Shown one piece after another: positions 1 through 64,000 of a DNA stretch of 64,000 bases; within the stretch, counting starts at the first letter, position 1; the number at the start of each line of letters is the position of its first letter. The stretch spans positions 124,001-188,000 of the forward strand of contig CAMKKZ010000002.1 in NCBI GenBank assembly GCA_946413525.1, given 5' to 3'. A model generated the notes under the pieces. The model did not search any database, was not told where the DNA came from, and saw only the letters and a program-made list of their open reading frames with translations. The stretch is from an uncultured Oribacterium sp. GTDB lineage: Bacteria > Bacillota > Clostridia > Lachnospirales > Lachnospiraceae. The position numbers and the translations under genes were made by a program.

Positions 1-1895
1 ACCGCGCCAATATCAGACAAGGCTCTTTCCTCCCTTTGATGGCAGGTGAAAAGCAGTATCTGTTCCGGATACTGTTCCTGTATGAATACGAGTGCCGCCC
101 GAAGCCTGCTGTCATCATACATGGCAAAGCTGTCATCAAAAATCAAGGGAAGGTACTCTTTTGCCCTGTCCTGCAAAAACCTGGATGCCGACAGCCGAAG
201 CGCAAGATTCACCTGGTCAACGGTCCCGCTTGACGCGGTTTCCAAAGGCACCCTCTTTCTGCCGCGGATCAGGTATATATGAAGCTGATCATCTATCCAT
301 AGTGATTTATATGCTCCGTTCGTCACGCCCTTCATCATAGAAGCCGCCTGTTTATTCAGATAATAACCAAACCGATCCTTAAGATTTGTGGACAATCCGG
401 TTATCGTCTCAATCGCAAGGCTTACCGCGTCAGCTTCCTGGGCCAGCCTCTCATTTTCGACCAAAGTTTTCTCGAGATCCTCGGCCCTCATCTTTGCCTC
501 TGACAAGCGCAGCAGTTTTCCCTCGAGCATTGCTTCTAATTCCTTCTGGCGGCCAACCTCCTTGTCATACTGTTTTTCTTCCTCTGTCAATTCCTTCGAA
601 GTCTCTTCTAAAAGCTCCAAATCCTTCCGGTCTTTCTCAAGACCCAGACATACAGAACGGAATTCCTGTAGTTGTTTCCGCAGCTCCTGCATGGATTCCT
701 CATTGATTTTTCTTGCTCCCAGATGACGTTCAAGGATTTCCTCAAGGTTTTCCTCCGATTGCCTGAATTCCCTTGCAGCCCTTCCATTCTCGGCCATATT
801 GATAAAACCGCAGGAAAACAACACCAGGGACAAAAAGGCAAAGACAACGGCAGGCAAGGCCGCCGGCATCCCTGGCATTGCCGACATCGCCTCAAAGCCC
901 AGGCTTTGGGAAAGAGCCCGTATGGCAGGCACACCGCCCAGGGCAGGAACAACCGGGCCTGCGGCCGCCAGACAAAACACAAGGGAAACTACGCCCGCCA
1001 ATGGGCAGGCAATCGGGGCGGCCCTCCTTAAAACACTTTTCCTTTCCGCCAAAGCCTTTTGGTATCTAGCGTATTCATAATCGGCCATGTCCTCCAACGA
1101 TATGATTTGCGCTTCCTCGGAAAAACCCGTGGAATTCAGCCGTGCCGAGGCTTCGGCCGTCCGTTTCAACAGCGCGTCGCGACGTTCGTTCTGGGCCTTA
1201 AGCGTTTCCTGAGCCACATTCTGAAGGTCCGTAAACTCCTGAAGCCTGTTTTCATAAGCAGGATCAGCCACTTCCCTTTCCAGTTCCTTGATTTCCGCCA
1301 TCAGCGCGGCATAACTCCTCGCGGCTTCCGGAGCGATCTGGTTCTCGAGAGAAATCTTCTTCTCCCTCAGTATCGCCACAGCCTTTTCGCTGTTCAATCC
1401 GGCATCCCCCGTTGTCCGCACATTCTCTATATATGAACGCAGTTCTTTTGCCATCTCCTTCCCCATGCCGCTTTTTAACTGGCCAATGGAGACCGTGTTG
1501 CAATACGCGTTTTCAGAAATGCCAGAAAGAACCTCCCTCAGGAAATCCTCGGGATCCACCACCATGCTCTGATCCGTTTCGTTATAAATGGAAATGGATT
1601 TGTTTTCATGATAGAAGACACGTTTCAAAAGATATTTCTTTCTTCTATAAGAAAAACGAAGCTCACCCCCAAAGCTTTTCGGCGAATCCCATGGTTCATA
1701 GCGACGGTACATGTCATCAAGCCTCGCCACGCCTGGCTTTTTTGTTATCCCATAAAGCATGGCCCGGATAAAGCTGTGCAGCGTGGATTTTCCAGCCTCA
1801 TTGTGACCGTAAACAACATTCAGGCCCTCAGAAAACTGAACCGTAAGGTCGTGGAATTTTCCAAAACCCTTTATATGCAGATCGATAAATTTCAT
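1..1895 (-). CDS. YhaN-like AAA ATPase (SbcC/Rad50-related), 3' end outside window
   Basis: Predicted ATPase partner of the neighbouring Mre11/YhaO-like protein, related to the SMC/Rad50 family and expected to act in DNA end processing. The frame is open from an ATG at 1895 to the window edge (about 631 codons). It starts MKFIDLHIKGFGKFHD, followed by a Walker A motif GHNEAGKST at residues 30-38. Long charged coiled-coil stretches follow. Two hydrophobic segments at about residues 290-312 and 343-365 match the membrane hairpin known in YhaN. Near the end are a signature-like TASSGTVDQVNLALRLS and a Walker B LPLIFDDSFAMYD, then FTCHQREE. The start lies 17 bases after the stop of the YhaO-like gene, so the two probably form one transcript. 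The extreme C-terminus is missing because it lies beyond base 1. Confidence 0.88.
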   Translation of the reverse strand, partial: MKFIDLHIKGFGKFHDLTVQFSEGLNVVYGHNEAGKSTLHSFIRAMLYGITKKPGVARLDDMYRRYEPWDSPKSFGGELRFSYRRKKYLLKRVFYHENKSISIYNETDQSMVVDPEDFLREVLSGISENAYCNTVSIGQLKSGMGKEMAKELRSYIENVRTTGDAGLNSEKAVAILREKKISLENQIAPEAARSYAALMAEIKELEREVADPAYENRLQEFTDLQNVAQETLKAQNERRDALLKRTAEASARLNSTGFSEEAQIISLEDMADYEYARYQKALAERKSVLRRAAPIACPLAGVVSLVFCLAAAGPVVPALGGVPAIRALSQSLGFEAMSAMPGMPAALPAVVFAFLSLVLFSCGFINMAENGRAAREFRQSEENLEEILERHLGARKINEESMQELRKQLQEFRSVCLGLEKDRKDLELLEETSKELTEEEKQYDKEVGRQKELEAMLEGKLLRLSEAKMRAEDLEKTLVENERLAQEADAVSLAIETITGLSTNLKDRFGYYLNKQAASMMKGVTNGAYKSLWIDDQLHIYLIRGRKRVPLETASSGTVDQVNLALRLSASRFLQDRAKEYLPLIFDDSFAMYDDSRLRAALVFIQEQYPEQILLFTCHQREERALSDIGA

Positions 1896-1911
1896 GCAGC
1901 CACACTCCCCT

Positions 1912-2991
1912 TTACTCTGCTGTTTCCATCAGGGCATCTATGCCATAGTTCAGAGCCATACGCTCAATGTAACTCATATCATCCTCATTTTCCCTGAGCA
2001 TGGCCTGTATAAAAAATCCAATCATGTCGGAAGAATGCTGCCTGTAAAGCTCCTGATAGTCATAGGCAGGTTCGGTTTCATCATATATTTCCGTTACACG
2101 AAAGGCCTGCAGAAGCAGCCCCAGATCAAAATGGACATCCGGGTTTCTCCTGCCGGTAAGGCGTACTCTGTAAACATTTTTTCCGCCCCTTTTCCTAATC
2201 TCCCTTGTAACCAGTTTCAAAAGCTCCGTGCTGTCCGTATCCGCCGTGACGCCAACCTGAAGGGGAATATAAGATAAATCTGAAACCGGCATGAAACGGA
2301 ACTCTGTCATCGCCCTTGTATCCGCGTCAATATCACCGAAATAGACGCCGTGCTGCCCCGGCTCCGAAAATGAGATGGGCTCGGGCGATCCCGCAAAAGC
2401 AGCTTTCCGCTCAACAAGCTCCAATGCCCGGTGTCTTCCCCCGATGGCAATATAATCGTATGGAAGAGATACCAGATGATCCGCCGACTGGGCAAGCTTT
2501 TCCGGCGTAGCGGTATGAATAAGGAGGATGGATATCCGGGATTGCTCATCCTCTGCCTCTGCCGCTCCCGATATCTCATCGTTAATTTCCAATGATTCCT
2601 TTCTGTCGAGTGAAATCCCATATACTTCTGTCTGGATATCAGAAAAATAAACTTTTCTTCTTTCGTTTGTCAGCCAGGTGACATTCTTTCCCCATCGAAA
2701 ACTGTGAAGGGCGGCATTTCGTTCCATCCTGTCCAGTTCCCCGGAAACAATGACTACCTTTGTCTTCGGAATGGTAGAAAACAGCTCGTCCATAGACCGA
2801 AGCTCGCGAAGAGTTGGCTGACGATGGAAAAGGCCGCCGGCTATAAAAAGGCAATCCGCCCTGTAATCCTTTGACATTTTCACAATCTTTCGAAATGATT
2901 CTTTGATGTCATTGGCCCTTTCCTTCCCCCATGGCCGGTCCGATTCCGGCGTCAGCCCCCAGTGTATTTCCGATGTATGAATGAAACGCAT
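1912..2991 (-). CDS. YhaO/SbcD-like metallophosphoesterase-fold protein, active site degenerate
   Basis: A 359-residue protein with the layout of the YhaO/SbcD (Mre11) exonuclease family, directly upstream of the YhaN-like ATPase. The family phosphodiesterase motifs can all be located but are altered: DxH reads HTSEIHWG (Asp to Glu), GDLF reads GGLFHRQ (Asp to Gly), GNHD reads SGELDR (Asn-His to Glu-Leu) and GHxH reads GGRHRALE (first His to Gly). The region around these motifs (LFIAGGLFHRQPTLRELRS) is otherwise well kept. Because most of the ligands for the two metal ions are gone, nuclease activity is doubtful and the protein may be a structural partner of the ATPase. The frame is intact, so it is not an obvious pseudogene. 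Confidence 0.8.
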   Translation of the reverse strand: MRFIHTSEIHWGLTPESDRPWGKERANDIKESFRKIVKMSKDYRADCLFIAGGLFHRQPTLRELRSMDELFSTIPKTKVVIVSGELDRMERNAALHSFRWGKNVTWLTNERRKVYFSDIQTEVYGISLDRKESLEINDEISGAAEAEDEQSRISILLIHTATPEKLAQSADHLVSLPYDYIAIGGRHRALELVERKAAFAGSPEPISFSEPGQHGVYFGDIDADTRAMTEFRFMPVSDLSYIPLQVGVTADTDSTELLKLVTREIRKRGGKNVYRVRLTGRRNPDVHFDLGLLLQAFRVTEIYDETEPAYDYQELYRQHSSDMIGFFIQAMLRENEDDMSYIERMALNYGIDALMETAE

Positions 2992-3032
2992 CCTGTCCTT
3001 CCTCCCATTAAACCCCGCTCAAGGCCAAGCTG

Positions 3033-4685
3033 TCAGCTCCTTAAAAGCAGGCACTTCTTCTCCCAAAACGCAATGCCGTATTTCTGGACAGAACGATATA
3101 CCCCCTCATAGCCCTCATCATAACGTCTCCGGCTTATTCTCTCCAATGCCTCACGGCACATGTCCGTCATTCCGGCCTCCTGCGGAGACCATTTTGCTTC
3201 AATAATAATAACGCGTTCATTTTCCGAATCGTCAATCAATATGTCCGGGCGTCCGCTCCCCTGTTCCTGGTTTGATTCCACATCATACTCTGTTCCAGTA
3301 AAAATACCAGCGAGAAAGCCATGATAAAAGCTCTCGTGATAGTCAAAATAGCTTATCGTCCTGCTCAGAAAAGACTGGAAGAGTTTTTGCGCTTCATCAG
3401 TCTCACCATTCCAAAGCATGCGGAGCAAATCGCCCTTTTTATCCTGCGGAACCGTGGATGCAAACCAGCTATCTATGGAAGCCTCATAAATTTCCCGAAT
3501 GCCAATATTGGGAATTTTCAGGGAAACGATATTTCCGGAAGACGGGCCGTCCCCTTTTGTCAGATAGCCCATCATAAGCATTGCGCTCCACATCCCTTTT
3601 TCTGTCGAGTATAACTCCCTGAAATCCATCTGGTCTGTCACATTCGTGGTAATGCTTCCCCCACGCATCAGCTTTTCAAACTTTTTTCTGATGGATCCGC
3701 TGAACTTGCCAAGAAAACGCCCTATGACGGAATTGCCCCCCGTCTCCTCCCAATAGCTTTTTGGTTGTCGGCATCGTCCGGAAATATATTCCGAAACATA
3801 ATTAAGAATATCCCAGGGACATATAATTTCAAGATCGCCTACCAGGTAACCATTGTACCATGCCCGCACCGCATTCTGTTCCTTGAGTCCCGCAAAGCGC
3901 AGCAGCTCATCCACATCTTTCAAAGTAAAGCCGAAATATTCCGCATATGGCCTGTTTAGCACGGAATAGGACGCAAAATCATTGACGCCGGCAAAGAGCG
4001 AGTCTCTGGCAATACCCAGCACGCCGGTGAGAACGGAAAAAGCCATGATTTCATTCGCCTTCAGAGCTGTCCCCAGCAGTGAACGCATGCATACCAGCAT
4101 TTCCTCATAATACCCATGGGCTGAAGCTTTTAACAGAGGCGCATCATATTCATCTATCAACACGATTACATTTTTATCAAAATGAGCATGAAGCATCCGC
4201 ATCAAGGTGCCAAGACTATTTGCCACGTCTTCACGAGAAGCCCCAACGCCGATCAGTCGTTGGAAAATCTCCCTGTCCTCTGGCAATACTTTTTCGCTGT
4301 CACGCAAATACGCATGAGTTTTGCACAGATTGGCAATCGCATAGGAAAGCATGCCATAAGCATCCCCATAATTGCTTCCTTCCACATCCTTCAAGGTCAG
4401 AGAAAGAACAGGATATTGGTTCATCCATATCTTGCAAAACTCAGACTTCTTCATGATTGAAAGGTCCTTAAAAAGAGCCTTGCTGTTCTTATTGATATTA
4501 AAGAAGCAATCAAGCATGCTTAACATCAAAGTCTTTCCAAAACGCCGGGGACGAAGAAAAAGGGACACTGCGTTGCCTTCATCCACAAGCTTTGAAATCA
4601 TCTCGGTTTTGTCAGCATAATAATAGTTCCCATTTCTGCGGATCCTGTCAAAAAATTCTCCTCCCACAGATAATCCAGCCGTCAT
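3033..4685 (-). CDS. AAA-ATPase-like / PD-(D/E)XK nuclease superfamily protein
   Basis: A 550-residue protein of the family that joins an N-terminal AAA-ATPase-like domain (PF09820 type) to a C-terminal PD-(D/E)XK nuclease-like domain (PF08011 type). These are abundant in gut Clostridia and Bacteroidetes and their role is unknown. Visible are the N-terminal YYYADKTEMISKLVDEG, a P-loop region LRPRRFGKTLMLSML near residue 50, a Walker B-like VIVLIDEYDAPL near 175, and a C-terminal GRPDILIDDSE followed by VIIIEAKWS, which matches the PD-(D/E)XK core. I chose the ATG at 4685; a GTG one codon earlier is also possible. It stands alone, with a family A repeat upstream, so no operon partner suggests its function. 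Confidence 0.85.
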   Translation of the reverse strand: MTAGLSVGGEFFDRIRRNGNYYYADKTEMISKLVDEGNAVSLFLRPRRFGKTLMLSMLDCFFNINKNSKALFKDLSIMKKSEFCKIWMNQYPVLSLTLKDVEGSNYGDAYGMLSYAIANLCKTHAYLRDSEKVLPEDREIFQRLIGVGASREDVANSLGTLMRMLHAHFDKNVIVLIDEYDAPLLKASAHGYYEEMLVCMRSLLGTALKANEIMAFSVLTGVLGIARDSLFAGVNDFASYSVLNRPYAEYFGFTLKDVDELLRFAGLKEQNAVRAWYNGYLVGDLEIICPWDILNYVSEYISGRCRQPKSYWEETGGNSVIGRFLGKFSGSIRKKFEKLMRGGSITTNVTDQMDFRELYSTEKGMWSAMLMMGYLTKGDGPSSGNIVSLKIPNIGIREIYEASIDSWFASTVPQDKKGDLLRMLWNGETDEAQKLFQSFLSRTISYFDYHESFYHGFLAGIFTGTEYDVESNQEQGSGRPDILIDDSENERVIIIEAKWSPQEAGMTDMCREALERISRRRYDEGYEGVYRSVQKYGIAFWEKKCLLLRS

Positions 4686-4770
4686 CACCCCTACCTTCCT
4701 TCCGTCATCGGGCAGCCGGCCCTGACCAACCCATAGGCCAGGGCATTGTACTCAATATTCACAGTAACCT

Positions 4771-4928
4771 ACTATGCCTGATGCATAGTTGATGCCTGGG
4801 GTTTTCTGCGGCACAAGGTTTGCCGCAGAAAATCCGTGCAAACATGCCTGAAGGCATTTTTGCACGGACGACTCCCTGCGGGAGTCGCCATATACGGCAT
4901 CAACTATGCCTGATGCATAGTTGATGCC
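4771..4928 (-). repeat. Family A multi-hairpin repeat, plus remnant of a second copy
   Basis: Reverse-oriented copy of the four-hairpin repeat. Hairpin 1 has arms GGCATCAACTATGC and GCATAGTTGATGCC. Hairpin 2 is GACTCCC/GGGAGTC, hairpin 3 CCGTGCAAA/TTTGCACGG, and hairpin 4 TTTTCTGCGGC/GCCGCAGAAAA. All four arm pairs differ from the 13.2-kb copies yet remain complementary. The stop codon TAG of asnS (4930-4928) overlaps the first bases of hairpin 1. Bases 4771-4796 are a second, partial hairpin 1, so this was probably once a tandem array. Confidence 0.85.
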
Positions 4929-6316
4929 TACATCTCACAATTGCCTACGGTTCTGGGGAACGGAAGCACATCCCGTATATTCTGCATTCCGGTAATATAC
5001 ATGACTGCCCTCTCAAAGCCCAAGCCAAAACCGGCATGCCGGGTAGTCCCATACTTTCTGAGGTCAAGGTATGCCTTGTAATCCTCTTCCTTCATGCCAA
5101 GCTCATGAATGCGGGACAAGAGCTTCTCATAATCATCCTCACGTTGAGAACCCCCTATGATTTCCCCAACCGCCGGCACAAGGCAGTCAACAGCGGCTAC
5201 TGTTTTCCCATCCGGATTTTGCTTCATATAAAAAGCCTTGATTTCCTTTGGATAATCCGTCACAAAGACCGGCTTGTTGAATATTTTCTCAGTAAGGAAA
5301 CGTTCATGCTCGGTCTGCAAATCCGTCCCCCAGGAAACCTTGTATTCAAACCCGTCATTATGCTCTTCCAATATCTTTATCGCTTCCGTATAACTTATAC
5401 GGCCAAAATCCGAATCAACGATGTTCTGAAGCCTGTCAAGCAGTCCCTTGTCCACAAACTGATTGAAAAAGGTCATTTCCTCCGGAGCAAGCTGCAGAAC
5501 ATACCTTATTATAAATTTCAGCATATCTTCGGCAAGATCCATCACGTCCGCGAGATCCGCAAAAGCAATCTCCGGTTCTATCATCCAGAATTCAGCCGCA
5601 TGCCGCATCGTATTGGAATTCTCAGCGCGGAAGGTGGGTCCAAAGGTATAAATGTTTCGGAATGCCTGGGCGAACATTTCTCCGTTCAACTGTCCTGAAA
5701 CCGTGAGCGATGTCTTTCTATGGAAGAAATCCTCGTTATAATCAACGGGATTCTTGCCGGATCCAAGCTTTTCGAGATTCAATGTGGTAACCTGGAACAT
5801 TTCCCCGGCACCTTCCGTATCCGAGCCCGTTATGATCGGGGTATGGACGTACACATATCCCCTCTCCTGGAAAAAGATGTGAATGGCATAAGCAATCAAC
5901 GACCTGACGCGGAAAACCGCCTGGAATGTATTTGTCCTGGGGCGAAGATGGCTGATCGTACGCAGGTATTCCAACGTATGCCTTTTCTTCTGAAGCGGAT
6001 ACGTTGAATCCGCGTCGCCCTCTACCTGCACATCCTCAGCCTGTATTTCAAAAGCTTGCTTCGCTTCAGGGGTAGGTATAAGTTTCCCCTTAACAATAAC
6101 TGCCGCCCCTACATTCAGTTTTGAGGTCTTCTGGAAGCCAGGCATTGTATCATGATATACCACCTGTATCGGGGTGAAAAATGTCCCATCTGAAATCGTG
6201 AGGAAACCGAAAGCCTTGGAGTCACGGTTGCTGCGAACCCAGCCACCCACCGTCACTTCCTGATTATAATACTTCTCCTGCTGCTTCCAAATATCCCTCA
6301 TTGCAATAATTTTCAT
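4928..6316 (-). CDS. asnS: Asparaginyl-tRNA synthetase
   Basis: Cytosolic class IIb aminoacyl-tRNA synthetase that charges tRNA-Asn with asparagine. The 462-residue length is normal. An N-terminal OB-fold anticodon-binding domain covers about residues 1-110 ([22 protein letters not shown]). The catalytic domain shows motif 2 ([21 protein letters not shown] region) and motif 3 ([15 protein letters not shown]), with the AsnRS-type ending [15 protein letters not shown]. Start at ATG 6316. No T-box leader with the conserved AGGGUGGNACCGCG was found in the 170 bases upstream, so specific amino-acid control is not indicated. Its stop codon overlaps a family A repeat. Confidence 0.97.
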
Positions 6317-6485
6317 AACTAATATCCTCTGAACGCAATTCCTTCTTTTAATCCCTGCATCAATAATGTGATAGAATGAGGGAAACGCCGGTCAAAGCGT
6401 TTCCCTTTACAGGAATCTTTTTATCGAAACAGTCATGCAACTGTTCATCGCGGTAAATTACGGCCGCTCAGGCGCCGTTCGAAAT

Positions 6486-7853
6486 TTACTTCTCAAGCTT
6501 GATGACAGCTTCCGTTATTGTCGACACTTCCTTGGCATCGATCCAATCGATCATCATATCCAAATCCTTCAGATTCATGTGAGCCTTGCCAATTTTCTGC
6601 TCAAAATTCCTGGACAGTTCAAAGACCTTTCTTTCTTCTTGTGCCTCCAGTTCTTCCTTTTTCGCGTTTGCCTCATCATATGCTCGTTTCAGGCCGTCAA
6701 TCACGGCCTGATCGCTCATATCGATATCCTCCATCAGCCGCAGCTTCTCGCCCTGTTCAAACTCATCCAGAGCGTCTCGCTTTTGATCTATAATGTCCTG
6801 TCTCTCCGCCTCGGCGCTTGAAATTTTCTGATCATATTCCGAAAGGTTGTAGCAAGATTCATCTTTATCCGCATTGATGCTTGATGTGATTTTATTAATC
6901 TCCGCCTCTTTCCCCTTCACTATCGTCCAGACTTCCCTGCCCACCTGCACGGTGTCCGGATATTTGCCGATAGTCTTATTGTAAATGAAATAATAAATGC
7001 TGCCGAACAGCGCAATATCCGCTACCCAGATTAAGAGATAGATAGGGAACGTTTTTATGGGCTGAATCAGGCAAATCAGAACAGGGAGCAGCACAAAGAA
7101 CAAAAGGAACGCAGTCATAAGAACTGCGATTTCCGCAATGCCATCCGGCTTGAAAAGGGTATAGAACATTTCAAGGTTCATTATGCTGGGGGCATTTGCC
7201 TTCCGCACCGCAGCGGCAAGCCTCTTTTTCTGATCCTTGATTTCAGCATACAACGGCCCTGTTTCATCCTTTATACGGTTTTCTATTCCCTTCTGCTTTG
7301 CCGCTTCACGCTGTTCTTTCACGGTCTTAAGGCTGACATCAATCCGCTGAATCTTTTCTTCGTAGATATTTTCAACTTCTGCAGTCCTGGCTTTCAGCAT
7401 CTTTTCCTTACGGGCTGAATGCTCCTTCTCAGCATCATCGTACTCTTTCTTTGCAAATTCTACTTCCTTCTTTGCGGACGCTACGTTTTTCGCCAGCTCT
7501 TCACAATCCTTTATCGCCTGCTTCGCTTTCTCCAAAAACTCCAATGGGCTGCAATTTTCCAAATCCCCGGCCTCACCAGACCAATCATCCTGAGCTGACG
7601 GCGTAGCCTGGGCCGATTCATCATCATTCCCGAATGCCGAATTCGTATTTTCGGAAAATTCAGAATTGCCCTCGCTTCCCGCATCCTGCCAGCCCGTTGC
7701 TTCCTCTTTTTCCACTTCTATGTTATCCATAGCGAAATCCGACCCATTCTGATCTGACGGCATATTCTGAGGGTTTTCCTCCCAATCCACCCCCGTCTGC
7801 CTCGAATCATCCGAAAAATCCATAGAGCTACCATTTCCCCAATCCATATCCAT
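6486..7853 (-). CDS. Hypothetical membrane protein with acidic N-terminus and coiled coils
   Basis: Not recognised as a named family. The protein has an acidic, probably disordered N-terminus (residues 1-110, rich in D, E, N and S). A charged coiled coil follows (about 110-215: LEKAKQAIKDCEELAKN, KKEVEFAKKEYDDAEKE). Then come two adjacent membrane segments at about 240-270 and 277-300 (LMTAFLLFFVLLPVLICLI, YLLIWVADIALFGSIYYFI) and a second coiled coil to the C-terminus. An ATG at 7868 opens the frame, but the codons after it hold a GGAGG eight bases before a second ATG at 7853, so I prefer 7853. It is divergently transcribed from the small gene at 8205, from overlapping promoters that share a 16-bp palindrome. 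Confidence 0.75.
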   Translation of the reverse strand: MDMDWGNGSSMDFSDDSRQTGVDWEENPQNMPSDQNGSDFAMDNIEVEKEEATGWQDAGSEGNSEFSENTNSAFGNDDESAQATPSAQDDWSGEAGDLENCSPLEFLEKAKQAIKDCEELAKNVASAKKEVEFAKKEYDDAEKEHSARKEKMLKARTAEVENIYEEKIQRIDVSLKTVKEQREAAKQKGIENRIKDETGPLYAEIKDQKKRLAAAVRKANAPSIMNLEMFYTLFKPDGIAEIAVLMTAFLLFFVLLPVLICLIQPIKTFPIYLLIWVADIALFGSIYYFIYNKTIGKYPDTVQVGREVWTIVKGKEAEINKITSSINADKDESCYNLSEYDQKISSAEAERQDIIDQKRDALDEFEQGEKLRLMEDIDMSDQAVIDGLKRAYDEANAKKEELEAQEERKVFELSRNFEQKIGKAHMNLKDLDMMIDWIDAKEVSTITEAVIKLEK

Positions 7854-7956
7854 TGCCAAATCCTCCATTCAATTAAATGTGCCAAACCGGCATTCCATAC
7901 CCCCGTGCCAGTACCAATGAAAATCCTCTGGCTTGAGCGCACTCAAAGGAATAGCT

Positions 7957-7985
7957 TTGCAATTCCCCTTAATTTAAGATAGTAT
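7957..7985 (+). promoter_or_regulatory. Promoter of the 89-residue small-protein gene
   Basis: TTGCAA at 7957-7962, a 17-base spacer, and TAGTAT at 7980-7985. The start point would fall near 7992, inside the palindrome at 7987-8002. Confidence 0.7.
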
Positions 7986-8009
7986 ACACAATAATTATTG
8001 TGATAGCAA
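7981..8009 (-). promoter_or_regulatory. Divergent promoter of the coiled-coil membrane protein gene
   Basis: On the minus strand TTGCTA (8009-8004), a 17-base spacer and TATACT (7986-7981). Its -10 box overlaps the -10 box of the opposite promoter. Confidence 0.7.
7987..8002. promoter_or_regulatory. Perfect 16-bp palindrome, candidate operator
   Basis: CACAATAATTATTGTG is a perfect palindrome. It occupies bases 1-16 of the 17-base spacer of the minus-strand promoter and covers the expected start point of the plus-strand promoter. A dimeric regulator bound here could block both promoters. The cognate regulator is not known. Confidence 0.6.
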
Positions 8010-8045
8010 ATCCCTATCAAAAAATATTTGTTTACCTTCCGAGAC

Positions 8046-8196
8046 GCCCCAGGAAGCCGTATGGATTGCGAAGCCGCATCTGTTTATCGGTAATGAAAGC
8101 ATACCAAACCACTTTAATGGCGGAGCCGTAAAGATTGCGATACCGCCCGCGTCTCTATGTCAGCAATAAAACCGGCTCCAAAACCACTATAAAGGA
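8046..8196 (+). repeat. Family D repeat, two tandem copies, ending in a Shine-Dalgarno site
   Basis: Two diverged copies of a roughly 70-bp unit with the marks GGAGCCGTA, a TTGCGATACCGC-like core, TGTTTATCGG/TATGTCAGCA and a terminal CCACTTTAAT or CCACTATAA. The second copy ends AAAGGAG, which is the ribosome site for the gene at 8205. Confidence 0.65.
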
Positions 8197-8204
8197 GATT
8201 CCTC

Positions 8205-8474
8205 ATGTTTCGAATGGCAGGCATTATATACAAGGATGGCAGGCAAATGAAAAGCTGCGTATCAAGGCAGGACGCGCCCGGGCTTAGCAGGACTCAGCGC
8301 GTATTATCCGCGCTCACTGAAATATGCGAGCATCTGGATCTGGCCAATCCAATATGGCTTCAGTCAAATATCCGCGAATTTAAACGAAAAAGCAGAACGT
8401 CCTTCCGCAAGGACTCATTTATAGAATACATCCCTTTCGACAGCCTGACAATCGAGGTCATCGAAGAACAATAA
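8205..8474 (+). CDS. Conserved hypothetical small protein (89 aa)
   Basis: A soluble 89-residue protein with no signal peptide or membrane segment. It begins MFRMAGIIYKDGRQMK and ends FIEYIPFDSLTIEVIEEQ. Its phrases WLQSNIREFKR and FRKDSFIEYI resemble small uncharacterised proteins that I recall from Lachnospiraceae, but I cannot name a function. The start is well supported by AAAGGAG seven bases upstream, contributed by a family D repeat. A promoter with TTGCAA and TAGTAT boxes lies about 220 bases upstream and is shared back-to-back with the coiled-coil membrane protein gene. Confidence 0.75.
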   Translation: MFRMAGIIYKDGRQMKSCVSRQDAPGLSRTQRVLSALTEICEHLDLANPIWLQSNIREFKRKSRTSFRKDSFIEYIPFDSLTIEVIEEQ

Positions 8475-8484
8475 TCAAAGTATA

Positions 8485-8676
8485 GGATATGAATGTTCCT
8501 TCAGGAACATTCATATCCGTACCTGGCGAATCCCGCAGGGATTTTGACGCGCTTTACCTTGGAGCGCGTCAAAATCCATAGTTCATGCCGTATTTATCGA
8601 CTCTGGCGATTCCTTCAGGAGATTCGCCTTAAATCAAAAAGCCTAAAGGCATATTATGTTTGGATTTTTCAACGCC
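8485..8676. repeat. Diverged family A-type hairpin repeat
   Basis: Lies between the convergent small gene and pgi. Contains perfect hairpins GGATATGAATGTTCC-ttca-GGAACATTCATATCC and TTTTGACGCGCT...AGCGCGTCAAAA, then GGCGATTCC-ttca-GGAGATTCGCC. The linker CCGTA..TGGCGAATCCCGCAGGGA and the GGATTTTTC tail match family A, while the arm sequences are new. Confidence 0.65.
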
Positions 8677-10026
8677 TTATTTCAGCCTTTTACGAAGCTC
8701 CTCTCCGAGTTCCTCATAACCCGGCTTGCCAAGCAAAGCAAACATATTTTTCTTGTAGCTTTCCACGCCGGGCTGGTTGAATGGGTTGACGCCGTTCATA
8801 TAGCCCGAAACGCCGCAGGCGAACTCAAAGAAATAAAACAACTGCCCCAGGGAATACGCATCCTGTTTTGGAATTTCAACAACAAAATTCGGCACATTGC
8901 CGTCAGTGTGGGCAAGAATGGTGCCATTCATGGCCGACTTGTTGACAAAGTCAACCGTTTTGCCGGCCAGATAATTCATGCCGTCGGTATCGACCTCTTC
9001 CTTTCCAAGCACGATCTCTTCAGGTGATTCGATAATGTTCAAAACCGTTTCAAACATAATGCGGGAACCGTCCTGGATAAACTGGCCCATGGAATGCAGG
9101 TCTGTTGTCAGGTCTACGGATGCCGGGAAAATACCCCTCTGATTTTTCCCCTCGCTCTCACCATATAGCTGCTTCCACCACTCGGCTATATAATGAAGCG
9201 ATGGCTCATAATTGGCTATAATCTCCACCGACTTATTCTTCCGGAGCATAATGTTCCTAGCCGCGGCATACAGCAGGGCGGAGTTGGATTCGTAAGGATC
9301 CTTCATGCACCTTTCGCGCATGTCGGCCGCTCCCTTCATAAGCTCGTCAATATCGGCTCCGCTGGCCGCGATTGGAAGCAGCCCAACCGCAGTCAATACC
9401 GAGAATCGTCCTCCGACATCATCGGGAACAACAAACTCTTCATATCCCTGCTCGTCTGAAAGCTTCTTGAGCGCGCCCCTCGCCTTGTCCGTAGTGGCGT
9501 AAATTCTTTTTGCCGCTTCCTCTTTACCATATTTCTTTTCAAGAATCTCTTTGAAAACGCGGAAAGCTATGGCCGGCTCGGTCGTAGTGCCGGACTTGGA
9601 AATAATATTGATGGAGAAATCCTTGCCGTCAAGCAGCGCCACAAGATTATTAATGTATTTCGAGGAAATGTTATTCCCTACATAATAAATCTCGGGTGCC
9701 TTTCTCTGCTCCTTTGAAAGTTCATTATAAAAGCAGCTATTCAGGAATTCATTGGCCGCCCTCGCGCCGAGATAGGAACCGCCTATACCAATGACAAGGA
9801 GCACGTCGGAATCCCCCTGAATTTTCTTTGCCGCCTTCTTAATGCGGTCAAACTCTTCTTTATCATAATCCACCGGAAGATTCAGCCACCCCAGGAAATC
9901 ATTCCCGCTGCCGCTGCCCTCTGTCAGCGTCTTAAGCGCCGTCATAACCTGTGCTTTGAAATCATCAATTTCCTCTTTGGAAACATAATCCCTTGCCCGG
10001 CTCAGGTCAAAATTCACTCCATTCAT
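8677..10026 (-). CDS. pgi: Glucose-6-phosphate isomerase
   Basis: Interconverts glucose 6-phosphate and fructose 6-phosphate in the cytosol (glycolysis and gluconeogenesis). The 449-residue length fits the short Firmicutes form. Two SIS sugar-phosphate domains are visible, with [17 protein letters not shown] near residue 75 and [17 protein letters not shown] near residue 140. The family signature [19 protein letters not shown] is near residue 205, and the catalytic region [15 protein letters not shown] is near 295. The C-terminus holds the ligand-binding Lys region [18 protein letters not shown]. The gene is alone on its transcript. Its 3' end abuts a hairpin repeat, and a family C-like remnant lies upstream. 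Confidence 0.97.
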
Positions 10027-10063
10027 TTTCTGCCTCCATTGAATATAAGCTTAAAATTTGGCA

Positions 10064-10119
10064 ACGATTCAGCGCACATGAAGCCAAAAGAGACGACTGC
10101 GAACAGAGTACTGAATCGT
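10064..10119. repeat. Family C repeat remnant
   Basis: Short element bounded by ACGATTCAGCGC and AGTACTGAATCGT, containing GACTGCGAACAG, which matches the right half of the intact family C element at 52684-52847. The rest of the gap between pgi and mtnN (10027-10248) shows no gene. Confidence 0.45.
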
Positions 10120-10248
10120 CACATTATTTGTTGAAGAAACACCCTGGTCAGCATTCCCTCTGACGTAAAGCGTTCCCATGTTTCCATTTGACTCAAGGCT
10201 TGACAGCAAGCCGCAACAGCCTTGCCGCCATGGCCTCGATCCGGGCAT

Positions 10249-10941
10249 CTACAGCTTTGCCACCAGTGCTTCTGTCAGCTTCACGCAGTGCTTGATTGCC
10301 TTTTCCTCAAACTCAGGGTAGTCCACCAATGCGGAATGATCCGCTTTGTCAGAAATCGCCCGGATAATGAGAAATGGCACCTCATTCTGGCTTGCGATCT
10401 GAGCGATGGCCGCGCCCTCCATCTCACAGCAGCAGCCCTGAAAATGATCAATAATCCATTTTTTTGTTTTGCTGTCCGAAACAAATTTATCCCCACTGCA
10501 GACTCGGCCCCGGAACGTATTTATCTCCGGATTGACCTCCCGGTTCAGTGAGGCAGCGATGTCAAGCATACGTTCATCCGCGCGGAAAGAAAGCGTCCCC
10601 GCTCTGGGAATCTCTCCCAGAGGATAACCAAAGTTTGTAGCGTCCACATCATATTGAACCGCGTCTTCCGACAGCACGATATCCCCTATTTCGATGGCAT
10701 TGTCCAAAGAACCCGCTATGCCGGTATTAACAAGGCAGGACACGCTATATCGGTCAATCAAAAGCTGGGCGCACGCGCCGGCATTAACTTTCCCGATGCC
10801 CGAACGCACCACGACCACATCCCGCCCATTAAGCTTTCCAAGAACAAAGCTCATGCCGCAGCGTTCCTCAACCAGCGCGTCCGGAATCTTGCTTTTCAAG
10901 GCGGCAATCTCTTCTTCCATGGCGCCAATAATTCCAATCAT
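10249..10941 (-). CDS. mtnN: 5'-methylthioadenosine/S-adenosylhomocysteine nucleosidase
   Basis: Cytosolic hydrolase that removes adenine from methylthioadenosine and S-adenosylhomocysteine, feeding methionine salvage and the activated methyl cycle. The 230-residue length is standard. The N-terminus MIGIIGAMEEEIAAL carries the conserved catalytic Glu (third Glu). GMSFVLGKLNGRDVVVV, NTGIAGSLDNAIEIGDIV and CCCEMEGAAIAQIA (substrate-binding Met-Glu) follow, and the proton-donor Asp is in IRAISDKAD. It lies on the same strand as murG, but the 293-base gap between them is filled by repeats, so co-transcription is uncertain. Confidence 0.95.
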   Translation of the reverse strand: MIGIIGAMEEEIAALKSKIPDALVEERCGMSFVLGKLNGRDVVVVRSGIGKVNAGACAQLLIDRYSVSCLVNTGIAGSLDNAIEIGDIVLSEDAVQYDVDATNFGYPLGEIPRAGTLSFRADERMLDIAASLNREVNPEINTFRGRVCSGDKFVSDSKTKKWIIDHFQGCCCEMEGAAIAQIASQNEVPFLIIRAISDKADHSALVDYPEFEEKAIKHCVKLTEALVAKL

Positions 10942-10975
10942 CTTGAGCTCCTCCCCCTATCAAAGAAGTTTTTCG

Positions 10976-11110
10976 GTAACTGTTCAGTCAAGCTGAACAG
11001 TTACGCCTCGGGCGTGGCGCTTACGCGCATTCCGAGTACGCCCGAGGCAGGCTTTTCGACGCTTTCATACGCGCCTCGCGGCAAGCGCGAGGCGCTAACT
11101 GAATAGTTAC
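10976..11110. repeat. Three-hairpin repeat with family C ends
   Basis: Begins GTAACTGTTCAG and ends CTGAATAGTTAC, the family C termini. Inside are hairpins GTAACTGTTCAG/CTGAACAGTTAC, GCCTCGGGCGT/ACGCCCGAGGC and GCGCCTCGCG-gcaag-CGCGAGGCGC. The right end from AAGCGCGAGG to GTTAC recurs at about 59737-59764. Confidence 0.65.
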
Positions 11111-11112
11111 GT

Positions 11113-11225
11113 TTTTCGGCCATTTTAACAGCCGGCAAACATACACGGTATCGCAATTAATTTGATCCTTGATCAAAGATCAAAATGGTTTTCCGGTCGC
11201 TTTAATTGCCGGCAAACAGATGAGA
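11113..11225 (-). repeat. Family D repeat, two diverged copies
   Basis: Two copies with the marks GCCGGCAAACA and CGGTATCGCAATTAA or GATATCACGATC, and the stem TTAAAGCG/GGTTTTCC region. This copy carries no ribosome site for a gene. Confidence 0.55.
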
Positions 11226-11234
11226 TATCACGAT

Positions 11235-12359
11235 CTATGAAGGCGTTTTTGGAAGCGTCTTCCCTGTACGCATAAGATATTCATGTTCCATCACTTCCAC
11301 GATGACATTGAACACAGCCTCCAGGCCATTCCCCTGCTTTGACATCCGCATGGCATGGACATATTTCTCCCTTTCCCGGAAAACCTGCTCCACTGCTTCA
11401 AAAAGCCTCCCGGTATCCGCTTCCACCTCCTCCTGAGGCAGTACGTAGCTAAATCCCTGTTTTTCAAAGGATGCGGCGTTAAGAATCTGGTCCCCTCTGG
11501 AAGCGCCCTTCGGAAGCGGTATCAATATATTTGCCTTTTTAAGGGCAAGAAGTTCGCAAATCACATTGGCCCCCGCGCGTGAAATGGCCAGATCACATGC
11601 GGCGTATAAGTGTTCCAGTCCATCTGAAATATATTCGTATTGCACGTAGGACGAGGTGCCCCGAAGATTCGGATCCAGATTGCCCTTCCCACAAAGGTGA
11701 ATTATGTCAAACTGTTCCGACAGCTTTGGCAGTATTTTGCGAACGGCATTATTTATGGCTACGGAGCCAAGGCTTCCCCCAATGACCATCAGCACCGGCT
11801 TCATGCCCGAAAAGCCCGTCATACGCAGCCCCGCCTCCCGGGAACCTGTGAGAAGCTTCTCCCGTATCGGAGCCCCGGTCAGCACTGCCTTCCCTTTGGG
11901 CAAATGCTCTGCCGTCTCAGGGAAATTACAGCAGATTTTTTCCGCACATCCAAGGGTCAGCCGGTTCGCAAGCCCCGGCGTCATGTCCGATTCGTGGCTC
12001 ACTACCGGGATTTGAAGACGATGAGCTGCCCATACCACGGGTACCGCCACGAAGCCGCCTTTGGAAAACAGGATGTCCGGCCTGATTTCCTTCAGATGAC
12101 GTTTGGCCTCCTCCTCGCCCCTTAACACATGGATGGGATCCGTAAAATTTCTAATATCGAAATAACGCCTCAGCTTCCCGGTATCCACGCCGTAATAAGG
12201 TATCCCCTCTGCCTCAATCAGCCTTTTTTCAATCCCGTCATAAGAGCCTATGTAGTATAATTCATATCCTTCCGAAAGAAATCTGGGAATCAAAGCCAGA
12301 TTCGATGTCACATGTCCTGCCGTACCGCCGCCCGTCAGAACCACTTTTCCCCTGCCCAT
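11235..12359 (-). CDS. murG: UDP-N-acetylglucosamine-LPS/lipid II GlcNAc transferase MurG
   Basis: Adds GlcNAc to undecaprenyl-pyrophosphoryl-MurNAc-pentapeptide (lipid I) to form lipid II on the cytosolic face of the membrane. The 374-residue protein has a GT-B fold. The N-terminal loop is VVLTGGGTAGHVTSNLALIP (in place of the more common GGGTGGH). The second domain shows VLMVIGGSLGSVAINN, and the UDP-GlcNAc site shows AISRAGANVICELLALKK and LIPLPKGASRGDQILNA. It starts 4 bases after the HIT gene stop, so HIT and murG form one operon read from the promoter at 12896-12924. Confidence 0.95.
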   Translation of the reverse strand: MGRGKVVLTGGGTAGHVTSNLALIPRFLSEGYELYYIGSYDGIEKRLIEAEGIPYYGVDTGKLRRYFDIRNFTDPIHVLRGEEEAKRHLKEIRPDILFSKGGFVAVPVVWAAHRLQIPVVSHESDMTPGLANRLTLGCAEKICCNFPETAEHLPKGKAVLTGAPIREKLLTGSREAGLRMTGFSGMKPVLMVIGGSLGSVAINNAVRKILPKLSEQFDIIHLCGKGNLDPNLRGTSSYVQYEYISDGLEHLYAACDLAISRAGANVICELLALKKANILIPLPKGASRGDQILNAASFEKQGFSYVLPQEEVEADTGRLFEAVEQVFREREKYVHAMRMSKQGNGLEAVFNVIVEVMEHEYLMRTGKTLPKTPS

Positions 12360-12363
12360 GCCT

Positions 12364-12780
12364 TTACAGCACCTTTCTGAGTTTTTCCGAAACGGCTTTC
12401 AGCCCCTCCTCCGTAGACTTACCCGGCTTCCAAAGCAGCATTTCATCCGGATTCGCATATCTCGGAATAATATGCACATGAAAATGGAACACGGTCTGCC
12501 CTGCTGCCTCTTCATTATTCTGAACCACGTTAAAGCCCTTTGCCGATAATTCCGACATCATGGCTTTGCCAATTTTTCCGGCCAAAGGGAGCACCTTTGC
12601 CGCCGTTTGCGAAGGAAGCTCCGGAAGATTCCTGTAATGTTCCTTGCTAAGAATCAGCGCATGTCCTTCACTGGCCGGATTCAGGTCAAGAATCACCCGA
12701 AAATCCCCATCCTCATACAGTGTTTCCGATGGAATCTCTCCATTCGCGATTTTGCAGAAAATGCAATTATCATCCTTCAT
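12364..12780 (-). CDS. HIT family nucleotide-binding protein
   Basis: Small nucleotide hydrolase or transferase of the histidine-triad family, acting on adenosine-linked substrates in the cytosol. The exact substrate cannot be told. The catalytic triad is in QTVFHFHVHIIPR, and the N-terminal CIFCKIANGEIPSETLYED with two Cys is typical of Hint-type proteins. I place the start at ATG 12780 (138 residues, MKDDNCIFCKI), preceded by GGAAGGA. An in-frame upstream ATG at 12825 would add 15 residues that do not look like the family. First gene of a two-gene operon with murG. Confidence 0.92.
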   Translation of the reverse strand: MKDDNCIFCKIANGEIPSETLYEDGDFRVILDLNPASEGHALILSKEHYRNLPELPSQTAAKVLPLAGKIGKAMMSELSAKGFNVVQNNEEAAGQTVFHFHVHIIPRYANPDEMLLWKPGKSTEEGLKAVSEKLRKVL

Positions 12781-12895
12781 AAACTTCAAATCCTTCCCAC
12801 AATGATTTGCGATTGCCCCGGCCAAATTGAAAGATTCCTGAAAATCATTCGTTTTTCCGGGGAAACGCTGATCAAGCTTCTTTTTTCTTAATTAC

Positions 12896-12924
12896 ATTAT
12901 ATCTATTTTCGCTTTTTCTTACAA
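12896..12924 (-). promoter_or_regulatory. Promoter of HIT-murG operon
   Basis: On the minus strand TTGTAA (12924-12919), a 17-base spacer and a perfect TATAAT (12901-12896). Confidence 0.75.
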
Positions 12925-12944
12925 CTGCTTTCATGCAAAACCCC

Positions 12945-12973
12945 TTGCCATTCTTTCCAGTTAACAGTACAAT
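12945..12973 (+). promoter_or_regulatory. Promoter of the DUF4250 protein gene
   Basis: TTGCCA at 12945-12950, a 17-base spacer and TACAAT at 12968-12973, 51 bases before the start codon. It is divergent from the HIT-murG promoter 20 bases away. Confidence 0.7.
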
Positions 12974-13024
12974 GAGTAACGTTGAACTGTATAAACAAGC
13001 AAGTAACAAAGGAGAAAGCTGAAA

Positions 13025-13204
13025 ATGACACAGATACCATACGATCCCGTTATGCTCCTGAGCTATATCAATACTCAGTTGAGGGATAATTACCCATCTC
13101 TCAAAGAGCTTTGTGACAGCCTGGATATTGATGAGGAGTATATCGAAAAACGCCTTAGTGCCATAAACAAGCACTATGACGAATCCGAAAACCAGTTTTC
13201 CTAG
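13025..13204 (+). CDS. DUF4250 family small protein (59 aa)
   Basis: A 59-residue protein with sequence MTQIPYDPVMLLSYINTQ at the start, then LRDNYPSLKELCDSLDIDEE and YIEKRLSAINKHYDESENQF. This matches the small DUF4250 family of Clostridia (pattern PxDPVMLLSxxNTxLRDxYPSL), for which no function is known. It may be a small helix-turn-helix-like regulator, judging from the SLKELCDSLDIDEEYI segment, but that is only a guess. Start supported by AAAGGAG ten bases upstream and by its own promoter. The stop codon TAG overlaps the first bases of the following family A repeat. Confidence 0.85.
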   Translation: MTQIPYDPVMLLSYINTQLRDNYPSLKELCDSLDIDEEYIEKRLSAINKHYDESENQFS

Positions 13205-13605
13205 GAATCAACTATGCATCAAGCATAGTTGATTCCGTATTTGGCGCATCCCACGGGGATGTGTCTGAACAACACATGACTTCAGGCATGTGTTGTTCAG
13301 ATTTTTCTGCGGCATTCCTTGTGCCGCAGAAAAACCTAGGAATTAACTATGCATCAAGCATAGTTAATTCCGTATTTGGCACATCCCACAGGGATGTGTC
13401 TGAACAACACATGACTTCAGGCATGTGTTGTTCAGATTTTTCTGCGGCATTCCTTGTGCCGCAGAAAAACCCGGGAATCAACTATGCATCAAGCATAGTT
13501 GATTCCGTATTTGGCGCATCCCACAGGGATGCTTCTGAACAACACATGACTTCAGGCATGTTTATTGGGATTTCCCGCGGCATTTCTTGTGCCGCGGGAA
13601 ATCCC
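13204..13605 (+). repeat. Family A repeat, three tandem copies of 135 bp
   Basis: Copies start at 13204, 13339 and 13474. Each holds four consecutive hairpins: 1) GGAAT[C/T]AACTATGC with its complement, 2) ACATCCC/GGGATGT (or GCATCCC), 3) TGAACAACACATG/CATGTGTTGTTCA, 4) TTTTTCTGCGGC/GCCGCAGAAAAA. The third copy has lost the 3' arm of hairpin 3, and its hairpin 4 is re-paired as GATTTCCCGCGGC/GCCGCGGGAAATC. Loops are conserved (ATCA, TTCAG, CCTTG). Fills the whole gap between the DUF4250 gene and dtd. Confidence 0.9.
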
Positions 13606-13635
13606 GTAAAATCCTGACAAAAGAAAGGAAGCTCT

Positions 13636-14106
13636 ATGCGATGCCTTGTACAGCGCGTGTCAGAGGCAAGCGTGACTATTGGCGAATCTATCACCGGGCA
13701 GATTGGGAAAGGATGCCTGATTTTGCTTGGCATTTCAAAAGACGATGACGAATCAGTGGCCGATAAGATGGCCAGAAAAATTCTTGATGCCCGCATATTT
13801 GAAGACGGGAAAGGAAAAACGAACTTGTCTTTGAGGGATGTAGGCGGCCAGCTTCTCATAGTCAGCCAGTTCACTCTTTATGCGGATTACCGGCACGGAA
13901 ACCGCCCCGGCTTCTCCAATGCCGGAACACCCGAAAGAGCAGAAGCTCTGTATGATTATTTTATAAATAAATGCAAGGACCAGATTGCCATTGTTGAACA
14001 CGGCGTTTTTGGCGCCGACATGAAGGTGCGTCTTATAAATGATGGCCCTTTCACTATTTTATATGATTCAGAAGAGCTTGCCTCCAATCGTGACAAGCTC
14101 CACTGA
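13636..14106 (+). CDS. dtd: D-aminoacyl-tRNA deacylase
   Basis: Cytosolic proofreading enzyme that removes D-amino acids (and glycine) wrongly attached to tRNA. The 156 residues include the family motifs SQFTLYADYRHGNRPGF near residue 78 and the Gly-cisPro motif NDGPFTILYDSEE near residue 137. The start MRCLVQRVSEASVTI is characteristic, and AAGAAAGGAAG lies just upstream. In many Clostridia dtd follows relA; here it stands alone after the triple family A array. Confidence 0.95.
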   Translation: MRCLVQRVSEASVTIGESITGQIGKGCLILLGISKDDDESVADKMARKILDARIFEDGKGKTNLSLRDVGGQLLIVSQFTLYADYRHGNRPGFSNAGTPERAEALYDYFINKCKDQIAIVEHGVFGADMKVRLINDGPFTILYDSEELASNRDKLH

Positions 14107-14283
14107 ACCGATCATGGGCAACCATTATCGCCGCAGGCGGATAAGCGCCTTTCCAACCATGGCTGACACAGATTTTCAAATGTCAAACATCATACCCGCA
14201 GGCGGATAATCATCTGCCCACGGGTAAAGATCTCATTCGAAATGTTTCCTAATTGTCACAATCGTCGAGCTTGTGCTTGCCTT

Positions 14284-15225
14284 TCATATTTTGATGTCAT
14301 CCGCGGGAACAACGCGCTGACGGATCGATCCTGTGAATTCCACATTGGCTTCCTTTCCAACAGCCGCTTCCGCTTTCTGTACCAAATCGTCCCGCTCAGA
14401 TAAATCAAACTTCAAAACGGTTCCATCTTCCGCCTTGAGGTAAAGGACATTTTCCGAAACCTTATCTATGACGCCATGAATCGCGATAACATTGGCTGCC
14501 TCGTCATCCATGATATCTTCCGTGCACACCCTGTAGGCCTCCGGATCCTCATCAAGCTTTCCGGTATAATGAAGAAGAACCTGCGTGCCTTCCTTGACGC
14601 CTCCCTTGGTGACCAGCGTTTCATACGATGCCCTTTTGAAAGTATATGTTTCTCCAAGATAAGCCCCCAACTCATCCTCTCCCTCCGGAGCATCTTCATT
14701 CCGCTCATCCAGTATTTCCGTCAACGTAATGCTTTCATCGTCAATCTGATCTACCCTGCCATAAATAGAGGGATCCTCATAGTATTCTTCCAGAGTGCTT
14801 TCCACAGGAACCAGCATGCTGACACGCACCGCCTTCATGCCGTCTTCCCATTCCTCTCCGTCAAAGTAAATGCCCACTTCATCCCCGGCCATCAATTCCC
14901 ACGCTTCATTCATTTCAGCTTCTGAAACATCAAATGATGCCGCGCTTCCATCCTCAACTTCCACTTTCAAAATGCCGTCCTCAACGGACTGCACCACGCC
15001 ATTGACGGAATTGTAGTTCTCCGTCTCTTCCTCAGTAGTCTCCTCAGCACCCTGTTCCTGGGCAGATGCTTCCGTGGTATCATTCGCCGGATTTGTTTCA
15101 GCCTGCGACGCAGCCGCAGTCTCCTGGCTCGTTGTTTCCTCCTTCGGTGCCTCCGCCTTCTGACCGCACCCGACGGCAGACAGCAGCACGCCTATTGCTA
15201 AAATCCCCAAAAAATACTTTTTCAT
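14284..15225 (-). CDS. Putative lipoprotein with three repeated beta-rich domains
   Basis: Secreted lipoprotein of unknown function, 313 residues. The signal peptide MKKYFLGILAIGVLLSAVGC ends in a lipobox, with Cys20 as the lipidation site. A Glu/Thr/Ala-rich linker reaches about residue 70. Three related segments of about 80 residues follow, each opening with a short beta-type phrase: VNGVVQSVEDGILKVEVEDG, IYGRVDQIDDESITLTEI and IHGVIDKVSENVLYLKAEDG. They resemble repeated small OB-like or barrel domains. The mature protein is very acidic. Start supported by GGAGGATTTCA. It has its own promoter at 15276-15304. Confidence 0.85.
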   Translation of the reverse strand: MKKYFLGILAIGVLLSAVGCGQKAEAPKEETTSQETAAASQAETNPANDTTEASAQEQGAEETTEEETENYNSVNGVVQSVEDGILKVEVEDGSAASFDVSEAEMNEAWELMAGDEVGIYFDGEEWEDGMKAVRVSMLVPVESTLEEYYEDPSIYGRVDQIDDESITLTEILDERNEDAPEGEDELGAYLGETYTFKRASYETLVTKGGVKEGTQVLLHYTGKLDEDPEAYRVCTEDIMDDEAANVIAIHGVIDKVSENVLYLKAEDGTVLKFDLSERDDLVQKAEAAVGKEANVEFTGSIRQRVVPADDIKI

Positions 15226-15275
15226 TGAAATCCTCCAAATGTTCTTTCTGTATGAAACAAGAATACATCCGTTAT

Positions 15276-15304
15276 GTTATATCGCAGATTACAGAGTAAT
15301 TCAA
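15276..15304 (-). promoter_or_regulatory. Promoter of the lipoprotein gene
   Basis: On the minus strand TTGAAT (15304-15299), a 17-base spacer and TATAAC (15281-15276), about 50 bases before the start codon. Confidence 0.65.
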
Positions 15305-15375
15305 GCGATAAATGGGGACAGGCAACCGTCTCCCCCACCCATACTCCCCAAATAAGCTTTTTGTTATTTTGAACA

Positions 15376-15456
15376 GCAAAAAGCCCGACACGAAGCCGGG
15401 CAATTTGCTGTATAGAGTAGTAAGGGTTCGATGAAACCTATCCTTTGAATCATACT
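15376..15456 (-). ncRNA. Candidate small RNA with own promoter and terminator
   Basis: A stretch of about 80 bases between the symporter gene and the lipoprotein promoter. It is preceded by a near-consensus promoter (15463-15491) and closed by a hairpin GCCCGG-cttcgtgt-CGGGC followed by TTTTT. No start codon with a ribosome site and no known riboswitch consensus was recognised in it. Confidence 0.5.
15378..15410 (-). terminator. Intrinsic terminator of the candidate small RNA
   Basis: On the minus strand GCCCGG, eight-base loop, CGGGC, then TTTTTGCTG; the stem can be extended by CAGCAAA pairing with TTTGCTG. Confidence 0.75.
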
Positions 15457-15462
15457 TAAAGT

Positions 15463-15491
15463 ATTTTAAACATCAATCCCTTACTTGTCAA
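15463..15491 (-). promoter_or_regulatory. Strong promoter upstream of the candidate small RNA
   Basis: On the minus strand TTGACA (15491-15486), a 17-base spacer and TAAAAT (15468-15463). The spacer contains one arm (15471-15484) of a 14-bp inverted repeat whose other arm is at 15420-15433, with 12 of 14 bases matching. Confidence 0.75.
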
Positions 15492-15568
15492 TATTTTTTT
15501 TAAACAATTTTTTTTAATACAAATTCTCATTTTTTATCGTTATAGTCCAAAAGATACGGGAAACAGCA

Positions 15569-17065
15569 CTATTTGCTCGTTATTTCTTTTTCATGTGCCT
15601 CCTGGATGTCCGAATGGGCCGAAAGCAAGGGCGCAACATCCTTGCCAAGAAGGTTCCTGTCAATATAGTTCCTTGTCACGGCCATCACCGTGCCGCTGAG
15701 GCTGAGCACTCCAATCAGGTTGGGAATCGCCATCATGCCATTAAACGTATCGGAAAGATCCCAGGCCAGACTGAGATCCATGGTCGCGCCGACTATAATA
15801 AAGGCCACGAAAATAATCTGGTAAATCTTAACGGACTTGGTGCCAAAGAGGTATTCAAATCCCTTTGTACCATACTGGCTCCAGCCCAGCACAGTGGAGA
15901 AAGCGAAAAGCAAAATGGCTATGGCGATAAATGCGGAGCCAGCCTGTCCAAAAACACCAGAAAATGCCTCGGCCACAAGCGCCGTTGATAATTGGTCTGA
16001 AAGCACCTTCCCCGTTTCAAGATCCACGATGCCGCTGCTGAGGACCGCCAATGCCGTCAGGGTGCAGACGATCATCGTGTCCGCAAATACTTCAAAAATC
16101 CCCCACATACCCTGAACCACGGGCTCTCGCACATTAGAACTGGAATGAACCATGACAGAAGATCCGAGACCGGCTTCATTCGAGAACACGCCCCTCTTCA
16201 TACCCCATTGCACCGCCATGGAAATACCGCTTCCGACGATTCCGCCACCAACCGCGCGCATCCCAAAAGCGCCTTTGAAAATAGAAACAAAAGCATCCCC
16301 CAGCCTGCCAACATTGGCAATAACAATTACCAGCGCGCCAGCCACATAAGCAATAGCCATAAACGGAACAAGCATTTCCGTAACGGACGCAATCCTTTTC
16401 AGCCCCCCGACAATGACCAGTGCCGCCAAAACCATCAGTATAATGCCGCTTGCAAAGGCGGGAACATGAAACGCGGACTGCATATTTGCCGCGATGGAAT
16501 TAATCTGGCTCATATTCCCTATTCCGAAAGAGGCCAGCACGCAAAAGATGCTGAACAAAAGGGCAAGAGCCGCTCCTATGAATTTGCATCCCTTTTTTGA
16601 TCCAAGACCGTCCCGGAGATAGTACATGGCGCCTCCGCACCATTCATCATTCTCATTTTTTAAACGATAAAATATTCCCAGAACATTTTCGGAAAAATTG
16701 GTCATCATGCCAAAAAACGCGACAATCCACATCCAGAAAATTGCTCCCGGCCCCCCCGAAACGATTGCCGCCGAAACACCTGCTATATTCCCTGTACCAA
16801 TAGTCGCCGCAAGTGCCGTGCATAAGCTCTGGAATTGAGAAATCTGCTTATCTTCTTTATCGGTATGTGCCGTAATATGCTTGTCCTGAAAAATCCCTCC
16901 TATCGTGCTACGCACCCAATGCCCAAAATGAGAAATCTGAAAAAAGCCAGTGAGCGCCGTCATCAAAATGCCGGTACCCACCAGCAAAATAAGCATGGGA
17001 AGCCCCCATACAAAACCATTTACCGCGCCATTCAATTCTTCGATTCGTCCTAAGATAATGTTCAT
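15569..17065 (-). CDS. Sodium:alanine/glycine symporter (AGCS family)
   Basis: Integral membrane carrier that imports alanine or glycine together with Na+. The 498 residues hold about eleven hydrophobic segments. The family signature is visible around residue 80 (FQSLCTALAATIGTGNIAGV), as is the conserved SGGPGAIFWMWIVAFFGM. The central RGVFSNEAGLGSSVMVHSSS and the C-terminal WSQYGTKGFEYLFG are also typical. Substrate choice between alanine and glycine cannot be decided. No glycine riboswitch was recognised upstream. A plausible promoter lies at 17230-17258. Confidence 0.93.
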   Translation of the reverse strand: MNIILGRIEELNGAVNGFVWGLPMLILLVGTGILMTALTGFFQISHFGHWVRSTIGGIFQDKHITAHTDKEDKQISQFQSLCTALAATIGTGNIAGVSAAIVSGGPGAIFWMWIVAFFGMMTNFSENVLGIFYRLKNENDEWCGGAMYYLRDGLGSKKGCKFIGAALALLFSIFCVLASFGIGNMSQINSIAANMQSAFHVPAFASGIILMVLAALVIVGGLKRIASVTEMLVPFMAIAYVAGALVIVIANVGRLGDAFVSIFKGAFGMRAVGGGIVGSGISMAVQWGMKRGVFSNEAGLGSSVMVHSSSNVREPVVQGMWGIFEVFADTMIVCTLTALAVLSSGIVDLETGKVLSDQLSTALVAEAFSGVFGQAGSAFIAIAILLFAFSTVLGWSQYGTKGFEYLFGTKSVKIYQIIFVAFIIVGATMDLSLAWDLSDTFNGMMAIPNLIGVLSLSGTVMAVTRNYIDRNLLGKDVAPLLSAHSDIQEAHEKEITSK

Positions 17066-17229
17066 GCAAACTCCTTTTCTTTCTTTCCTTCAGTTCCGAA
17101 CATGTCGTTTTCTCGCGCCTCGAAACAAATATGAGCCGAAACATCGCCCAGTCGGGCCGTGCCCGGTCCAATCTCCGCTGGCACATTTCAAAGATAGACT
17201 GATTCGTTCAAAACCCGACCGTTCAATCA

Positions 17230-17258
17230 TAAATACCATAAGAAAAACCTATTGTAAA
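17230..17258 (-). promoter_or_regulatory. Probable promoter of the symporter gene
   Basis: On the minus strand TTTACA (17258-17253), a 17-base spacer and TATTTA (17235-17230). The leader to the start codon would be about 160 bases and shows no recognised riboswitch. Confidence 0.45.
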
Positions 17259-17310
17259 TATAATTAATATTTTTATTTCAAAATATGAGTCCGCACGCAG
17301 CTTCTGCGAT

Positions 17311-17339
17311 AAAAAAAGGGGGCCGTTTCCTACGCCCCC
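17311..17339 (-). terminator. Terminator of tRNA-Gly
   Basis: On the minus strand GGGGGC, ten-base loop, GCCCCC, then seven T, about 55 bases after the tRNA. Confidence 0.8.
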
Positions 17340-17393
17340 ATCATTGCCTACTGCCCCTTTAACTTGACAAAGTAACCTGATAGAAATAAAATA

Positions 17394-17464
17394 AGCAGGT
17401 GATGGGAATCGAACCCACGTGTACAGCTTGGAAGGCTGTCATTCTACCATTGAACTACACCTGC
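17394..17464 (-). tRNA. tRNA-Gly (anticodon TCC)
   Basis: Minus-strand cloverleaf with acceptor stem GCAGGTG/CACCTGC, D arm with TAGTTCAATGGTAGA, anticodon loop CTTCCAA and T arm GTGGGTTCGATTCCCAT. The discriminator is T and CCA is not encoded. Confidence 0.95.
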
Positions 17465-17494
17465 ATATGAACATTGATTAACTTATTGATTTAT

Positions 17495-17523
17495 ATCATA
17501 CATTAAGCCGCTCATTTTGTCAA
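17495..17523 (-). promoter_or_regulatory. Promoter of tRNA-Gly
   Basis: On the minus strand TTGACA (17523-17518), a 17-base spacer and TATGAT (17500-17495). Confidence 0.8.
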
Positions 17524-17533
17524 GAAGATTGTA

Positions 17534-17664
17534 GGTATAAACTATGCATCAAGCATAGTTTATACCGTATTTGGCGCATCCCACAGGGATGCGTCTGAAC
17601 AAAAAATGCCTTCAGGCATGTTTTGTTCAGATTTTTCCGCAGCATTCCTTGTGCTGCGGAAAAA
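17534..17664 (+). repeat. Family A four-hairpin repeat
   Basis: Complete copy. Hairpin 1 is GGTATAAACTATGC with its complement, hairpin 2 GCATCCC/GGGATGC, hairpin 3 TGAACAAAAAATGCC/GGCATGTTTTGTTCA, hairpin 4 TTTTTCCGCAGC/GCTGCGGAAAAA. Confidence 0.9.
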
Positions 17665-17730
17665 CCCAGGTAATACCATTAATAACGTTTGCGGGACTTA
17701 CATTTTAATCACACAGGAGGTACGGCATCC

Positions 17731-18291
17731 GTGACAGACTCAAAAATTGTTGAGCTTTTCTGGCGCCGGAATGAAGAAGCCATTTCCGAATCCAGCGAAA
17801 AATATGGCAAGTACTGCCATTATATTGCCCATAATATCTTATACAGCAACGAGGATGCCGAAGAATGCGTAAACGATACGTGGATGAACGCCTGGCGGAG
17901 CATCCCCCCGCATAAGCCAATGGTCCTTCGCACTTTTCTCGGAAAGATCACTCGCAATCTTGCGCTCAACAAATATGAGCGCAAGCTCGCCGGAAAAAGG
18001 GGCGGGGGAGAAACCACGCTTTCTCTGGACGAATTGCAGGACTGCATTCCGGACAAGAGCAATCTCGACCAGCTTGCCGACCATGTAGCCCTGACAAATA
18101 TCCTGAATGCCTTCCTCCTTGGAGAACAGGAGGATTCAAGAAATATTTTCATCCAGCGTTACTGGTTCATGTGTTCCATCAAAGAGATTTCCGAAAATTT
18201 CGGCTTCAGCGAGAGCAAGGTGAAAATGACTCTGCTCCGGGAACGGGAAAAGCTGCGGCATATATTGCAAAGGGAGGGATTTGCCGAATGA
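17731..18291 (+). CDS. ECF-type RNA polymerase sigma factor
   Basis: Transcription initiation factor of the extracytoplasmic-function group, 186 residues. Region 2 is visible (HNILYSNEDAEECVNDTWMNAW, then FLGKITRNLALNKYERK). Region 4 with its helix-turn-helix is FIQRYWFMCSIKEISENFGF-SESKVKMTLLREREKL. I choose the GTG at 17731, which follows CACAGGAGG with nine bases spacing; an in-frame upstream ATG at 17689 has no ribosome site. It overlaps the next gene by an ATGA, so the two are translationally coupled, as is usual for a sigma factor and its membrane-bound antagonist. The signal it answers to is unknown. Confidence 0.9.
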   Translation: MTDSKIVELFWRRNEEAISESSEKYGKYCHYIAHNILYSNEDAEECVNDTWMNAWRSIPPHKPMVLRTFLGKITRNLALNKYERKLAGKRGGGETTLSLDELQDCIPDKSNLDQLADHVALTNILNAFLLGEQEDSRNIFIQRYWFMCSIKEISENFGFSESKVKMTLLREREKLRHILQREGFAE

Positions 18292-19925
18292 CTACCAATG
18301 ATCTTCTTCGTGCCCTCGGCGAAATTGACGACACGCTCATCGAGGATGCCATGCCAAAACAGGCACGGCAGGACCCACAGGTGAATTCTCCTGCCAGAAA
18401 AGCCCTTTCCGCCGCTTCCTTCTCCAACATGCTTTCCGAAGAGAAAGCTCCGGAACCTTCTTTGTCCACAAAAAAGAAAGCCGCCAACAGGCCCAATCCC
18501 CTAAGCGGACTTTTGACCTATGATACCAGTTTGAAATCCGACAACACGAAAGAATCCATTTATTCCAAAACGGACAAAGGCCGGGAACCGCACAATGCAG
18601 AGGGCAAAGATGAAGTTTTTTCCTTCCTCGAAGCCGCGGCAAACTCAGCCTCCGCACAGCTTTCTTCCGACAGAAAAGCTCCCTCACCGCCCGGAGAATC
18701 CAGTGCTTCCAGAGAATCGGGCAATGGCTTTGAGAAAGGAAAGGCAATATCCACAAACCCTGCAAAGCCTGGCACGCCTCAGGCTTCCTCAAAAAAGGCC
18801 GGTAACGGTAAACCCGCTTCGGCACAGGCACATACTTCTACTGACAGCCCCAGGATGACCTCTTCCGATGCCGCGATGAATGACCCGATGCTTATTATGT
18901 ATCGAAACCGCGCCAAAGCCATGCGTGAGGAGGAAGCAAAATCCAGGAAGCGCATGAAGTCATTCGCTGCTGTCGCGGCATGCCTTTTCCTTTTGGCGGG
19001 CGGAGCTGCCTACTTCCGCCTTCGCCTCGGCCTGGATTTATTTCCTGCTTATATTCGGGAGTACCTGTCTGCAGGATTTGGACAAGCTTACCATTCAGAC
19101 ATATCAGCGCAGCAATCTCCCACTATCCCCGAAATAAACGGCGGACCTGTTTCCGCTGCGGGACAATCTGATGGGGGACAGGCCTCTGAAGAGGCATCAT
19201 CTCCGGGAAATGATATTCTTGCGCCTGCAGGTCTTGATGAAAAAAGACGTCCTTCTGATAAAAAGCAGCATTCAGGCGACATCCCCGCCCAATCGGAAGC
19301 AGGAAATTCCCCTGAGCCAGGTACAGATTTCAGGGCATATGAAGAATACAGCAACAGCGCAGAGAATATGGCAGCCGATGAGGAAGAGGCAGATGAGGAA
19401 ATAGAGGATCTGCGCGATTTCCATGATCGCGACAGCGTTTCGGCTCAGAATGGTCAATACATTATGGACGAGGCCTTTCGTAAGGAACTTGAAAGCAAAG
19501 CTGTTGAATACAAGGAACAGGCAGCAAGCCTTCGGATGCCCTTTGTGAACTGCGGCTCTCCGTCCGAGGCGGCGGCCATAGCCGGCTTCACGCTTCAAGC
19601 TCCCATGGAAATAGGCCAGTTCAAAAGGAATAGCATACGGGCGATTCAGAACGACTTAATTGAGTTAAGCTATACAAATAAAAAAGGAGAGGAAATCCTG
19701 CTTAGAAAGTCCAGGGATTCCGCCGAAATCAGCGGCAATATAGAGGAGTACGAAAATGACTACTATGCTGAATCCGAGGAAATACCCATACATATCCGTT
19801 CAGACAAAAACGGGGCAATACATGCCGCTGACTGGTGGAAAGAAAACTTTACATTTTCGATTACCACAGAAGCTTCTGTGATTTATGAAGATGACTTGCC
19901 GGAACTGCTAAAACAAATATCATGA
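18288..19925 (+). CDS. Putative membrane-bound anti-sigma factor
   Basis: A 545-residue single-pass membrane protein coupled to the sigma gene. The N-terminal MTTNDLLRALGEIDDTLIED is a conserved opening of such partners in Clostridia. A long Ser/Ala/Pro/Lys-rich disordered stretch follows to about residue 200, then a basic segment and one membrane segment at about 225-245 (FAAVAACLFLLAGGAAYF). An acidic linker leads to an extracellular C-terminal domain with PFVNCGSPSEAAAIAGF and ADWWKENFTFSITTEASV, reminiscent of DUF4367-type domains. The cytosolic disordered part is much longer than usual for the group. Role as anti-sigma factor is inferred from position and topology. Confidence 0.75.
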   Translation: MTTNDLLRALGEIDDTLIEDAMPKQARQDPQVNSPARKALSAASFSNMLSEEKAPEPSLSTKKKAANRPNPLSGLLTYDTSLKSDNTKESIYSKTDKGREPHNAEGKDEVFSFLEAAANSASAQLSSDRKAPSPPGESSASRESGNGFEKGKAISTNPAKPGTPQASSKKAGNGKPASAQAHTSTDSPRMTSSDAAMNDPMLIMYRNRAKAMREEEAKSRKRMKSFAAVAACLFLLAGGAAYFRLRLGLDLFPAYIREYLSAGFGQAYHSDISAQQSPTIPEINGGPVSAAGQSDGGQASEEASSPGNDILAPAGLDEKRRPSDKKQHSGDIPAQSEAGNSPEPGTDFRAYEEYSNSAENMAADEEEADEEIEDLRDFHDRDSVSAQNGQYIMDEAFRKELESKAVEYKEQAASLRMPFVNCGSPSEAAAIAGFTLQAPMEIGQFKRNSIRAIQNDLIELSYTNKKGEEILLRKSRDSAEISGNIEEYENDYYAESEEIPIHIRSDKNGAIHAADWWKENFTFSITTEASVIYEDDLPELLKQIS

Positions 19926-20007
19926 TGATTTCGCTTCCATTTCCCATACATCTATGCCAGCTTTATTTGCGGGATGCTGAAAGCGCGTTTTACAAGCCCC
20001 TCCCTTA

Positions 20008-20067
20008 TTAGAGTGAGTTTTCGCTACTCTAATTTCATGACAAGCCGATGCGGTATCGCATCATTAA
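20008..20067 (+). repeat. Family D repeat, single copy
   Basis: Stem TTAGAGTGAG/CTACTCTAA followed by TTTCATGACAAGCCGATGC and GGTATCGCATC. Compared with the copies at 26.5 kb, both stem arms have changed together (AAAG/CTTT to AGAG/CTCT). Confidence 0.6.
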
Positions 20068-20093
20068 GGCCCATTTCCGGAAAGGAGATTGCT

Positions 20094-20396
20094 TTGAATA
20101 AAAATGAATTGATCCGATCCATCCGAAAGAAAAGCGGATTGACAAATCAAGAGGCAAAAAAAGCGTTGCAATGCCTGACCAATACCATAGCTTATCATCT
20201 GTCTAAAGGCGAGGATATCCAATTGCCGGGATTTGGCACCTTCCGCGTCAGGGAAACGAAAGAAAAAGCAGGCAGGAACCCGCAAACAGGGGAAGCATTA
20301 ACCATTCCTGCCAAGACCATCCCAGCCTTCAAGCCTGGAAAAGCTCTGAAGGAAGCTGTTCAGAACCTTGCGGATATCGAGGACCCGGCAGATTGA
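20094..20396 (+). CDS. HU family DNA-binding protein
   Basis: Small histone-like protein that bends and compacts DNA, 100 residues. It shows the family order: helical NKNELIRSIRKKSGLTNQEA, then the beta arm region DIQLPGFGTFRVRETKEKAG with RNPQTGEALTIPAKTIPAFK. The start is a TTG at 20094 preceded by AAAGGAG six bases upstream; the longer frame to 19974 has no ribosome site. The short Asp-rich tail (ADIEDPAD) is unusual for HU. It is convergent with rplL and shares the terminator region at 20454-20498. Confidence 0.9.
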   Translation: MNKNELIRSIRKKSGLTNQEAKKALQCLTNTIAYHLSKGEDIQLPGFGTFRVRETKEKAGRNPQTGEALTIPAKTIPAFKPGKALKEAVQNLADIEDPAD

Positions 20397-20453
20397 TTCA
20401 GAATTATCGTAATTTTGTCCGCATGCTTCTAAATAGATACAAATATTACGAAA

Positions 20454-20498
20454 AACAAAAAGCCCGCGGGCGAGCCAAAGCTCTCCTACGGGCTTTCT
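20454..20498. terminator. Bidirectional terminator between HU gene and rplL
   Basis: Nested hairpin AGCCCG...CGGGCT with inner GAGC/GCTC. On the minus strand it is followed by TTTTTGTTTTT, ending the ribosomal operon right after rplL; on the plus strand by TTTC, ending the HU gene. Confidence 0.8.
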
Positions 20499-20562
20499 AA
20501 CTACTAATGACAGGCAGGGGACAAATATCCCGCCGCTGGATCTTGTCGAATAATTACCAATG

Positions 20563-20937
20563 TTATTTCAGCGTTACTTTTGCTCCTTCAGCCTCAATCT
20601 TCTCCTTCAGGGCATCCGCTTCCGCCTTCGGAAGAGCCTCCTTCACCACCTTCGGCGCGGACTCAACAAGCTCCTTCGCTTCCTTGAGGCCAAGGCCGGT
20701 AGCTTCACGGACAACCTTGATGACCTTAATCTTGTTCGGGCCGATATCTGTCAGCTCAACATCGAATTCAGTCTTCTCCTCTTCAGGGGCTGCTGCCGCC
20801 GCGCCAGTAGCGACAACTACGCCGGCTGCTGCTGAAACGCCAAACTCCTCCTCACATGCTTTTACAAGCTCATTCAGTTCCATGACAGAAAGCTCTTTGA
20901 TTGCCGCAATAAACTCTTCTGTTGTCATCTTAGCCAT
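20563..20937 (-). CDS. rplL: 50S ribosomal protein L7/L12
   Basis: Stalk protein of the large ribosomal subunit that recruits translation GTPases. The 124 residues show the N-terminal dimer helix [20 protein letters not shown], an Ala-rich hinge ([17 protein letters not shown]) and the C-terminal factor-binding domain with [20 protein letters not shown]. It is the last gene of its transcript: a strong terminator follows and rpoB is not next, unlike the common bacterial order. Confidence 0.97.
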
Positions 20938-21085
20938 TTTATTATCCTCCGTCTATTTTACTAATTAAATGTATCAAGTATATGAGCGAATCTCCAGAGA
21001 TTCAAAAACGAATATCTATTTTCAATCGTTTTTGCTTGTTCCAATTCTCTCTTAATGTGGCATCACGCTGCATTATTATGCCACA

Positions 21086-21586
21086 TTAAGCCACATTGTC
21101 TCCGCCATCTTTTTCCGCAATCTGTTTGAGGACGCGAGCAAAATTTGTAATAGGGGACTGCATTGATCCAAAAAGACGACCAAGGAGCTCTTCTCTTGGA
21201 GGAATCTCCGAAAGGGCCTTGACGCCTTCCACATCATAATATTTCCCTTCAACCACCGCGCCCTTCATTTCCAATGCCGGCGCGTTTTTAGCGAATTTCG
21301 CCAAGAGCCTTGCCGGGGCAGTCGCGTCATCCTTCGATACCGCAATCGCTGTTGGTCCTTCCAGGATCCCATCTAACTGGGCGAAATCAGTTCCTTCTGC
21401 CGCTCTCTTGATCAAAGTATTTTTATAAACCTTGTACTTGATTCCGGCTTCCCTCAATTGCTTGCGGAGATCCGTATCCTGCGCAACTGTCAGCCCCCGG
21501 TAATCTACCACGGTCACACCAACGGCGCCATCTAAGCATGCTTTGATCTCGTCAACAATCGGCTGTTTCAGTTCAACCTTTGCCAT
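21086..21586 (-). CDS. rplJ: 50S ribosomal protein L10
   Basis: Anchors the L7/L12 stalk dimers on 23S rRNA and, in complex with L12, represses its own leader. The 166 residues start MAKVELKQPIVDEIKACLDG and contain VTVVDYRGLTVAQDTDLRKQ, YKVYKNTLIKRA and PTAIAVSKDDATAPARLLA. The C-terminal helix that binds L12 is present. An AAAAGGAGG ribosome site precedes the ATG. It is co-transcribed with rplL from a promoter at 21854-21883 and carries an L10 leader. Confidence 0.97.
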   Translation of the reverse strand: MAKVELKQPIVDEIKACLDGAVGVTVVDYRGLTVAQDTDLRKQLREAGIKYKVYKNTLIKRAAEGTDFAQLDGILEGPTAIAVSKDDATAPARLLAKFAKNAPALEMKGAVVEGKYYDVEGVKALSEIPPREELLGRLFGSMQSPITNFARVLKQIAEKDGGDNVA

Positions 21587-21639
21587 GCGTGGCCTACCTC
21601 CTTTTCAAAAATATTGCGCTATCCATTCAGCCCCCCTAT

Positions 21640-21847
21640 GCGTGGCCTGCACAAGAATCGTCAGAAAAGAATAACCCCGCATCCGAGGACGCGGGGCAAA
21701 ATAAGCGAACAATTTCCTCAAAAAACGCATTGATAAAAATGTCGTTCCTGACTGCTGCTTTGATTCTCCTCGGCGGGCGTGCGGCATATCATACATTGCC
21801 ACAACTTACAATGCCTGGCATTGCCGGCTGTCTTCGGGTTAGCACAG
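21640..21847 (-). promoter_or_regulatory. Ribosomal protein L10 leader with attenuator hairpin
   Basis: On the minus strand the leader contains CCGAAGACAGCCGG and CACGCCCGCCGAGGAG, the conserved pieces of the Firmicutes L10 leader where L10(L12)4 binds. A hairpin CCCCGC-GTCCTCGGAT-GCGGGG (21696-21675) followed by TTATTCTTTT can act as attenuator before rplJ. Confidence 0.75.
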
Positions 21848-21853
21848 TGTGCA

Positions 21854-21883
21854 ATATTACCATATACTTCAAGACCCTGTCAA
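21854..21883 (-). promoter_or_regulatory. Promoter of rplJ-rplL
   Basis: On the minus strand TTGACA (21883-21878), an 18-base spacer and TAATAT (21859-21854), directly after the rplA stop codon. Confidence 0.75.
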
Positions 21884-21899
21884 GCAGGGATTCCCACAC

Positions 21900-22592
21900 T
21901 TATACACCAAACTGAAGCGTATCGAGCTTGACCCCGGGTCCCATCGTTGATGTCAATGTCACGGAACGCATGAAGGCGCCCTTTACAGCGGCCGGTCTTG
22001 CCTTCGCGACCGCTCCCATGATTGTATCAAGGTTCTCCTGCAGCTGCTCATCCGTAAAAGAAGCCTTCCCAACCGGCACATGAATAATATTTGCCTTGTC
22101 AAGACGGTATTCCACTTTACCGGCTTTTGTGTCCGCAATGGCTTTCGTCACATCCATTGTCACGGTGCCTGTCTTGGGGTTCGGCATCAGCCCCTTCGGG
22201 CCAAGAACACGTCCAAGACGACCCACTATGCCCATCATGTCCGGAGTCGCTATGACAACGTCATAATCGAACCAGCCGCCCTGAATCCTGGGAACCAGTT
22301 CCTCGGCGCCCACGAAATCAGCGCCCGCGGCCTCCGCCTCATCGGCCTTTGCACCCTTTGCGAATACGAGAATCTTGACTTTTTTTCCTGTACCGGCAGG
22401 AAGAACGACGGAGCCACGGATCTGCTGATCAGCATGACGGCCGTCACACCCTGTCCTGATATGCAATTCCACGGTCTCGTCAAATTTTGCTGTCGCGTTT
22501 TTCTTCACAAGCTGAATCGCGTCCATCTTAGAATACTTGATTGTTTTGTCCAGTGACTTTACAAGATTCAGATACCTCTTACCTTTTTTCAT
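21900..22592 (-). CDS. rplA: 50S ribosomal protein L1
   Basis: Binds 23S rRNA at the L1 stalk and helps release E-site tRNA. With the ATG at 22592 ([15 protein letters not shown]) the protein has 230 residues, the normal size, and AAAGGGGG lies upstream; the longer frame from 22616 would overlap rplK. Motifs include [20 protein letters not shown] and the signature [20 protein letters not shown]. Translationally close to rplK (20 bases). Confidence 0.97.
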
Positions 22593-22612
22593 CGCCGTAA
22601 TGCCCCCTTTCC

Positions 22613-23038
22613 TCACTGTTCAACTTCAATGCCCATCGATCTGCACGTACCTGCTATCATGGACATTGCGGCCTCCAGGGATGCGGCATTTAAATCCTTC
22701 ATTTTGGTTTCCGCAATCTTCTGGATATCTTCCTTGCTGATTTTCGCAGCCTTCACCTTGTTTGGCTGCCCCGAGGCTTTCTGTATCTTGCATGCCTTCT
22801 TGATCAGAACCGGAGCCGGCGGAGTTTTGGTAATGAAGCTGAAGGTTCTATCCGCGTAAACGGTAATCACTACGGGAATGATCACATCCCCCTCATTTGC
22901 CGTCCTGGCATTAAACTCCTTAGTAAACGCAACGATATTCACCCCATGCTGGCCAAGCGCGGGGCCTACAGGCGGAGCCGGCGTTGCCTTGCCGGCAGGA
23001 ATCTGCAATTTGATATAACCTGTTACCTTTTTTGCCAT
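22613..23038 (-). CDS. rplK: 50S ribosomal protein L11
   Basis: Forms the GTPase-associated centre with 23S rRNA. The 141 residues start [18 protein letters not shown] (ATG at 23038, AAGGAGG upstream) and contain [20 protein letters not shown] and the C-terminal signature [19 protein letters not shown] with [18 protein letters not shown]. First ribosomal gene after nusG in the conserved cluster. Confidence 0.97.
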
Positions 23039-23189
23039 AACTGGCACCTCCTTGTGGTATTTACGGGCGAACCCTCCCAGTCCCGCGGCCGCCGATTCCT
23101 CCGGCCGACCGCTTTATCGTTATCGATAATTATCATTAATCTTTTTGTCAGAAAATCCATATACTTTCTGAACAGTTAGAAACCCGGCA

Positions 23190-23720
23190 TCATTTCAGCT
23201 TCTGAATCTCTCCATAGGACAACTCTACAGGCGTGTCTCTGCCGAACATCTCGACATTGATCGTTACGGTACGCTTCTGCTCATTGATTTCCGAAATGAC
23301 CCCAATCGTATCCTTCCAAGCCCCCTGCGTCACATTGACTGTATCTCCAATCGCGAAATCAACAAGCACTTCGGAAGCCCTATACCCTAATGCGGCAATT
23401 TCCTCTTCCGAAAGTGGGACCGGCTTTGAACCAGGACCCACGAATCCCGTTACTCCTCGGGTATTCCTCACCACATACCAGGTTTCATCATTCATGATCA
23501 TATTGACCAGGACGTATCCCGGGAACATCTTTTTGTCCGATTTTTTTTCGACCCCGTTTTTTACCTCGATTACGGGCTGCATAGGAACGCTCACCTCGAA
23601 AATCATATCCGAGAGGTTGCGGTTCGCTATTGTTTTTTCGAGGTCCATTTTCACTTTATTCTCGTAGCCCGAATAAGTATGGGCCACATACCAGCGCGCT
23701 TCAGAATTCGCTTCTGCCAT
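23190..23720 (-). CDS. nusG: Transcription termination/antitermination protein NusG
   Basis: Binds RNA polymerase as a processivity and pausing factor and couples it to the ribosome. The 176 residues have an NGN domain (RWYVAHTYSGYENKVKMDLE, then MFPGYVLVNMIMNDETWYVV and RGVTGFVGPGSKPVPLSEEE) and a C-terminal KOW domain (FAIGDTVNVTQGAWKDTIGV). It lies 100 bases after secE in the same operon. Confidence 0.97.
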   Translation of the reverse strand: MAEANSEARWYVAHTYSGYENKVKMDLEKTIANRNLSDMIFEVSVPMQPVIEVKNGVEKKSDKKMFPGYVLVNMIMNDETWYVVRNTRGVTGFVGPGSKPVPLSEEEIAALGYRASEVLVDFAIGDTVNVTQGAWKDTIGVISEINEQKRTVTINVEMFGRDTPVELSYGEIQKLK

Positions 23721-23821
23721 CCGCCTTCACCTTTTCCACCGGCAGGAACCATGCCTGCCATTCGTAAGCATCCAACACTTTCTGGAATCCAGATATTGCT
23801 GAATAGTTACAAATCATCTCA

Positions 23822-24019
23822 CTATTTAAGAATGTATCCAAGTCCCGTCTTCATGATCACATCCAATAAAGCAATCATCGCGCCAATCACGAAACTTACA
23901 ATAATGGTGGCCGCAGTTTGCTTTATAACATCATCCCTGCTTGGAAATACGATTTTGTTGTACTCCGTCTTCAACCCCTTCCAAAAATCACGAAGAAAGG
24001 ACTTCTTTTCTTTCTCCAT
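23822..24019 (-). CDS. secE: Preprotein translocase subunit SecE
   Basis: Small essential membrane subunit of the SecYEG channel, 65 residues with the single C-terminal membrane segment (TIIVSFVIGAMIALLDVIM) and the conserved amphipathic helix FWKGLKTEYNKIVFPSRDDV. Its start codon overlaps the rpmG stop codon by one base (TAATG), so translation is coupled. Confidence 0.95.
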   Translation of the reverse strand: MEKEKKSFLRDFWKGLKTEYNKIVFPSRDDVIKQTAATIIVSFVIGAMIALLDVIMKTGLGYILK

Positions 24020-24168
24020 TACTTCGTCTCCTTGTGGGGCGTATGTTTCCTGCAGAAACGGCAGTACTTATTCAGTTCCATTCTGTCGGGATGGAGCTTT
24101 TTCTCCTTTGTCAGGAAATAATTCCTCTGTTTGCATTCTGTACATGCCAAAGTAATCTTTGTACGCAC
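24019..24168 (-). CDS. rpmG: 50S ribosomal protein L33
   Basis: A 49-residue ribosomal protein, too short for usual ORF cut-offs. It reads [36 protein letters not shown] and [13 protein letters not shown]. Two CxxC pairs (CTEC and CRFC) show it is the zinc-binding form. The start is a GTG at 24168, with GGAGG nine bases upstream. First gene of the rpmG-secE-nusG transcript. Confidence 0.92.
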
Positions 24169-24230
24169 GGCTATTCACCTCCAATGATTCTTTTTATGAC
24201 AACGATCCAGGCACATCCTTCTTCGTAAAA

Positions 24231-24297
24231 GCAAAATATGCCCTCAGGCATATTTTGCTGGATTTTTCCACGGCATTCCTTTTGCCGAGGAAAAACC
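24231..24297 (+). repeat. Partial family A repeat (hairpins 3 and 4)
   Basis: GCAAAATATGCC-ctca-GGCATATTTTGC followed by TTTTTCCACGGC/GCCGAGGAAAAA. It sits between the promoter and rpmG, so it would be part of the operon leader (as the reverse complement). Confidence 0.65.
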
Positions 24298-24329
24298 CAC
24301 TTTTATACGATGTAAAGACATGCCAACGG

Positions 24330-24359
24330 AATATAACACACGCATGCCATTCCCGTCAA
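24330..24359 (-). promoter_or_regulatory. Promoter of rpmG-secE-nusG
   Basis: On the minus strand TTGACG (24359-24354), an 18-base spacer and TATATT (24335-24330); TTATAT with 17-base spacing is an alternative reading. Confidence 0.65.
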
Positions 24360-24397
24360 GTCTTGATACATAGCAAATCTCTGCAGGGCTGCTCCGT

Positions 24398-26470
24398 TTA
24401 CCTCTTTTGTGCCTGCAAAACCATGGCTGAACGAGGCCCCATCATGACGGCTCCTACGGCGGGCTTTGCGGGAATGCAAATGCCCGAATCCTCCATCGTA
24501 TCCACAAGGATGTTCCAGACAAATCCTTCAGGCAATTGAGGTATCCTTGCGAACTGCTCCTCCCAGTACACATTAATGAGAAGAAGCAGCAGATCATCGC
24601 TGCCATCGTTTCCGCGGCCGGCATAAAGCACGCCCATGGCACGACTCCCATCCGTTGGCTCCATCACGGTCAGATCCTGAGGCATAAACGATGCCGGCTC
24701 AGACGGCTTTCGCAAAACGGCATGCTTCATGCGGAAATGTATCATATACCGCACGAAATTATAGAAATCCCTGTTCTTTTCCAGGTCATTCCAATCAAGC
24801 CAAGATATTTCATTATCCTGGCAATAAGCATTGTTATTTCCCCGCTGCGAATTCAGGAACTCATCACCGGAAAGGATCATCGGCGTTCCCCTGCTCATCA
24901 GCAGTACCACGGCCGCGTTGCGGCAAAGCCGACGCCGCAGCCGATTTATTTCCCGGTCCTCAGTAGCTCCCTCATGACCGCAGTTCCAACTGTGATTATC
25001 ATCATTCCCATCCTCATTGAACCAGCCATTTGCTTCATTATGCTTCCAGGTATAGGAATACAAATCATTCAGAGTGAAGCCGTCATGACATGTCAGGAAA
25101 TTCACGGATGCGTTATTCCCTCTGGATACCGGGTCATAAATATCCCTTGAGCCCGTAATTCGGGCGACAGCCGTCCTCCACATTCCAAAATCCCCTTTGA
25201 GGAAATCCCGGAGGTCATCACGGTAATGCCCATTCCATTCCGCCCATCGCCCTCTGTAGGTGAATCCACCCACCTGATACAGGCCGCCCGCGTCCCATGC
25301 TTCCGCAATCAGCTTGACATCCCCAAGAATCGGATCACAGGCCAGCCTCTCAAGGAGCGGTGGATTCCGCATCGGCCGCCCATCCTCGTCCCTTCCAAGG
25401 ATACTTGCCAAATCAAAACGGAATCCGTCAATATGGTAAGCAGTCGTCCAGTAACGCAGGCTGTCAAGTATGAGGTTCTGGACAACCGGATGATTGCAGT
25501 TCAGGCTGTTTCCGCAGCCGCTGAAATCATAATAGTGTCCATCCTTTGTCAGTAAATAATATATCTGGTTATCAAAGCCCTTGAAGGAGAAAGCCGGCCC
25601 TTTCTCCCCTCCCTCCGCGGTATGATTGAAAACCACGTCAAGAATGCATTCAATTCCATTCCTGTTCAGTTCCCTGACAAGTGTCTTCAGCTCGTAGCCC
25701 TCCCGGTTGTACTCCTTCCCGGCGGCATAGCTCGTATTGGGGGCAAAAAAACCGATTGGATTGTATCCCCAATAATTAAGGAGTTCCACCCCGTTCGCGA
25801 CCCTCTTTTCAGCCGTCTCATCAAAGGCAAATACCGGCATCAGTTCAACGGCATTAACCCCAAGGTCTTTCAGGTAAGGGATTTTTTCTACAAGGCCGAG
25901 AAAGGTGCCGGGAGCAGTGACCCCCGATGAAGGATGCCTCGTATAGCCCCTTATATGCAACTCGTAAATCACCAAATCTGACATGGGTATCTTCGGATTG
26001 TCGTCCTCGCCCCAATCAAAGGTGTTGCGCACCACCCTCGCCTTATAAATGCCGCTGTTCTTTTCAGCCCATTTGCTTTGTCCAGTAATGGCTCTGGCAT
26101 AGATGTCCAGCAGCACCCGCTTCCTGTCAAAGATTAATCCCTTCTCCGGTTCATAAGGACCATCCAGACTGTAAGCATACTCAAATTCTTCTATATCCAG
26201 GTCAAAAACAATCATTGACCAGACATGGCCAATACGATAATGCTTCGGGAACGGGAGCCTGGCGTATGGCTGCTCCTCTTCCCTATGGAAAAGGAGCAGT
26301 TCCACCGCTGTCGCTCCCATTGAATAAACTGTAAAATTCACCGCGCCCGACAATGCCGTTGCTCCGTTCAGCTCGTACATCCCGCGCCTTACATGGAATC
26401 CGGCTATTGTTTCCATGGGAACCATCTGGGAACCCTCTCCAATGCCCGGTGCCAGCTCCTGTCCCTCCAT
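24398..26470 (-). CDS. glgX: Glycogen debranching enzyme (isoamylase type, GlgX)
   Basis: Hydrolyses alpha-1,6 branches of glycogen or limit dextrin in the cytosol. The 690 residues have an N-terminal CBM48 domain (LSGAVNFTVYSMGATAVELL) and a GH13 barrel. Barrel motifs are VIYELHIRGYTRHPSSG, CILDVVFNHTAEG, the nucleophile Asp in YHIDGFRFDLASILG, the acid/base Glu in KLIAEAWDAGG and the transition-state Asp in VNFLTCHDGFTLNDL. The isoamylase/GlgX-type insertion DIYARAITGQSKWAEK is present. AAAGGAG upstream comes from a family D repeat. Downstream neighbour of the 6-phospho-beta-glucosidase, same strand. Confidence 0.93.
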   Translation of the reverse strand: MEGQELAPGIGEGSQMVPMETIAGFHVRRGMYELNGATALSGAVNFTVYSMGATAVELLLFHREEEQPYARLPFPKHYRIGHVWSMIVFDLDIEEFEYAYSLDGPYEPEKGLIFDRKRVLLDIYARAITGQSKWAEKNSGIYKARVVRNTFDWGEDDNPKIPMSDLVIYELHIRGYTRHPSSGVTAPGTFLGLVEKIPYLKDLGVNAVELMPVFAFDETAEKRVANGVELLNYWGYNPIGFFAPNTSYAAGKEYNREGYELKTLVRELNRNGIECILDVVFNHTAEGGEKGPAFSFKGFDNQIYYLLTKDGHYYDFSGCGNSLNCNHPVVQNLILDSLRYWTTAYHIDGFRFDLASILGRDEDGRPMRNPPLLERLACDPILGDVKLIAEAWDAGGLYQVGGFTYRGRWAEWNGHYRDDLRDFLKGDFGMWRTAVARITGSRDIYDPVSRGNNASVNFLTCHDGFTLNDLYSYTWKHNEANGWFNEDGNDDNHSWNCGHEGATEDREINRLRRRLCRNAAVVLLMSRGTPMILSGDEFLNSQRGNNNAYCQDNEISWLDWNDLEKNRDFYNFVRYMIHFRMKHAVLRKPSEPASFMPQDLTVMEPTDGSRAMGVLYAGRGNDGSDDLLLLLINVYWEEQFARIPQLPEGFVWNILVDTMEDSGICIPAKPAVGAVMMGPRSAMVLQAQKR

Positions 26471-26475
26471 ATCCT

Positions 26476-26622
26476 TGCTCCTTTATTAAAGTGGTTATTG
26501 CCGCTTTAATTCCCGACAAACAGCCGCGGTATCGCAGGCTGCATAGCTCCTCTATTAAAGTGGTTTTTTGCCGCTTTAATTCCTGACAAACAGCCGCGGT
26601 ATCGCGATCCATACGGCTCCTT
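26476..26622 (-). repeat. Family D repeat, two tandem copies ending in Shine-Dalgarno sites
   Basis: Read on the minus strand each copy has a CGATACCGCGGCTGTTTGTC core (the second a GCGATACCGCGG variant), then a stem AATTAAAGCGG/CCACTTTAAT followed at once by AGAGGAG or AAAGGAG. The last AAAGGAG is the ribosome site of glgX, eight bases before its ATG. Confidence 0.75.
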
Positions 26623-26624
26623 GA

Positions 26625-28121
<1,497 letters not shown>

Positions 28122-28182
28122 TCAAAGCAGGTTTTGCCTGCGAGGCGGCATCGCATCAGCAAGGCTCTTCGATACCTGATGC

Positions 28183-28959
28183 TTACAATTCCATCGCCTG
28201 TAGTTCCGCGAGGCGGGAGAATACTTCTCCGATCCTGTCCGTAATGACAAGCGTTTCAATTCCACCGCCTATTCTGACTTCCAGAGGATCCCTGTTGATA
28301 ATGGCAAGCCTCCTGCCTCGGAAATAATTCACATAAGACGCAGCAGGATAAACCGTAAGTGACGTGCCTCCGATGATCAGCATGTCCGCATCGGAAATGG
28401 CGCGCACGGCTCCCTCCACCGCCTCTTCCGGCAGGCTTTCCTCATACAGGGTGATATCCGGCCGAACTATGCCCCCACATCCCGGAACCTTGCAGTGCGG
28501 AACGTCCTCATCCGACTTGAAGATAAAATCCTCCGGGTAAACCGCGCCACACTTCTGGCAGTAATTTCGGAGAGCGCTTCCATGAATTTCAAAAACATTC
28601 CTGCTGCCCGCCTTCTGGTGGAGCCCATCGATATTCTGGGTCACAACCGCAGTCAGCTTGCCCTGCTTTTCCAGAGCCGCAAGGTATTTATGAGCGCTGT
28701 TCGGCTGGATGCTGCGGGTATCCATCTTTTGCCTGTGAAACTCATAGTACACCTTCGGTTCGCGCGTGAGGCAGCTATGGCTCAGGAGATATTCCGGCCT
28801 GTATTTCTCGAAGCGCACATCCCGTTGGTTATACAACCCGTCCTTGCTGCGGAAATCCGGCACTCCGCTCTCCGTTGACACGCCGGCACCCCCAAAGAAC
28901 ACGATTCTTTCTGATGCGTCAATAAAATCCCTGAGCCTCTTCAGTTTCACCTCATCCAT
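28183..28959 (-). CDS. cobB: NAD-dependent protein deacetylase (SIR2 family)
   Basis: Sirtuin that removes acyl groups from lysines using NAD+. The 258 residues show the NAD motifs FFGGAGVSTESGVPDFRSKD and VVTQNIDGLHQKAGS, the catalytic His in NVFEIHGSALRNY, a zinc ribbon with Cys at CQKCG and CKVPGCGG, and the Rossmann-type end MLIIGGTSLTVYPAASYVNY. It is read toward the 6-phospho-beta-glucosidase gene 88 bases away and may share its transcript. AGAGGAG before the ATG lies at the end of a family D repeat. Confidence 0.95.
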   Translation of the reverse strand: MDEVKLKRLRDFIDASERIVFFGGAGVSTESGVPDFRSKDGLYNQRDVRFEKYRPEYLLSHSCLTREPKVYYEFHRQKMDTRSIQPNSAHKYLAALEKQGKLTAVVTQNIDGLHQKAGSRNVFEIHGSALRNYCQKCGAVYPEDFIFKSDEDVPHCKVPGCGGIVRPDITLYEESLPEEAVEGAVRAISDADMLIIGGTSLTVYPAASYVNYFRGRRLAIINRDPLEVRIGGGIETLVITDRIGEVFSRLAELQAMEL

Positions 28960-28971
28960 TTCTCTGTCTCC

Positions 28972-29016
28972 TCTTTAAATGGTCTTTAGCCATTTCAATT
29001 GCCGACAAACCGCAAA
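28972..29016 (-). repeat. Family D repeat, partial, ending in a Shine-Dalgarno site
   Basis: On the minus strand GCGGTTTGTCGGCAATTGAAAT, a short linker, ACCATTTAAAGAGGAG, then the sirtuin start. Matches the 3' part of the copies upstream of glgX. The rest of the gap to 29294 shows no gene and only AT-rich sequence. Confidence 0.55.
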
Positions 29017-29294
29017 AACTTTTTCGTGAACTCGTCGCTCAATTTTTTAAATTTTGTCATATCATACCACATAATCAAAAATTATAGAATGGTTTTTATG
29101 CAATCGGCCTAATTGATTTTTCACAGAAATATTATCTCTATATATTTACAGTCATACTAGTAAAAAAACAAATCTTGTGTTAAAATCAAATCATCTATTC
29201 ACCATCTTCAATGGCGGCGCGCAGTCTGCCGACACAGATGTTAAGGGAACGCCGGCTTTCCGGCCTTTCCGACTGACAAAGGACGGAGCGGACA

Positions 29295-31592
29295 ATGTTT
29301 GATTTTATATCTCTCCATATAATGGATGATTACTTCACCGAATTGAGTAAAAGGCAACAAAAGGGAGTCTTTTTCTACCGCCTTACCGGGTATTCACCGG
29401 ATATGGAAGCCTTCCTCAGGAAATATTATGCCGCTTCGCTTGAAGCAGGCATAGTTTCCGATGGCAATATCCAAAACCCTGATGAACGGCAGCTTTCTTA
29501 TTATAATGAAAGATTGGGAATGGATTTCCGAATGGACATAGCTTCCTTGGAAAAGGGTCTGGCCATATGGCTTCCGAGGGTTGGCAGCGGCAGACGCAGG
29601 GATCTCGCCCTTGCCATATTCTCCCAGCTTGAAGCCATGAAGAAATCCGGCAAATCTGAAAATATCCTGAAAAACGCTTATATCAAATTCATGTGCTGGA
29701 TGTATTATAAATTTGAGAGTATACTTGACCATCTGGGCAGTAATGATCTGCCCAAAATATTTGTCGATGGACCGCTCTCAAACCATTCTCTGGCGTTCCT
29801 CCTTGTCCTTGCGCATGCCGGCGCGGATGTCATCCTTTTCCGTCCTCAGGACAAGGATGAATTTTTCCGCCTGGATGCCTCGAAATGTCTTTCACCCGCT
29901 TTTGAAATCGCAGGCAATTCTCCTTTTCCTGCTGATTTCACGATGAAATACCTGCGTGAAAGCATTCGCAGCGAGGATGCTCGCAGACGGATGATTGGCA
30001 GCGGACCCTCTATATCAGCCTGCACTAACGCATGGATGAAAAGGAGTACTCTTGAAAGCGTCCGTCAGGATCCCGCCCTGAGGGGAGACGACAGAAATCA
30101 CTTCTACAATTGTTTCTGCAAAATCACTGGCGTATGGAACAAGGCCAATTACGCCAACGACCTTTATCTGCTCCAACAAGAAGTTAGGAACGCAGGCAGA
30201 AAACTTGTTATCGTGAACGGCGAACTCCCAAAGCCCTCGCCGGACGAAGTCAGCCAGATTAGCCGCCGCAATTATCAGGATGCCGAACAAATGATCCTCG
30301 ACCTTGCCGCCTCAAACCTGCAAAATGTCCCGGGGTCGGACATAGAGCCGCTGATGCGGAAAGCTTTTGCCGAATTCATGTTCGCCTATCTGGAAACAAG
30401 CAGGTGCTCCGGCGAAAGCCTTCCAAAACTCACGAGCCGCGCCGTATATCTCCTGGCCTGGCTGAAAAGGTATTCATCCCGGCTTTTTGCCTCCTGGAAG
30501 CCACCTTCTATCTCCGCCTTTTTCTTTTTTGGCGGATGCAGATCGGAAAACGAGGCCTTGTTCCTCCGCTTCCTCTCCAGGCTCCCCGTGGACATACTCG
30601 TGCTTCTTCCGAACGCTGACGGCTCCTGCCTTCTCAGCGACACGCTGTTATGCGAGGAACATTATCCCGAGTCACTTGCCCTCAATAATTACCCGGAGGA
30701 TAGCTCGCAATTCCGCATGGGAACGACAGCCTACCATGCCGAGCAGGAACTGAACGGCATTCTGTACCAGGACAGCGGCCTTTACAGAAATCAGCAGTTC
30801 GCCAGTGCAAACGTGATTACGCTTCAGACCATGTATGAAGAAATCCCTATACTCTGGGGGCAGGATTTGAAATACCGTCCTGGCTTCAGCAGCAACGGGA
30901 ACACATTAAACATACCTGTCCTTTTCGCCAAAATTTCCGGGGTAAAGGACGGCCAGGTCGGAAAATACTGGACCTTTATCCGCTCACTGATAACAGATGA
31001 CACCGTGCTCATTCAGAGCGCACCATACATCGATCCCGCAGCCCCCAATCCTTTCCGCAGATTCCCCCCTTCCTTTTTCAGGAATGGTAAGATACAGAAA
31101 AAAAATATTTTGAATCACTCCTCCTGGCCCTATGGGATGCTCAGGACAGAAAAGCAGGAATATATACTGGACCGCCTTCAGGAACTAATCGAACTGAAAC
31201 GGATTCGCGGCATGGGACAGAACGGTGCTGAATATGCCGCCCTCGCCATCGTATTGAACCTCCCTAATGATATCGTCAGGCTGATTCAAAAGTTTGACTT
31301 TACGGAGAAGAACCCCAAACTGCTTTACATCAATACCGCCGAAAAGCTACCCTCCCTGGAAGATTCCATTCTGGCCGCCTTTTTGAATCTGATTGGCTTC
31401 GATATATTGTTCTTCGTCCCGACCGGGTACCAAAGTATTGAAATGTACTTCAACGAACCACTTATGCAGGAGTACCAGGCGGGGGAATATCTTTACGACC
31501 TGCAGGTTCCCAACCTCAGGAGCCCTTCTTTGAACAGCATGCTGCAAAACCTCGGGGAAATGCTGTTCCGAAGGGGGAACCCAACCCAGTAA
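29295..31592 (+). CDS. YceG-like protein of the tellurite-resistance 'biosynthetic module'
   Basis: A 765-residue cytosolic protein that I assign to the YceG_bac family (PF14266 type), a putative component of the biosynthetic module linked to Ter/TelA stress proteins. Support comes from size, lack of membrane segments, and direct pairing with telA downstream, as in Bacillus subtilis yceG-yceH. Visible segments include FFYRLTGYSPDMEAFLRKYY, PKIFVDGPLSNHSLAFLLVL with AGADVILFRPQDKDEFF, a repeat of the same layout near residue 410 (SAFFFFGGCRSENEALFLRF), and a C-terminal GFDILFFVPTGYQSIEMYF. Molecular activity is unknown. Start ATG 29295. Confidence 0.75.
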   Translation: MFDFISLHIMDDYFTELSKRQQKGVFFYRLTGYSPDMEAFLRKYYAASLEAGIVSDGNIQNPDERQLSYYNERLGMDFRMDIASLEKGLAIWLPRVGSGRRRDLALAIFSQLEAMKKSGKSENILKNAYIKFMCWMYYKFESILDHLGSNDLPKIFVDGPLSNHSLAFLLVLAHAGADVILFRPQDKDEFFRLDASKCLSPAFEIAGNSPFPADFTMKYLRESIRSEDARRRMIGSGPSISACTNAWMKRSTLESVRQDPALRGDDRNHFYNCFCKITGVWNKANYANDLYLLQQEVRNAGRKLVIVNGELPKPSPDEVSQISRRNYQDAEQMILDLAASNLQNVPGSDIEPLMRKAFAEFMFAYLETSRCSGESLPKLTSRAVYLLAWLKRYSSRLFASWKPPSISAFFFFGGCRSENEALFLRFLSRLPVDILVLLPNADGSCLLSDTLLCEEHYPESLALNNYPEDSSQFRMGTTAYHAEQELNGILYQDSGLYRNQQFASANVITLQTMYEEIPILWGQDLKYRPGFSSNGNTLNIPVLFAKISGVKDGQVGKYWTFIRSLITDDTVLIQSAPYIDPAAPNPFRRFPPSFFRNGKIQKKNILNHSSWPYGMLRTEKQEYILDRLQELIELKRIRGMGQNGAEYAALAIVLNLPNDIVRLIQKFDFTEKNPKLLYINTAEKLPSLEDSILAAFLNLIGFDILFFVPTGYQSIEMYFNEPLMQEYQAGEYLYDLQVPNLRSPSLNSMLQNLGEMLFRRGNPTQ

Positions 31593-31596
31593 CGAT

Positions 31597-31767
31597 TCAT
31601 ACTTTGACTTAATGCCGCAGGCGTTGAGTCCCATTTGTGTCGCGCCAGCGGCACAAATGAAGTATGAAAAGCTTGCTTTTCATACTTGACTTGATGCCAC
31701 AGGCATTGCGTCCCATTTGTGTCGTGCCAGTGGCACAAATGAAGTATGAAAGGCTTGCCTTTCATAC
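31597..31767 (+). repeat. Family B repeat, two tandem copies
   Basis: Period of about 80-85 bp. Each unit has hairpins GACTTAATGCC/GGCGTTGAGTC, CATTTGTGTCG/CGGCACAAATG and GTATGAAAAGC/GCTTTTCATAC. The loop-proximal bases change together between copies (GTCGCGCCAGCGGC and GTCGTGCCAGTGGC). Fills the gap between the YceG-like gene and telA. Confidence 0.8.
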
Positions 31768-31824
31768 AACCACCTGGACCCTGCAGCAACGCAGGCCTTC
31801 ACTCAAAGAAGAAAGGAATTTTTT

Positions 31825-32994
31825 ATGGCACTTGAATTCAAAAAACCGCAAACCGGACTTGCCTCCACAGATAACACAAACATGATGGCAACCTCCGCCG
31901 TCCCAGGCGGCGAGATTGTTCCAGTCAAGGATTATGATATTGTTGCCGACCGACAGAGGATGAGCACAGAATTAGCTAATTCACAGGAAGTTGATAAGCT
32001 CACCAGTACCTTGGATGTCTACAACCTGGATACCATCGCTTCTTTTGGAGCCGATGCGGCAGAGGAAATAGCAAAAGCTTCTGACGTTGTCCTGAACAGC
32101 ATGAACACTTCACAGTTGAACAACACCAGTGAAATGATGCTTACCCTTTCAAAAATCATGGATCAATTCAACATTGACGAGATCAGGGAGAATCCGGGCT
32201 TCTTCGGCAAACTGTTTGGAAATATGCAAAAACAGTTGGATAAAATTCTGTCCAAATATCATAAAATGGGCGATGACATCGACAAAATCTACGTTCAGTT
32301 AAAAACTTACGAAACCGAGATCAGGCAGTCCAATCAGACCTTGAACCAAATGTTCGAAGCGAATGTCGGATACTACCACGAACTGGTGAAATATATCGTT
32401 GCCGGCGAGCAGGCCTGCCATGAAATCGAGAACTACATGGCGCAAAAAAAACAGGAGATGGAACAGACCGGGAACCAGGAGCTCCAGTTCGAGATCACCA
32501 GTCTGAATCAGGCACTTATGATGATGGAGCAACGCACCCAGGACCTCCGTACCGCTGAAAGCATTGCCATGCAGTCCATCCCGATGATTAAAACAATGGA
32601 ATTCAGCAACTATAACCTGGTCAGGAAAATCAATACCGCCTTTGTAATCACTCTTCCCGTGTTCAAACAGGCGCTTGCCCAGGCCATGCTTCTGAAACGC
32701 CAAAAAATCCAGGCCGAATCCATGGCCGCATTAGACAAGAAGACCAATGAGTTGCTCCTGAAAAATGCCCAGAACTCCGTGGAAGCCGCCAAAATGACGG
32801 CACGCCTCGCTTCCGGAAGCTCCATCCAGGCGGAGACGCTTGAAGCCTCCTGGAGAACCATTACTTCGGGCATCGAAGAAACCAGGCAGATTCAGGAAGA
32901 TGCCAGAAGGAAAAGGCAGGAGGATCAGGCAAAGCTTGCCGCCATCAAAGAGGACTTCAACCGGCGCTACCATATGCCCCCGGCCAAAAAATGA
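31825..32994 (+). CDS. telA: Toxic anion resistance protein TelA
   Basis: A 389-residue member of the TelA family (PF05816), linked to tellurite, cell-envelope and antibiotic stress; biochemical role unknown. The protein is helical and soluble, with the conserved core FGADAAEEIAKASDVVLNSM, FFGKLFGNMQKQLDKILSKY, the central MEQRTQDLRTAESIAMQSIP and VRKINTAFVITLPVFKQALA, and a charged C-terminal coiled coil. AGAAAGGAAT precedes the ATG. It follows the YceG-like gene after two family B repeat copies and precedes the P-type ATPase gene. Confidence 0.93.
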   Translation: MALEFKKPQTGLASTDNTNMMATSAVPGGEIVPVKDYDIVADRQRMSTELANSQEVDKLTSTLDVYNLDTIASFGADAAEEIAKASDVVLNSMNTSQLNNTSEMMLTLSKIMDQFNIDEIRENPGFFGKLFGNMQKQLDKILSKYHKMGDDIDKIYVQLKTYETEIRQSNQTLNQMFEANVGYYHELVKYIVAGEQACHEIENYMAQKKQEMEQTGNQELQFEITSLNQALMMMEQRTQDLRTAESIAMQSIPMIKTMEFSNYNLVRKINTAFVITLPVFKQALAQAMLLKRQKIQAESMAALDKKTNELLLKNAQNSVEAAKMTARLASGSSIQAETLEASWRTITSGIEETRQIQEDARRKRQEDQAKLAAIKEDFNRRYHMPPAKK

Positions 32995-33177
32995 CGCTTG
33001 CGCTAATGTCCCAATTTGAGAACAAAGGCAATTATTCAGGGCATCCGCCTGCCGGCATGCGTCAAGCACGGCTTGTCCGGCAGACTTGCCATATAGCTTG
33101 CTCAGGTTCTAAATGCCTGTCCAGGCGCTACATTTGTCACTTTTCCAATCAAAAAGCACAAGGAGGGAAAAACATTC

Positions 33178-35823
33178 ATGGACAATTTCAACATTGACGC
33201 TTTTCGAAACGGCCTCTCGGATGCCGAAGTCGAAAAAAGCAAGCAACAGTTCGGAACAAACGAGCTCTCAAGAAAGGAGGCCGAATCTCTTTGGTCCATG
33301 TTCATTGGCGCATTTAATGACATCTGGATCAAGGTACTCTGCGGCGCGCTCTTGCTGAAAATTCTGCTGGCCGTCCTGGGCATCATCGTTCCGGCTCTTG
33401 CGGGAGAGAATGACGTCGTAGAAATCATCAGCATTATCATGGCTATCGGCCTTTCCACCGGCTTTAGCACACTTTCCGAATATCGAAACAGCTCAAGAAG
33501 TGAGGCCCTGCAGGAGGAATACAACAAAACCTACGCGAAAGTCATTCGTGGCGGAAAACTTGTCAACATTCTGACCAGTGAGATCGTAAAGGGCGACACC
33601 GTCCTTGTACAGGCCGGAGACAAAGTTCCTGTCGATGGCCTGCTTTTTGAAGGCAAAATCAAAGTATCGCAGGCTGCCCTGAATGGCGAGTCAAGGGACG
33701 AATCCAAATCTGCCGCAAGCAGCATGGAGGAAGCCGAATCCACGGACTACGCTTCCGAATGCAAGGTATTCATGGGCTCCGTTGTCACGTCCGGTGAAGG
33801 TTACCTTGTTGCCACGGTCATCGGGGATGAATCCGAGCTCGGCAAGATTAACAAGGCATTGACGGACGACAGCGGAGAGGAGGAACGTAAGGATACTTCC
33901 AGCCTCAAGCTTGAAGTTGTAGCCGCAGGAATCGGCAAGCTGGGTGTTTCCGCCGCAATCATTGCCGGCATCCTCCATGTGGTCCTTAGCCTTATCCGCG
34001 CTGAAGAGCCCGCGAGCATAGTGTTCATCCTGCTCCTTATCGCGGAAGCGGTCATGCTTATGGCTTCCATCGTTATCATGGCCGTGCCGGAAGGTCTTCC
34101 CATGATGAACAGCCTTGTTCAGTCAATGAATACGGAATCTATGTACAAAAAGAACATTCTTGTCAGCCATAAGGCGGCATTTTCTGATTCCGCTTATATG
34201 AATGTCCTTTTCAGCGACAAGACAGGCACAATTACTCAGGGCAACCTTTCACTCGTGGAATTCATCACCGGTGATGGCGTTATCCGCGAATCCCTGCAGG
34301 ATCCCGAATTTATTGAAGCAATCACTCTGAACAACCTTGCAAAAATATCCGAAGGGAAGCCAATAGGAAGCAACAATATGGACAGGGCATTGCTTGCCTA
34401 TGCCATTTCCAAAGGGTATGATGAGTCAAAAAAAGACACTTCCAAAGTTCTTGAAATCAGCGGCTTTGACTCGGAAAAGAAATGCGCGACAGTTTCTTTG
34501 AATGATGGAACGATTTACTGGAAAGGCGCCACGGAAGGCATTATCGATGAAATTACTCATTATATGGGTGACGATGGCAGCCTGAATGACTTTTCAGCAG
34601 ATAACCGTCAAAAGTTAGAAGAAACTATGCACGCACAGGCAAAGCGGACAATGAAGCTCCTGTCCGTTGTGAAAAAAACAGGCGACAAGACGATCCTTAT
34701 GGCTGTGCTGTGCCTTCGTGACAATGTCCGCACAGACGCGGTAGAAACTGTCAATATACTGAACAAGGCTGGCATTCAGGTTGTCATGGTCACCGGGGAT
34801 GCCGAGGAAACAGCCGTTGCCATTGCAAAGGAAGCGGGAATACTTAAGGATGAGAAAAATGATGTCGTGCTGACCCATGATCAGCTTGAAGCCATGCCGG
34901 ATGACAAACTGAAGGAAGCCCTCCCAAGACTCCGCGTTGTCAGCCGCGCCAAACCGCTTGACAAAAAGCGCCTTGTTTCTCTGTCACAGCAAATTGATAA
35001 CGTCTGCGGAATGACCGGAGATGGCGTAAATGACGCTCCCGCCCTCAAGCAGGCTGATATTGGCTTTGCCATGGGAGACGGTACTGCGGTCGCCCAGGAG
35101 GCCGGCGACGTAGTCATTCTCAACAACAGCCTTACGTCCATCAAGGATTGTGTGTTAAATAGCCGCACTATGGCGAAATCCGTAGGGAAGTTCCTCATTT
35201 TCCAATTGACTGTAAATATAAGCACCTTGCTTATGAATATCATTGCGCCCATCCTTGGATGGACGGAACCGTTTTCCATCGTTCAGATCCTATGGATCAA
35301 CCTGATTATGGACACCCTTGCGGCTATGGCCTTCGGTGGAGAGCCTATTCTCGACCGTTATATGGATGATAAGCCCGCGAAGAGAACTGATGACATCCTT
35401 ACAGATTATATAAAGACCGCGATCGGCACAAGTTCCGTTTTTATCACTCTGGGTTCCATCCTGATTCTGGAAAATCTTTTTGGCATCACAAAGTTTGTGA
35501 CGCCGCAGGATTGCCCGAATCCGGAGCTGTATGAAAAGACCTTTATGTTCGCCTTCTTCATATACTCCATTATCTTTAACAGCCTGAACACCAGGTCAGA
35601 GAGATTCAACCTGTTCGAGCATATCAATGAAAACTGGAGGTTCATCATTGTTATGGGCTCCATCTTTATCCTCCAGACAATCATTATACAAATTGGCGGG
35701 GATGTGTTCAGCACCACTACACTGAACGCGAGAGCTCTGATCGTCTCCATGCTCCTGGCGCTTTTGATCATACCGGTTGATCTCGCCAGAAAGGCTCTGC
35801 TCGAGAAGAAGACTGCCGCCTAA
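33178..35823 (+). CDS. Calcium-translocating P-type ATPase (P2 type)
   Basis: ATP-driven cation pump in the cytoplasmic membrane, most like Ca2+ exporters of the PMCA/SERCA type. The 881 residues show the actuator motif ALNGESRDE, M4 motif VIMAVPEGLPMMNSLVQSMN, the phosphorylation site VLFSDKTGTITQGN, the nucleotide-binding KGATEG, and the hinge MTGDGVNDAPALKQADIGFA. C-terminal membrane segments include VQILWINLIMDTLAAMAFG with the conserved M6 Asn/Asp. Start ATG 33178 with AAGGAGG upstream. It lies 183 bases after telA and ends in a strong terminator, so it may belong to the same stress locus. Confidence 0.93.
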   Translation: MDNFNIDAFRNGLSDAEVEKSKQQFGTNELSRKEAESLWSMFIGAFNDIWIKVLCGALLLKILLAVLGIIVPALAGENDVVEIISIIMAIGLSTGFSTLSEYRNSSRSEALQEEYNKTYAKVIRGGKLVNILTSEIVKGDTVLVQAGDKVPVDGLLFEGKIKVSQAALNGESRDESKSAASSMEEAESTDYASECKVFMGSVVTSGEGYLVATVIGDESELGKINKALTDDSGEEERKDTSSLKLEVVAAGIGKLGVSAAIIAGILHVVLSLIRAEEPASIVFILLLIAEAVMLMASIVIMAVPEGLPMMNSLVQSMNTESMYKKNILVSHKAAFSDSAYMNVLFSDKTGTITQGNLSLVEFITGDGVIRESLQDPEFIEAITLNNLAKISEGKPIGSNNMDRALLAYAISKGYDESKKDTSKVLEISGFDSEKKCATVSLNDGTIYWKGATEGIIDEITHYMGDDGSLNDFSADNRQKLEETMHAQAKRTMKLLSVVKKTGDKTILMAVLCLRDNVRTDAVETVNILNKAGIQVVMVTGDAEETAVAIAKEAGILKDEKNDVVLTHDQLEAMPDDKLKEALPRLRVVSRAKPLDKKRLVSLSQQIDNVCGMTGDGVNDAPALKQADIGFAMGDGTAVAQEAGDVVILNNSLTSIKDCVLNSRTMAKSVGKFLIFQLTVNISTLLMNIIAPILGWTEPFSIVQILWINLIMDTLAAMAFGGEPILDRYMDDKPAKRTDDILTDYIKTAIGTSSVFITLGSILILENLFGITKFVTPQDCPNPELYEKTFMFAFFIYSIIFNSLNTRSERFNLFEHINENWRFIIVMGSIFILQTIIIQIGGDVFSTTTLNARALIVSMLLALLIIPVDLARKALLEKKTAA

Positions 35824-35890
35824 TCAACTTAACAACTTAAGAAAACATTTTCAAATACCGTCAGGTATAGTGAAAACGTATCTGAGCAAT

Positions 35891-35936
35891 CAGCGCCTCG
35901 CGTATGCCGGCATACTGCAAGGCGCTGTTTTATTTG
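35891..35936 (+). terminator. Terminator of the P-type ATPase gene
   Basis: CAGCGCCT...AGGCGCTG with an inner GTATGCC/GGCATAC stem, followed by TTTTATTT. Confidence 0.85.
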
Positions 35937-35973
35937 CTGTTTATTTACTGATAGAATATTTTTAAAAAAAGGC

Positions 35974-36002
35974 TTGACAAGCAGTACTGAATTGAGTATC
36001 AT
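35974..36002 (+). promoter_or_regulatory. Promoter of the tRNA cluster
   Basis: TTGACA at 35974-35979, a 17-base spacer and TATCAT at 35997-36002, about 45 bases before tRNA-Asn. Confidence 0.8.
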
Positions 36003-36046
36003 AGCTAGTGCTGCGCAAGATTTATAGAATACTTGCTCAGTAGTAT

Positions 36047-36119
36047 TCCTCTATAGCTCAGTCGGTAGAGCACGCGGCTGTTAACCGCGGTGTCGCTGGT
36101 TCGAGTCCAGCTGGGGGAG
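36047..36119 (+). tRNA. tRNA-Asn (anticodon GTT)
   Basis: Acceptor TCCTCTA/TGGGGGA, D arm TAGCTCAGTCGGTAGAGCA, anticodon loop CTGTTAA, T arm CTGGTTCGAGTCCAG. CCA not encoded. Confidence 0.95.
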
Positions 36120-36134
36120 CTTGATTTTTTATCA

Positions 36135-36205
36135 GGCGGAGTAGCCAAGGGGTAAGGCGTGGGTCTGCAAAACCCTGACCACCGGTTCGAATCCGGTCTT
36201 CGCCT
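36135..36205 (+). tRNA. tRNA-Cys (anticodon GCA)
   Basis: Acceptor GGCGGAG/CTTCGCC, anticodon loop CTGCAAA, T arm CCGGTTCGAATCCGG. CCA not encoded. Confidence 0.95.
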
Positions 36206-36231
36206 TTGAATAAATTTTATTTTGAATATTT

Positions 36232-36303
36232 GGCGCCATGGTCAAGCGGTTAAGACACCACCCTTTCACGGTGGTAACACGAGTTCGAGTCTCGTTGGCG
36301 TCA
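36232..36303 (+). tRNA. tRNA-Glu (anticodon TTC)
   Basis: Acceptor GGCGCCA/TGGCGTC, D arm TGGTCAAGCGGTTAAGACA, anticodon loop CTTTCAC, T arm CGAGTTCGAGTCTCG. CCA not encoded. Confidence 0.95.
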
Positions 36304-36311
36304 TTAATAAG

Positions 36312-36333
36312 ATGGCCGCAAGGTCATTTTTTT
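36312..36333 (+). terminator. Terminator of the tRNA cluster
   Basis: Six-base-pair stem ATGGCC/GGTCAT with a GCAA tetraloop, followed by seven T. Confidence 0.7.
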
Positions 36334-36356
36334 ATGCCTTAGAAATATTTTATGTC

Positions 36357-36410
36357 AAAAAAACCGTAACAGATATTTTCGACCATTTGTCAAATACCTG
36401 TTACGGTTTC
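36357..36410 (-). terminator. Terminator of the cvpA-side operon
   Basis: Long hairpin CCGTAACAG...CTGTTACGG with inner TATTT/AAATA; on the minus strand it is followed by TTTTTTT. Confidence 0.75.
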
Positions 36411-36527
36411 TTCATGAAAATACGATGCAGCGTTGCGCATTTTCTTATGACATACACGAAAACGCAAAAGAAATTCGCCGCTTCGCGGCACGTTTTTGGC
36501 ACCGGAAACGCTTAAATTAGCGTTTTC

Positions 36528-37337
36528 TTAACTCAAAATATTCGTCAGCAACCTTGTTATCAGATTGGTCTCCTTTAACCAGTGAAGCCAAGGCGTGTTG
36601 TTAAACTGAGCAGCTATCTCCTTTGTAAGCTCTGACTCCGGCAGGATACCTATTATAATGATAATTGTCCAGATATGAAACAGAGCCTTCAAAAGTCCAA
36701 GCCCACCACCCGCTATCCTGTTGGCGATTCCGAAACCTGCTGCCTCCAAAATGCCGTCCAAAGCCTTAAACAAGAATATGATTAATATCCTGACAATTAT
36801 TTGAATAGCAAGGAACAAAATGACGGCTACTATTGATGTATATATTTTATCAGCAATATGTTCGGCCATCCGGTCAATTCCTAACATCTGGTATAGCACA
36901 TCCGTCTTATCCGGACCAGTATTCTTGTTTTTACTCCCCTCCGCGCTATCTGATTTCATAACTCCGATGTTCCCCGGCAATGCTCCTCCCTGCATAATTG
37001 GAAGTCCATTCTTAATGTCTTCTGGCAGCGTTGCCGTAAGACTCTCCGTAATTTCCTCCTCTGCTTTTTCAATGCTATCCTCAGCAAACTTGCCCACAGT
37101 TCCTTCTCTACCAATCACACCTTGCACCCGTTCTGTAACCCATTCCCGTAAATTGGTATTTTCGGCCACATATTCCTGGGCGTAGGGCAGCATCGCCCTT
37201 GCAGCCATAATGGAAAGGACAAGGGAAAGCAGCGAAACGCTCATCTTCAAAAACCCTTTCCTGTACCCGTTGAAAAACATAGCCGCCAAAAAGGCGGCTA
37301 CGGCGATCTGCACCCAGCTTTCTCTAAGCATATTCAT
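36528..37337 (-). CDS. CvpA family membrane protein
   Basis: Integral membrane protein of the colicin V production family, whose general role is unclear. The 269 residues have two N-terminal hydrophobic segments (VAAFLAAMFFNGYRKGF, VSLLSLVLSIMAARAML), a hydrophilic loop of about 100 residues (45-150) that is longer than in typical CvpA, and two C-terminal segments (IVAVILFLAIQIIVRILIIF and LFHIWTIIIIIGIL). The conserved NRIAGGGLGLLKALF glycine stretch is present. It lies 34 bases after the TPR/repeat protein gene, so the two are probably co-transcribed. Confidence 0.85.
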   Translation of the reverse strand: MNMLRESWVQIAVAAFLAAMFFNGYRKGFLKMSVSLLSLVLSIMAARAMLPYAQEYVAENTNLREWVTERVQGVIGREGTVGKFAEDSIEKAEEEITESLTATLPEDIKNGLPIMQGGALPGNIGVMKSDSAEGSKNKNTGPDKTDVLYQMLGIDRMAEHIADKIYTSIVAVILFLAIQIIVRILIIFLFKALDGILEAAGFGIANRIAGGGLGLLKALFHIWTIIIIIGILPESELTKEIAAQFNNTPWLHWLKETNLITRLLTNILS

Positions 37338-37371
37338 GTAGACCTCACTTCCTGGAAAGTACCAGCAATAT

Positions 37372-40026
37372 TCAATATATAAAATCTTCCCGTCGTAGAA
37401 TCAATTTGTCATTTTTATCATACTTTGATTGGAACATACCTGCCAATTTTTTTCCTATAGGGGGTTTTTCCGCGTGATCCGCTGCCTCCTCAATCAATTC
37501 CTCTGCCCTTTGTTTTGTAAGCTTCTCACCGGCCGATTCAATTTGCTCAATCCGTTCATATAACGCCAGTATGGTCTTGCCCGTCAGGACACAATCTATT
37601 TGTCTTGCGTATTCTTGGGCATAGGCCGCGAAATCATTCATCTCCATTTCCCTGTAGTAATCTTCAGGAATATCCGGACTGAACAAGTCCTTGCCGGGAT
37701 CCCTCTCCGTCTCTTCTCTACGCTCACCCCTTTCCAGAGTTTTATACTCTTCATCTTCCCTTCCTATACGCGCCCTTTCCCGAGCCTCCAACTCCCTCCC
37801 ATCCGTCGCTTCAAAACGTTGGAGATCATTGTTTCGGAAATCCCCGGAAGAGCCAGATTCGGAATTTCGACCCGTTTCCCGCAAATCCCTGTCTCTGTCG
37901 GCCTCAGGCATATTGCGAACCTCATCGGACTGTTCGGAATCCTCCTCTGCCGCATCGTCAGCTACATCAGAAACTATATCAAAACGTTTTACAAATCCCG
38001 GCCAGTCAGATGCTATCTTATCAAAACGATGAGCAATATCAACCATTATTATAGATGAACCGTCTTTCGGCCTCGTAATATAACTTGAAATCTCATCAAT
38101 TGCCTCATATGACAGGGAGCCTGCATTTTCGATAATCAAATCTTTCTCTACAATTTTGGGTATAAATGTAGAAAAGCCATTTCTGTTAATCTTTTCCGCA
38201 TTAACCTTTGCTATTTTAAACTGATAATTATATTGATCATGGAAGTAGCGAATTTCATCTAATGCAATTCTCACCCCGGAATCCGGTGTTTTTGCCTCTA
38301 TGATCATATGGTAGGTTTCGGGATTATCCTGGACATTGGTCAAATCCCCCTCCATGCCTTTATCAAAATCTTCTGCATTATCATCTAATAACGCAGGGGT
38401 TGGCTGCTTTGAATTCCGAACTTGCAAATCGTCTGCTGAGGGGGTTTCTTCCCTCGTTTCATCGTCTTTGAATTCACTTACGGCTATCTCGGGCTGCCTG
38501 TTTTCCTCACTCCCCCGGGTTGATGGATCCCTGCCATCGTTATCATACGGTTCCTGTCCGCTGGCATCTGCCCGGGCACCATCCTCATTTGAAGCCACAG
38601 TTCTTTCCGGCATAACTCCCTTTTCCAGAGAAAGCTTCTTTTCCTGGTGGATATCGGATGCTTTTTCGTCCACATAGCTGCCCGACTGATTATTCCTCCT
38701 GTCCCTTGCCCCAGCTATTGTTTTTTCGAGCGTTTCAAGAACGTCCTCCTTTGCCGGCATAATCCTCCTGTTGGCAGATTTCCGCTGACGATGATCCGGC
38801 ACTCTTTTCGTATCTCCACCGCCTGCAGGATCCAAAACAAAGTCTTCGTTTTTTGAAACCTGCCCCCCGTCTGTCTCACCATGATAGGAAATGGCATCCT
38901 GAACCGGCCCAGCCTCGCCCTGATAAGTCGCGCTGCCCTGCATTGTCGCCGCGTCGCCCTGATAAGCTACGCCGCCCTGCATTGTCGCCGCATTACCCTG
39001 ATAAGCCGCGCTGCCCTGCATTGTCGCCGCGTCGCCCTGATAAGCTACGCCGCCCTGCATTGTCGCCGCATTACCCTGATAAGCCGCGCCGCCCTGCATT
39101 GTCGCCGCGTCGCCCTGATAAGCCGCGCCGCCCTGCATTGTCGCCGCATTACCCTGATAAGCTGCGCCGCCCTGCATTGTCGCCGCATCGCCCTGATAAG
39201 CCGCGCCGCCCTGCATTGTCGCCGCATTGCCCTGATAAGCCGCGCCGCCCTGCATTGTCGCCGCTTCGTCCTGATAAGCCGCGCCGCCCTGTACTTGCAC
39301 CTCATAATCCTGCTGAAGCTCAGGCTCATAAGTCGCCTCATTCCTGCGGCGGTATATTGTTGTGTCCTCCTCGGCATCGGAATATTCCTCCGGCACGCCT
39401 CTCGCGGCCTCTTCATAATATCCCTTGCTTTCCGAAGCATCGTTCTTTTCATACGAGGATTGAACCCTTTGCCGGAGGCGGAGAGCCTGGTCAACATAAT
39501 TCCCTTCCCCAAACAGAACGGATATCCTGTCACAGGTTTTAATACATTCTTCGGCTTTTCCAGATTCCGCATAAAGCACTGCAAGCTCATAGAGCCATTT
39601 TTCATCTATTTCCGTGTTCGTATACTGTTCAAGGCAGCCCGCCAGTTGCTCCGCTCCAGCACCCTTTGCCTTCAAGATCATATACCTGAGAAGATACTGC
39701 CTGGAATCATCCGGACTCACCTCGCAAAATTCCCTGTAAAACTCCATGGCATCCGGAACATTACCAGCCTTTACGGAAATCTCCGAGAGCTTAAACAAAA
39801 AACGTTTCCCAACCGGCGCGCGATCAAAAGCCAGCAAAAGTATATCCTTTGCCTCCTCATACTCACGGTTAATCTCGTATATTTCCGAAATCGAAGACAA
39901 TAGATTTGCGTTCCTTACTCTCCGCCAATCTATTGTGTCCGCTATCTGCATTGCAGTTTTGTAATCTCCCCTGTCGGTCATTTTTCGAATTTGTTCGGCT
40001 TTTAAATTAAATTCATATCTATCCAT
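37372..40026 (-). CDS. TPR protein with 13-residue tandem repeats and a degenerate AAA+-like C-terminal region
   Basis: An 884-residue protein that I do not recognise by name. Residues 1-190 are helical TPR-like repeats (DYKTAMQIADTIDWRRVRNA, YEEAKDILLLAFDRAPVG). Residues 244-370 are about ten copies of a 13-residue unit, AAYQGNAATMQGG, with N and D alternating. A charged disordered part follows. Around residues 560-690 the sequence can be laid on a CbbX/SpoVK-type AAA+ domain: LIIENAGSLSYEAIDEI in the Walker B place and SDWPGFVKRFDIV in the Arg-finger place. The P-loop position, EAKTPDSGVRIAL, lacks GxGKT, so ATP binding is unlikely. It lies between recR and the CvpA gene. Confidence 0.7.
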   Translation of the reverse strand: MDRYEFNLKAEQIRKMTDRGDYKTAMQIADTIDWRRVRNANLLSSISEIYEINREYEEAKDILLLAFDRAPVGKRFLFKLSEISVKAGNVPDAMEFYREFCEVSPDDSRQYLLRYMILKAKGAGAEQLAGCLEQYTNTEIDEKWLYELAVLYAESGKAEECIKTCDRISVLFGEGNYVDQALRLRQRVQSSYEKNDASESKGYYEEAARGVPEEYSDAEEDTTIYRRRNEATYEPELQQDYEVQVQGGAAYQDEAATMQGGAAYQGNAATMQGGAAYQGDAATMQGGAAYQGNAATMQGGAAYQGDAATMQGGAAYQGNAATMQGGVAYQGDAATMQGSAAYQGNAATMQGGVAYQGDAATMQGSATYQGEAGPVQDAISYHGETDGGQVSKNEDFVLDPAGGGDTKRVPDHRQRKSANRRIMPAKEDVLETLEKTIAGARDRRNNQSGSYVDEKASDIHQEKKLSLEKGVMPERTVASNEDGARADASGQEPYDNDGRDPSTRGSEENRQPEIAVSEFKDDETREETPSADDLQVRNSKQPTPALLDDNAEDFDKGMEGDLTNVQDNPETYHMIIEAKTPDSGVRIALDEIRYFHDQYNYQFKIAKVNAEKINRNGFSTFIPKIVEKDLIIENAGSLSYEAIDEISSYITRPKDGSSIIMVDIAHRFDKIASDWPGFVKRFDIVSDVADDAAEEDSEQSDEVRNMPEADRDRDLRETGRNSESGSSGDFRNNDLQRFEATDGRELEARERARIGREDEEYKTLERGERREETERDPGKDLFSPDIPEDYYREMEMNDFAAYAQEYARQIDCVLTGKTILALYERIEQIESAGEKLTKQRAEELIEEAADHAEKPPIGKKLAGMFQSKYDKNDKLILRREDFIY
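38916..39294 (-). repeat. 39-bp coding tandem repeat (about 9.7 units)
   Basis: In-frame minisatellite. Units differ mainly by an alternating codon giving Asn or Asp, so the higher-order period is 78 bp. Asp- or Glu-containing variants at the ends are more diverged. Confidence 0.9.
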
Positions 40027-40198
40027 TCATTTCTCCCGCGTTATCAGCTCAGGTTTACCTGCTGTCCACCTATTTTCAGCCTGCTTAAGCAAGCTTTCTC
40101 AATCAAGCAGGGACGAATACAAACCGTGCCCACGCTCGCAGCAAGCTGCCATTTGCCTGAAGGCAGCATATTTCCCTTTGGTGACACACAATAAAAAG

Positions 40199-40795
40199 TC
40201 AAAGTACAACACGCCCTTCCAAAGCTCGAAGAAGTGTAATCTCATCTATATTTTCTATATCGCCCCCGACGGGAACCCCGGAAGCTATACGACTAATCTT
40301 GATTCCGGTAGGCTTGATCATTTTTACGAGATAAGTAGCTGTGGTTTCTCCTTCCAATGAAGAGTTCGTAGCAATAATCACTTCATCCACATCGCCCTGC
40401 AGACGCACCATCAGCTCTTTCAGCCTGATATCATCCGGACCAATTCCCAACATAGGCGATATTGCCCCATGAAGGACATGATACACTCCATCATACTTTC
40501 CGGTTCGTTCATAAGCTCCCATATCACGCGGATTTTCCAAAACCATGATAACGCGGTGATTTCTCTCAGGAGATTTGCAAATTGGACACAGATCAGAATC
40601 CGTAATCGTGCAGCAGCAGCTACAGTATCGGACATTTCGCCTTGCGTTCAGGATTGCATCCGAAAGTGCCTCTGCCTTTTCCAACGGAGCATTAATAATA
40701 TGAAAAGCGAGCCTTTGCGCGCTTTTCTGCCCAACCCCCGGAAGGCGTGAAAGTTCCGTTATAAGGCGCGAAATATCTTTTGAAAAATACTCCAT
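40199..40795 (-). CDS. recR: Recombination protein RecR
   Basis: Works with RecF/RecO to load RecA at gaps. The 198 residues (ATG 40795, MEYFSKDISRLITELSRLPG) have the helix-hairpin-helix LPGVGQKSAQRLAFHI, a four-Cys zinc finger (CSCC and CPIC) and a Toprim domain (RVIMVLENPRDMGAYERTG, later VIIATNSSLEGETTATYL). An in-frame ATG at 40816 is possible, but the family begins at the chosen site. It follows ybaB in the usual dnaX-ybaB-recR order. Confidence 0.95.
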   Translation of the reverse strand: MEYFSKDISRLITELSRLPGVGQKSAQRLAFHIINAPLEKAEALSDAILNARRNVRYCSCCCTITDSDLCPICKSPERNHRVIMVLENPRDMGAYERTGKYDGVYHVLHGAISPMLGIGPDDIRLKELMVRLQGDVDEVIIATNSSLEGETTATYLVKMIKPTGIKISRIASGVPVGGDIENIDEITLLRALEGRVVL

Positions 40796-40828
40796 AATAA
40801 ACCCAAAACCATCCAAATGCCAATGTCT

Positions 40829-41164
40829 CTATAAGCCCATGCCACCCGTCAACTTGCTCATTTCCTTTTCTGAATCCTCTTCCATAAGCTGAAAAGCCTG
40901 GTTGCATGCCGCCAGAATCATATCTTCCAATGCATCTTTTTCTTCCGGATCCAACGCATCCTTATCTATCTCTACCTTTGTCAGGCGCTTCTCACCGGAA
41001 ACGGTAATCTTGACTGCTCCTCCCCCCGCCTGTCCAAAGTACTCCTTTTTCTTTAGTTCCTCTTGTGTTTCCTCAAGCTTTCGCTGCATCCTTTGATATT
41101 GTTTCATTATATTGTTCATGTTCATCCCAGGCATCCCACCTTGGAATCCTCCATGTTTCGCCAT
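40829..41164 (-). CDS. YbaB/EbfC family nucleoid-associated protein
   Basis: Small DNA-binding protein of 111 residues, usually encoded between dnaX and recR. It starts MAKHGGFQGGMPGMNMNNIM, followed by the helix YQRMQRKLEETQEELKK, the beta core GGGAVKITVSGEKRLTKVEI and DPEEKDALEDMILAACNQAF. The genes on either side confirm the assignment. An AAGGAGATAGAG-like site lies upstream. Confidence 0.94.
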   Translation of the reverse strand: MAKHGGFQGGMPGMNMNNIMKQYQRMQRKLEETQEELKKKEYFGQAGGGAVKITVSGEKRLTKVEIDKDALDPEEKDALEDMILAACNQAFQLMEEDSEKEMSKLTGGMGL

Positions 41165-41229
41165 CTCTATCTCCTTCTTGAAATTAAACCAAGGGCTTGA
41201 TCATAGTTAATTCCAACAGCCCCTATGTT

Positions 41230-42900
41230 TCAAATGAAATCCGGAGGTTCCTCCGCGGTTTCAACTGGAAAATTGATTTTTGAGAGATCCTCGTCTGCTA
41301 TATAGGAATATTCCCTCTCATTCCCGTCTTCCGTATATTTAATGGAAAAACTGATTTCCTTCTGAAAACGATCCGACACGAAATTCTGAAGAATAGCAAG
41401 CTTATCCGGTTCGGAGAGCGTTGTATAGGTTGCCCTGCTGCCTGTCGCGATAATCATCCCACCCTTATCTTTATCAGGATAGACAAACGTATTGCCAAGA
41501 GATGCCCTCAGCAATCCTCCATCCATTTCAGCGATTATGTCTTGCCACTGCTCCCTTAAGCGCTGATAATCCTCATATTGCCCTTTCGGCAGCCTGACAG
41601 GCTCGTGCTGCTTTCTTTGATCGTTTTCCCCCAGGGCGACGGGGCTTTCCATGCTCTTCGCGCCGTTTCCATTTTCCTTTGAGGCGATAAGCTGTTTTAA
41701 AGCCGCAAGCGTCTCATTTCCAATCCCATCGTATGACAGGCTGCCATGGGCATTTGCATTTCTTTCCAGCGCCGAAATTCTCGACAAAATCCCTTCCTCG
41801 GAAACGTCTGTCTCCGGATAAGCCAGCTTCACCAGCATTGTTTCAATCAAAACTCTTTTTTGCGAGGAATACCTGAGCTGATTCGATAGTTCGGAAAGCA
41901 TCCGTATGTAACGAAGCAACTCGTCCATGGATAATTTTTCCTGATCTGCGCTCAGACGCTCAATATCCTCCCGGGACATGTCAACAATGCCTTTCAGATC
42001 CCTTACTGTCTTTGCCATCAGAATGTTCCTGACATAAGCCATAAAGTCTGAAACAAACTGTCCAAGCTCCTTCCCCTGGTTCACCATATCTCCAACCAGG
42101 GTGAGCGCCTTTTTCATGTCCCTGGACGCGAGAGCCCGCACCATATCGGAATATACCTTGGCGTCCAGTGCGCCGAGCACATCCAGCGCATCCTCATATT
42201 CAATCCTCCTGCTGAATAGGTACGATGAACACTGATCCAGGAGGCTGACAGAATCCCTCATTGAGCCATCCCCTACTCTGGCGATATACATCAGGGCGTC
42301 ATCCGAAATGTCAATCTTTTCAAAATCCGCGATTTCGCGAAGCCGGTCCGCAATCACTTCCGTGCTTATCCTTTTAAAATCATATCGCTGGCATCTTGAC
42401 AAAATCGTGACTGGCAATTTGTTCGGTTCGGTGGTAGCAAGAGCAAATATTACATAATCCGGCGGCTCTTCCAGCGTTTTCAGGAATGCGTTAAAGGCCT
42501 GGGTGCTCAACATGTGCACTTCATCTATGATATATACTTTATACCTTCCCTCGGCAGGAGGGTACTGAACCTGCTCCCTGATCTGCCGTATATCATCCAC
42601 GCCATTATTGGAAGCCGCATCCATTTCTATGACATTCATGCTGGACTCCTCAAGGATTGCCTTGCAGGATCCGCACTGATTACATGGATTTCCATTCACC
42701 GGTGATTCACAGTTCACCGCCCTGGCAAGTATTTTGGCTATGGAAGTTTTGCCTGTCCCCCTGGTTCCACAAAACAGATAGGCATGCCCGATTCTTCCGG
42801 TACGGATCTGATTTTTAAAGGATTCCGTAATCGGCTCCTGACCCTTTACCTCGTCAAAGGTCTTAGACCTCCATTTCCTGTATAAAGCTGTATAGCCCAA
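41230..42900 (-). CDS. dnaX: DNA polymerase III subunit gamma/tau
   Basis: Clamp-loader ATPase of the replisome. The 556 residues begin MGYTALYRKWRSKTFDEVKG. They show Walker A in FCGTRGTGKTSIAKILARAV, a four-Cys zinc module (CESPVNGNPCNQCGSC), Walker B DEVHMLSTQAFNAFLKTLEE and the sensor/Arg-finger region LSRCQRYDFKR. The C-terminal part (from about residue 370) is the variable tau tail. An A6G run near 41850 exists but is not in the phase of the classic frameshift heptamer. Confidence 0.96.
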   Translation of the reverse strand: MGYTALYRKWRSKTFDEVKGQEPITESFKNQIRTGRIGHAYLFCGTRGTGKTSIAKILARAVNCESPVNGNPCNQCGSCKAILEESSMNVIEMDAASNNGVDDIRQIREQVQYPPAEGRYKVYIIDEVHMLSTQAFNAFLKTLEEPPDYVIFALATTEPNKLPVTILSRCQRYDFKRISTEVIADRLREIADFEKIDISDDALMYIARVGDGSMRDSVSLLDQCSSYLFSRRIEYEDALDVLGALDAKVYSDMVRALASRDMKKALTLVGDMVNQGKELGQFVSDFMAYVRNILMAKTVRDLKGIVDMSREDIERLSADQEKLSMDELLRYIRMLSELSNQLRYSSQKRVLIETMLVKLAYPETDVSEEGILSRISALERNANAHGSLSYDGIGNETLAALKQLIASKENGNGAKSMESPVALGENDQRKQHEPVRLPKGQYEDYQRLREQWQDIIAEMDGGLLRASLGNTFVYPDKDKGGMIIATGSRATYTTLSEPDKLAILQNFVSDRFQKEISFSIKYTEDGNEREYSYIADEDLSKINFPVETAEEPPDFI

Positions 42901-42992
42901 TTTCCCTTTCCTTTTTCATTTCAAAAATTGTCGCAACAATTCAATGTTCCATTCCCTATTCACTGTCACCATCAGCGACTACTCCTGATGAT

Positions 42993-43036
42993 AACAAAAA
43001 CAAACCAATTCGGCACCGATTCGCGTGCCGAATTGG
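42993..43036 (-). terminator. Terminator of pfkA
   Basis: CCAATTCGGCAC, eight-base loop, GTGCCGAATTGG, then TTTGTTTTTGTT on the minus strand. Confidence 0.85.
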
Positions 43037-43063
43037 CATTTTGCTTCCAATGTTTATGCCTGC

Positions 43064-44146
43064 TTAGCCTTCATCGCCAAAGGAAATCCCCACCATTCTG
43101 GCCTCGGCCACTATGCTTGACTTCGGGTCTACAACCTTTAACTTGCCCGCAATTTCTGCCAATGGAACTGGCACGATTTCATTATTGACCAAAGCCACCA
43201 TGTTTCCAAATTTTCCTTTTTTAATAAGCTTCGCGGCTTCAACCCCAATCCTCGTTGCAAAAACCCTGTCGTAAGGAACCGGAGCGCCGCCCCTCTGCGT
43301 ATGTCCGGGAACAGTCACCCTGACCTCTGCGCCGGTTTTTGATTCAATCTGTTCTGCCAGCTTATAGGCAACTGAGCGATATTTCGCGGCGTCATCCGCC
43401 ATTTTCTTTTTAAGTTCCTTTTTGCCAAGCTTTGCCTCATCCTTTGATATTGCCCCTTCGGCGACAGCAATGATTGAAAAGCGCGAGCCTCCTTTATTAC
43501 GCTCCGCAATTTTTCTGCAAACCGCGTCTACGCTGTAGGGAATTTCCGGCAGCAGGATGATGTCCGCGCCGCTGGCCATCCCGGCGTAGAGCGTGAGCAG
43601 CCCGACCTTATGCCCCATTACTTCCACGATGAATACCCTTCCATGGGAAGCTGCCGTGGTATGTATGCAGTCAATTGCTTCCGAAGCAACCTGCACGGCA
43701 GAGTAGAATCCAAAGGTCATTTCTGTACCCCATAAGTCATTATCTATTGTTTTGGGGCAGCCAATCACGTTCAGTCCTTCTTCGGAGAGGAGGTTTGCCG
43801 TCTTAAGGGATCCATTCCCCCCCAGGGCCACGAGGCAGTCCAGGCGATGCCTTCTATATGTATTTTTCATGGACTCAACTTTGTCCAGCCCATTTTCATC
43901 CGGTTTCCGGATATCCTTGAACGGCGTACGGCTTGTCCCCAGAATTGTACCCCCTACAGTAAGTATCCCTGAAAAATCCGATTTCGGCATTTTTCGGTAT
44001 TCGTCATAAATCAGCCCCTTGTATCCGTCCAGAAATCCAAATATTTCAACATCGTCATAAAGTCCATACAATCCCTTTGCAACGCCGCGCATGGTAGCAT
44101 TCAATGCCTGACAGTCCCCACCGCTCGTCAAAAAACCGACTCTCAT
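43064..44146 (-). CDS. pfkA: 6-phosphofructokinase (mixed ATP/PPi signature)
   Basis: Phosphorylates fructose 6-phosphate in glycolysis. The 360 residues start MRVGFLTSGGDCQALNATMR (ATG 44146, GGAAAGGAAAG upstream; the longer frame to 44257 has no ribosome site). Motifs are LVALGGNGSLKTA, GCPKTIDNDLWGTEMTFGF, VEVMGHKVGLLTLYAGMA and VPGHTQRGGAPVPYDR. Gly in GGNGS is the ATP-type residue, while Lys in PKTIDND is usual in PPi-dependent enzymes, so the phosphoryl donor should not be assumed. It has its own promoter and terminator. Confidence 0.93.
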   Translation of the reverse strand: MRVGFLTSGGDCQALNATMRGVAKGLYGLYDDVEIFGFLDGYKGLIYDEYRKMPKSDFSGILTVGGTILGTSRTPFKDIRKPDENGLDKVESMKNTYRRHRLDCLVALGGNGSLKTANLLSEEGLNVIGCPKTIDNDLWGTEMTFGFYSAVQVASEAIDCIHTTAASHGRVFIVEVMGHKVGLLTLYAGMASGADIILLPEIPYSVDAVCRKIAERNKGGSRFSIIAVAEGAISKDEAKLGKKELKKKMADDAAKYRSVAYKLAEQIESKTGAEVRVTVPGHTQRGGAPVPYDRVFATRIGVEAAKLIKKGKFGNMVALVNNEIVPVPLAEIAGKLKVVDPKSSIVAEARMVGISFGDEG

Positions 44147-44286
44147 AAGCTTTCCTTTCCGGGATTCTCCAGGAACCCTTCTCCGTTTTCTCTCATTACA
44201 AAATCTGCAATGAGAATGCCGGAGCCTTCCAACTGCATAATTCATCTTATCGTTCAAAAAAACGCAGTCATATTTACGTTCCCTAA

Positions 44287-44315
44287 ATTATATCGTTTGA
44301 CTGCTTGCCTTGCAA
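44287..44315 (-). promoter_or_regulatory. Promoter of pfkA
   Basis: On the minus strand TTGCAA (44315-44310), a 17-base spacer and a perfect TATAAT (44292-44287). The leader is about 135 bases. Confidence 0.8.
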
Positions 44316-44413
44316 GATTCTTTTCTATGTCAGGAACATAAAAATGTACTGAAAATTTTAATATATCAAGCTTGACCCACATCAGAAAGCACGATTTCCA
44401 CAAAATATGCACA

Positions 44414-44485
44414 TTGTCCACATTCAATTTATAATTTTCATAATTCCAACATAATGTTATCCACATTTCCACATTTTTATCCACT
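44414..44485 (+). promoter_or_regulatory. Cluster of three DnaA-box-like sites
   Basis: TTGTCCACA at 44414-44422, TTATCCACA at 44457-44465 (perfect match to the DnaA box TTATNCACA) and TTATCCACT at 44477-44485, all in the same direction in an AT-rich gap between the pfkA and DUF805-gene promoters. The remainder of 44147-44701 holds only those promoters and a decayed family A hairpin (44580-44612). Confidence 0.45.
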
Positions 44486-44542
44486 CATCGTCCACGTATT
44501 CCCCTCCTCTGAAAAATTATCCTCAATCTCCATGCATTCCAT

Positions 44543-44571
44543 TTGCTTTTTACTGAACAGACAAGTATACT
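44543..44571 (+). promoter_or_regulatory. Promoter of the DUF805 protein gene
   Basis: TTGCTT at 44543-44548, a 17-base spacer and TATACT at 44566-44571. A decayed family A hairpin lies at the start of the expected transcript. Confidence 0.65.
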
Positions 44572-44707
44572 ATAAATCAGGCATTAACTATGCCTGATGC
44601 AAAGCAAATGCCAGCTTTATATTAGCTATTGCTGACTCAAAACGACCGCTGCCTTGTCAGAAAACTCAGGCGGTCAAAAACAATTTTGAAAAAAGGAGGC
44701 ATTGACT

Positions 44708-45718
44708 ATGTTATGCGAAAATTGTGGACAGCCTTTGGAAGAAGGAATGAAATTCTGCACGGCCTGCGGTGCCCCTGTGAAAATTAATGCCAATGGCATG
44801 AATCTTCAAAAGGCGGGTCCTGAACAGAATCCTTATGGATATTCAGCGTCTCAGCCGGCCCACAGTCCCGATGTAAAGCAGTTTCCTGGCAATGGGCAGG
44901 AAGCCTCAAACCTTCAGCAGGGCTATGGATCTTACTCTGAAGGCGGTCAATCCTATGGTCAGGCTGCTTTCGGCCAACAGGCTTATGGGCAACCTGGCAG
45001 CGGGCAGCCAGCCTATAATAGTCAGGACGTTCGCGGCCAGAATCCTCAGGATCAATCTTCTTATGGCTCCGCTTCTTACGGGCCCGCCTCTTATGGGCCT
45101 GCTTCTTACGGGCAGAATGACTTTAATCAGAATGCCTACAGCCAAAACGCTTCCGCACAGAATGCCTATGGGCAAAACCCTTATGGAGGCGCGCCTTATG
45201 GGCAAAGCCCTTACGGAGGTGCGCCATATGGGCAAGGCTCTTACGGAGGCGCGCCATACGAGCAAAGCCCTTACGGAAGCGCGCCTTACGGGCAAAACGC
45301 GTATCAATCGCAGGCTTATCAGCCCGTGGGACCTGCAAAGGATATGTCCTTTTCCGATGCAATCACAAGCTTTTTAAGCCACTATTTCGACTGCAGAGGA
45401 AGGGCAAGGCGGAAAGAATACTGGTATGTCGTCCTTTTTAATGTTATTGCCACGCTGATCTTTAACGTCTTGTCCGGCATCTTTTCAAACGGATTCCTTC
45501 ACAACCTTATTCATCTGCTTTCGGTAGCGTACAGCCTTGCTTTATTCATACCGGGCATAATGCTCAGCATTCGAAGGATGCATGACATAGGGAAAGGAGG
45601 CGCCTGGCTTTTCATTTGCCTCATCCCCATTGTCGGACCTCTCATTTTCATTTATTTGTGCTGCAAAGATTCCGTCCCCGGCACAAACCAATATGGGCCA
45701 AACCCAAAATATTCCTGA
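44708..45718 (+). CDS. DUF805 membrane protein with zinc ribbon and Gly/Gln/Tyr-rich linker
   Basis: A 336-residue protein of unknown role. Residues 1-25 form a zinc ribbon (CENCGQPLEEGMKFCTACG). Residues 30-215 are a low-complexity, prion-like stretch rich in Gly, Gln, Tyr, Ser and Asn, with motifs such as SYGQ and PYGGAPYGQS repeated. The C-terminal 120 residues are a DUF805 domain: FDCRGRARRKEYWYVVLFNV, hydrophobic segments, and IMLSIRRMHDIGKGGAWLFI with the terminal PGTNQYGPNPK. The start ATG follows AAAAGGAGG; a TTG six bases earlier is less likely. Confidence 0.9.
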   Translation: MLCENCGQPLEEGMKFCTACGAPVKINANGMNLQKAGPEQNPYGYSASQPAHSPDVKQFPGNGQEASNLQQGYGSYSEGGQSYGQAAFGQQAYGQPGSGQPAYNSQDVRGQNPQDQSSYGSASYGPASYGPASYGQNDFNQNAYSQNASAQNAYGQNPYGGAPYGQSPYGGAPYGQGSYGGAPYEQSPYGSAPYGQNAYQSQAYQPVGPAKDMSFSDAITSFLSHYFDCRGRARRKEYWYVVLFNVIATLIFNVLSGIFSNGFLHNLIHLLSVAYSLALFIPGIMLSIRRMHDIGKGGAWLFICLIPIVGPLIFIYLCCKDSVPGTNQYGPNPKYS

Positions 45719-45807
45719 CAAAAATCTGTCTGTGCAGTCGGGCAACGATAACATACCTGATACCCTCTCCATCAAGCAGATAGTTCATAATGCATTAAGC
45801 CTTTCCT

Positions 45808-45858
45808 ATGCCCGGGAGTGTGATCATTTATGATCATTTCATTCCCGGGCATAATTTT
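45808..45858 (+). terminator. Terminator of the DUF805 protein gene
   Basis: ATGCCCGGGA...TTCCCGGGCAT with inner ATGATCAT pairing, followed by AATTTTC. Confidence 0.65.
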
Positions 45859-45932
45859 CAACTTGCGCATTCACTCCTTTTCATATAGAATTTGTAATCA
45901 TAATAATGTATACAATGAACACGGGTTATTTT

Positions 45933-46826
45933 ATGGATATTTTAAAACTACAGGCTTACGGCAAAATAAATCTCTCACTGGACGTGCTGAGAAAGAGGGA
46001 AGATGGTTATCACGATGTACGCATGATCATGCAGACCGTACGGCTGCATGATACAATTAGCATGATGCGGAATAGCTCCCCCGGCATTACCATTGAAACA
46101 AATCTTCCGTTCCTTCCGACAAACGAACATAACCTGATGCACAAAGCGGCAAAGCTGATTATGGATGAATTTTCAATTAATGACGGAGTCAAAATCAGCC
46201 TGAAAAAAGTCATTCCCGTCTCGGGAGGCATGGGCGGAGGCTCTGCCGATGCGGCCAGCGTGCTTTTTGGAATGAACCGTATGTTTTCCCTTGGACTCAG
46301 CGATGAAGAACTGAAAAAAAGAGGAGCCACTATCGGTGCTGACGTCCCTTTCTGCCTTTGCCATGGGACCGCCCTTTCCGAGGGATTCGGAGAGAAGCTG
46401 GGCAAGCTCCCCCCTTTGCCGGACTGCCACATCGTCCTGGCTCGCCCCGGAATTCCCGTGTCCACACGCTATGTATATGAGCACCTGCATGTTTCCGAGC
46501 TACCTCCTGAGGCACATCCGGATATTGACAGCGCGATCAACGCGCTTTGTCATGGCGATTTGCAGGAGCTTGCCGGATGCGCTGGCAATATTCTGGAGAC
46601 TGTTACGGAACGGGAAAACCCCGTTATTACGGACATCAAAAAAATCATGTGCGAGCATGGCTCCTTTTTATCCCTGATGTCCGGTTCCGGCCCGACCGTG
46701 TTTGGTCTTTTTACGGATTCAGAAGCTGCCGATCGCTGTTACCGCTTTTTTCGATATGGAAACGGGCGGAAAATTGCCAGGCAAAGCTATATCACCTCGC
46801 CATGGATCCAGGGGCCAATTACTTAA
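45933..46826 (+). CDS. ispE: 4-diphosphocytidyl-2-C-methyl-D-erythritol kinase
   Basis: GHMP-family kinase of the MEP (non-mevalonate) isoprenoid pathway. With the ATG at 45933 (MDILKLQAYGKINLSLDVLR) it has 297 residues. Motifs are KREDGYHDVRMIMQTV, the glycine-rich ATP loop PVSGGMGGGSADAASVLFGM, IGADVPFCLCHGTALSEGFG and the C-terminal FLSLMSGSGPTVFGLF. No strong ribosome site is visible, so the ATG at 45906 or 45915 cannot be excluded. A GntR regulator gene follows after 65 bases. Confidence 0.94.
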   Translation: MDILKLQAYGKINLSLDVLRKREDGYHDVRMIMQTVRLHDTISMMRNSSPGITIETNLPFLPTNEHNLMHKAAKLIMDEFSINDGVKISLKKVIPVSGGMGGGSADAASVLFGMNRMFSLGLSDEELKKRGATIGADVPFCLCHGTALSEGFGEKLGKLPPLPDCHIVLARPGIPVSTRYVYEHLHVSELPPEAHPDIDSAINALCHGDLQELAGCAGNILETVTERENPVITDIKKIMCEHGSFLSLMSGSGPTVFGLFTDSEAADRCYRFFRYGNGRKIARQSYITSPWIQGPIT

Positions 46827-46891
46827 ACGCCGCAGAGATGAGCTGGCTTTCCCTTCCATTATTTATTTATATTTACTGACAAGGAAAACAA

Positions 46892-47587
46892 ATGAACGAT
46901 TTCACTATAAACATGAATGAATATCTGCCTCTTCGTGACCTTGTTTTCAACACGCTCCGCCAGGCTATCCTGAAGGGCGAATTAAAGCCCGGGGAACGCC
47001 TGATGGAGATTCAGCTTGCTTCGAAACTTGGGGTATCACGCACTCCCATCCGGGAGGCAATACGCAAATTGGAGCTGGAGGGCCTTGTCCTAATGATGCC
47101 CAGAAGGGGGGCAGAAGTTGCCAAAATATCCCACCAGTCCCTCCAGGACGTTCTCGAAGTCCGCGGAGCCCTTGAGGAACTTGCGACCGATCTAGCCTGC
47201 CAGAGAATCACTTCGGAAGAACTTGCCCATCTCGTTGAGGCGGAAGAGCGCTTTAAAGATGCCGTTGCCACTGGCACCGAAATAGAAATCGCTGAAGCTG
47301 ACGAAGCCTATCACGATATTATTTATAATGCAACTGCCAACAAAAAACTGATTCAAATGATCAACAACCTCCGGGAGCAGATGTACCGTTACCGGCTCGA
47401 ATACATCAAGGACAAAGCCCAGCGAGGAACCCTGATTGATGAACATGAGAAAATCCTGGAAGCAATACGCATTCGCGACATCATCAGGGCCAAGGCCTTG
47501 ATGAAAGAGCATATTGACAATCAGGAATTGAATGTGTCCCGAAGCCTGGAAGAAAAAAGCCAGAAAGAGCATCCGCCTTCTGGTTGA
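46892..47587 (+). CDS. GntR family transcriptional regulator (FCD/FadR type)
   Basis: DNA-binding regulator, 231 residues. The N-terminal winged helix-turn-helix reads LRDLVFNTLRQAILKGELKP with ERLMEIQLASKLGVSRTPIR and EAIRKLELEGLVLMMPRRGA. The C-terminal helical FCD effector domain (VLEVRGALEELATDLACQRI, later EADEAYHDIIYNATANKKLI and IDEHEKILEAI) carries the Asp/His residues that bind a metal and an organic acid in this class. The effector is unknown. It lies in the ispE region, as in several Clostridia. Confidence 0.93.
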   Translation: MNDFTINMNEYLPLRDLVFNTLRQAILKGELKPGERLMEIQLASKLGVSRTPIREAIRKLELEGLVLMMPRRGAEVAKISHQSLQDVLEVRGALEELATDLACQRITSEELAHLVEAEERFKDAVATGTEIEIAEADEAYHDIIYNATANKKLIQMINNLREQMYRYRLEYIKDKAQRGTLIDEHEKILEAIRIRDIIRAKALMKEHIDNQELNVSRSLEEKSQKEHPPSG

Positions 47588-47756
47588 CTTTCAGTCACGT
47601 TTTCAGGTAATTCGGATTCACGTTCCATGAACCCGTAACAGCTCAGACACCCTGGCAGCTACTATATGATTTTCAAGCCCCCAAATAGAACGGAGGATAA
47701 CGATTCATCATCCTCTTCACGAACCAGAAACAAATGATAAATGGAAGCAGGTGATG

Positions 47757-48614
47757 ATGATAGCAAACAATCTTTCTGTTTTTATAGCTGACATTGACGG
47801 CACCCTAACGGTAAAAGGAGGTCCTCTTGGACCCGTGACACGTTCCTCGCTGCAAAGGCTTCACGAGGAAGGCGTCCTTATCGGCATTGCCTCAGGACGC
47901 CCTGTCGACCACCGCATGTATGAACACTCAAGGGACTGGAATCTTGGTTTTGATTTTGATTTTATGATTGGCATGAATGGAGGAGATTTATGGGACAAGG
48001 AAGAAGGCTCCGTCATCCATTATCATAAGCTGTCCAGGGAGGTGATGCGGGAAATTCTTGAGTTCATTTCCTCCCTCGGCCTCAATGCCATTATATATGA
48101 AAATGCTTATGACAGGGTATTGGCTCTGCAAATGGACAATTTTCTTGAATCTTCATCCCGAAGAAACCATTCGATTGTCGAGATTGGCGACATAAACAGG
48201 CTCTGCCGCTTTGATACGGGCAAAATCGAGGTACACTATAATCCTTTACACACAGATAATGTCATGCCGCTTATCTTGAATCGTGTTTCAGAAAAATGGG
48301 CCGTTGTGCAGACATTTCCAGGAACAATAGAATTTCAGGACCCGATGGTCAGCAAGGGAAATGCCCTGAAGAAATATTGCGCCCGTCATGATCTCAGCCT
48401 TTCCCAGGTCATCGCTTTCGGAGATATGGACAATGACATTCCCATGCTGCAGGCTGCTGGCTGGGGCGTTTGCCTTCTTAATGGATCAGAATCGACAAAA
48501 AAAGCAGCTAACGACGTTACGGAATTCGGCGTGACAGATGACGGAGTAGGAAAATACCTTGAAAGGCATTGGCCAGGCCATGGCGGCCCCATTAATTCCC
48601 ATCTATATCCATAG
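47757..48614 (+). CDS. HAD superfamily (Cof-type) hydrolase
   Basis: Cytosolic phosphatase of the Cof/HAD-IIB class; substrate unknown. The 285 residues show motif I FIADIDGTLTVKG with the nucleophile Asp, IGIASGRPVDHRMYEHSRDW (motif II Ser), MVSKGNALKKYCARHDL (motif III Lys) and VIAFGDMDNDIPMLQAAGWG (motif IV). Three start codons in a row (GTG 47751, ATG 47754, ATG 47757) follow GGAAGCAGG; spacing favours 47757. Confidence 0.9.
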   Translation: MIANNLSVFIADIDGTLTVKGGPLGPVTRSSLQRLHEEGVLIGIASGRPVDHRMYEHSRDWNLGFDFDFMIGMNGGDLWDKEEGSVIHYHKLSREVMREILEFISSLGLNAIIYENAYDRVLALQMDNFLESSSRRNHSIVEIGDINRLCRFDTGKIEVHYNPLHTDNVMPLILNRVSEKWAVVQTFPGTIEFQDPMVSKGNALKKYCARHDLSLSQVIAFGDMDNDIPMLQAAGWGVCLLNGSESTKKAANDVTEFGVTDDGVGKYLERHWPGHGGPINSHLYP

Positions 48615-48666
48615 CCAATGACTGAGTTGTTAGTTTTTTAGAAGATTTCAGAAAGGACGTATTTAT

Positions 48667-49269
48667 ATGGAAAACAAGAGAAAAGCAGCGGTTCTTCTGG
48701 CAAACGGCTGTGAAGAAGCCGAATCTCTCTTCACAGTAGATATTCTGCGAAGAGGCGGCATTGTATGCGACATGGTGGCTATTGGCGATGAACTGATGGT
48801 TACCGGCAGCCACGGGATCACGGTAAAGGCCGATTTAATGATGAAGGATGCCGACAAATCCTCTTATGATCTGCTGGTGCTTCCAGGGGGCCAGCCGGGT
48901 TCCGATCATCTGCGAGACAACGATGATGTGATCGGCTGGGTACGTGAGTTTGCGCTCGACCCGCAAAAATTCATTGCGGCCATCTGCGCTGCCCCGCAGG
49001 TTCTGGCCAAAGCCGGGGTCTGCAGTGGAAAGCGCGTCACCTCCTACCCTGCTGACAGATACCGCGCCCTTTTCACAGATGCCGATTATGTTGATGCCAT
49101 ATCCGATATGGAGGAACTGGTAGTTGTCGACGGCCACATTATCACAAGCCGCGGCCCAGGCTCCACCATGCCCTTCGCTTATAAACTTGTGGAAATTCTT
49201 GGCGGCGATGCGGAAAGCCTGAAGGAAGCCATGCAATATAATGCCCTGAAAAAGGCAGTGTCACTTTGA
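48667..49269 (+). CDS. DJ-1/PfpI family protein
   Basis: A 200-residue protein of the DJ-1/ThiJ subgroup (glyoxalase or protein deglycase-like, or chaperone; activity undecided). It starts RKAAVLLANGCEEAESLFTV with the conserved Glu, has LLVLPGGQPGSDHLRDND, and carries the nucleophilic Cys in FIAAICAAPQVLAKAG. The end IITSRGPGSTMPFAYKLVE is typical. AGAAAGGACG precedes the ATG. It follows the HAD gene by 52 bases and may be co-transcribed. Confidence 0.93.
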   Translation: MENKRKAAVLLANGCEEAESLFTVDILRRGGIVCDMVAIGDELMVTGSHGITVKADLMMKDADKSSYDLLVLPGGQPGSDHLRDNDDVIGWVREFALDPQKFIAAICAAPQVLAKAGVCSGKRVTSYPADRYRALFTDADYVDAISDMEELVVVDGHIITSRGPGSTMPFAYKLVEILGGDAESLKEAMQYNALKKAVSL

Positions 49270-49295
49270 CCTTTTCCCGTCTCGAGCCGAAAAAA

Positions 49296-49327
49296 TGACC
49301 GGGCAGCCATTCCTCCCTGCCCGGTCA
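49296..49327. terminator. Strong hairpin after the DJ-1 gene
   Basis: TGACCGGGCAG, loop, CTGCCCGGTCA. On the minus strand it is followed by TTTTTT, on the plus strand by AATCCCTC. It probably ends the DJ-1 transcript. The rest of 49328-49645 shows no gene. Confidence 0.6.
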
Positions 49328-49645
49328 ATCCCTCTATTCCCACTTTTTCCCTTTCTTGACATTTCTCCCTGTTCTTTTTCCTTTGCCCCCGCCGGCTTCC
49401 TTTATTCTTCTTTTTATTAGAATTTAATATCTGTTTTATTTCACGGCATTATTTTAATCATCAATCCTGAAACGGTGCTGAAAAAATTCGAGTTTTGTTG
49501 CAAAATAAATTGCCAGAATATATAATTGCCGGTAAAAACAAAGAAACGAATCCCCTGTTCGCAGTCGATATTGACGGCCGCGAGCAGAGGGCTTCGGAGA
49601 CGCATCACGACGGTTCCGCCATAATCATAAAGAAAGAAGGAACAC

Positions 49646-50527
49646 ATGGCAGTAAACGAAATCAAAAAAATGAAAAAGCCGGAAATCCTCAGACACATGC
49701 TTCGGCAGCAGCGAAGAATAGAGCAACTCCGGGAGGAATTATCCGATGCAAGGAAACAGCTTGCCCAAAGGCAGGAATCCATCCGCCATGCGGGCACGAT
49801 CGCGGACGCTGCCATTGCCTCAGGCAGCCTTTTTGAGGAAGCCCGCAAAGCGGCAGATTTATATGTAAAAAATGTCCAGGGAGCAAAAAGCAGAGGGGAT
49901 GCACCCATCCAATCCAATATAGCTTTGGAACATCTCAATAATCCTGATTCGCGGGAGACGACCGATTTCCCTGACTCCACGCTTTTGGAGCAAGTCATTC
50001 GAAAGGATCATTACCATAACCGCTATGTATGGATTATACGGAATACGATTTATGCCTTTGTAACTCTTGCGGCCATTGCCATCCTGCTGGCCGTCCTCAT
50101 CCTGCCCGTCCTTCAAATTTATGGAACCTCCATGAACCCCACCCTCAGGGAAGGTGAAATTGTCATCGCTGTCAAAGGCAGTTCTCTGGAAACGGGAGAC
50201 ATTGCGGCCTTTTATTACAATAACAATATCCTTGTAAAACGTGTGATTGGAACGCCTGGACAGACCATCGATATACAGGAGGATGGCACTGTACTGCTCG
50301 ATAACGAAGCTATTGAGGAACCTTATCTGTCAGGCAAAGAGCTGGGTGAATGCGATATCGAGCTGCCCTACCAGGTTCCGGAATCCAGAATCTTTGTAAT
50401 GGGGGATAACCGCGGCACATCCATAGACTCACGTTCCAGAACAATAGGCTGCATTGCTGAGGAACAGATGGTTGGGAAAGTTGTCTTCCGCATATGGCCT
50501 CTTAGCTCTTTTGGCGGAGTGGGGTGA
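49646..50527 (+). CDS. lepB: Type I signal peptidase with N-terminal coiled-coil extension
   Basis: Membrane protease that removes signal peptides. The 293 residues begin with a charged coiled-coil region (MAVNEIKKMKKPEILRHMLR, RQQRRIEQLREELSDARKQL) of about 125 residues not found in classical signal peptidases. One membrane segment follows at about 132-155 (NTIYAFVTLAAIAILLAVLI), then the catalytic domain with Ser in IYGTSMNPTLREGE, Lys in NNILVKRVIGTPGQTID and the box FVMGDNRGTSIDSR. The extension is cytosolic. Start supported by AAGAAAGAAGG. Confidence 0.92.
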   Translation: MAVNEIKKMKKPEILRHMLRQQRRIEQLREELSDARKQLAQRQESIRHAGTIADAAIASGSLFEEARKAADLYVKNVQGAKSRGDAPIQSNIALEHLNNPDSRETTDFPDSTLLEQVIRKDHYHNRYVWIIRNTIYAFVTLAAIAILLAVLILPVLQIYGTSMNPTLREGEIVIAVKGSSLETGDIAAFYYNNNILVKRVIGTPGQTIDIQEDGTVLLDNEAIEEPYLSGKELGECDIELPYQVPESRIFVMGDNRGTSIDSRSRTIGCIAEEQMVGKVVFRIWPLSSFGGVG

Positions 50528-50594
50528 AGGATATAGCCCCGGCAAAACTTTTTGGAAAACAGGAAAAACACGCTCTTTCCTGGGTATTCCGGAA

Positions 50595-50623
50595 TTGCCC
50601 CCCTCACAATCATGTGTTATAAT
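50595..50623 (+). promoter_or_regulatory. Promoter of the phosphohexomutase gene
   Basis: TTGCCC at 50595-50600, a 17-base spacer and a perfect TATAAT at 50618-50623. The leader of about 230 bases to 50861 holds no gene and no recognised riboswitch. Confidence 0.7.
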
Positions 50624-50860
50624 GCTTTTTATATCATGTTTTGTAACATATCAGCGTTCTTTTTGAAGCCCCTCTGGCAAGCTCTTTTCGTGGGTTCACG
50701 GAAACGGCTCCGACCTGACCCGCCTTGGGTTTCCTGAGTTTTTATAAAGCAGGAAGCCTTATATCTGAGCTTTTCATAAATTCAATGGGCGCTGAATCGT
50801 TACCGTATTCCATGCAAGGCCTTGCCTTGCCCCACCCTGTTTGAAAGGAAGGATATCTCC

Positions 50861-52543
50861 ATGTATCAGGACGAGTATAAGCGATGGCTTAATTCGGAAC
50901 TCATCGACTTTGATTTGAAAAAAGAACTGCAAGACATTGAAGGGGACGACAACGCGATTAAAGAGCGTTTCGCGGTTTCGCTCCAGTTTGGAACAGCAGG
51001 ACTCCGCGGCACGCTTGGTGCCGGCACGAACCGGATGAATATCTGGGTGGTTCGTCAGGCCACGCAGGGCGTTGCCGATTGGGTGAAAACCCAGGGTGGC
51101 ACGCAGACCGTCGCGATCAGCTATGATTCAAGGCTGAAAGGCTGGAATTTCGCAAGAGACGCCGCTGGCGTTCTCGCTGCCAACGGCATTAATGTCAGGA
51201 TTTATGACGAGTTAATGCCTGTTCCCGCTCTTTCATTCGCAACCCGCTATTACCATTGCAATGCCGGAATCATGGTAACGGCTTCCCATAATCCCGCAAA
51301 ATACAACGGCTACAAGGCTTATGGTCCGGATGGATGCCAGATGACGGACAATGCCGCCGCGATCGTCTACGACTCCATTCAGAAGACAGATGTTCTGACC
51401 GGCGCAAAATACATGAGCTTTGCGGAGGGTGTTGAAAAAGGCTTGATTCGATTTGTGGGTGATGACTGCAAGAATGCCTTATACGAGGCAATCGAAGCCC
51501 GGCAGGTCAGGCCCGGCTTATGCAAAACCGCAGGCCTCAAGCTCGTCTATTCCCCGTTGAACGGAACCGGCCTCGTGCCCGTCACAAGAGTTCTGAAAGA
51601 TATTGGAATTAGCGATATAACGATTGTCCAGGAGCAGGAATATCCCAATGGATATTTCACCACCTGTTCCTACCCGAACCCTGAAATATACGCGGCGCTG
51701 GAAAAGGGCCTTATGCTCGCAAAGGAAGTCGGGGCCGATTTGATGCTGGCTACCGACCCAGACGCTGACCGGGTTGGAATAGCCATGAAGTGCCCTGATG
51801 GCTCTTATGAACTGGTGTCCGGGAACGAAATGGGCGTCTTACTTCTGGATTACATCTGTGCGGGACGTATAGAGAAAGGTACCATGCCCAAAGACCCCGT
51901 TGCAGTTATGTCTATTGTTTCCACGCCTCTTGCAGACAAGGTGGCGGAACATTACGGGGTTGAACTTCGCCACGTATTGACCGGATTCAAATGGATTGGA
52001 GATCAGATTGCAAGGCTTGAGTCTGCCGGGGAAGTGGATCGCTTTATTTTTGGTTTTGAAGAAAGCTACGGTTATCTCGCGGGTCCCTATGTCAGGGACA
52101 AGGATGCCGTCATTGGTTCCATGCTGATTTGCGAGATGGCGGCCTACTATCGCTCCATCGGCTCTTCCATTAAACAACGTCTGGAGGAGATTTACAAGCA
52201 GTACGGGAGATACCTGAACAAAGTCGACAGTTTTGAATTTCCCGGCCTTTCCGGCATGGACAAAATGGCGGGCATCATGAGCGGCCTTCGCGAAAATCCC
52301 CCTGCGGATTTTGGCGGGAAAAAAGTCACAAAAATCACCGATTACGGAAAGCCAGAGGAAACCGGACTTCCAAAGGCGAATGTCCTGATCTTCTCTTTGG
52401 ACGATGGCTCCACAGTTGTTGTACGTCCTTCCGGCACAGAGCCCAAGATCAAAACCTACTTTACTACCCTGGGCAAAAATCTTGAGGAGGCACAGGCCGA
52501 AAAGGATAAGCTCGCTGAAGCGGTCAAGCCCATCCTTGTCTGA
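50861..52543 (+). CDS. Phospho-sugar mutase (phosphoglucomutase/phosphomannomutase)
   Basis: Moves phosphate between C1 and C6 of hexoses, linking glycolysis to glycogen and envelope sugar nucleotides. With the ATG at 50861 (MYQDEYKRWLNSELIDFDLK, after GAAAGGAAGG) it has 560 residues. It shows the four-domain order: QFGTAGLRGTLGAGTNRMNI, phosphoserine loop MVTASHNPAKYNGYKAYGPD, metal loop ATDPDADRVGIAMKCPDG, sugar loop FIFGFEESYGYLAGP and phosphate loop VVVRPSGTEPKIKTYF. Glucose versus mannose specificity cannot be told. Confidence 0.94.
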   Translation: MYQDEYKRWLNSELIDFDLKKELQDIEGDDNAIKERFAVSLQFGTAGLRGTLGAGTNRMNIWVVRQATQGVADWVKTQGGTQTVAISYDSRLKGWNFARDAAGVLAANGINVRIYDELMPVPALSFATRYYHCNAGIMVTASHNPAKYNGYKAYGPDGCQMTDNAAAIVYDSIQKTDVLTGAKYMSFAEGVEKGLIRFVGDDCKNALYEAIEARQVRPGLCKTAGLKLVYSPLNGTGLVPVTRVLKDIGISDITIVQEQEYPNGYFTTCSYPNPEIYAALEKGLMLAKEVGADLMLATDPDADRVGIAMKCPDGSYELVSGNEMGVLLLDYICAGRIEKGTMPKDPVAVMSIVSTPLADKVAEHYGVELRHVLTGFKWIGDQIARLESAGEVDRFIFGFEESYGYLAGPYVRDKDAVIGSMLICEMAAYYRSIGSSIKQRLEEIYKQYGRYLNKVDSFEFPGLSGMDKMAGIMSGLRENPPADFGGKKVTKITDYGKPEETGLPKANVLIFSLDDGSTVVVRPSGTEPKIKTYFTTLGKNLEEAQAEKDKLAEAVKPILV

Positions 52544-52683
52544 TTTTGCTTTGATTCATCAAGGCGGGACTTAATCCATGCCAGTCTTGACGCATGGCAG
52601 GTATCAGCCACGCGTCAAGCATAATTGATACCTGCTTATGCGGCGGCATCCGAATTCAGCGGATACTGCCGCTTTTCCTATTT

Positions 52684-52847
52684 GTAACTATTCAGCACCC
52701 TCTGGATTTCCGAGAATTCCAAATGGAAAGCTTGCTTTTCATTTGGAATTCTCGGAAATCCAGAGGGCGGACAAGGCGCGGAGCGCCTCTGAACGCCCAC
52801 ATTCGCAGTCGCCAAAGGCGACTGCGAATAGGGTGCTGAATAGTTAC
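52684..52847. repeat. Family C repeat, intact cloverleaf-like element
   Basis: A 164-bp element with perfect terminal inverted repeats GTAACTATTCAGCACCC/GGGTGCTGAATAGTTAC. Inside are a hairpin with perfect 27-base arms (from CCTCTGGATTTCC to TTCCAAATG and back), a small GGCGC/GCGCC hairpin and ATTCGCAGTCGCC/GGCGACTGCGAAT. The whole can fold as a four-way junction. The region 52544-52683 before it holds a decayed family A hairpin around 52590-52640. Confidence 0.85.
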
Positions 52848-52992
52848 TCCTATTTAATTTTTTCATTTACTGTCCAGGAACCCTTCGTTTTTCGGAACTT
52901 CCATTGGATCATTAGATCTATCGCATTTCCCCTGTCCTGGTTCCTTGATAGATTCCTGCCTGGACAGTATTTATCTTGAAGGAGGCCATATC

Positions 52993-54075
52993 ATTTACAG
53001 AAGAAATCCAAGAATCGATAACGCCAAGGGAATCCTGATCATTCTGGTAGTTATCGGTCACTTTTTACTCCCCCTGGAGGGCATGCACACCCGTTTTGTT
53101 ACCAATCTTTTCTACCTTATTTATACTTTTCATATGCCTGCATTTATTTTCATTTCCGGAATGATGTCGCATGGCATGTACATTGATGGAGAATTTCGCC
53201 TGGATCGGTTTTTTTCAACTTTATGGCTTTATTTTATCTACAAAACGATTGTCTTTTTCTCTGAGATACCTGCCTTCGGATTTGTATCGCCATTTCCCGA
53301 CTACCTGCATGAATCAGGCTCCCCCTGGTACTTGCTCGCACTGTCATTCTGGTATCTTTCCATTCCGTTTTTTTCCAGGTTCAGGAAAGGCCGGAGACGG
53401 CTGCCTGTTTTTCTTTTCATCCTGTTCTTGAGCCTCGCTGGTGGATACCTTGACAGTTCCTGCCTCATCCAGGACTTTCTATGCCTTGACAGGATCATTG
53501 CCTTCTCCCCCTTTTTTTATCTTGGTTATTTTCTCGATGAATATGAATGCGATTCTTTCCTATCATCCTATATAGATAGAGCCGCGCCTCTCAAAGCCAA
53601 GCTTTTGTCCGGAATCCTGTATTTTTTCGGCGTCGCCGTTGCCGCTGCCATCTTTACATTTACCCTTGATTACCTCATGCCATATACCATTACCGTATAT
53701 GGCGCATGGTATAGCCGTATGGCTTCTGAATATTTTTTCGGCTTGTTAAGCAACCATGTCTGGCTTGTAAGGCTATTATGGTATTTGGCCGCATTCCTTG
53801 TCTCGTTCAGCTTTTTCTGTATAATGCCGGCAAATTGGACTCCATTTTGCCGAATTGGGGAACGTACTTTGCAGATTTATATCCTCCATCGCCCAATCCG
53901 TGACCTGTTCATGGCAACGGGGTGGATTACCTGGTTTGATCCGCACAGCGCCTTTCGCCTATTTCTTTTGATTTGCCTTTGCTTTATAATAACTTTGTTC
54001 TTGTCCAATTCAATACTAGGTAGCATCTTTGAGAAACTGAGAAGCTTCCCTCCTATTTATAAGTCACGAAAATGA
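52993..54075 (+). CDS. Membrane acyltransferase (acyltransferase 3 / OafA-like)
   Basis: Integral membrane protein of about 360 residues with some ten hydrophobic segments, of the acyltransferase-3 family that O-acetylates surface sugars. The diagnostic N-terminus RNPRIDNAKGILIILVVIGH carries the conserved His, and TFHMPAFIFISGMMS and IYILHRPIRDLFMAT follow. The start is a problem: GGAGG at 52981-52985 is seven bases before an ATT (52993) that fits the family N-terminus, while the nearest standard start in frame is a TTG at 52945 without a ribosome site. I list the ATT. Confidence 0.8.
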   Translation: MYRRNPRIDNAKGILIILVVIGHFLLPLEGMHTRFVTNLFYLIYTFHMPAFIFISGMMSHGMYIDGEFRLDRFFSTLWLYFIYKTIVFFSEIPAFGFVSPFPDYLHESGSPWYLLALSFWYLSIPFFSRFRKGRRRLPVFLFILFLSLAGGYLDSSCLIQDFLCLDRIIAFSPFFYLGYFLDEYECDSFLSSYIDRAAPLKAKLLSGILYFFGVAVAAAIFTFTLDYLMPYTITVYGAWYSRMASEYFFGLLSNHVWLVRLLWYLAAFLVSFSFFCIMPANWTPFCRIGERTLQIYILHRPIRDLFMATGWITWFDPHSAFRLFLLICLCFIITLFLSNSILGSIFEKLRSFPPIYKSRK

Positions 54076-54116
54076 AATAAAGCTTTGTTTTATCCATAAC
54101 AGGCGCAAATAGTATT

Positions 54117-55187
54117 ATGAATTTTTTGCATATTTATACGTTCTTGCAATGGGCAATTTTTTTTATGACTTACAGCATATTGGGCTGGTTTTTCGAGTCT
54201 GCCTATTGCTCTCTCAAAACAGGAAAGTTGTTAAACAGGGGCTTTTGCCGTGGGCCATGGGTTCCGATTTATGGCATAGGAGCTACGCTCCTTGTTTTAA
54301 TCTCATCTCCATGGCAAAACAGCCTCCTGATTATATTTCTATTTGGCTTCATTGGGGGAAGCCTGCTGGAACTGGTGTCCGGGGTATTGCTGTACCGAAT
54401 TTTCCATATACGGTGGTGGGATTATTCCCATAACCCTTTCAATTTTCATGGATATATTTCCTTTTTTTCATCGCTAGCCTGGGGATTCATGGCAATCTCC
54501 ATAATCAGATTTATCCAGCCGCATATTGTGTCCTTTTCCGCAAACTGGTCCTATAGCATGTTCCTTGTCATCAACACCATGCTCTACACGCTCTTTGCCG
54601 AGGACGTTGCCATTTCCATTTGCGCAGCCTTTGACCTTCGCCACAGGCTGGAACTCCTGACCGCAAATTCACAGGAGATCGAACGTTTGAAAATTTCAAT
54701 ACGGGACATCTATGATCGTTTGAATGACGCAAGAGCCGGCATCAGCGCAAGCGCCAGCACCGTGAAAAATATACAAAAAACCGCAGGTACGGCGGCAGCG
54801 GCCAGAGCGGCCATGGCGGAAACCATCTACCTTACAAGGGCTATGACGAACAAGCCTTTCCGGGCCGCAAAAAACAGCTTTATCTCATTTGCCGGAGGCG
54901 GCAAACGATTATTGCTTTTACAAAAGGAAAAATTAGAGCATCGCCTCGCTTTGTTGCGAGGTTGGACAAGTGAAAAAACGGGGCTAATGAGTTACTGGTC
55001 AAGGTCCTTTCTTCGAAATCATCCCGAGATAATCTCCAGAGAGTCAAGCCTTGAGGAATTAAAGTTAGTCGCAAATGAACTCCGCCCCACCCTGGAAGCC
55101 GCCTTTTTAAAACCTGAAAAAGGCAAAAAGACCATAAAAAGAAAAACAAATTTGGATATGTCCAAGAAATTTAAGAATAAAGTATAG
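54117..55187 (+). CDS. PF06541-type membrane protein (putative ABC transporter type IV permease)
   Basis: A 356-residue protein whose N-terminal half is a PF06541 domain: LQWAIFFMTYSILGWFFESA, LNRGFCRGPWVPIYGIGATL, FIGGSLLELVSGVLLYRIF and WWDYSHNPFNFHGYIS, with about five membrane segments. The C-terminal 150 residues are cytosolic, helical and basic (coiled coil near RLKIS-RDIYDRLNDARAG). Despite the Pfam name no ABC ATPase is encoded nearby and transport is unproven. The stop codon lies in the stem of its own terminator. It is read in the same direction as the acyltransferase gene, 41 bases away. Confidence 0.88.
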   Translation: MNFLHIYTFLQWAIFFMTYSILGWFFESAYCSLKTGKLLNRGFCRGPWVPIYGIGATLLVLISSPWQNSLLIIFLFGFIGGSLLELVSGVLLYRIFHIRWWDYSHNPFNFHGYISFFSSLAWGFMAISIIRFIQPHIVSFSANWSYSMFLVINTMLYTLFAEDVAISICAAFDLRHRLELLTANSQEIERLKISIRDIYDRLNDARAGISASASTVKNIQKTAGTAAAARAAMAETIYLTRAMTNKPFRAAKNSFISFAGGGKRLLLLQKEKLEHRLALLRGWTSEKTGLMSYWSRSFLRNHPEIISRESSLEELKLVANELRPTLEAAFLKPEKGKKTIKRKTNLDMSKKFKNKV

Positions 55188-55221
55188 CTATGAAAACAGG
55201 AATTGTGCTATACTTCTTTTT
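55181..55221 (+). terminator. Terminator overlapping the stop codon of the PF06541 gene
   Basis: AGTATAGC...GCTATACT followed by TCTTTTT. The TAG stop at 55185 is inside the 5' arm. Confidence 0.7.
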
Positions 55222-55230
55222 GATGCTGTT

Positions 55231-55279
55231 GACATTGACGTCCTATTTGTGACAGGGCAACGGCACAAATAAAGTATCA
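55231..55279 (+). repeat. Decayed family B repeat
   Basis: TTGACATTGACGTCCTATTTGTG, then GGCAACGGCACAAATAAAGTAT, a degenerate version of the family B unit. The remaining gap to 55513 shows nothing recognisable. Confidence 0.5.
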
Positions 55280-55513
55280 GTTGTTTATAAACTTTCCTAA
55301 CAATTGATTCAACATAATCATCCAGGCTTCCTGAACCGTTACGGGCAGCAGCATTATTTTTTCAAACTCGTACATAATCACTTGTACTGCCGCATTTTTC
55401 AAAGTCAAGAAAATGAGTGAAAAGAACATTATTGATAATCAATCCTCGTTTCTCCTTGTTCACCCATTTCGCGCTGATTACTGCCCATCAAAATTCAAAG
55501 AAGAGGTGCTCAT

Positions 55514-56716
55514 ATGGTTTTATCTAAAAGTATGGAAAAGCTCGTGGCTGGTAATTCAGCCATCCGAAAAATGTTTGAGCTTGGGCAGGAGCTTGCCGCA
55601 AAGGTTGGAAAGGACAATGTCTATGATTTCAGCCTTGGAAACCCTGCTTCACCGGTACCGTACGAAATAAAGAACTCCATCATAAACATTCTTTCAAATC
55701 AGGAACCCAATTTTGTCCATGGTTACATGAAAAATGCAGGTTTTGATTATGTTAGGGAAAGGGTCGCCCAACATTTAAACGAACTGCACGGATGTGCTTA
55801 CAGCAAAGACGACATTGTCATGACCGTAGGCGCTGCTGGGGGAATGAATGACATACTTCGCGCCATTCTCAACGATGAAGACGAGGTTTTGGTTTTTGCC
55901 CCATTCTTTACAGAATACAGAAGCTATGTTGGCAACTTTTCTGGAAAACTCGTTGTAGTTCCCGCTGACACTGAGCATTTCCAGTTGGATATCGGAAAAG
56001 CTGCAGAATCTATTTCTGAGCGGACAAAGGCTGTAATCATAAACAATCCCAACAATCCTTCCGGCGCAGTCTATACGAAGGAAACAATAGAGAAACTTGG
56101 GAAAATGCTGGCTGAAGCAGAGAATCGGGTTGGCCACCCTATATTTGTAATATGTGACGAGCCATACAGAGATCTGGTATATGATGGGAAGACTGTTCCT
56201 TATATCCCCAACATTATCAAAAACAGCATTTTCCTCTACTCTTTTTCAAAGAGCCTGTCCCTCCCCGGTGAACGAATCGGTTATTTGGCCCTTAAAAATA
56301 CAGCAGATTGTTATGACGAACTGATGCCCGCCTTAGTCATCGCAAACAGATGCCTTGGCTATGTTAATGCGCCCTCCCTCTTTCAAATGGTCATTGCCGA
56401 CTGTCTGGATGTCAAGCCAAATGTTTCCTTTTATGACCGCAATCGAAAACTTTTATTCTCTGAACTTTCAAACCTTGGATTCTCCTGCATAAAGCCTGAA
56501 GGTGCCTTCTATCTATGTTTGCGGGCTCCGGGCGGTGACGCACGCAGATTTGCATCTTCGGCCGAAAGACAGAACATTATATTTGTCCCTCTTGATGGAT
56601 TTGGCCTTCCAGGCTTTGTGCGGCTGGCTTATTGCGTCTCATACGATATGATTGAACGCTCGATTCCCGCTTTCCAGCGCATAGCCTCTGAATACGGTCT
56701 GTCACCTCGTTATTAA
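55514..56716 (+). CDS. Pyridoxal phosphate-dependent aminotransferase (class I/II)
   Basis: Fold-type I aminotransferase of 400 residues, probably acting on aspartate or aromatic amino acids; exact substrate unknown. Motifs are YDFSLGNPASPVPYE, TVGAAGGMNDILRAIL (cofactor phosphate region), IINNPNNPSGAVYTKE with the conserved Asn, ICDEPYRDLVYDG with Asp and Tyr, and the Schiff-base Lys in YSFSKSLSLPGERIGYLAL. The C-terminal substrate Arg is in GLPGFVRLAYCVS. The ATG follows AAGAAGAGGTG. It stands alone and ends before a hairpin at 57017. Confidence 0.93.
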   Translation: MVLSKSMEKLVAGNSAIRKMFELGQELAAKVGKDNVYDFSLGNPASPVPYEIKNSIINILSNQEPNFVHGYMKNAGFDYVRERVAQHLNELHGCAYSKDDIVMTVGAAGGMNDILRAILNDEDEVLVFAPFFTEYRSYVGNFSGKLVVVPADTEHFQLDIGKAAESISERTKAVIINNPNNPSGAVYTKETIEKLGKMLAEAENRVGHPIFVICDEPYRDLVYDGKTVPYIPNIIKNSIFLYSFSKSLSLPGERIGYLALKNTADCYDELMPALVIANRCLGYVNAPSLFQMVIADCLDVKPNVSFYDRNRKLLFSELSNLGFSCIKPEGAFYLCLRAPGGDARRFASSAERQNIIFVPLDGFGLPGFVRLAYCVSYDMIERSIPAFQRIASEYGLSPRY

Positions 56717-56805
56717 CACAAATCCTTGCAATCGTTCAGTCAAACTGAAAGATTCCATAGCTTTCCCTATACATCTTCCTGTCGAGCGGGGAAGGGTTTT
56801 TTCGC

Positions 56806-56945
56806 TCATCTATCAGAGTGGGTTTTGGCCGCTCTGAGTTCTGACATAGCGAACCGCCTGCGGGACAATTCGGCTCATCTATCAGAGTGGGCTCTTGCCA
56901 CTCTGAATTCTGACATAGCGGATTGCCTGCAGGGCAAACCGGCTC
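56806..56945 (+). repeat. Family D repeat, two tandem 70-bp copies
   Basis: Each copy reads CTCATCTATCAGAGTGGG, a short loop, then CCGCTCTGAGTTCTGACATA or CCACTCTGAATTCTGACATA and GCGAACCGCCTGC or GCGGATTGCCTGC. Stem arms CAGAGTGG/CCGCTCTG and CAGAGTGG/CCACTCTG differ from the 26.5-kb copies but still pair. Confidence 0.7.
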
Positions 56946-57016
56946 CCTGCTCGTCATCCGGCTCATGCCCGGCAAAACCGTAATGATTCCCTTTAGGGAA
57001 CTGCATATGAAAAATC

Positions 57017-57044
57017 AGAGAAACGCTTTGCGAAGCGTTTCTCT
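57017..57044 (+). terminator. Terminator-like hairpin after the aminotransferase gene
   Basis: GAGAAACGCTT-tgcg-AAGCGTTTCTC followed by TTGTTCT; about 300 bases after the stop codon, beyond the family D copies. Confidence 0.5.
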
Positions 57045-57056
57045 TGTTCTGGATTT

Positions 57057-57289
57057 GTAATAATTCAGCACCCTCTGGATTTCGGAAAATTCCTAATGGA
57101 ACCGTATAGATTGCGATATCGCATCTGTTTGTCGTCAATTCAAACCGGCAGAAACGCGCTTTTACAGATGAGAACCTGCTTTTCGTTTGAAATCCTCTGA
57201 AATCCAGGAAGCGGACAAGGTGTTCCGCGCTTTTGAACACCCTCATCCAGTCGCCAAAGGCGGCTATGAAAGGTTCTGAATAAAGTTGC
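57057..57289. repeat. Family C repeat carrying an inserted family D segment
   Basis: Ends GTAATAATTCAGCACCCT and AGGTTCTGAATAAAGTTGC match family C, as do the inner CTCTGGATTTCGG and CCAGTCGCCAAAGGCGGC. Within the large hairpin loop, bases about 57103-57165 are a family D segment (CCGTATAGATTGCGATATCG, GTTTGTCGTCAATTCAAACC). The right end directly follows the stop codon of the HD-GYP gene. Confidence 0.75.
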
Positions 57290-58338
57290 TAGAATTCGAA
57301 ATATCCCGGGTCAAAGTTTCGCTCATTCATGCAATATCCCTTATCATCATCAATCATTTCAACCATGATTTTAGCATAAGCCGGGTCAAACTGCGTGCCG
57401 ATTCCTTTTACTATCTCCGCGCGCGCTGCTGCCTGCGGCATGATATCACGGTAGCTCCGAATGCTTGTCATCGCGTCGTATGCGTCTGAGACACTGATAA
57501 TTCGCGCAATCTCCGGAATTGCTTTCCCAATGAGTCCGTCCGGATACCCCTTTCCGTCATACCTTTCATGATGCCACCTGGCGCCGTCCGCTATGAATGG
57601 TATCACTTCGGTCAATCCCAAAAGTATATTGGAACCAATCAGGGGATGAGACCTGATCACCTCATACTCCTCATCGCTTAATCTGGAATTTTTTCCTATG
57701 ATGCCATCAGGTATGCCTATCTTGCCAATATCATGCAGAAGTCCGGTAAAATAAATATCTTCCTGTTCTGTCTCTGCTTTGCCGCACCGCCTGGCAATTT
57801 CCTTGGCATAGGTGGCAACGCGCAGCGAATGCCCTTTTGTATAATGATCTTTTGCTTCAATCGCATTGGTCAAAGTCAGCATGGTTTTAATAGTCAGAAG
57901 ATCCAGCTTTCTGACACGTTCTTCCAGTTCCGCCGTTTTCTCCGCCACAAGGCTTTCCAGCTTCTTCTGGAGAGTATTCAGCTCAAGCACGCGGCGGATT
58001 CGCTGCATCATCACCTCCGCGACAAATGGTTTTCTTATATAATCGTCTATGCCTTCGCTCAGGCCTCTGACCTCTGCTTCAACGCTATCCTCTGAGGTCA
58101 AAAATACGACAGGCACTGTACAGCCCTGCGCCCGCAGCATGCGAAAGACCTCGAATCCATCCATTCCCGGCAGAATCAGATCCAGCAAAATTAAATCAAT
58201 TTGGCGGGAAGCTGCATTCTCCAATGCGCTCTTCCCATCCGACGCGAATATAAGATTATATTCTTTTTCCAGAATATTCTGGGCAACCCGCCGATGAAAC
58301 AAACTGTCATCCACGACGAGGATTGTATAGGATGCCAT
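57289..58338 (-). CDS. Response regulator with HD-GYP domain (cyclic di-GMP phosphodiesterase)
   Basis: Two-component output protein of 349 residues. Residues 1-120 form a REC domain (TILVVDDSLFHRRVAQNILE; phospho-acceptor Asp in LILLDLILPGMDGFEV; VVFLTSEDS; Lys in DDYIRKPFV). A coiled coil links it to an HD-GYP domain with KGHSLRVATYAKEIA, GLLHDIGKIGIPD and WHHERYDGKGYPDGLIGKAI, all metal and GYP residues kept, so degradation of c-di-GMP is expected. No histidine kinase gene is adjacent. The gene is divergent from mreB. Confidence 0.94.
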   Translation of the reverse strand: MASYTILVVDDSLFHRRVAQNILEKEYNLIFASDGKSALENAASRQIDLILLDLILPGMDGFEVFRMLRAQGCTVPVVFLTSEDSVEAEVRGLSEGIDDYIRKPFVAEVMMQRIRRVLELNTLQKKLESLVAEKTAELEERVRKLDLLTIKTMLTLTNAIEAKDHYTKGHSLRVATYAKEIARRCGKAETEQEDIYFTGLLHDIGKIGIPDGIIGKNSRLSDEEYEVIRSHPLIGSNILLGLTEVIPFIADGARWHHERYDGKGYPDGLIGKAIPEIARIISVSDAYDAMTSIRSYRDIMPQAAARAEIVKGIGTQFDPAYAKIMVEMIDDDKGYCMNERNFDPGYFEF

Positions 58339-58550
58339 AGCTCAAGCCCCTTCTTATTATCCTACAGAGTTTATAAAAATAATTATACCGTGTTTTATCC
58401 ATCAAGTAAACGTAAAAACATTTTCACATCCTAAAAACAGACTTGTTTATCCCCCTTTTTTTCAATATACTAATAACATCTGAACAATTGACAGGATAAT
58501 CCACACTACGCATATAGGTCTAAAGAGTATATATTTGGGGGCATATCCAT

Positions 58551-59555
58551 ATGTTTTCTATTATTTCAAATGATATAGGTATAGACTTAGGGACTTCCAG
58601 TATCCTTGTGTACATCAAAGGACGCGGCGTTGTCCTGAAAGAGCCTTCCGTAGTAGCTGTAAACAGGGATAATAATACCATTCTGGCCTACGGTGAGGAC
58701 GCCAGGCTGATGCTCGGCAGAACGCCCGATAATATTTCCGCAGTCAGGCCGCTTCGCAAAGGCGTGATTTCAGATTACACCTTGACTGAGAGGATGCTGA
58801 AGTATTTCATCAACAAGGCCGTTGGCAGGCGAACCCTCAGAAAGCCCCGCATTTCCGTTTGCATCCCTTCCGGCGCAACGGAAGTAGAAAAAAAGGCGGT
58901 TGAAGATGCCGCATACCACGCAGGGGCAAGGGAAGTGACTATCATTGAGGAGCCTGTTGCTGCAGCAATCGGCGCCGGTATCGACATTTCAAAGCCCCAG
59001 GGGAACATGATCATTGACATAGGGGGAGGCACATCGGATATAGCTGTCATTGCCCTTGACGGACCAGTTGTATCCGAATCCATCAAAGTTGCCGGCGATG
59101 ATTTTGACGAAGCCATTCTTAGGTATATGAGAAAAAAACATAACCTTCTGATTGGCGAACGTACGGCTGAGGATATCAAAATTGGCATTGGCTGTGCAAG
59201 CAAACGTCCGGAAAACGAAACAATGAACGTCCGTGGAAGAAATCTGGTCACAGCGCTTCCAAAAACAGTTGTTGTCAGCTCGGATGAAATCATGGATGCC
59301 CTGCTGGAACCAGCGACCATGATTGTAAACGCCGTACATAATGTTCTTGAGCGCACACCTCCGGAACTTGCCGCGGATATTTACGAAAGGGGCATCGTTA
59401 TGACCGGTGGGGGTTCCCTCCTTTACGGACTTGACATGCTTTTAAAGGAAAAAACCGGAATTAATGCCGTCCTTGCCGAAGACCCTCTCACAGCAGTCGC
59501 TATTGGCACCGGCAGGTATATAGACTTCACCACAGGGGATGGGGATGATTATTAG
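58551..59555 (+). CDS. Rod shape-determining protein (MreB/Mbl family)
   Basis: Bacterial actin homologue that guides lateral wall synthesis at the membrane. The 334 residues start DIGIDLGTSSILVYIKGRGV with the phosphate-1 loop, and continue with RPLRKGVISDYTLTERMLKY, CIPSGATEVEKKAVEDAA, IIEEPVAAAIGAGIDISKPQ, GNMIIDIGGGTSDIAVIALD and GIVMTGGGSLLYGLDMLLKE. No mreC or mreD follows, which fits a solitary Mbl-type paralogue. Start ATG 58551 with TGGGGG upstream. Confidence 0.94.
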   Translation: MFSIISNDIGIDLGTSSILVYIKGRGVVLKEPSVVAVNRDNNTILAYGEDARLMLGRTPDNISAVRPLRKGVISDYTLTERMLKYFINKAVGRRTLRKPRISVCIPSGATEVEKKAVEDAAYHAGAREVTIIEEPVAAAIGAGIDISKPQGNMIIDIGGGTSDIAVIALDGPVVSESIKVAGDDFDEAILRYMRKKHNLLIGERTAEDIKIGIGCASKRPENETMNVRGRNLVTALPKTVVVSSDEIMDALLEPATMIVNAVHNVLERTPPELAADIYERGIVMTGGGSLLYGLDMLLKEKTGINAVLAEDPLTAVAIGTGRYIDFTTGDGDDY

Positions 59556-59635
59556 AAGCTAATCTGCAGCGCTTCCCTTTCATTCTTTCAGCCATGGAGC
59601 CCAATCCACAATCGATGATGAAAGAATTCCCTGAA

Positions 59636-59764
59636 TACTTTGACTTGATGCCGCAGGCATTGAGTCCCATTTGTGTCGCGTCAGCGGCACAAATGAAGTA
59701 TGAAAGGCTTACCTTTCATACTGACTTAATTGAGTCAAGCGCGAGGTGCTTACTGAATAGTTAC
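59636..59764 (+). repeat. Family B repeat joined to a family C end
   Basis: Bases 59636-59722 are a family B unit (GACTTGATGCC/GGCATTGAGTC, CATTTGTGTCG/CGGCACAAATG, GTATGAAAGG/CCTTTCATAC). They run into CAAGCGCGAGGTGCTTACTG and AATAGTTAC, the same right end as the element at 10976-11110. Confidence 0.7.
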
Positions 59765-59780
59765 AACAAGAGAATTTCTG

Positions 59781-62036
59781 ATGGAACAATTTAAAGGATA
59801 TATTGACCACATCATCTTTCGTAATGATGACAACGGCTATACAGTGATGACCGGTATCATGGAAGGAAAGGAATATACGCTGGTAGGCACTCTGCCAACC
59901 TTGAATCCAGGCGAGACCATCCAAGCCTCAGGTACCGAATCCAACCATCCTGTTTACGGCCCCCAATTTACAATAAGTTCAATACAAATTATCGCCCCTA
60001 CGACAGAAGACGCAGTCAGGCGTTATCTTGCTTCAGGTTCAATCAAGGGGATTGGCGCAGCTCTTGCAGCCCGCATAATAAAAATATTCGGTTCCGACTC
60101 CCTGCGTATTATTGAAAATGAACCCGAAAGGCTCTCCGAGGTCAAGGGCATCTCACCCCGCATGGCTGCGGATATTTCCTCATCATTCAATGCCAAGCAC
60201 GATATGAGGGATGCCGTAATTTTCCTTCAAGGCTTTGGAATCTCGGTAAACCTTGCCGAAAAGATTTATCGTTATTACAAGGACAAATTCTACCACATTA
60301 TCAAGGAAAACCCTTATCAGCTAGCGGAGGAAATAGAAGGCATAGGTTTTAAACGATGCGATATAATAGCCCAAAAATCCGGGATTAAAAGTGACTCCGA
60401 TTTCCGCATTGCCGCCGGCATCCAATTCATTCTTGCAAAGGCGGAAGGACAGGGCCATTCCTTCCTCCCCTTACAAGAACTTCTGGGCGATGCCGAGGAT
60501 ATCCTTAACATTTCCATCCGCAATATTAAGGATATCCTCCTGGACCTCCAGCTTCGAGGAAAAGTTGTCGTAAAAGGGGAGAATGTTTATCGAAGCAGCC
60601 TTTATTACGCTGAGCTGGAAGTAGCTTCCCGACTGCATCAACTGAATATCCCCGGATCGGAAAAGCAGAAAGCGGAGGCAGCCGCCCTCCTTGAACAGAT
60701 TTCATCTTCTGAGGATTTCATGCTTGACCGGCTGCAGGCAGATGCAATTATTCACGCAGCTTCTTCCGGGCTACTAGTCATTACCGGCGGTCCAGGGACG
60801 GGGAAGACCACGACTATAAACATCATGCTGCGTCTTTTTAAAAGCCAGGACAAAACTATTTTCATGGCTGCGCCGACAGGGCGCGCATCCAAGCGGATGT
60901 CGGAAGCTACGGGGGAAGAAGCCAAAACAATTCACCGCCTCCTGGAATATCAACATCATCCGGCTCCAAACGAGTCCCAAGAACATGATGCCTCCCTTGA
61001 TCAAAACAGAAGAGGATGGTTTGAACGTAATGAAAACATGCCCTTAGAATGCGATGTTGTCATAATCGATGAGATGAGCATGGTAGATATTTTCCTAATG
61101 AATTCGCTCTTAAAGGCCATAACAAAAGGTACGCGCCTTATACTCGTTGGAGATGCAAACCAGCTCCCATCCGTCGGCGCGGGAAATGTGCTACGGGATC
61201 TGATTGATTCCGGCGTGATACCGACTATACGTCTTTCACATATCTTCAGACAGGCCGCCTCTTCGGATATCGTGGTAAATGCCCACAAAATCAATGAGGG
61301 AATTCCTGTAGACCTGGGAAAGCCTTCAAAGGATTTTCTTTTTATCAAGGCTGACACGCCGGAACGTATCCTTTCTTCCATTGAAGTCTTGCTCACAGAC
61401 AAACTCCCCCCCTATCTCAATGAAAAGTCCTTGTCCATCCAGGTCATGGCAGCACAACGGAAGGGAATTCTGGGGGTGGAAAACCTTAACAGGGTTCTTC
61501 AATCAATTCTTAACCCTGCTGACAAGGATAAACCCGAAAAAGAATTAAACGGCACCCTGTTCCGCCTGGGGGACAAGGTGATGCAGACAAAAAATGACTA
61601 TAACAGGGTTTGGGAAACCCGTGGAAAATTCGGCATGCCGTTGGAGAAAGGGGAGGGGATTTTCAACGGGGATATAGGCATCATCTCAGAAATCAATCAT
61701 TTTGCCGCTACCTTAACCATTGTCTTCGAAGACCGCTTTGTCGAATATCCCTTCCGTGACTGCGACAGCCTTGATCTGGCCTATGCCATTACGATACATA
61801 AATCTCAGGGGTCGGAGTACCCGGCCGTAATCATTCCCATGTACCGAGGTCCTCATTTGCTCATGAACAAAAACCTTCTTTATACTGCCATTACAAGGGC
61901 AAAAAAATGCGTTTGCCTTGTTGGGAATCCTCATGTTTTCGAAACAATGGCTCAAAATGAAACTGAAACAAAACGTTATTCCTCCCTTGCCCTGCGTCTT
62001 CGGGAACTGGATAATGTCCATGGAAATGCTGAATGA
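59781..62036 (+). CDS. recD2: ATP-dependent RecD2-like DNA helicase
   Basis: 5'-3' superfamily 1B helicase not associated with RecBC, used in DNA repair. The 751 residues have an N-terminal OB-like part (FKGYIDHIIFRNDDNGYTVM), helix-hairpin-helix segments (ASGSIKGIGAALAARIIKIF), Walker A in VITGGPGTGKTTTINIMLRL, AAPTGRASKRMSEATGEEAK with TIHRLLEY, Walker B in DVVIIDEMSMVDIFLMNSLL, VGDANQLPSVGAGNVLRDLI, and the C-terminal YAITIHKSQGSEYPAVIIPM. The comF gene follows, as in many Firmicutes. Confidence 0.95.
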   Translation: MEQFKGYIDHIIFRNDDNGYTVMTGIMEGKEYTLVGTLPTLNPGETIQASGTESNHPVYGPQFTISSIQIIAPTTEDAVRRYLASGSIKGIGAALAARIIKIFGSDSLRIIENEPERLSEVKGISPRMAADISSSFNAKHDMRDAVIFLQGFGISVNLAEKIYRYYKDKFYHIIKENPYQLAEEIEGIGFKRCDIIAQKSGIKSDSDFRIAAGIQFILAKAEGQGHSFLPLQELLGDAEDILNISIRNIKDILLDLQLRGKVVVKGENVYRSSLYYAELEVASRLHQLNIPGSEKQKAEAAALLEQISSSEDFMLDRLQADAIIHAASSGLLVITGGPGTGKTTTINIMLRLFKSQDKTIFMAAPTGRASKRMSEATGEEAKTIHRLLEYQHHPAPNESQEHDASLDQNRRGWFERNENMPLECDVVIIDEMSMVDIFLMNSLLKAITKGTRLILVGDANQLPSVGAGNVLRDLIDSGVIPTIRLSHIFRQAASSDIVVNAHKINEGIPVDLGKPSKDFLFIKADTPERILSSIEVLLTDKLPPYLNEKSLSIQVMAAQRKGILGVENLNRVLQSILNPADKDKPEKELNGTLFRLGDKVMQTKNDYNRVWETRGKFGMPLEKGEGIFNGDIGIISEINHFAATLTIVFEDRFVEYPFRDCDSLDLAYAITIHKSQGSEYPAVIIPMYRGPHLLMNKNLLYTAITRAKKCVCLVGNPHVFETMAQNETETKRYSSLALRLRELDNVHGNAE

Positions 62037-62056
62037 TAAGCATTTCTTAAGCCCTG

Positions 62057-62109
62057 GGAATAAACTATGCATCAGGCATAGTTTATTCCGTATTTGGCGC
62101 ATGGCGCAG
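62057..62109 (+). repeat. Partial family A repeat (hairpin 1 and linker)
   Basis: GGAATAAACTATGC with its complement, then CCGTATTTGGCGCAT, after which the match to family A stops. A seventh distinct but fully paired hairpin 1 in the window. Confidence 0.75.
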
Positions 62110-62143
62110 TTTCGGCAACGGAACCACTTTAATCAACAATATT

Positions 62144-62920
62144 ATGCATAAATATAAGCAAAATCTGAATCAGCCAGAGAAAATCATATATTCGAATTCG
62201 CTTGCAGGACAGCTAGCCGCAAAGTCAGTCTCGGCATTATTCCCTCGCCGCTGCCCTGTTTGTGACAGGGTCGTGGAACCCAGAGGGGCGCTTATTTGCC
62301 CCAAATGCAGGACTCTGCTCTCCTACATTAAAGAACCTTATTGTAAATGTTGCGGAAAAATCATAAGGGACTCCGATGAAGAGCTATGCGCAAATTGCCG
62401 AAAGCATCATTTTTCCTTCGAATATGGCATTGCCTTGATGGAATACAATGATGCCACTGCCCGTTCCATGGGGGCAATCAAATACAAGGGAAGACGTGAA
62501 TATCTTGACTTTTATGGATTGGAATGCGCCCGTTTCCTGAGAAGAAGATTAATGCAAATGCGCGTAGCAGCACTGGTGCCTGTTCCGATACACACGGAAC
62601 GGCTCCGAAAAAGGGGTTATAACCAGGCCGAAATTCTTGCGAACACGATTGGCAAGGTTCTCGGGATTCCTGTTTATCCCGCTGCCTTGAAAAGGGGAAG
62701 AAATACCAGTGCATTGAAGGACTTAAACGCGGCCGAACGCTTAAAGATGTTGAAAAATGCTTTTTCAGCCGGATATATTCCTCCGGATCTGAAGAGTGTA
62801 TGCTTGATCGATGACATTTTCACTACCGGTTCCACTATTGAGGCATGTACTTCCGTATTGAAAGAATCCGGTGTGGCAAGGGTCTACAGTCTCTGTATCT
62901 GTATCCGATCGGACATTTGA
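62144..62920 (+). CDS. comF: ComF family protein
   Basis: Competence-type protein with zinc fingers and a phosphoribosyltransferase domain, involved in DNA uptake in Bacillus. The 258 residues show Cys pairs CPVC, CPKC, CKCC and CANC, then a PRTase part with ALVPVPIHTERLRKRGYNQA, RGRNTSALKDLNAAERLKML and the PRPP loop VCLIDDIFTTGSTIEACTSV. It follows recD2 by 107 bases with a partial repeat between. No other competence genes are in the window. Confidence 0.92.
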   Translation: MHKYKQNLNQPEKIIYSNSLAGQLAAKSVSALFPRRCPVCDRVVEPRGALICPKCRTLLSYIKEPYCKCCGKIIRDSDEELCANCRKHHFSFEYGIALMEYNDATARSMGAIKYKGRREYLDFYGLECARFLRRRLMQMRVAALVPVPIHTERLRKRGYNQAEILANTIGKVLGIPVYPAALKRGRNTSALKDLNAAERLKMLKNAFSAGYIPPDLKSVCLIDDIFTTGSTIEACTSVLKESGVARVYSLCICIRSDI

Positions 62921-63021
62921 TTTCATGGAACCATGGACTATCCAATTCCTCATAAAGATGCAGGGCAAGTTTTCACAAGGGTTTTTACTTCATGCCGTAA
63001 AGTTTCCACAAAGATTGTAGG

Positions 63022-63152
63022 CTTTTCCGCAGCGCAAGGAATGCTGCGGAAAAATCTGAACAAAGTATGCCTGAAGGCATGCTTTGTTCAGACGCATCCC
63101 TGCGGGATGCGCCAAATACGGTATTAACTATGCCTGATGCATAGTTAATACC
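63022..63152 (-). repeat. Family A four-hairpin repeat
   Basis: Complete copy in reverse orientation. Hairpin 1 GGTATTAACTATGC with its complement; hairpin 2 GCATCCC/GGGATGC; hairpin 3 TGAACAAAGCATGCC/GGCATACTTTGTTCA; hairpin 4 TTTTCCGCAGC/GCTGCGGAAAA. Confidence 0.9.
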
Positions 63153-63161
63153 TACCGTAAG

Positions 63162-63190
63162 TTGACATAATCATGCTTTCAAAATATAAT
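63162..63190 (+). promoter_or_regulatory. Consensus promoter of the polysaccharide gene
   Basis: Perfect TTGACA at 63162-63167, a 17-base spacer and perfect TATAAT at 63185-63190, ten bases after a family A copy. Confidence 0.85.
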
Positions 63191-63257
63191 GATTATCTAC
63201 TCATTTGTCCAACGTAAACAAACGGCTGTCTAATTACAGCCTATGAGGAAGCTTTTG

Positions 63258-64000
63258 ATGAATAATAATAAAAAAAATGGAAATGTACCGGGAAATACAT
63301 GGCTTTTCCAATCATTGCTGCTGATAGTCGCAGATATAGGGATTGTCCTGTTTTCTTATATGTTCGCGCTTTGGATAAGATTTGACCTCTCCCTCTCTTC
63401 CATTCCTATCAGGTTCCTGAATACCTATCGATGGAGCATGCCCTATTGGAGCATTATAACTGTAGTAATTTTTTACTTATTCCGGCTATATCATAGCATT
63501 TGGTATTTTGTGAGTTTCGTTGAGCTATATGCGCTTCTGAAATCTTACATCCTTCTTTCTATATGTTATTTTGCCGGCGCGCGATTCATGAAAATGGATT
63601 TTCCAAATTCCTGCTTCATTATTGGTTTTATCCTCAGTTTCCTGCTTCATTCCGGCATTCGCTACAGTTACCGTTTCATGCGGCTCCTGTACAGCCTGAA
63701 CGGAGGAGGGGAAAGCAGTGAAGACCTTGCTTCCCATGACAGGGTAATGGTTATTGGCGCAGGATCCGCAGGCGGCACCCTTATCAAGGAATTAATCAAC
63801 AGCGAACATCTCCACGAACGGCCCGTCTGTATAATTGATGACAATCCAAACAAGCAGCGGCGCCTGCTGGACGGGATTCCTGTGGTTGGGACGCGAACAG
63901 ATATCCTTGAAAAAGCCAGGGAATATCGTATTACCGAGATTATTTATGCCATCCCTACTGCTGATGCCACGTCCAGAAGCGATATTTTGAATATATGCAA
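63258..64000 (+). CDS. Polysaccharide biosynthesis protein, CapD/WbpM-like, 3' end outside window
   Basis: N-terminal part of a membrane-bound nucleotide-sugar dehydratase/epimerase for capsule or O-glycan sugars. From ATG 63258 (AGGAAG upstream) 247 codons are visible. Four membrane segments lie in residues 12-135 (SLLLIVADIGIVLFSYMFAL, YWSIITVVIFYLFRLYHSIW and others). The CoA-binding/Rossmann-like domain begins RVMVIGAGSAGGTLIKELIN, followed by CIIDDNPNKQRRLLDGIPVV. The catalytic epimerase domain would lie beyond the window. It is driven by a perfect consensus promoter and opens what may be a surface polysaccharide locus. Confidence 0.9.
   Translation, partial: MNNNKKNGNVPGNTWLFQSLLLIVADIGIVLFSYMFALWIRFDLSLSSIPIRFLNTYRWSMPYWSIITVVIFYLFRLYHSIWYFVSFVELYALLKSYILLSICYFAGARFMKMDFPNSCFIIGFILSFLLHSGIRYSYRFMRLLYSLNGGGESSEDLASHDRVMVIGAGSAGGTLIKELINSEHLHERPVCIIDDNPNKQRRLLDGIPVVGTRTDILEKAREYRITEIIYAIPTADATSRSDILNIC

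Follow-up and report, generated by a model that had tools for sequence, protein, structure and literature searches.

Family A, a palindromic repeat of an uncultured Oribacterium species (Lachnospiraceae; assembly GCA_946413525.1), is dispersed over the genome in copies with covarying stems and outward-facing GYAG ends, and for five of these copies an unoccupied paralogous site exists. It is on balance probably a gene-free palindromic mobile DNA, mostly intergenic and likely copied in single-stranded form by a transposase of the REP type (Y1, HUH); both this route of copying and the enzyme class are suggested by the likeness to REP doublets (REPINs). We see it as a REPIN-like element that is non-autonomous and unusual in being built of four hairpins. 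It does not count as a proven REPIN, because no cognate transposase gene flanked by its copies was found and because its share of divergent gene neighbourhoods is not lower than elsewhere. Tentatively, and with less confidence, it may be seen as a new class of four-hairpin, GYAG-footed REPINs of a Gram-positive lineage, moved by a single-strand transposase and owing its covariation to template switching instead of selection on RNA.

The consensus unit measures 133 nt and is predicted to fold into four hairpins with stems of 14, 8, 17 and 13 bp. Hairpin 1 (consensus GGNATNAACTATGC-ATCAR-GCATAGTTNATNCC) is separated from hairpin 2 (CGCATCCC-ACA-GGGATGCG) by the conserved linker GTATTTGG, which is unpaired in the structure used; hairpin 3 (TCTGAACAAAAYATGCC-TTCA-GGCATRTTTTGTTCAGA) and hairpin 4 (TTTTTCCGCAGCA-TTCCTTG-TGCTGCGGAAAAA) follow, and CC closes the unit. 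The predicted fold is very stable, with z between -11.4 and -12.5 in two copies, each strand of which was folded.

The copies in the window, i.e., in the whole stretch of 64,000 nt that was analysed (contig CAMKKZ010000002.1, positions 124,001 to 188,000), are given in Table 1. Their positions in the original prediction, which was made from the letters of this stretch, proved correct within a few bases when the main copies were re-located by eye and by model R1, a covariance model built from 38 copies. The three tandem copies at 13202-13606 (+) have a period of 135. The matching changes that had been claimed for two positions in the arms of hairpin 1 hold without exception in the window's full copies. 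Concerning 8485-8676, which had been listed as a partial or mosaic copy, a hairpin, a GTACCTGGCG linker and a CCC/GGG hairpin are recognizable by eye, but model R1 gives no match up to E = 10, and the region is therefore regarded as a possible mosaic relative only. Further repeats in the window are tandem repeats inside open frames at 38800-39384 and 45137-45316 (units of 39 nt and 30 nt) and short two-copy repeats at 11114-11231 and 14119-14220.

Table 1. Family A copies, parts of copies and possible relatives in the window (positions counted from its first letter).
Feature	Position	Strand	Remarks
Copy 1 of tandem triple	13202..13338	+	edges TA/GG...CC/TA; upstream small gene 13025-13204 has the left TAG as its stop codon
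Hairpin 1 of copy 1	13204..13236	+	14 bp stem, loop ATCAA
Conserved linker GTATTTGG of copy 1	13237..13244	+	unpaired in the structure used
Hairpin 2 of copy 1	13245..13263	+	8 bp stem, 3-nt loop
Hairpin 3 of copy 1	13264..13301	+	17 bp consensus stem; followed by TTTTT, terminator-like on the + strand
Hairpin 4 of copy 1	13302..13334	+	13 bp stem, loop TTCCTTG
Copy 2 of triple	13337..13473	+	model R1 159.1 bits; CCTAGG common with copy 1
Copy 3 of triple	13472..13606	+	model 126 bits; hairpins 3 and 4 altered
Full copy	17532..17668	+	model R1 165.4 bits
Full copy	63018..63154	-	model R1 157 bits
Full copy	4797..4930	-	model R1; class II (D, K and N) tRNA synthetase gene 4928-6316 has the TAG as its stop codon
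Partial extra hairpin 1 adjoining the 4797 copy	4767..4793	-	model R1 14.7 bits, E 0.017
Truncated copy: hairpin 1 and linker, diverged beyond	62055..62127	+	model R1 40.2 bits
Truncated copy: hairpins 3 and 4	24208..24299	+	model R1 51.7 bits
Hairpin 1 fragment	44580..44612	-	model R1 19 bits, E 0.0012
Possible mosaic relative, different stems	8485..8676	+	by eye; no model R1 match

In the assembly (4.02 Mb in 70 contigs, 93.5% complete), BLAST with one family A copy gave 53 matches, and the motif CCGTATTTGGCGNNTCCCNNNGGGA was found with at most one mismatch at 95 sites, the reversed motif serving as a control at none. The search with a covariance model that had been proposed for this genome and its relatives returned 152 genome matches at E <= 1 when the 150 best first-look candidates were scored, counting antisense hits on the same copies, but none in 40 relatives (best 80 candidates each, stricter filters). 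Family A was likewise absent by DNA search from 60 relatives (16 of the same genus, 20 of the same family, 24 of the same order), and the motif was found neither in 396 further genomes from the family, among which a single one belongs to the same genus, nor in the viral contigs scanned. A scan of 84,980 genomes for the exact motif yielded two places. At L131, in a Lachnospiraceae bacterium, TAGG is followed by a hairpin 1 with a very different stem, the same CCGTATTTGGCG and hairpin 2; it is the single model match in its genome (E 1.3e-9) and a probable true relative. At L130, in a Verrucomicrobia record, the model finds nothing, and this place is judged a chance match. As far as searched, family A is species-limited. 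A model search of 299 genomes of the family (best 11 candidates each) gave six matches of 29-35 bits in G134 and one of 27 bits in G292, which belong to two other genera; these weak matches look like a different multi-hairpin family and were not accepted as family A. Another hairpin repeat, consisting of CATTTGTGTCGCGCCAGCGGCACAAATG and then GTATGAAAAGCTTGCTTTTCATAC, is situated in the window at 31599-31768 and 59635-59722; by eye its layout is like that of the repeat in G134 (six matches) and G292 (one match; L145, L147-L151, L146), with different stems.

A match to an Rfam family had been named as an outcome that would speak against the original prediction. At the gathering threshold of Rfam 15 the window yields tRNAs only, and at a relaxed threshold the best match for the element reached 26.7 of the 60 bits needed. 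The titles and abstract openings returned by searches of open-licence PMC papers hold no description of the element or of a REP family in Lachnospiraceae.

Among 45 copies, the left end of the element is preceded by A at position -1 in 44, by T or C at -2 in 42 and by G at -3 in 30, and the right end is followed by T or C at +1 in 43. The 22 isolated copies exhibit the same preferences: to the left, all 22 have A at -1, 21 have T or C at -2 and 16 have G at -3; to the right, 21 have T or C at +1, 17 have A or G at +2 and 16 have C at +3. The ends thus read GYAGG...CCYRC, with a GTAG-type hairpin foot on each strand, and form an outward inverted pair in which the left GYAGG belongs to hairpin 1 and the right CCYRC to hairpin 4. 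REP enzymes are described, in the part of PMC8266576 used here, as cutting at CT, or at CT and CA, beside a hairpin, and the C/T junction at most right ends would fit such cut sites.

When the joined flanks of 47 copies were searched in stretches of the same genome, unoccupied sites were found for five copies (L008, L012, L024, L078 and L082), these being paralogues and not the same locus; the one for L012 lies inside the window at 10969-11042. A sixth case is L033, where family A is inserted within a copy of a different palindromic repeat; more than ten further places carry that repeat without family A, such that six of the 47 flank pairs have an unoccupied counterpart. The genus relatives, with an identity of about 65-72% in most of the coding stretches that align, are too distant for empty sites of the same locus to be read at the level of bases. 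At the five empty sites, the joined flanks exceed the unoccupied sequence by 2-3 nt, and no target duplication is longer than 0-2 nt. Equally, no shared duplication of at least 3 nt was found among the 22 isolated copies, a set from which 23 of 45 copies had been removed by a filter that looked for family A motifs nearby and also took out some isolated ones. Insertion into target hairpins, which by eye seemed to be the case in L012, L033, L034 and L017, is not claimed, as the mean flank complementarity of 29 copies was 2.21 vs 2.37 in shuffled pairs.

An excess of 2-3 nt would also result from a 2-bp duplication, and the extra bases of L078 are readable as a TT duplication. Together with TA on both sides of 16 of the 45 full copies and with CCTAGG at the junctions of tandem copies, this speaks for a MITE moved by a DDE transposase, e.g., of the IS630 type with its TA target duplication. 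The left and right dinucleotides, however, look independent (TA/TA in 16 copies vs about 13 expected from the margins), the best of 36 offsets gives four 2-nt matches vs 1.5 in the 22 isolated copies, with duplications of 2 bp possible in single copies and no clear signal from 3 nt upwards, the extra bases of L082 and L008 are not copied from the flank, and the terminal inverted repeats extend over about 5 bp only. A MITE is therefore unlikely.

Concerning gene context, 63 of 71 places, chosen by hand out of the 152 model matches, do not overlap with a predicted gene in a rough codon-based gene call. The neighbouring genes are arranged in tandem at 44 places, divergently at 12 and convergently at four (three undetermined, eight overlapping), and the intergenic regions of at least 50 nt in the window comprise 27 tandem, five divergent and four convergent ones. 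Since the small gene at 13025 escaped the gene caller, the three divergent places of the 13202 triple are really tandem and codirectional, and the corrected figures are about nine divergent vs four convergent. This small gene (13025-13204) ends with ...NQFS and TAG, a stop codon in which TA is completed by the element's first G. Its homologues end at the same residue in nine of 11 relative loci (NQFK, NQFR, NSFR, RQFR; E 4e-11 to 3e-21), and at L135 and L143 the next gene (MRCLVQRV..., a deacylase, at 13636 in the window) begins soon after the stop and the element is absent; the triple thus sits exactly at the native gene end and is missing there in both relatives. At five further places, including the tRNA synthetase gene at 4928, the TAG at the edge of the element terminates an open frame of at least 157 codons.

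These stop codons, the position within 50 nt of a gene at 23 of 50 stop-facing vs 15 of 70 start-facing sides, the terminator-like hairpin 3 with its TTTTT and the high predicted stability (z about -11 to -12) speak for a functional structured RNA, i.e., a cis-acting 3' element of mRNAs, a terminator or a stability element, in which selection on the RNA would make the stems covary. Against it, family A is oriented with the genes at 24 and against them at 20 of the 44 tandem-gene places, the fold is about equally stable on both strands, and neither an Rfam family at gathering score nor a counterpart in the relatives searched was found.

A further point in favour of an RNA is the strong covariation itself, which exceeds chance. 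In alignment A1 (38 copies, 37 distinct), 96.9% of the stem cells pair, a value that falls to 34-51% when the partner columns are slid by 1-3. Both sides are altered at 19 of the 52 stem pairs, compared to 5.8 (sd 1.4) in shuffles, and none of 500 shuffles reached 19. There are 63 cells with a change on both sides vs 13.9 in shuffles, the covariation score is 0.137 vs 0.065, and no shuffle out of 500 reached any of the five measures used. As the copies are related, the shuffles overstate the significance; a tree of the best 49 of the aligned matches (48 distinct) still contains 56 double changes vs 95 cases in which a standard pair became a mismatch. We regard the covariation as real and as favouring the copying of one arm onto the other in DNA more than a function of the RNA.

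If the RNA of the + strand were under selection, G-U pairs should be tolerated and A-C pairs should not. The stem mismatches of 58 distinct copies (from the best 59 of 69 aligned matches) comprise 72 G-T, 50 A-C and 71 others; one pair is T-G in 15 copies, and when it is dropped, G-T amounts to 57 and A-C to 49. The excess of G-T, which speaks for an RNA when all pairs are counted, is borderline in that case (p = 0.057) and not significant without that pair (p = 0.50) in a test that had no positive control, and the alignment, being fitted by a model with paired columns, should favour G-T if anything. Among 157 double-changed cells of the 58 copies, 81 are of the transversion type (A-T to T-A, G-C to C-G, A-T to C-G), which cannot arise via a single G-U intermediate, and 76 of the transition type. 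On the tree of 48 copies, the respective numbers of double changes are 34 and 22, and only six restorations of a mismatch are inferred, five of them from G-T.

The loops, which had been described as constant, are mostly so, but are occasionally inverted: in hairpin 1 (TTGAT) in one of 48 copies, after seven pattern hits belonging to hairpin 3 had been removed by hand, in hairpin 2 (TGT) in three of 53 and in hairpin 3 (TGAA) in two of 48. In hairpin 4, inversion was counted by pattern in none of 50 copies and seen by eye in three broken ones (L007, L036, L091). Loop inversions are few overall. Template switching yields both compensatory changes and inverted loops according to the part of PMC8794818 considered, and on this account the simultaneous changes of both arms together with the inversions point to template switching. 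The matched stem arms are probably kept in this way in DNA, and not by a working RNA. The functional RNA, one of two possibilities named in the original prediction, is thus not favoured, with no clear wobble preference, inverted loops, little coding-strand bias and no Rfam family, and we consider it rather improbable; the other, a mobile hairpin, gains support from the unoccupied sites, the lack of target duplications of 3 nt or more, the GYAG feet and the extragenic spread.

For such a gene-free mobile DNA, the GYAG foot at each end would serve a REP-type Y1 transposase as its recognition site, and the element would be copied as single-stranded DNA and inserted at many mostly intergenic sites. 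Template switching during replication would rewrite one arm from the other at a stroke, sometimes inverting the loop, and selection for hairpins suited to binding by the enzyme may keep the architecture while the letters of the stems drift.

IS200/IS605-type elements have no target duplication, as in family A, and the BOX and RUP repeats of Streptococcus pneumoniae are built of modular hairpins. The latter are also small dispersed repeats of a Gram-positive species (part of PMC3049150). The ends of the IS200/IS605 type resemble those of family A in having hairpins near both ends and a tetranucleotide at the foot (part of PMC6006769), whereas family A contains no internal coding gene and no parent element was found. 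For GTAG REPs, a GTAG motif degenerate to GYAG, outward-facing dimers and an extragenic location are described in PMC3733652, and family A shares with them and their head-to-head dimers the GYAG foot, the outward pair, many mostly extragenic copies, tandem copies and complementary stem variants. Despite these similarities, there are differences: GTAG REPs have stems of 5-13 bp in a unit of 20-40 bp (PMC3733652), whereas family A has four hairpins in 133 nt, two of whose stems, with 14 and 17 bp, are longer. Published REPs favour unidirectional and convergent genes (PMC3733652); the places of family A in the rough gene call comprise 44 tandem, 12 divergent (three of them really tandem) and four convergent ones. 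The REPINs of Pseudomonas fluorescens, which carry compensatory changes as well, have in common with family A the inverted doublet as a unit, the compensatory changes of the arms, tandem arrays and decayed single ends (part of PMC3116915); they consist of two REPs and a spacer that form a hairpin, whereas family A has four separate predicted hairpins and the linker GTATTTGG between the first two. From GTAG REPs and REPINs alike, family A differs in that no transposase gene flanked by it was found in the assembly, which is 93.5% complete. Judging from its outward GYAG feet, inverted hairpins, mostly extragenic location, tandem clusters and lack of duplications of at least 3 nt, it would work like a REPIN or BIME. 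No four-hairpin REP was found in the parts of the REP literature cited here, and the main text of PMC3733652 does not contain the words Firmicutes or Clostridi.

A Y1 transposase gene of the REP type, for which the original prediction had suggested looking, is present in the genome, but is not flanked by family A. The gene (G000:C9:6677-7414, 246 aa) is the only intact REP-type Y1 gene that a Pfam search found in the genome, and it exceeds the cut-off of NCBIfam REP_Tyr_transpos with 82.2 vs 80 bits; degraded pieces of it occur at C56 and C9. It is situated between 28-nt inverted repeats of the GGGGACGGTCC type that are 93% complementary, with a 69-nt tandem repeat between the gene and the inverted repeat. 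These surroundings resemble the TIR-associated arrangement in parts of PMC3733652 and PMC6006769. Family A as a flank of this gene was rejected because of these other repeats, the nearest clear model match being about 6 kb away. Although it is the sole intact gene of its kind found, movement of family A in trans by this resident gene is quite improbable, given its flanking by other repeats, the pairing of each REP-type transposase gene with its own REP family and the missing REP association of subclasses with a C-terminal domain (part of PMC6006769; the Y1 domain stops at residue 125 of 246), and homologues in 14 of 60 relatives vs family A in none of the same 60. The enzyme that moved family A may be missing from the assembly or have been lost.

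The tandem repeat adjoining the Y1 gene, with units of 69-70 nt (TATCAGAGTGG...CCACTCTGA...), gave 55 BLAST matches in the genome and is found in the window at 56804-56941 and 26546-26614 and in L043 at 1965-2230; the repeat into which family A is inserted at L033 is similar to it, with an unoccupied example in the window at 19998-20043. A third palindromic repeat (CACACAGGGACGGTCCTTTTGTG...) constitutes the inverted repeats around the Y1 gene and is also found beside its degraded pieces (L044 6498-6525, 8152-8179, 3154-3216 and 4290-4352; L158 4100-4643). Positions in L044 are identical with those in contig C9.

The standard way to prove a functional RNA is by covariation between paired columns. 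Family A exhibits clear covariation and yet resembles mobile DNA on four counts, namely A-C mismatches about as frequent as G-T, double changes of the transversion type, inverted loops and unoccupied sites. If this reading is true, family A constitutes a natural example of mobile DNA that tests positive for RNA structure by covariation, and dozens of similar copies in one genome would allow template switching to be measured directly. REP-like elements would extend to a four-hairpin build, which is the new part, in a lineage for which no description was found.

Length variants of family A exist as well. A form of about 190 nt, found at L085, L089, L092, L093, L094, L096, L104, L107 and L117, is enlarged in hairpin 2 by about 53 nt that contain a separate hairpin, GACTCAATCTGGCAAAGCCAGATTGAGTC (diverged in L096). 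In the better copies this extra part is flanked by two AGGGA repeats, and it is a possible nested insertion. Shorter derivatives of 75 and 81 nt, in which hairpin 2 is fused straight to hairpin 4, are situated at L108 and L109, and in L108 the part from hairpin 4 is inverted, as a template switch might leave it.
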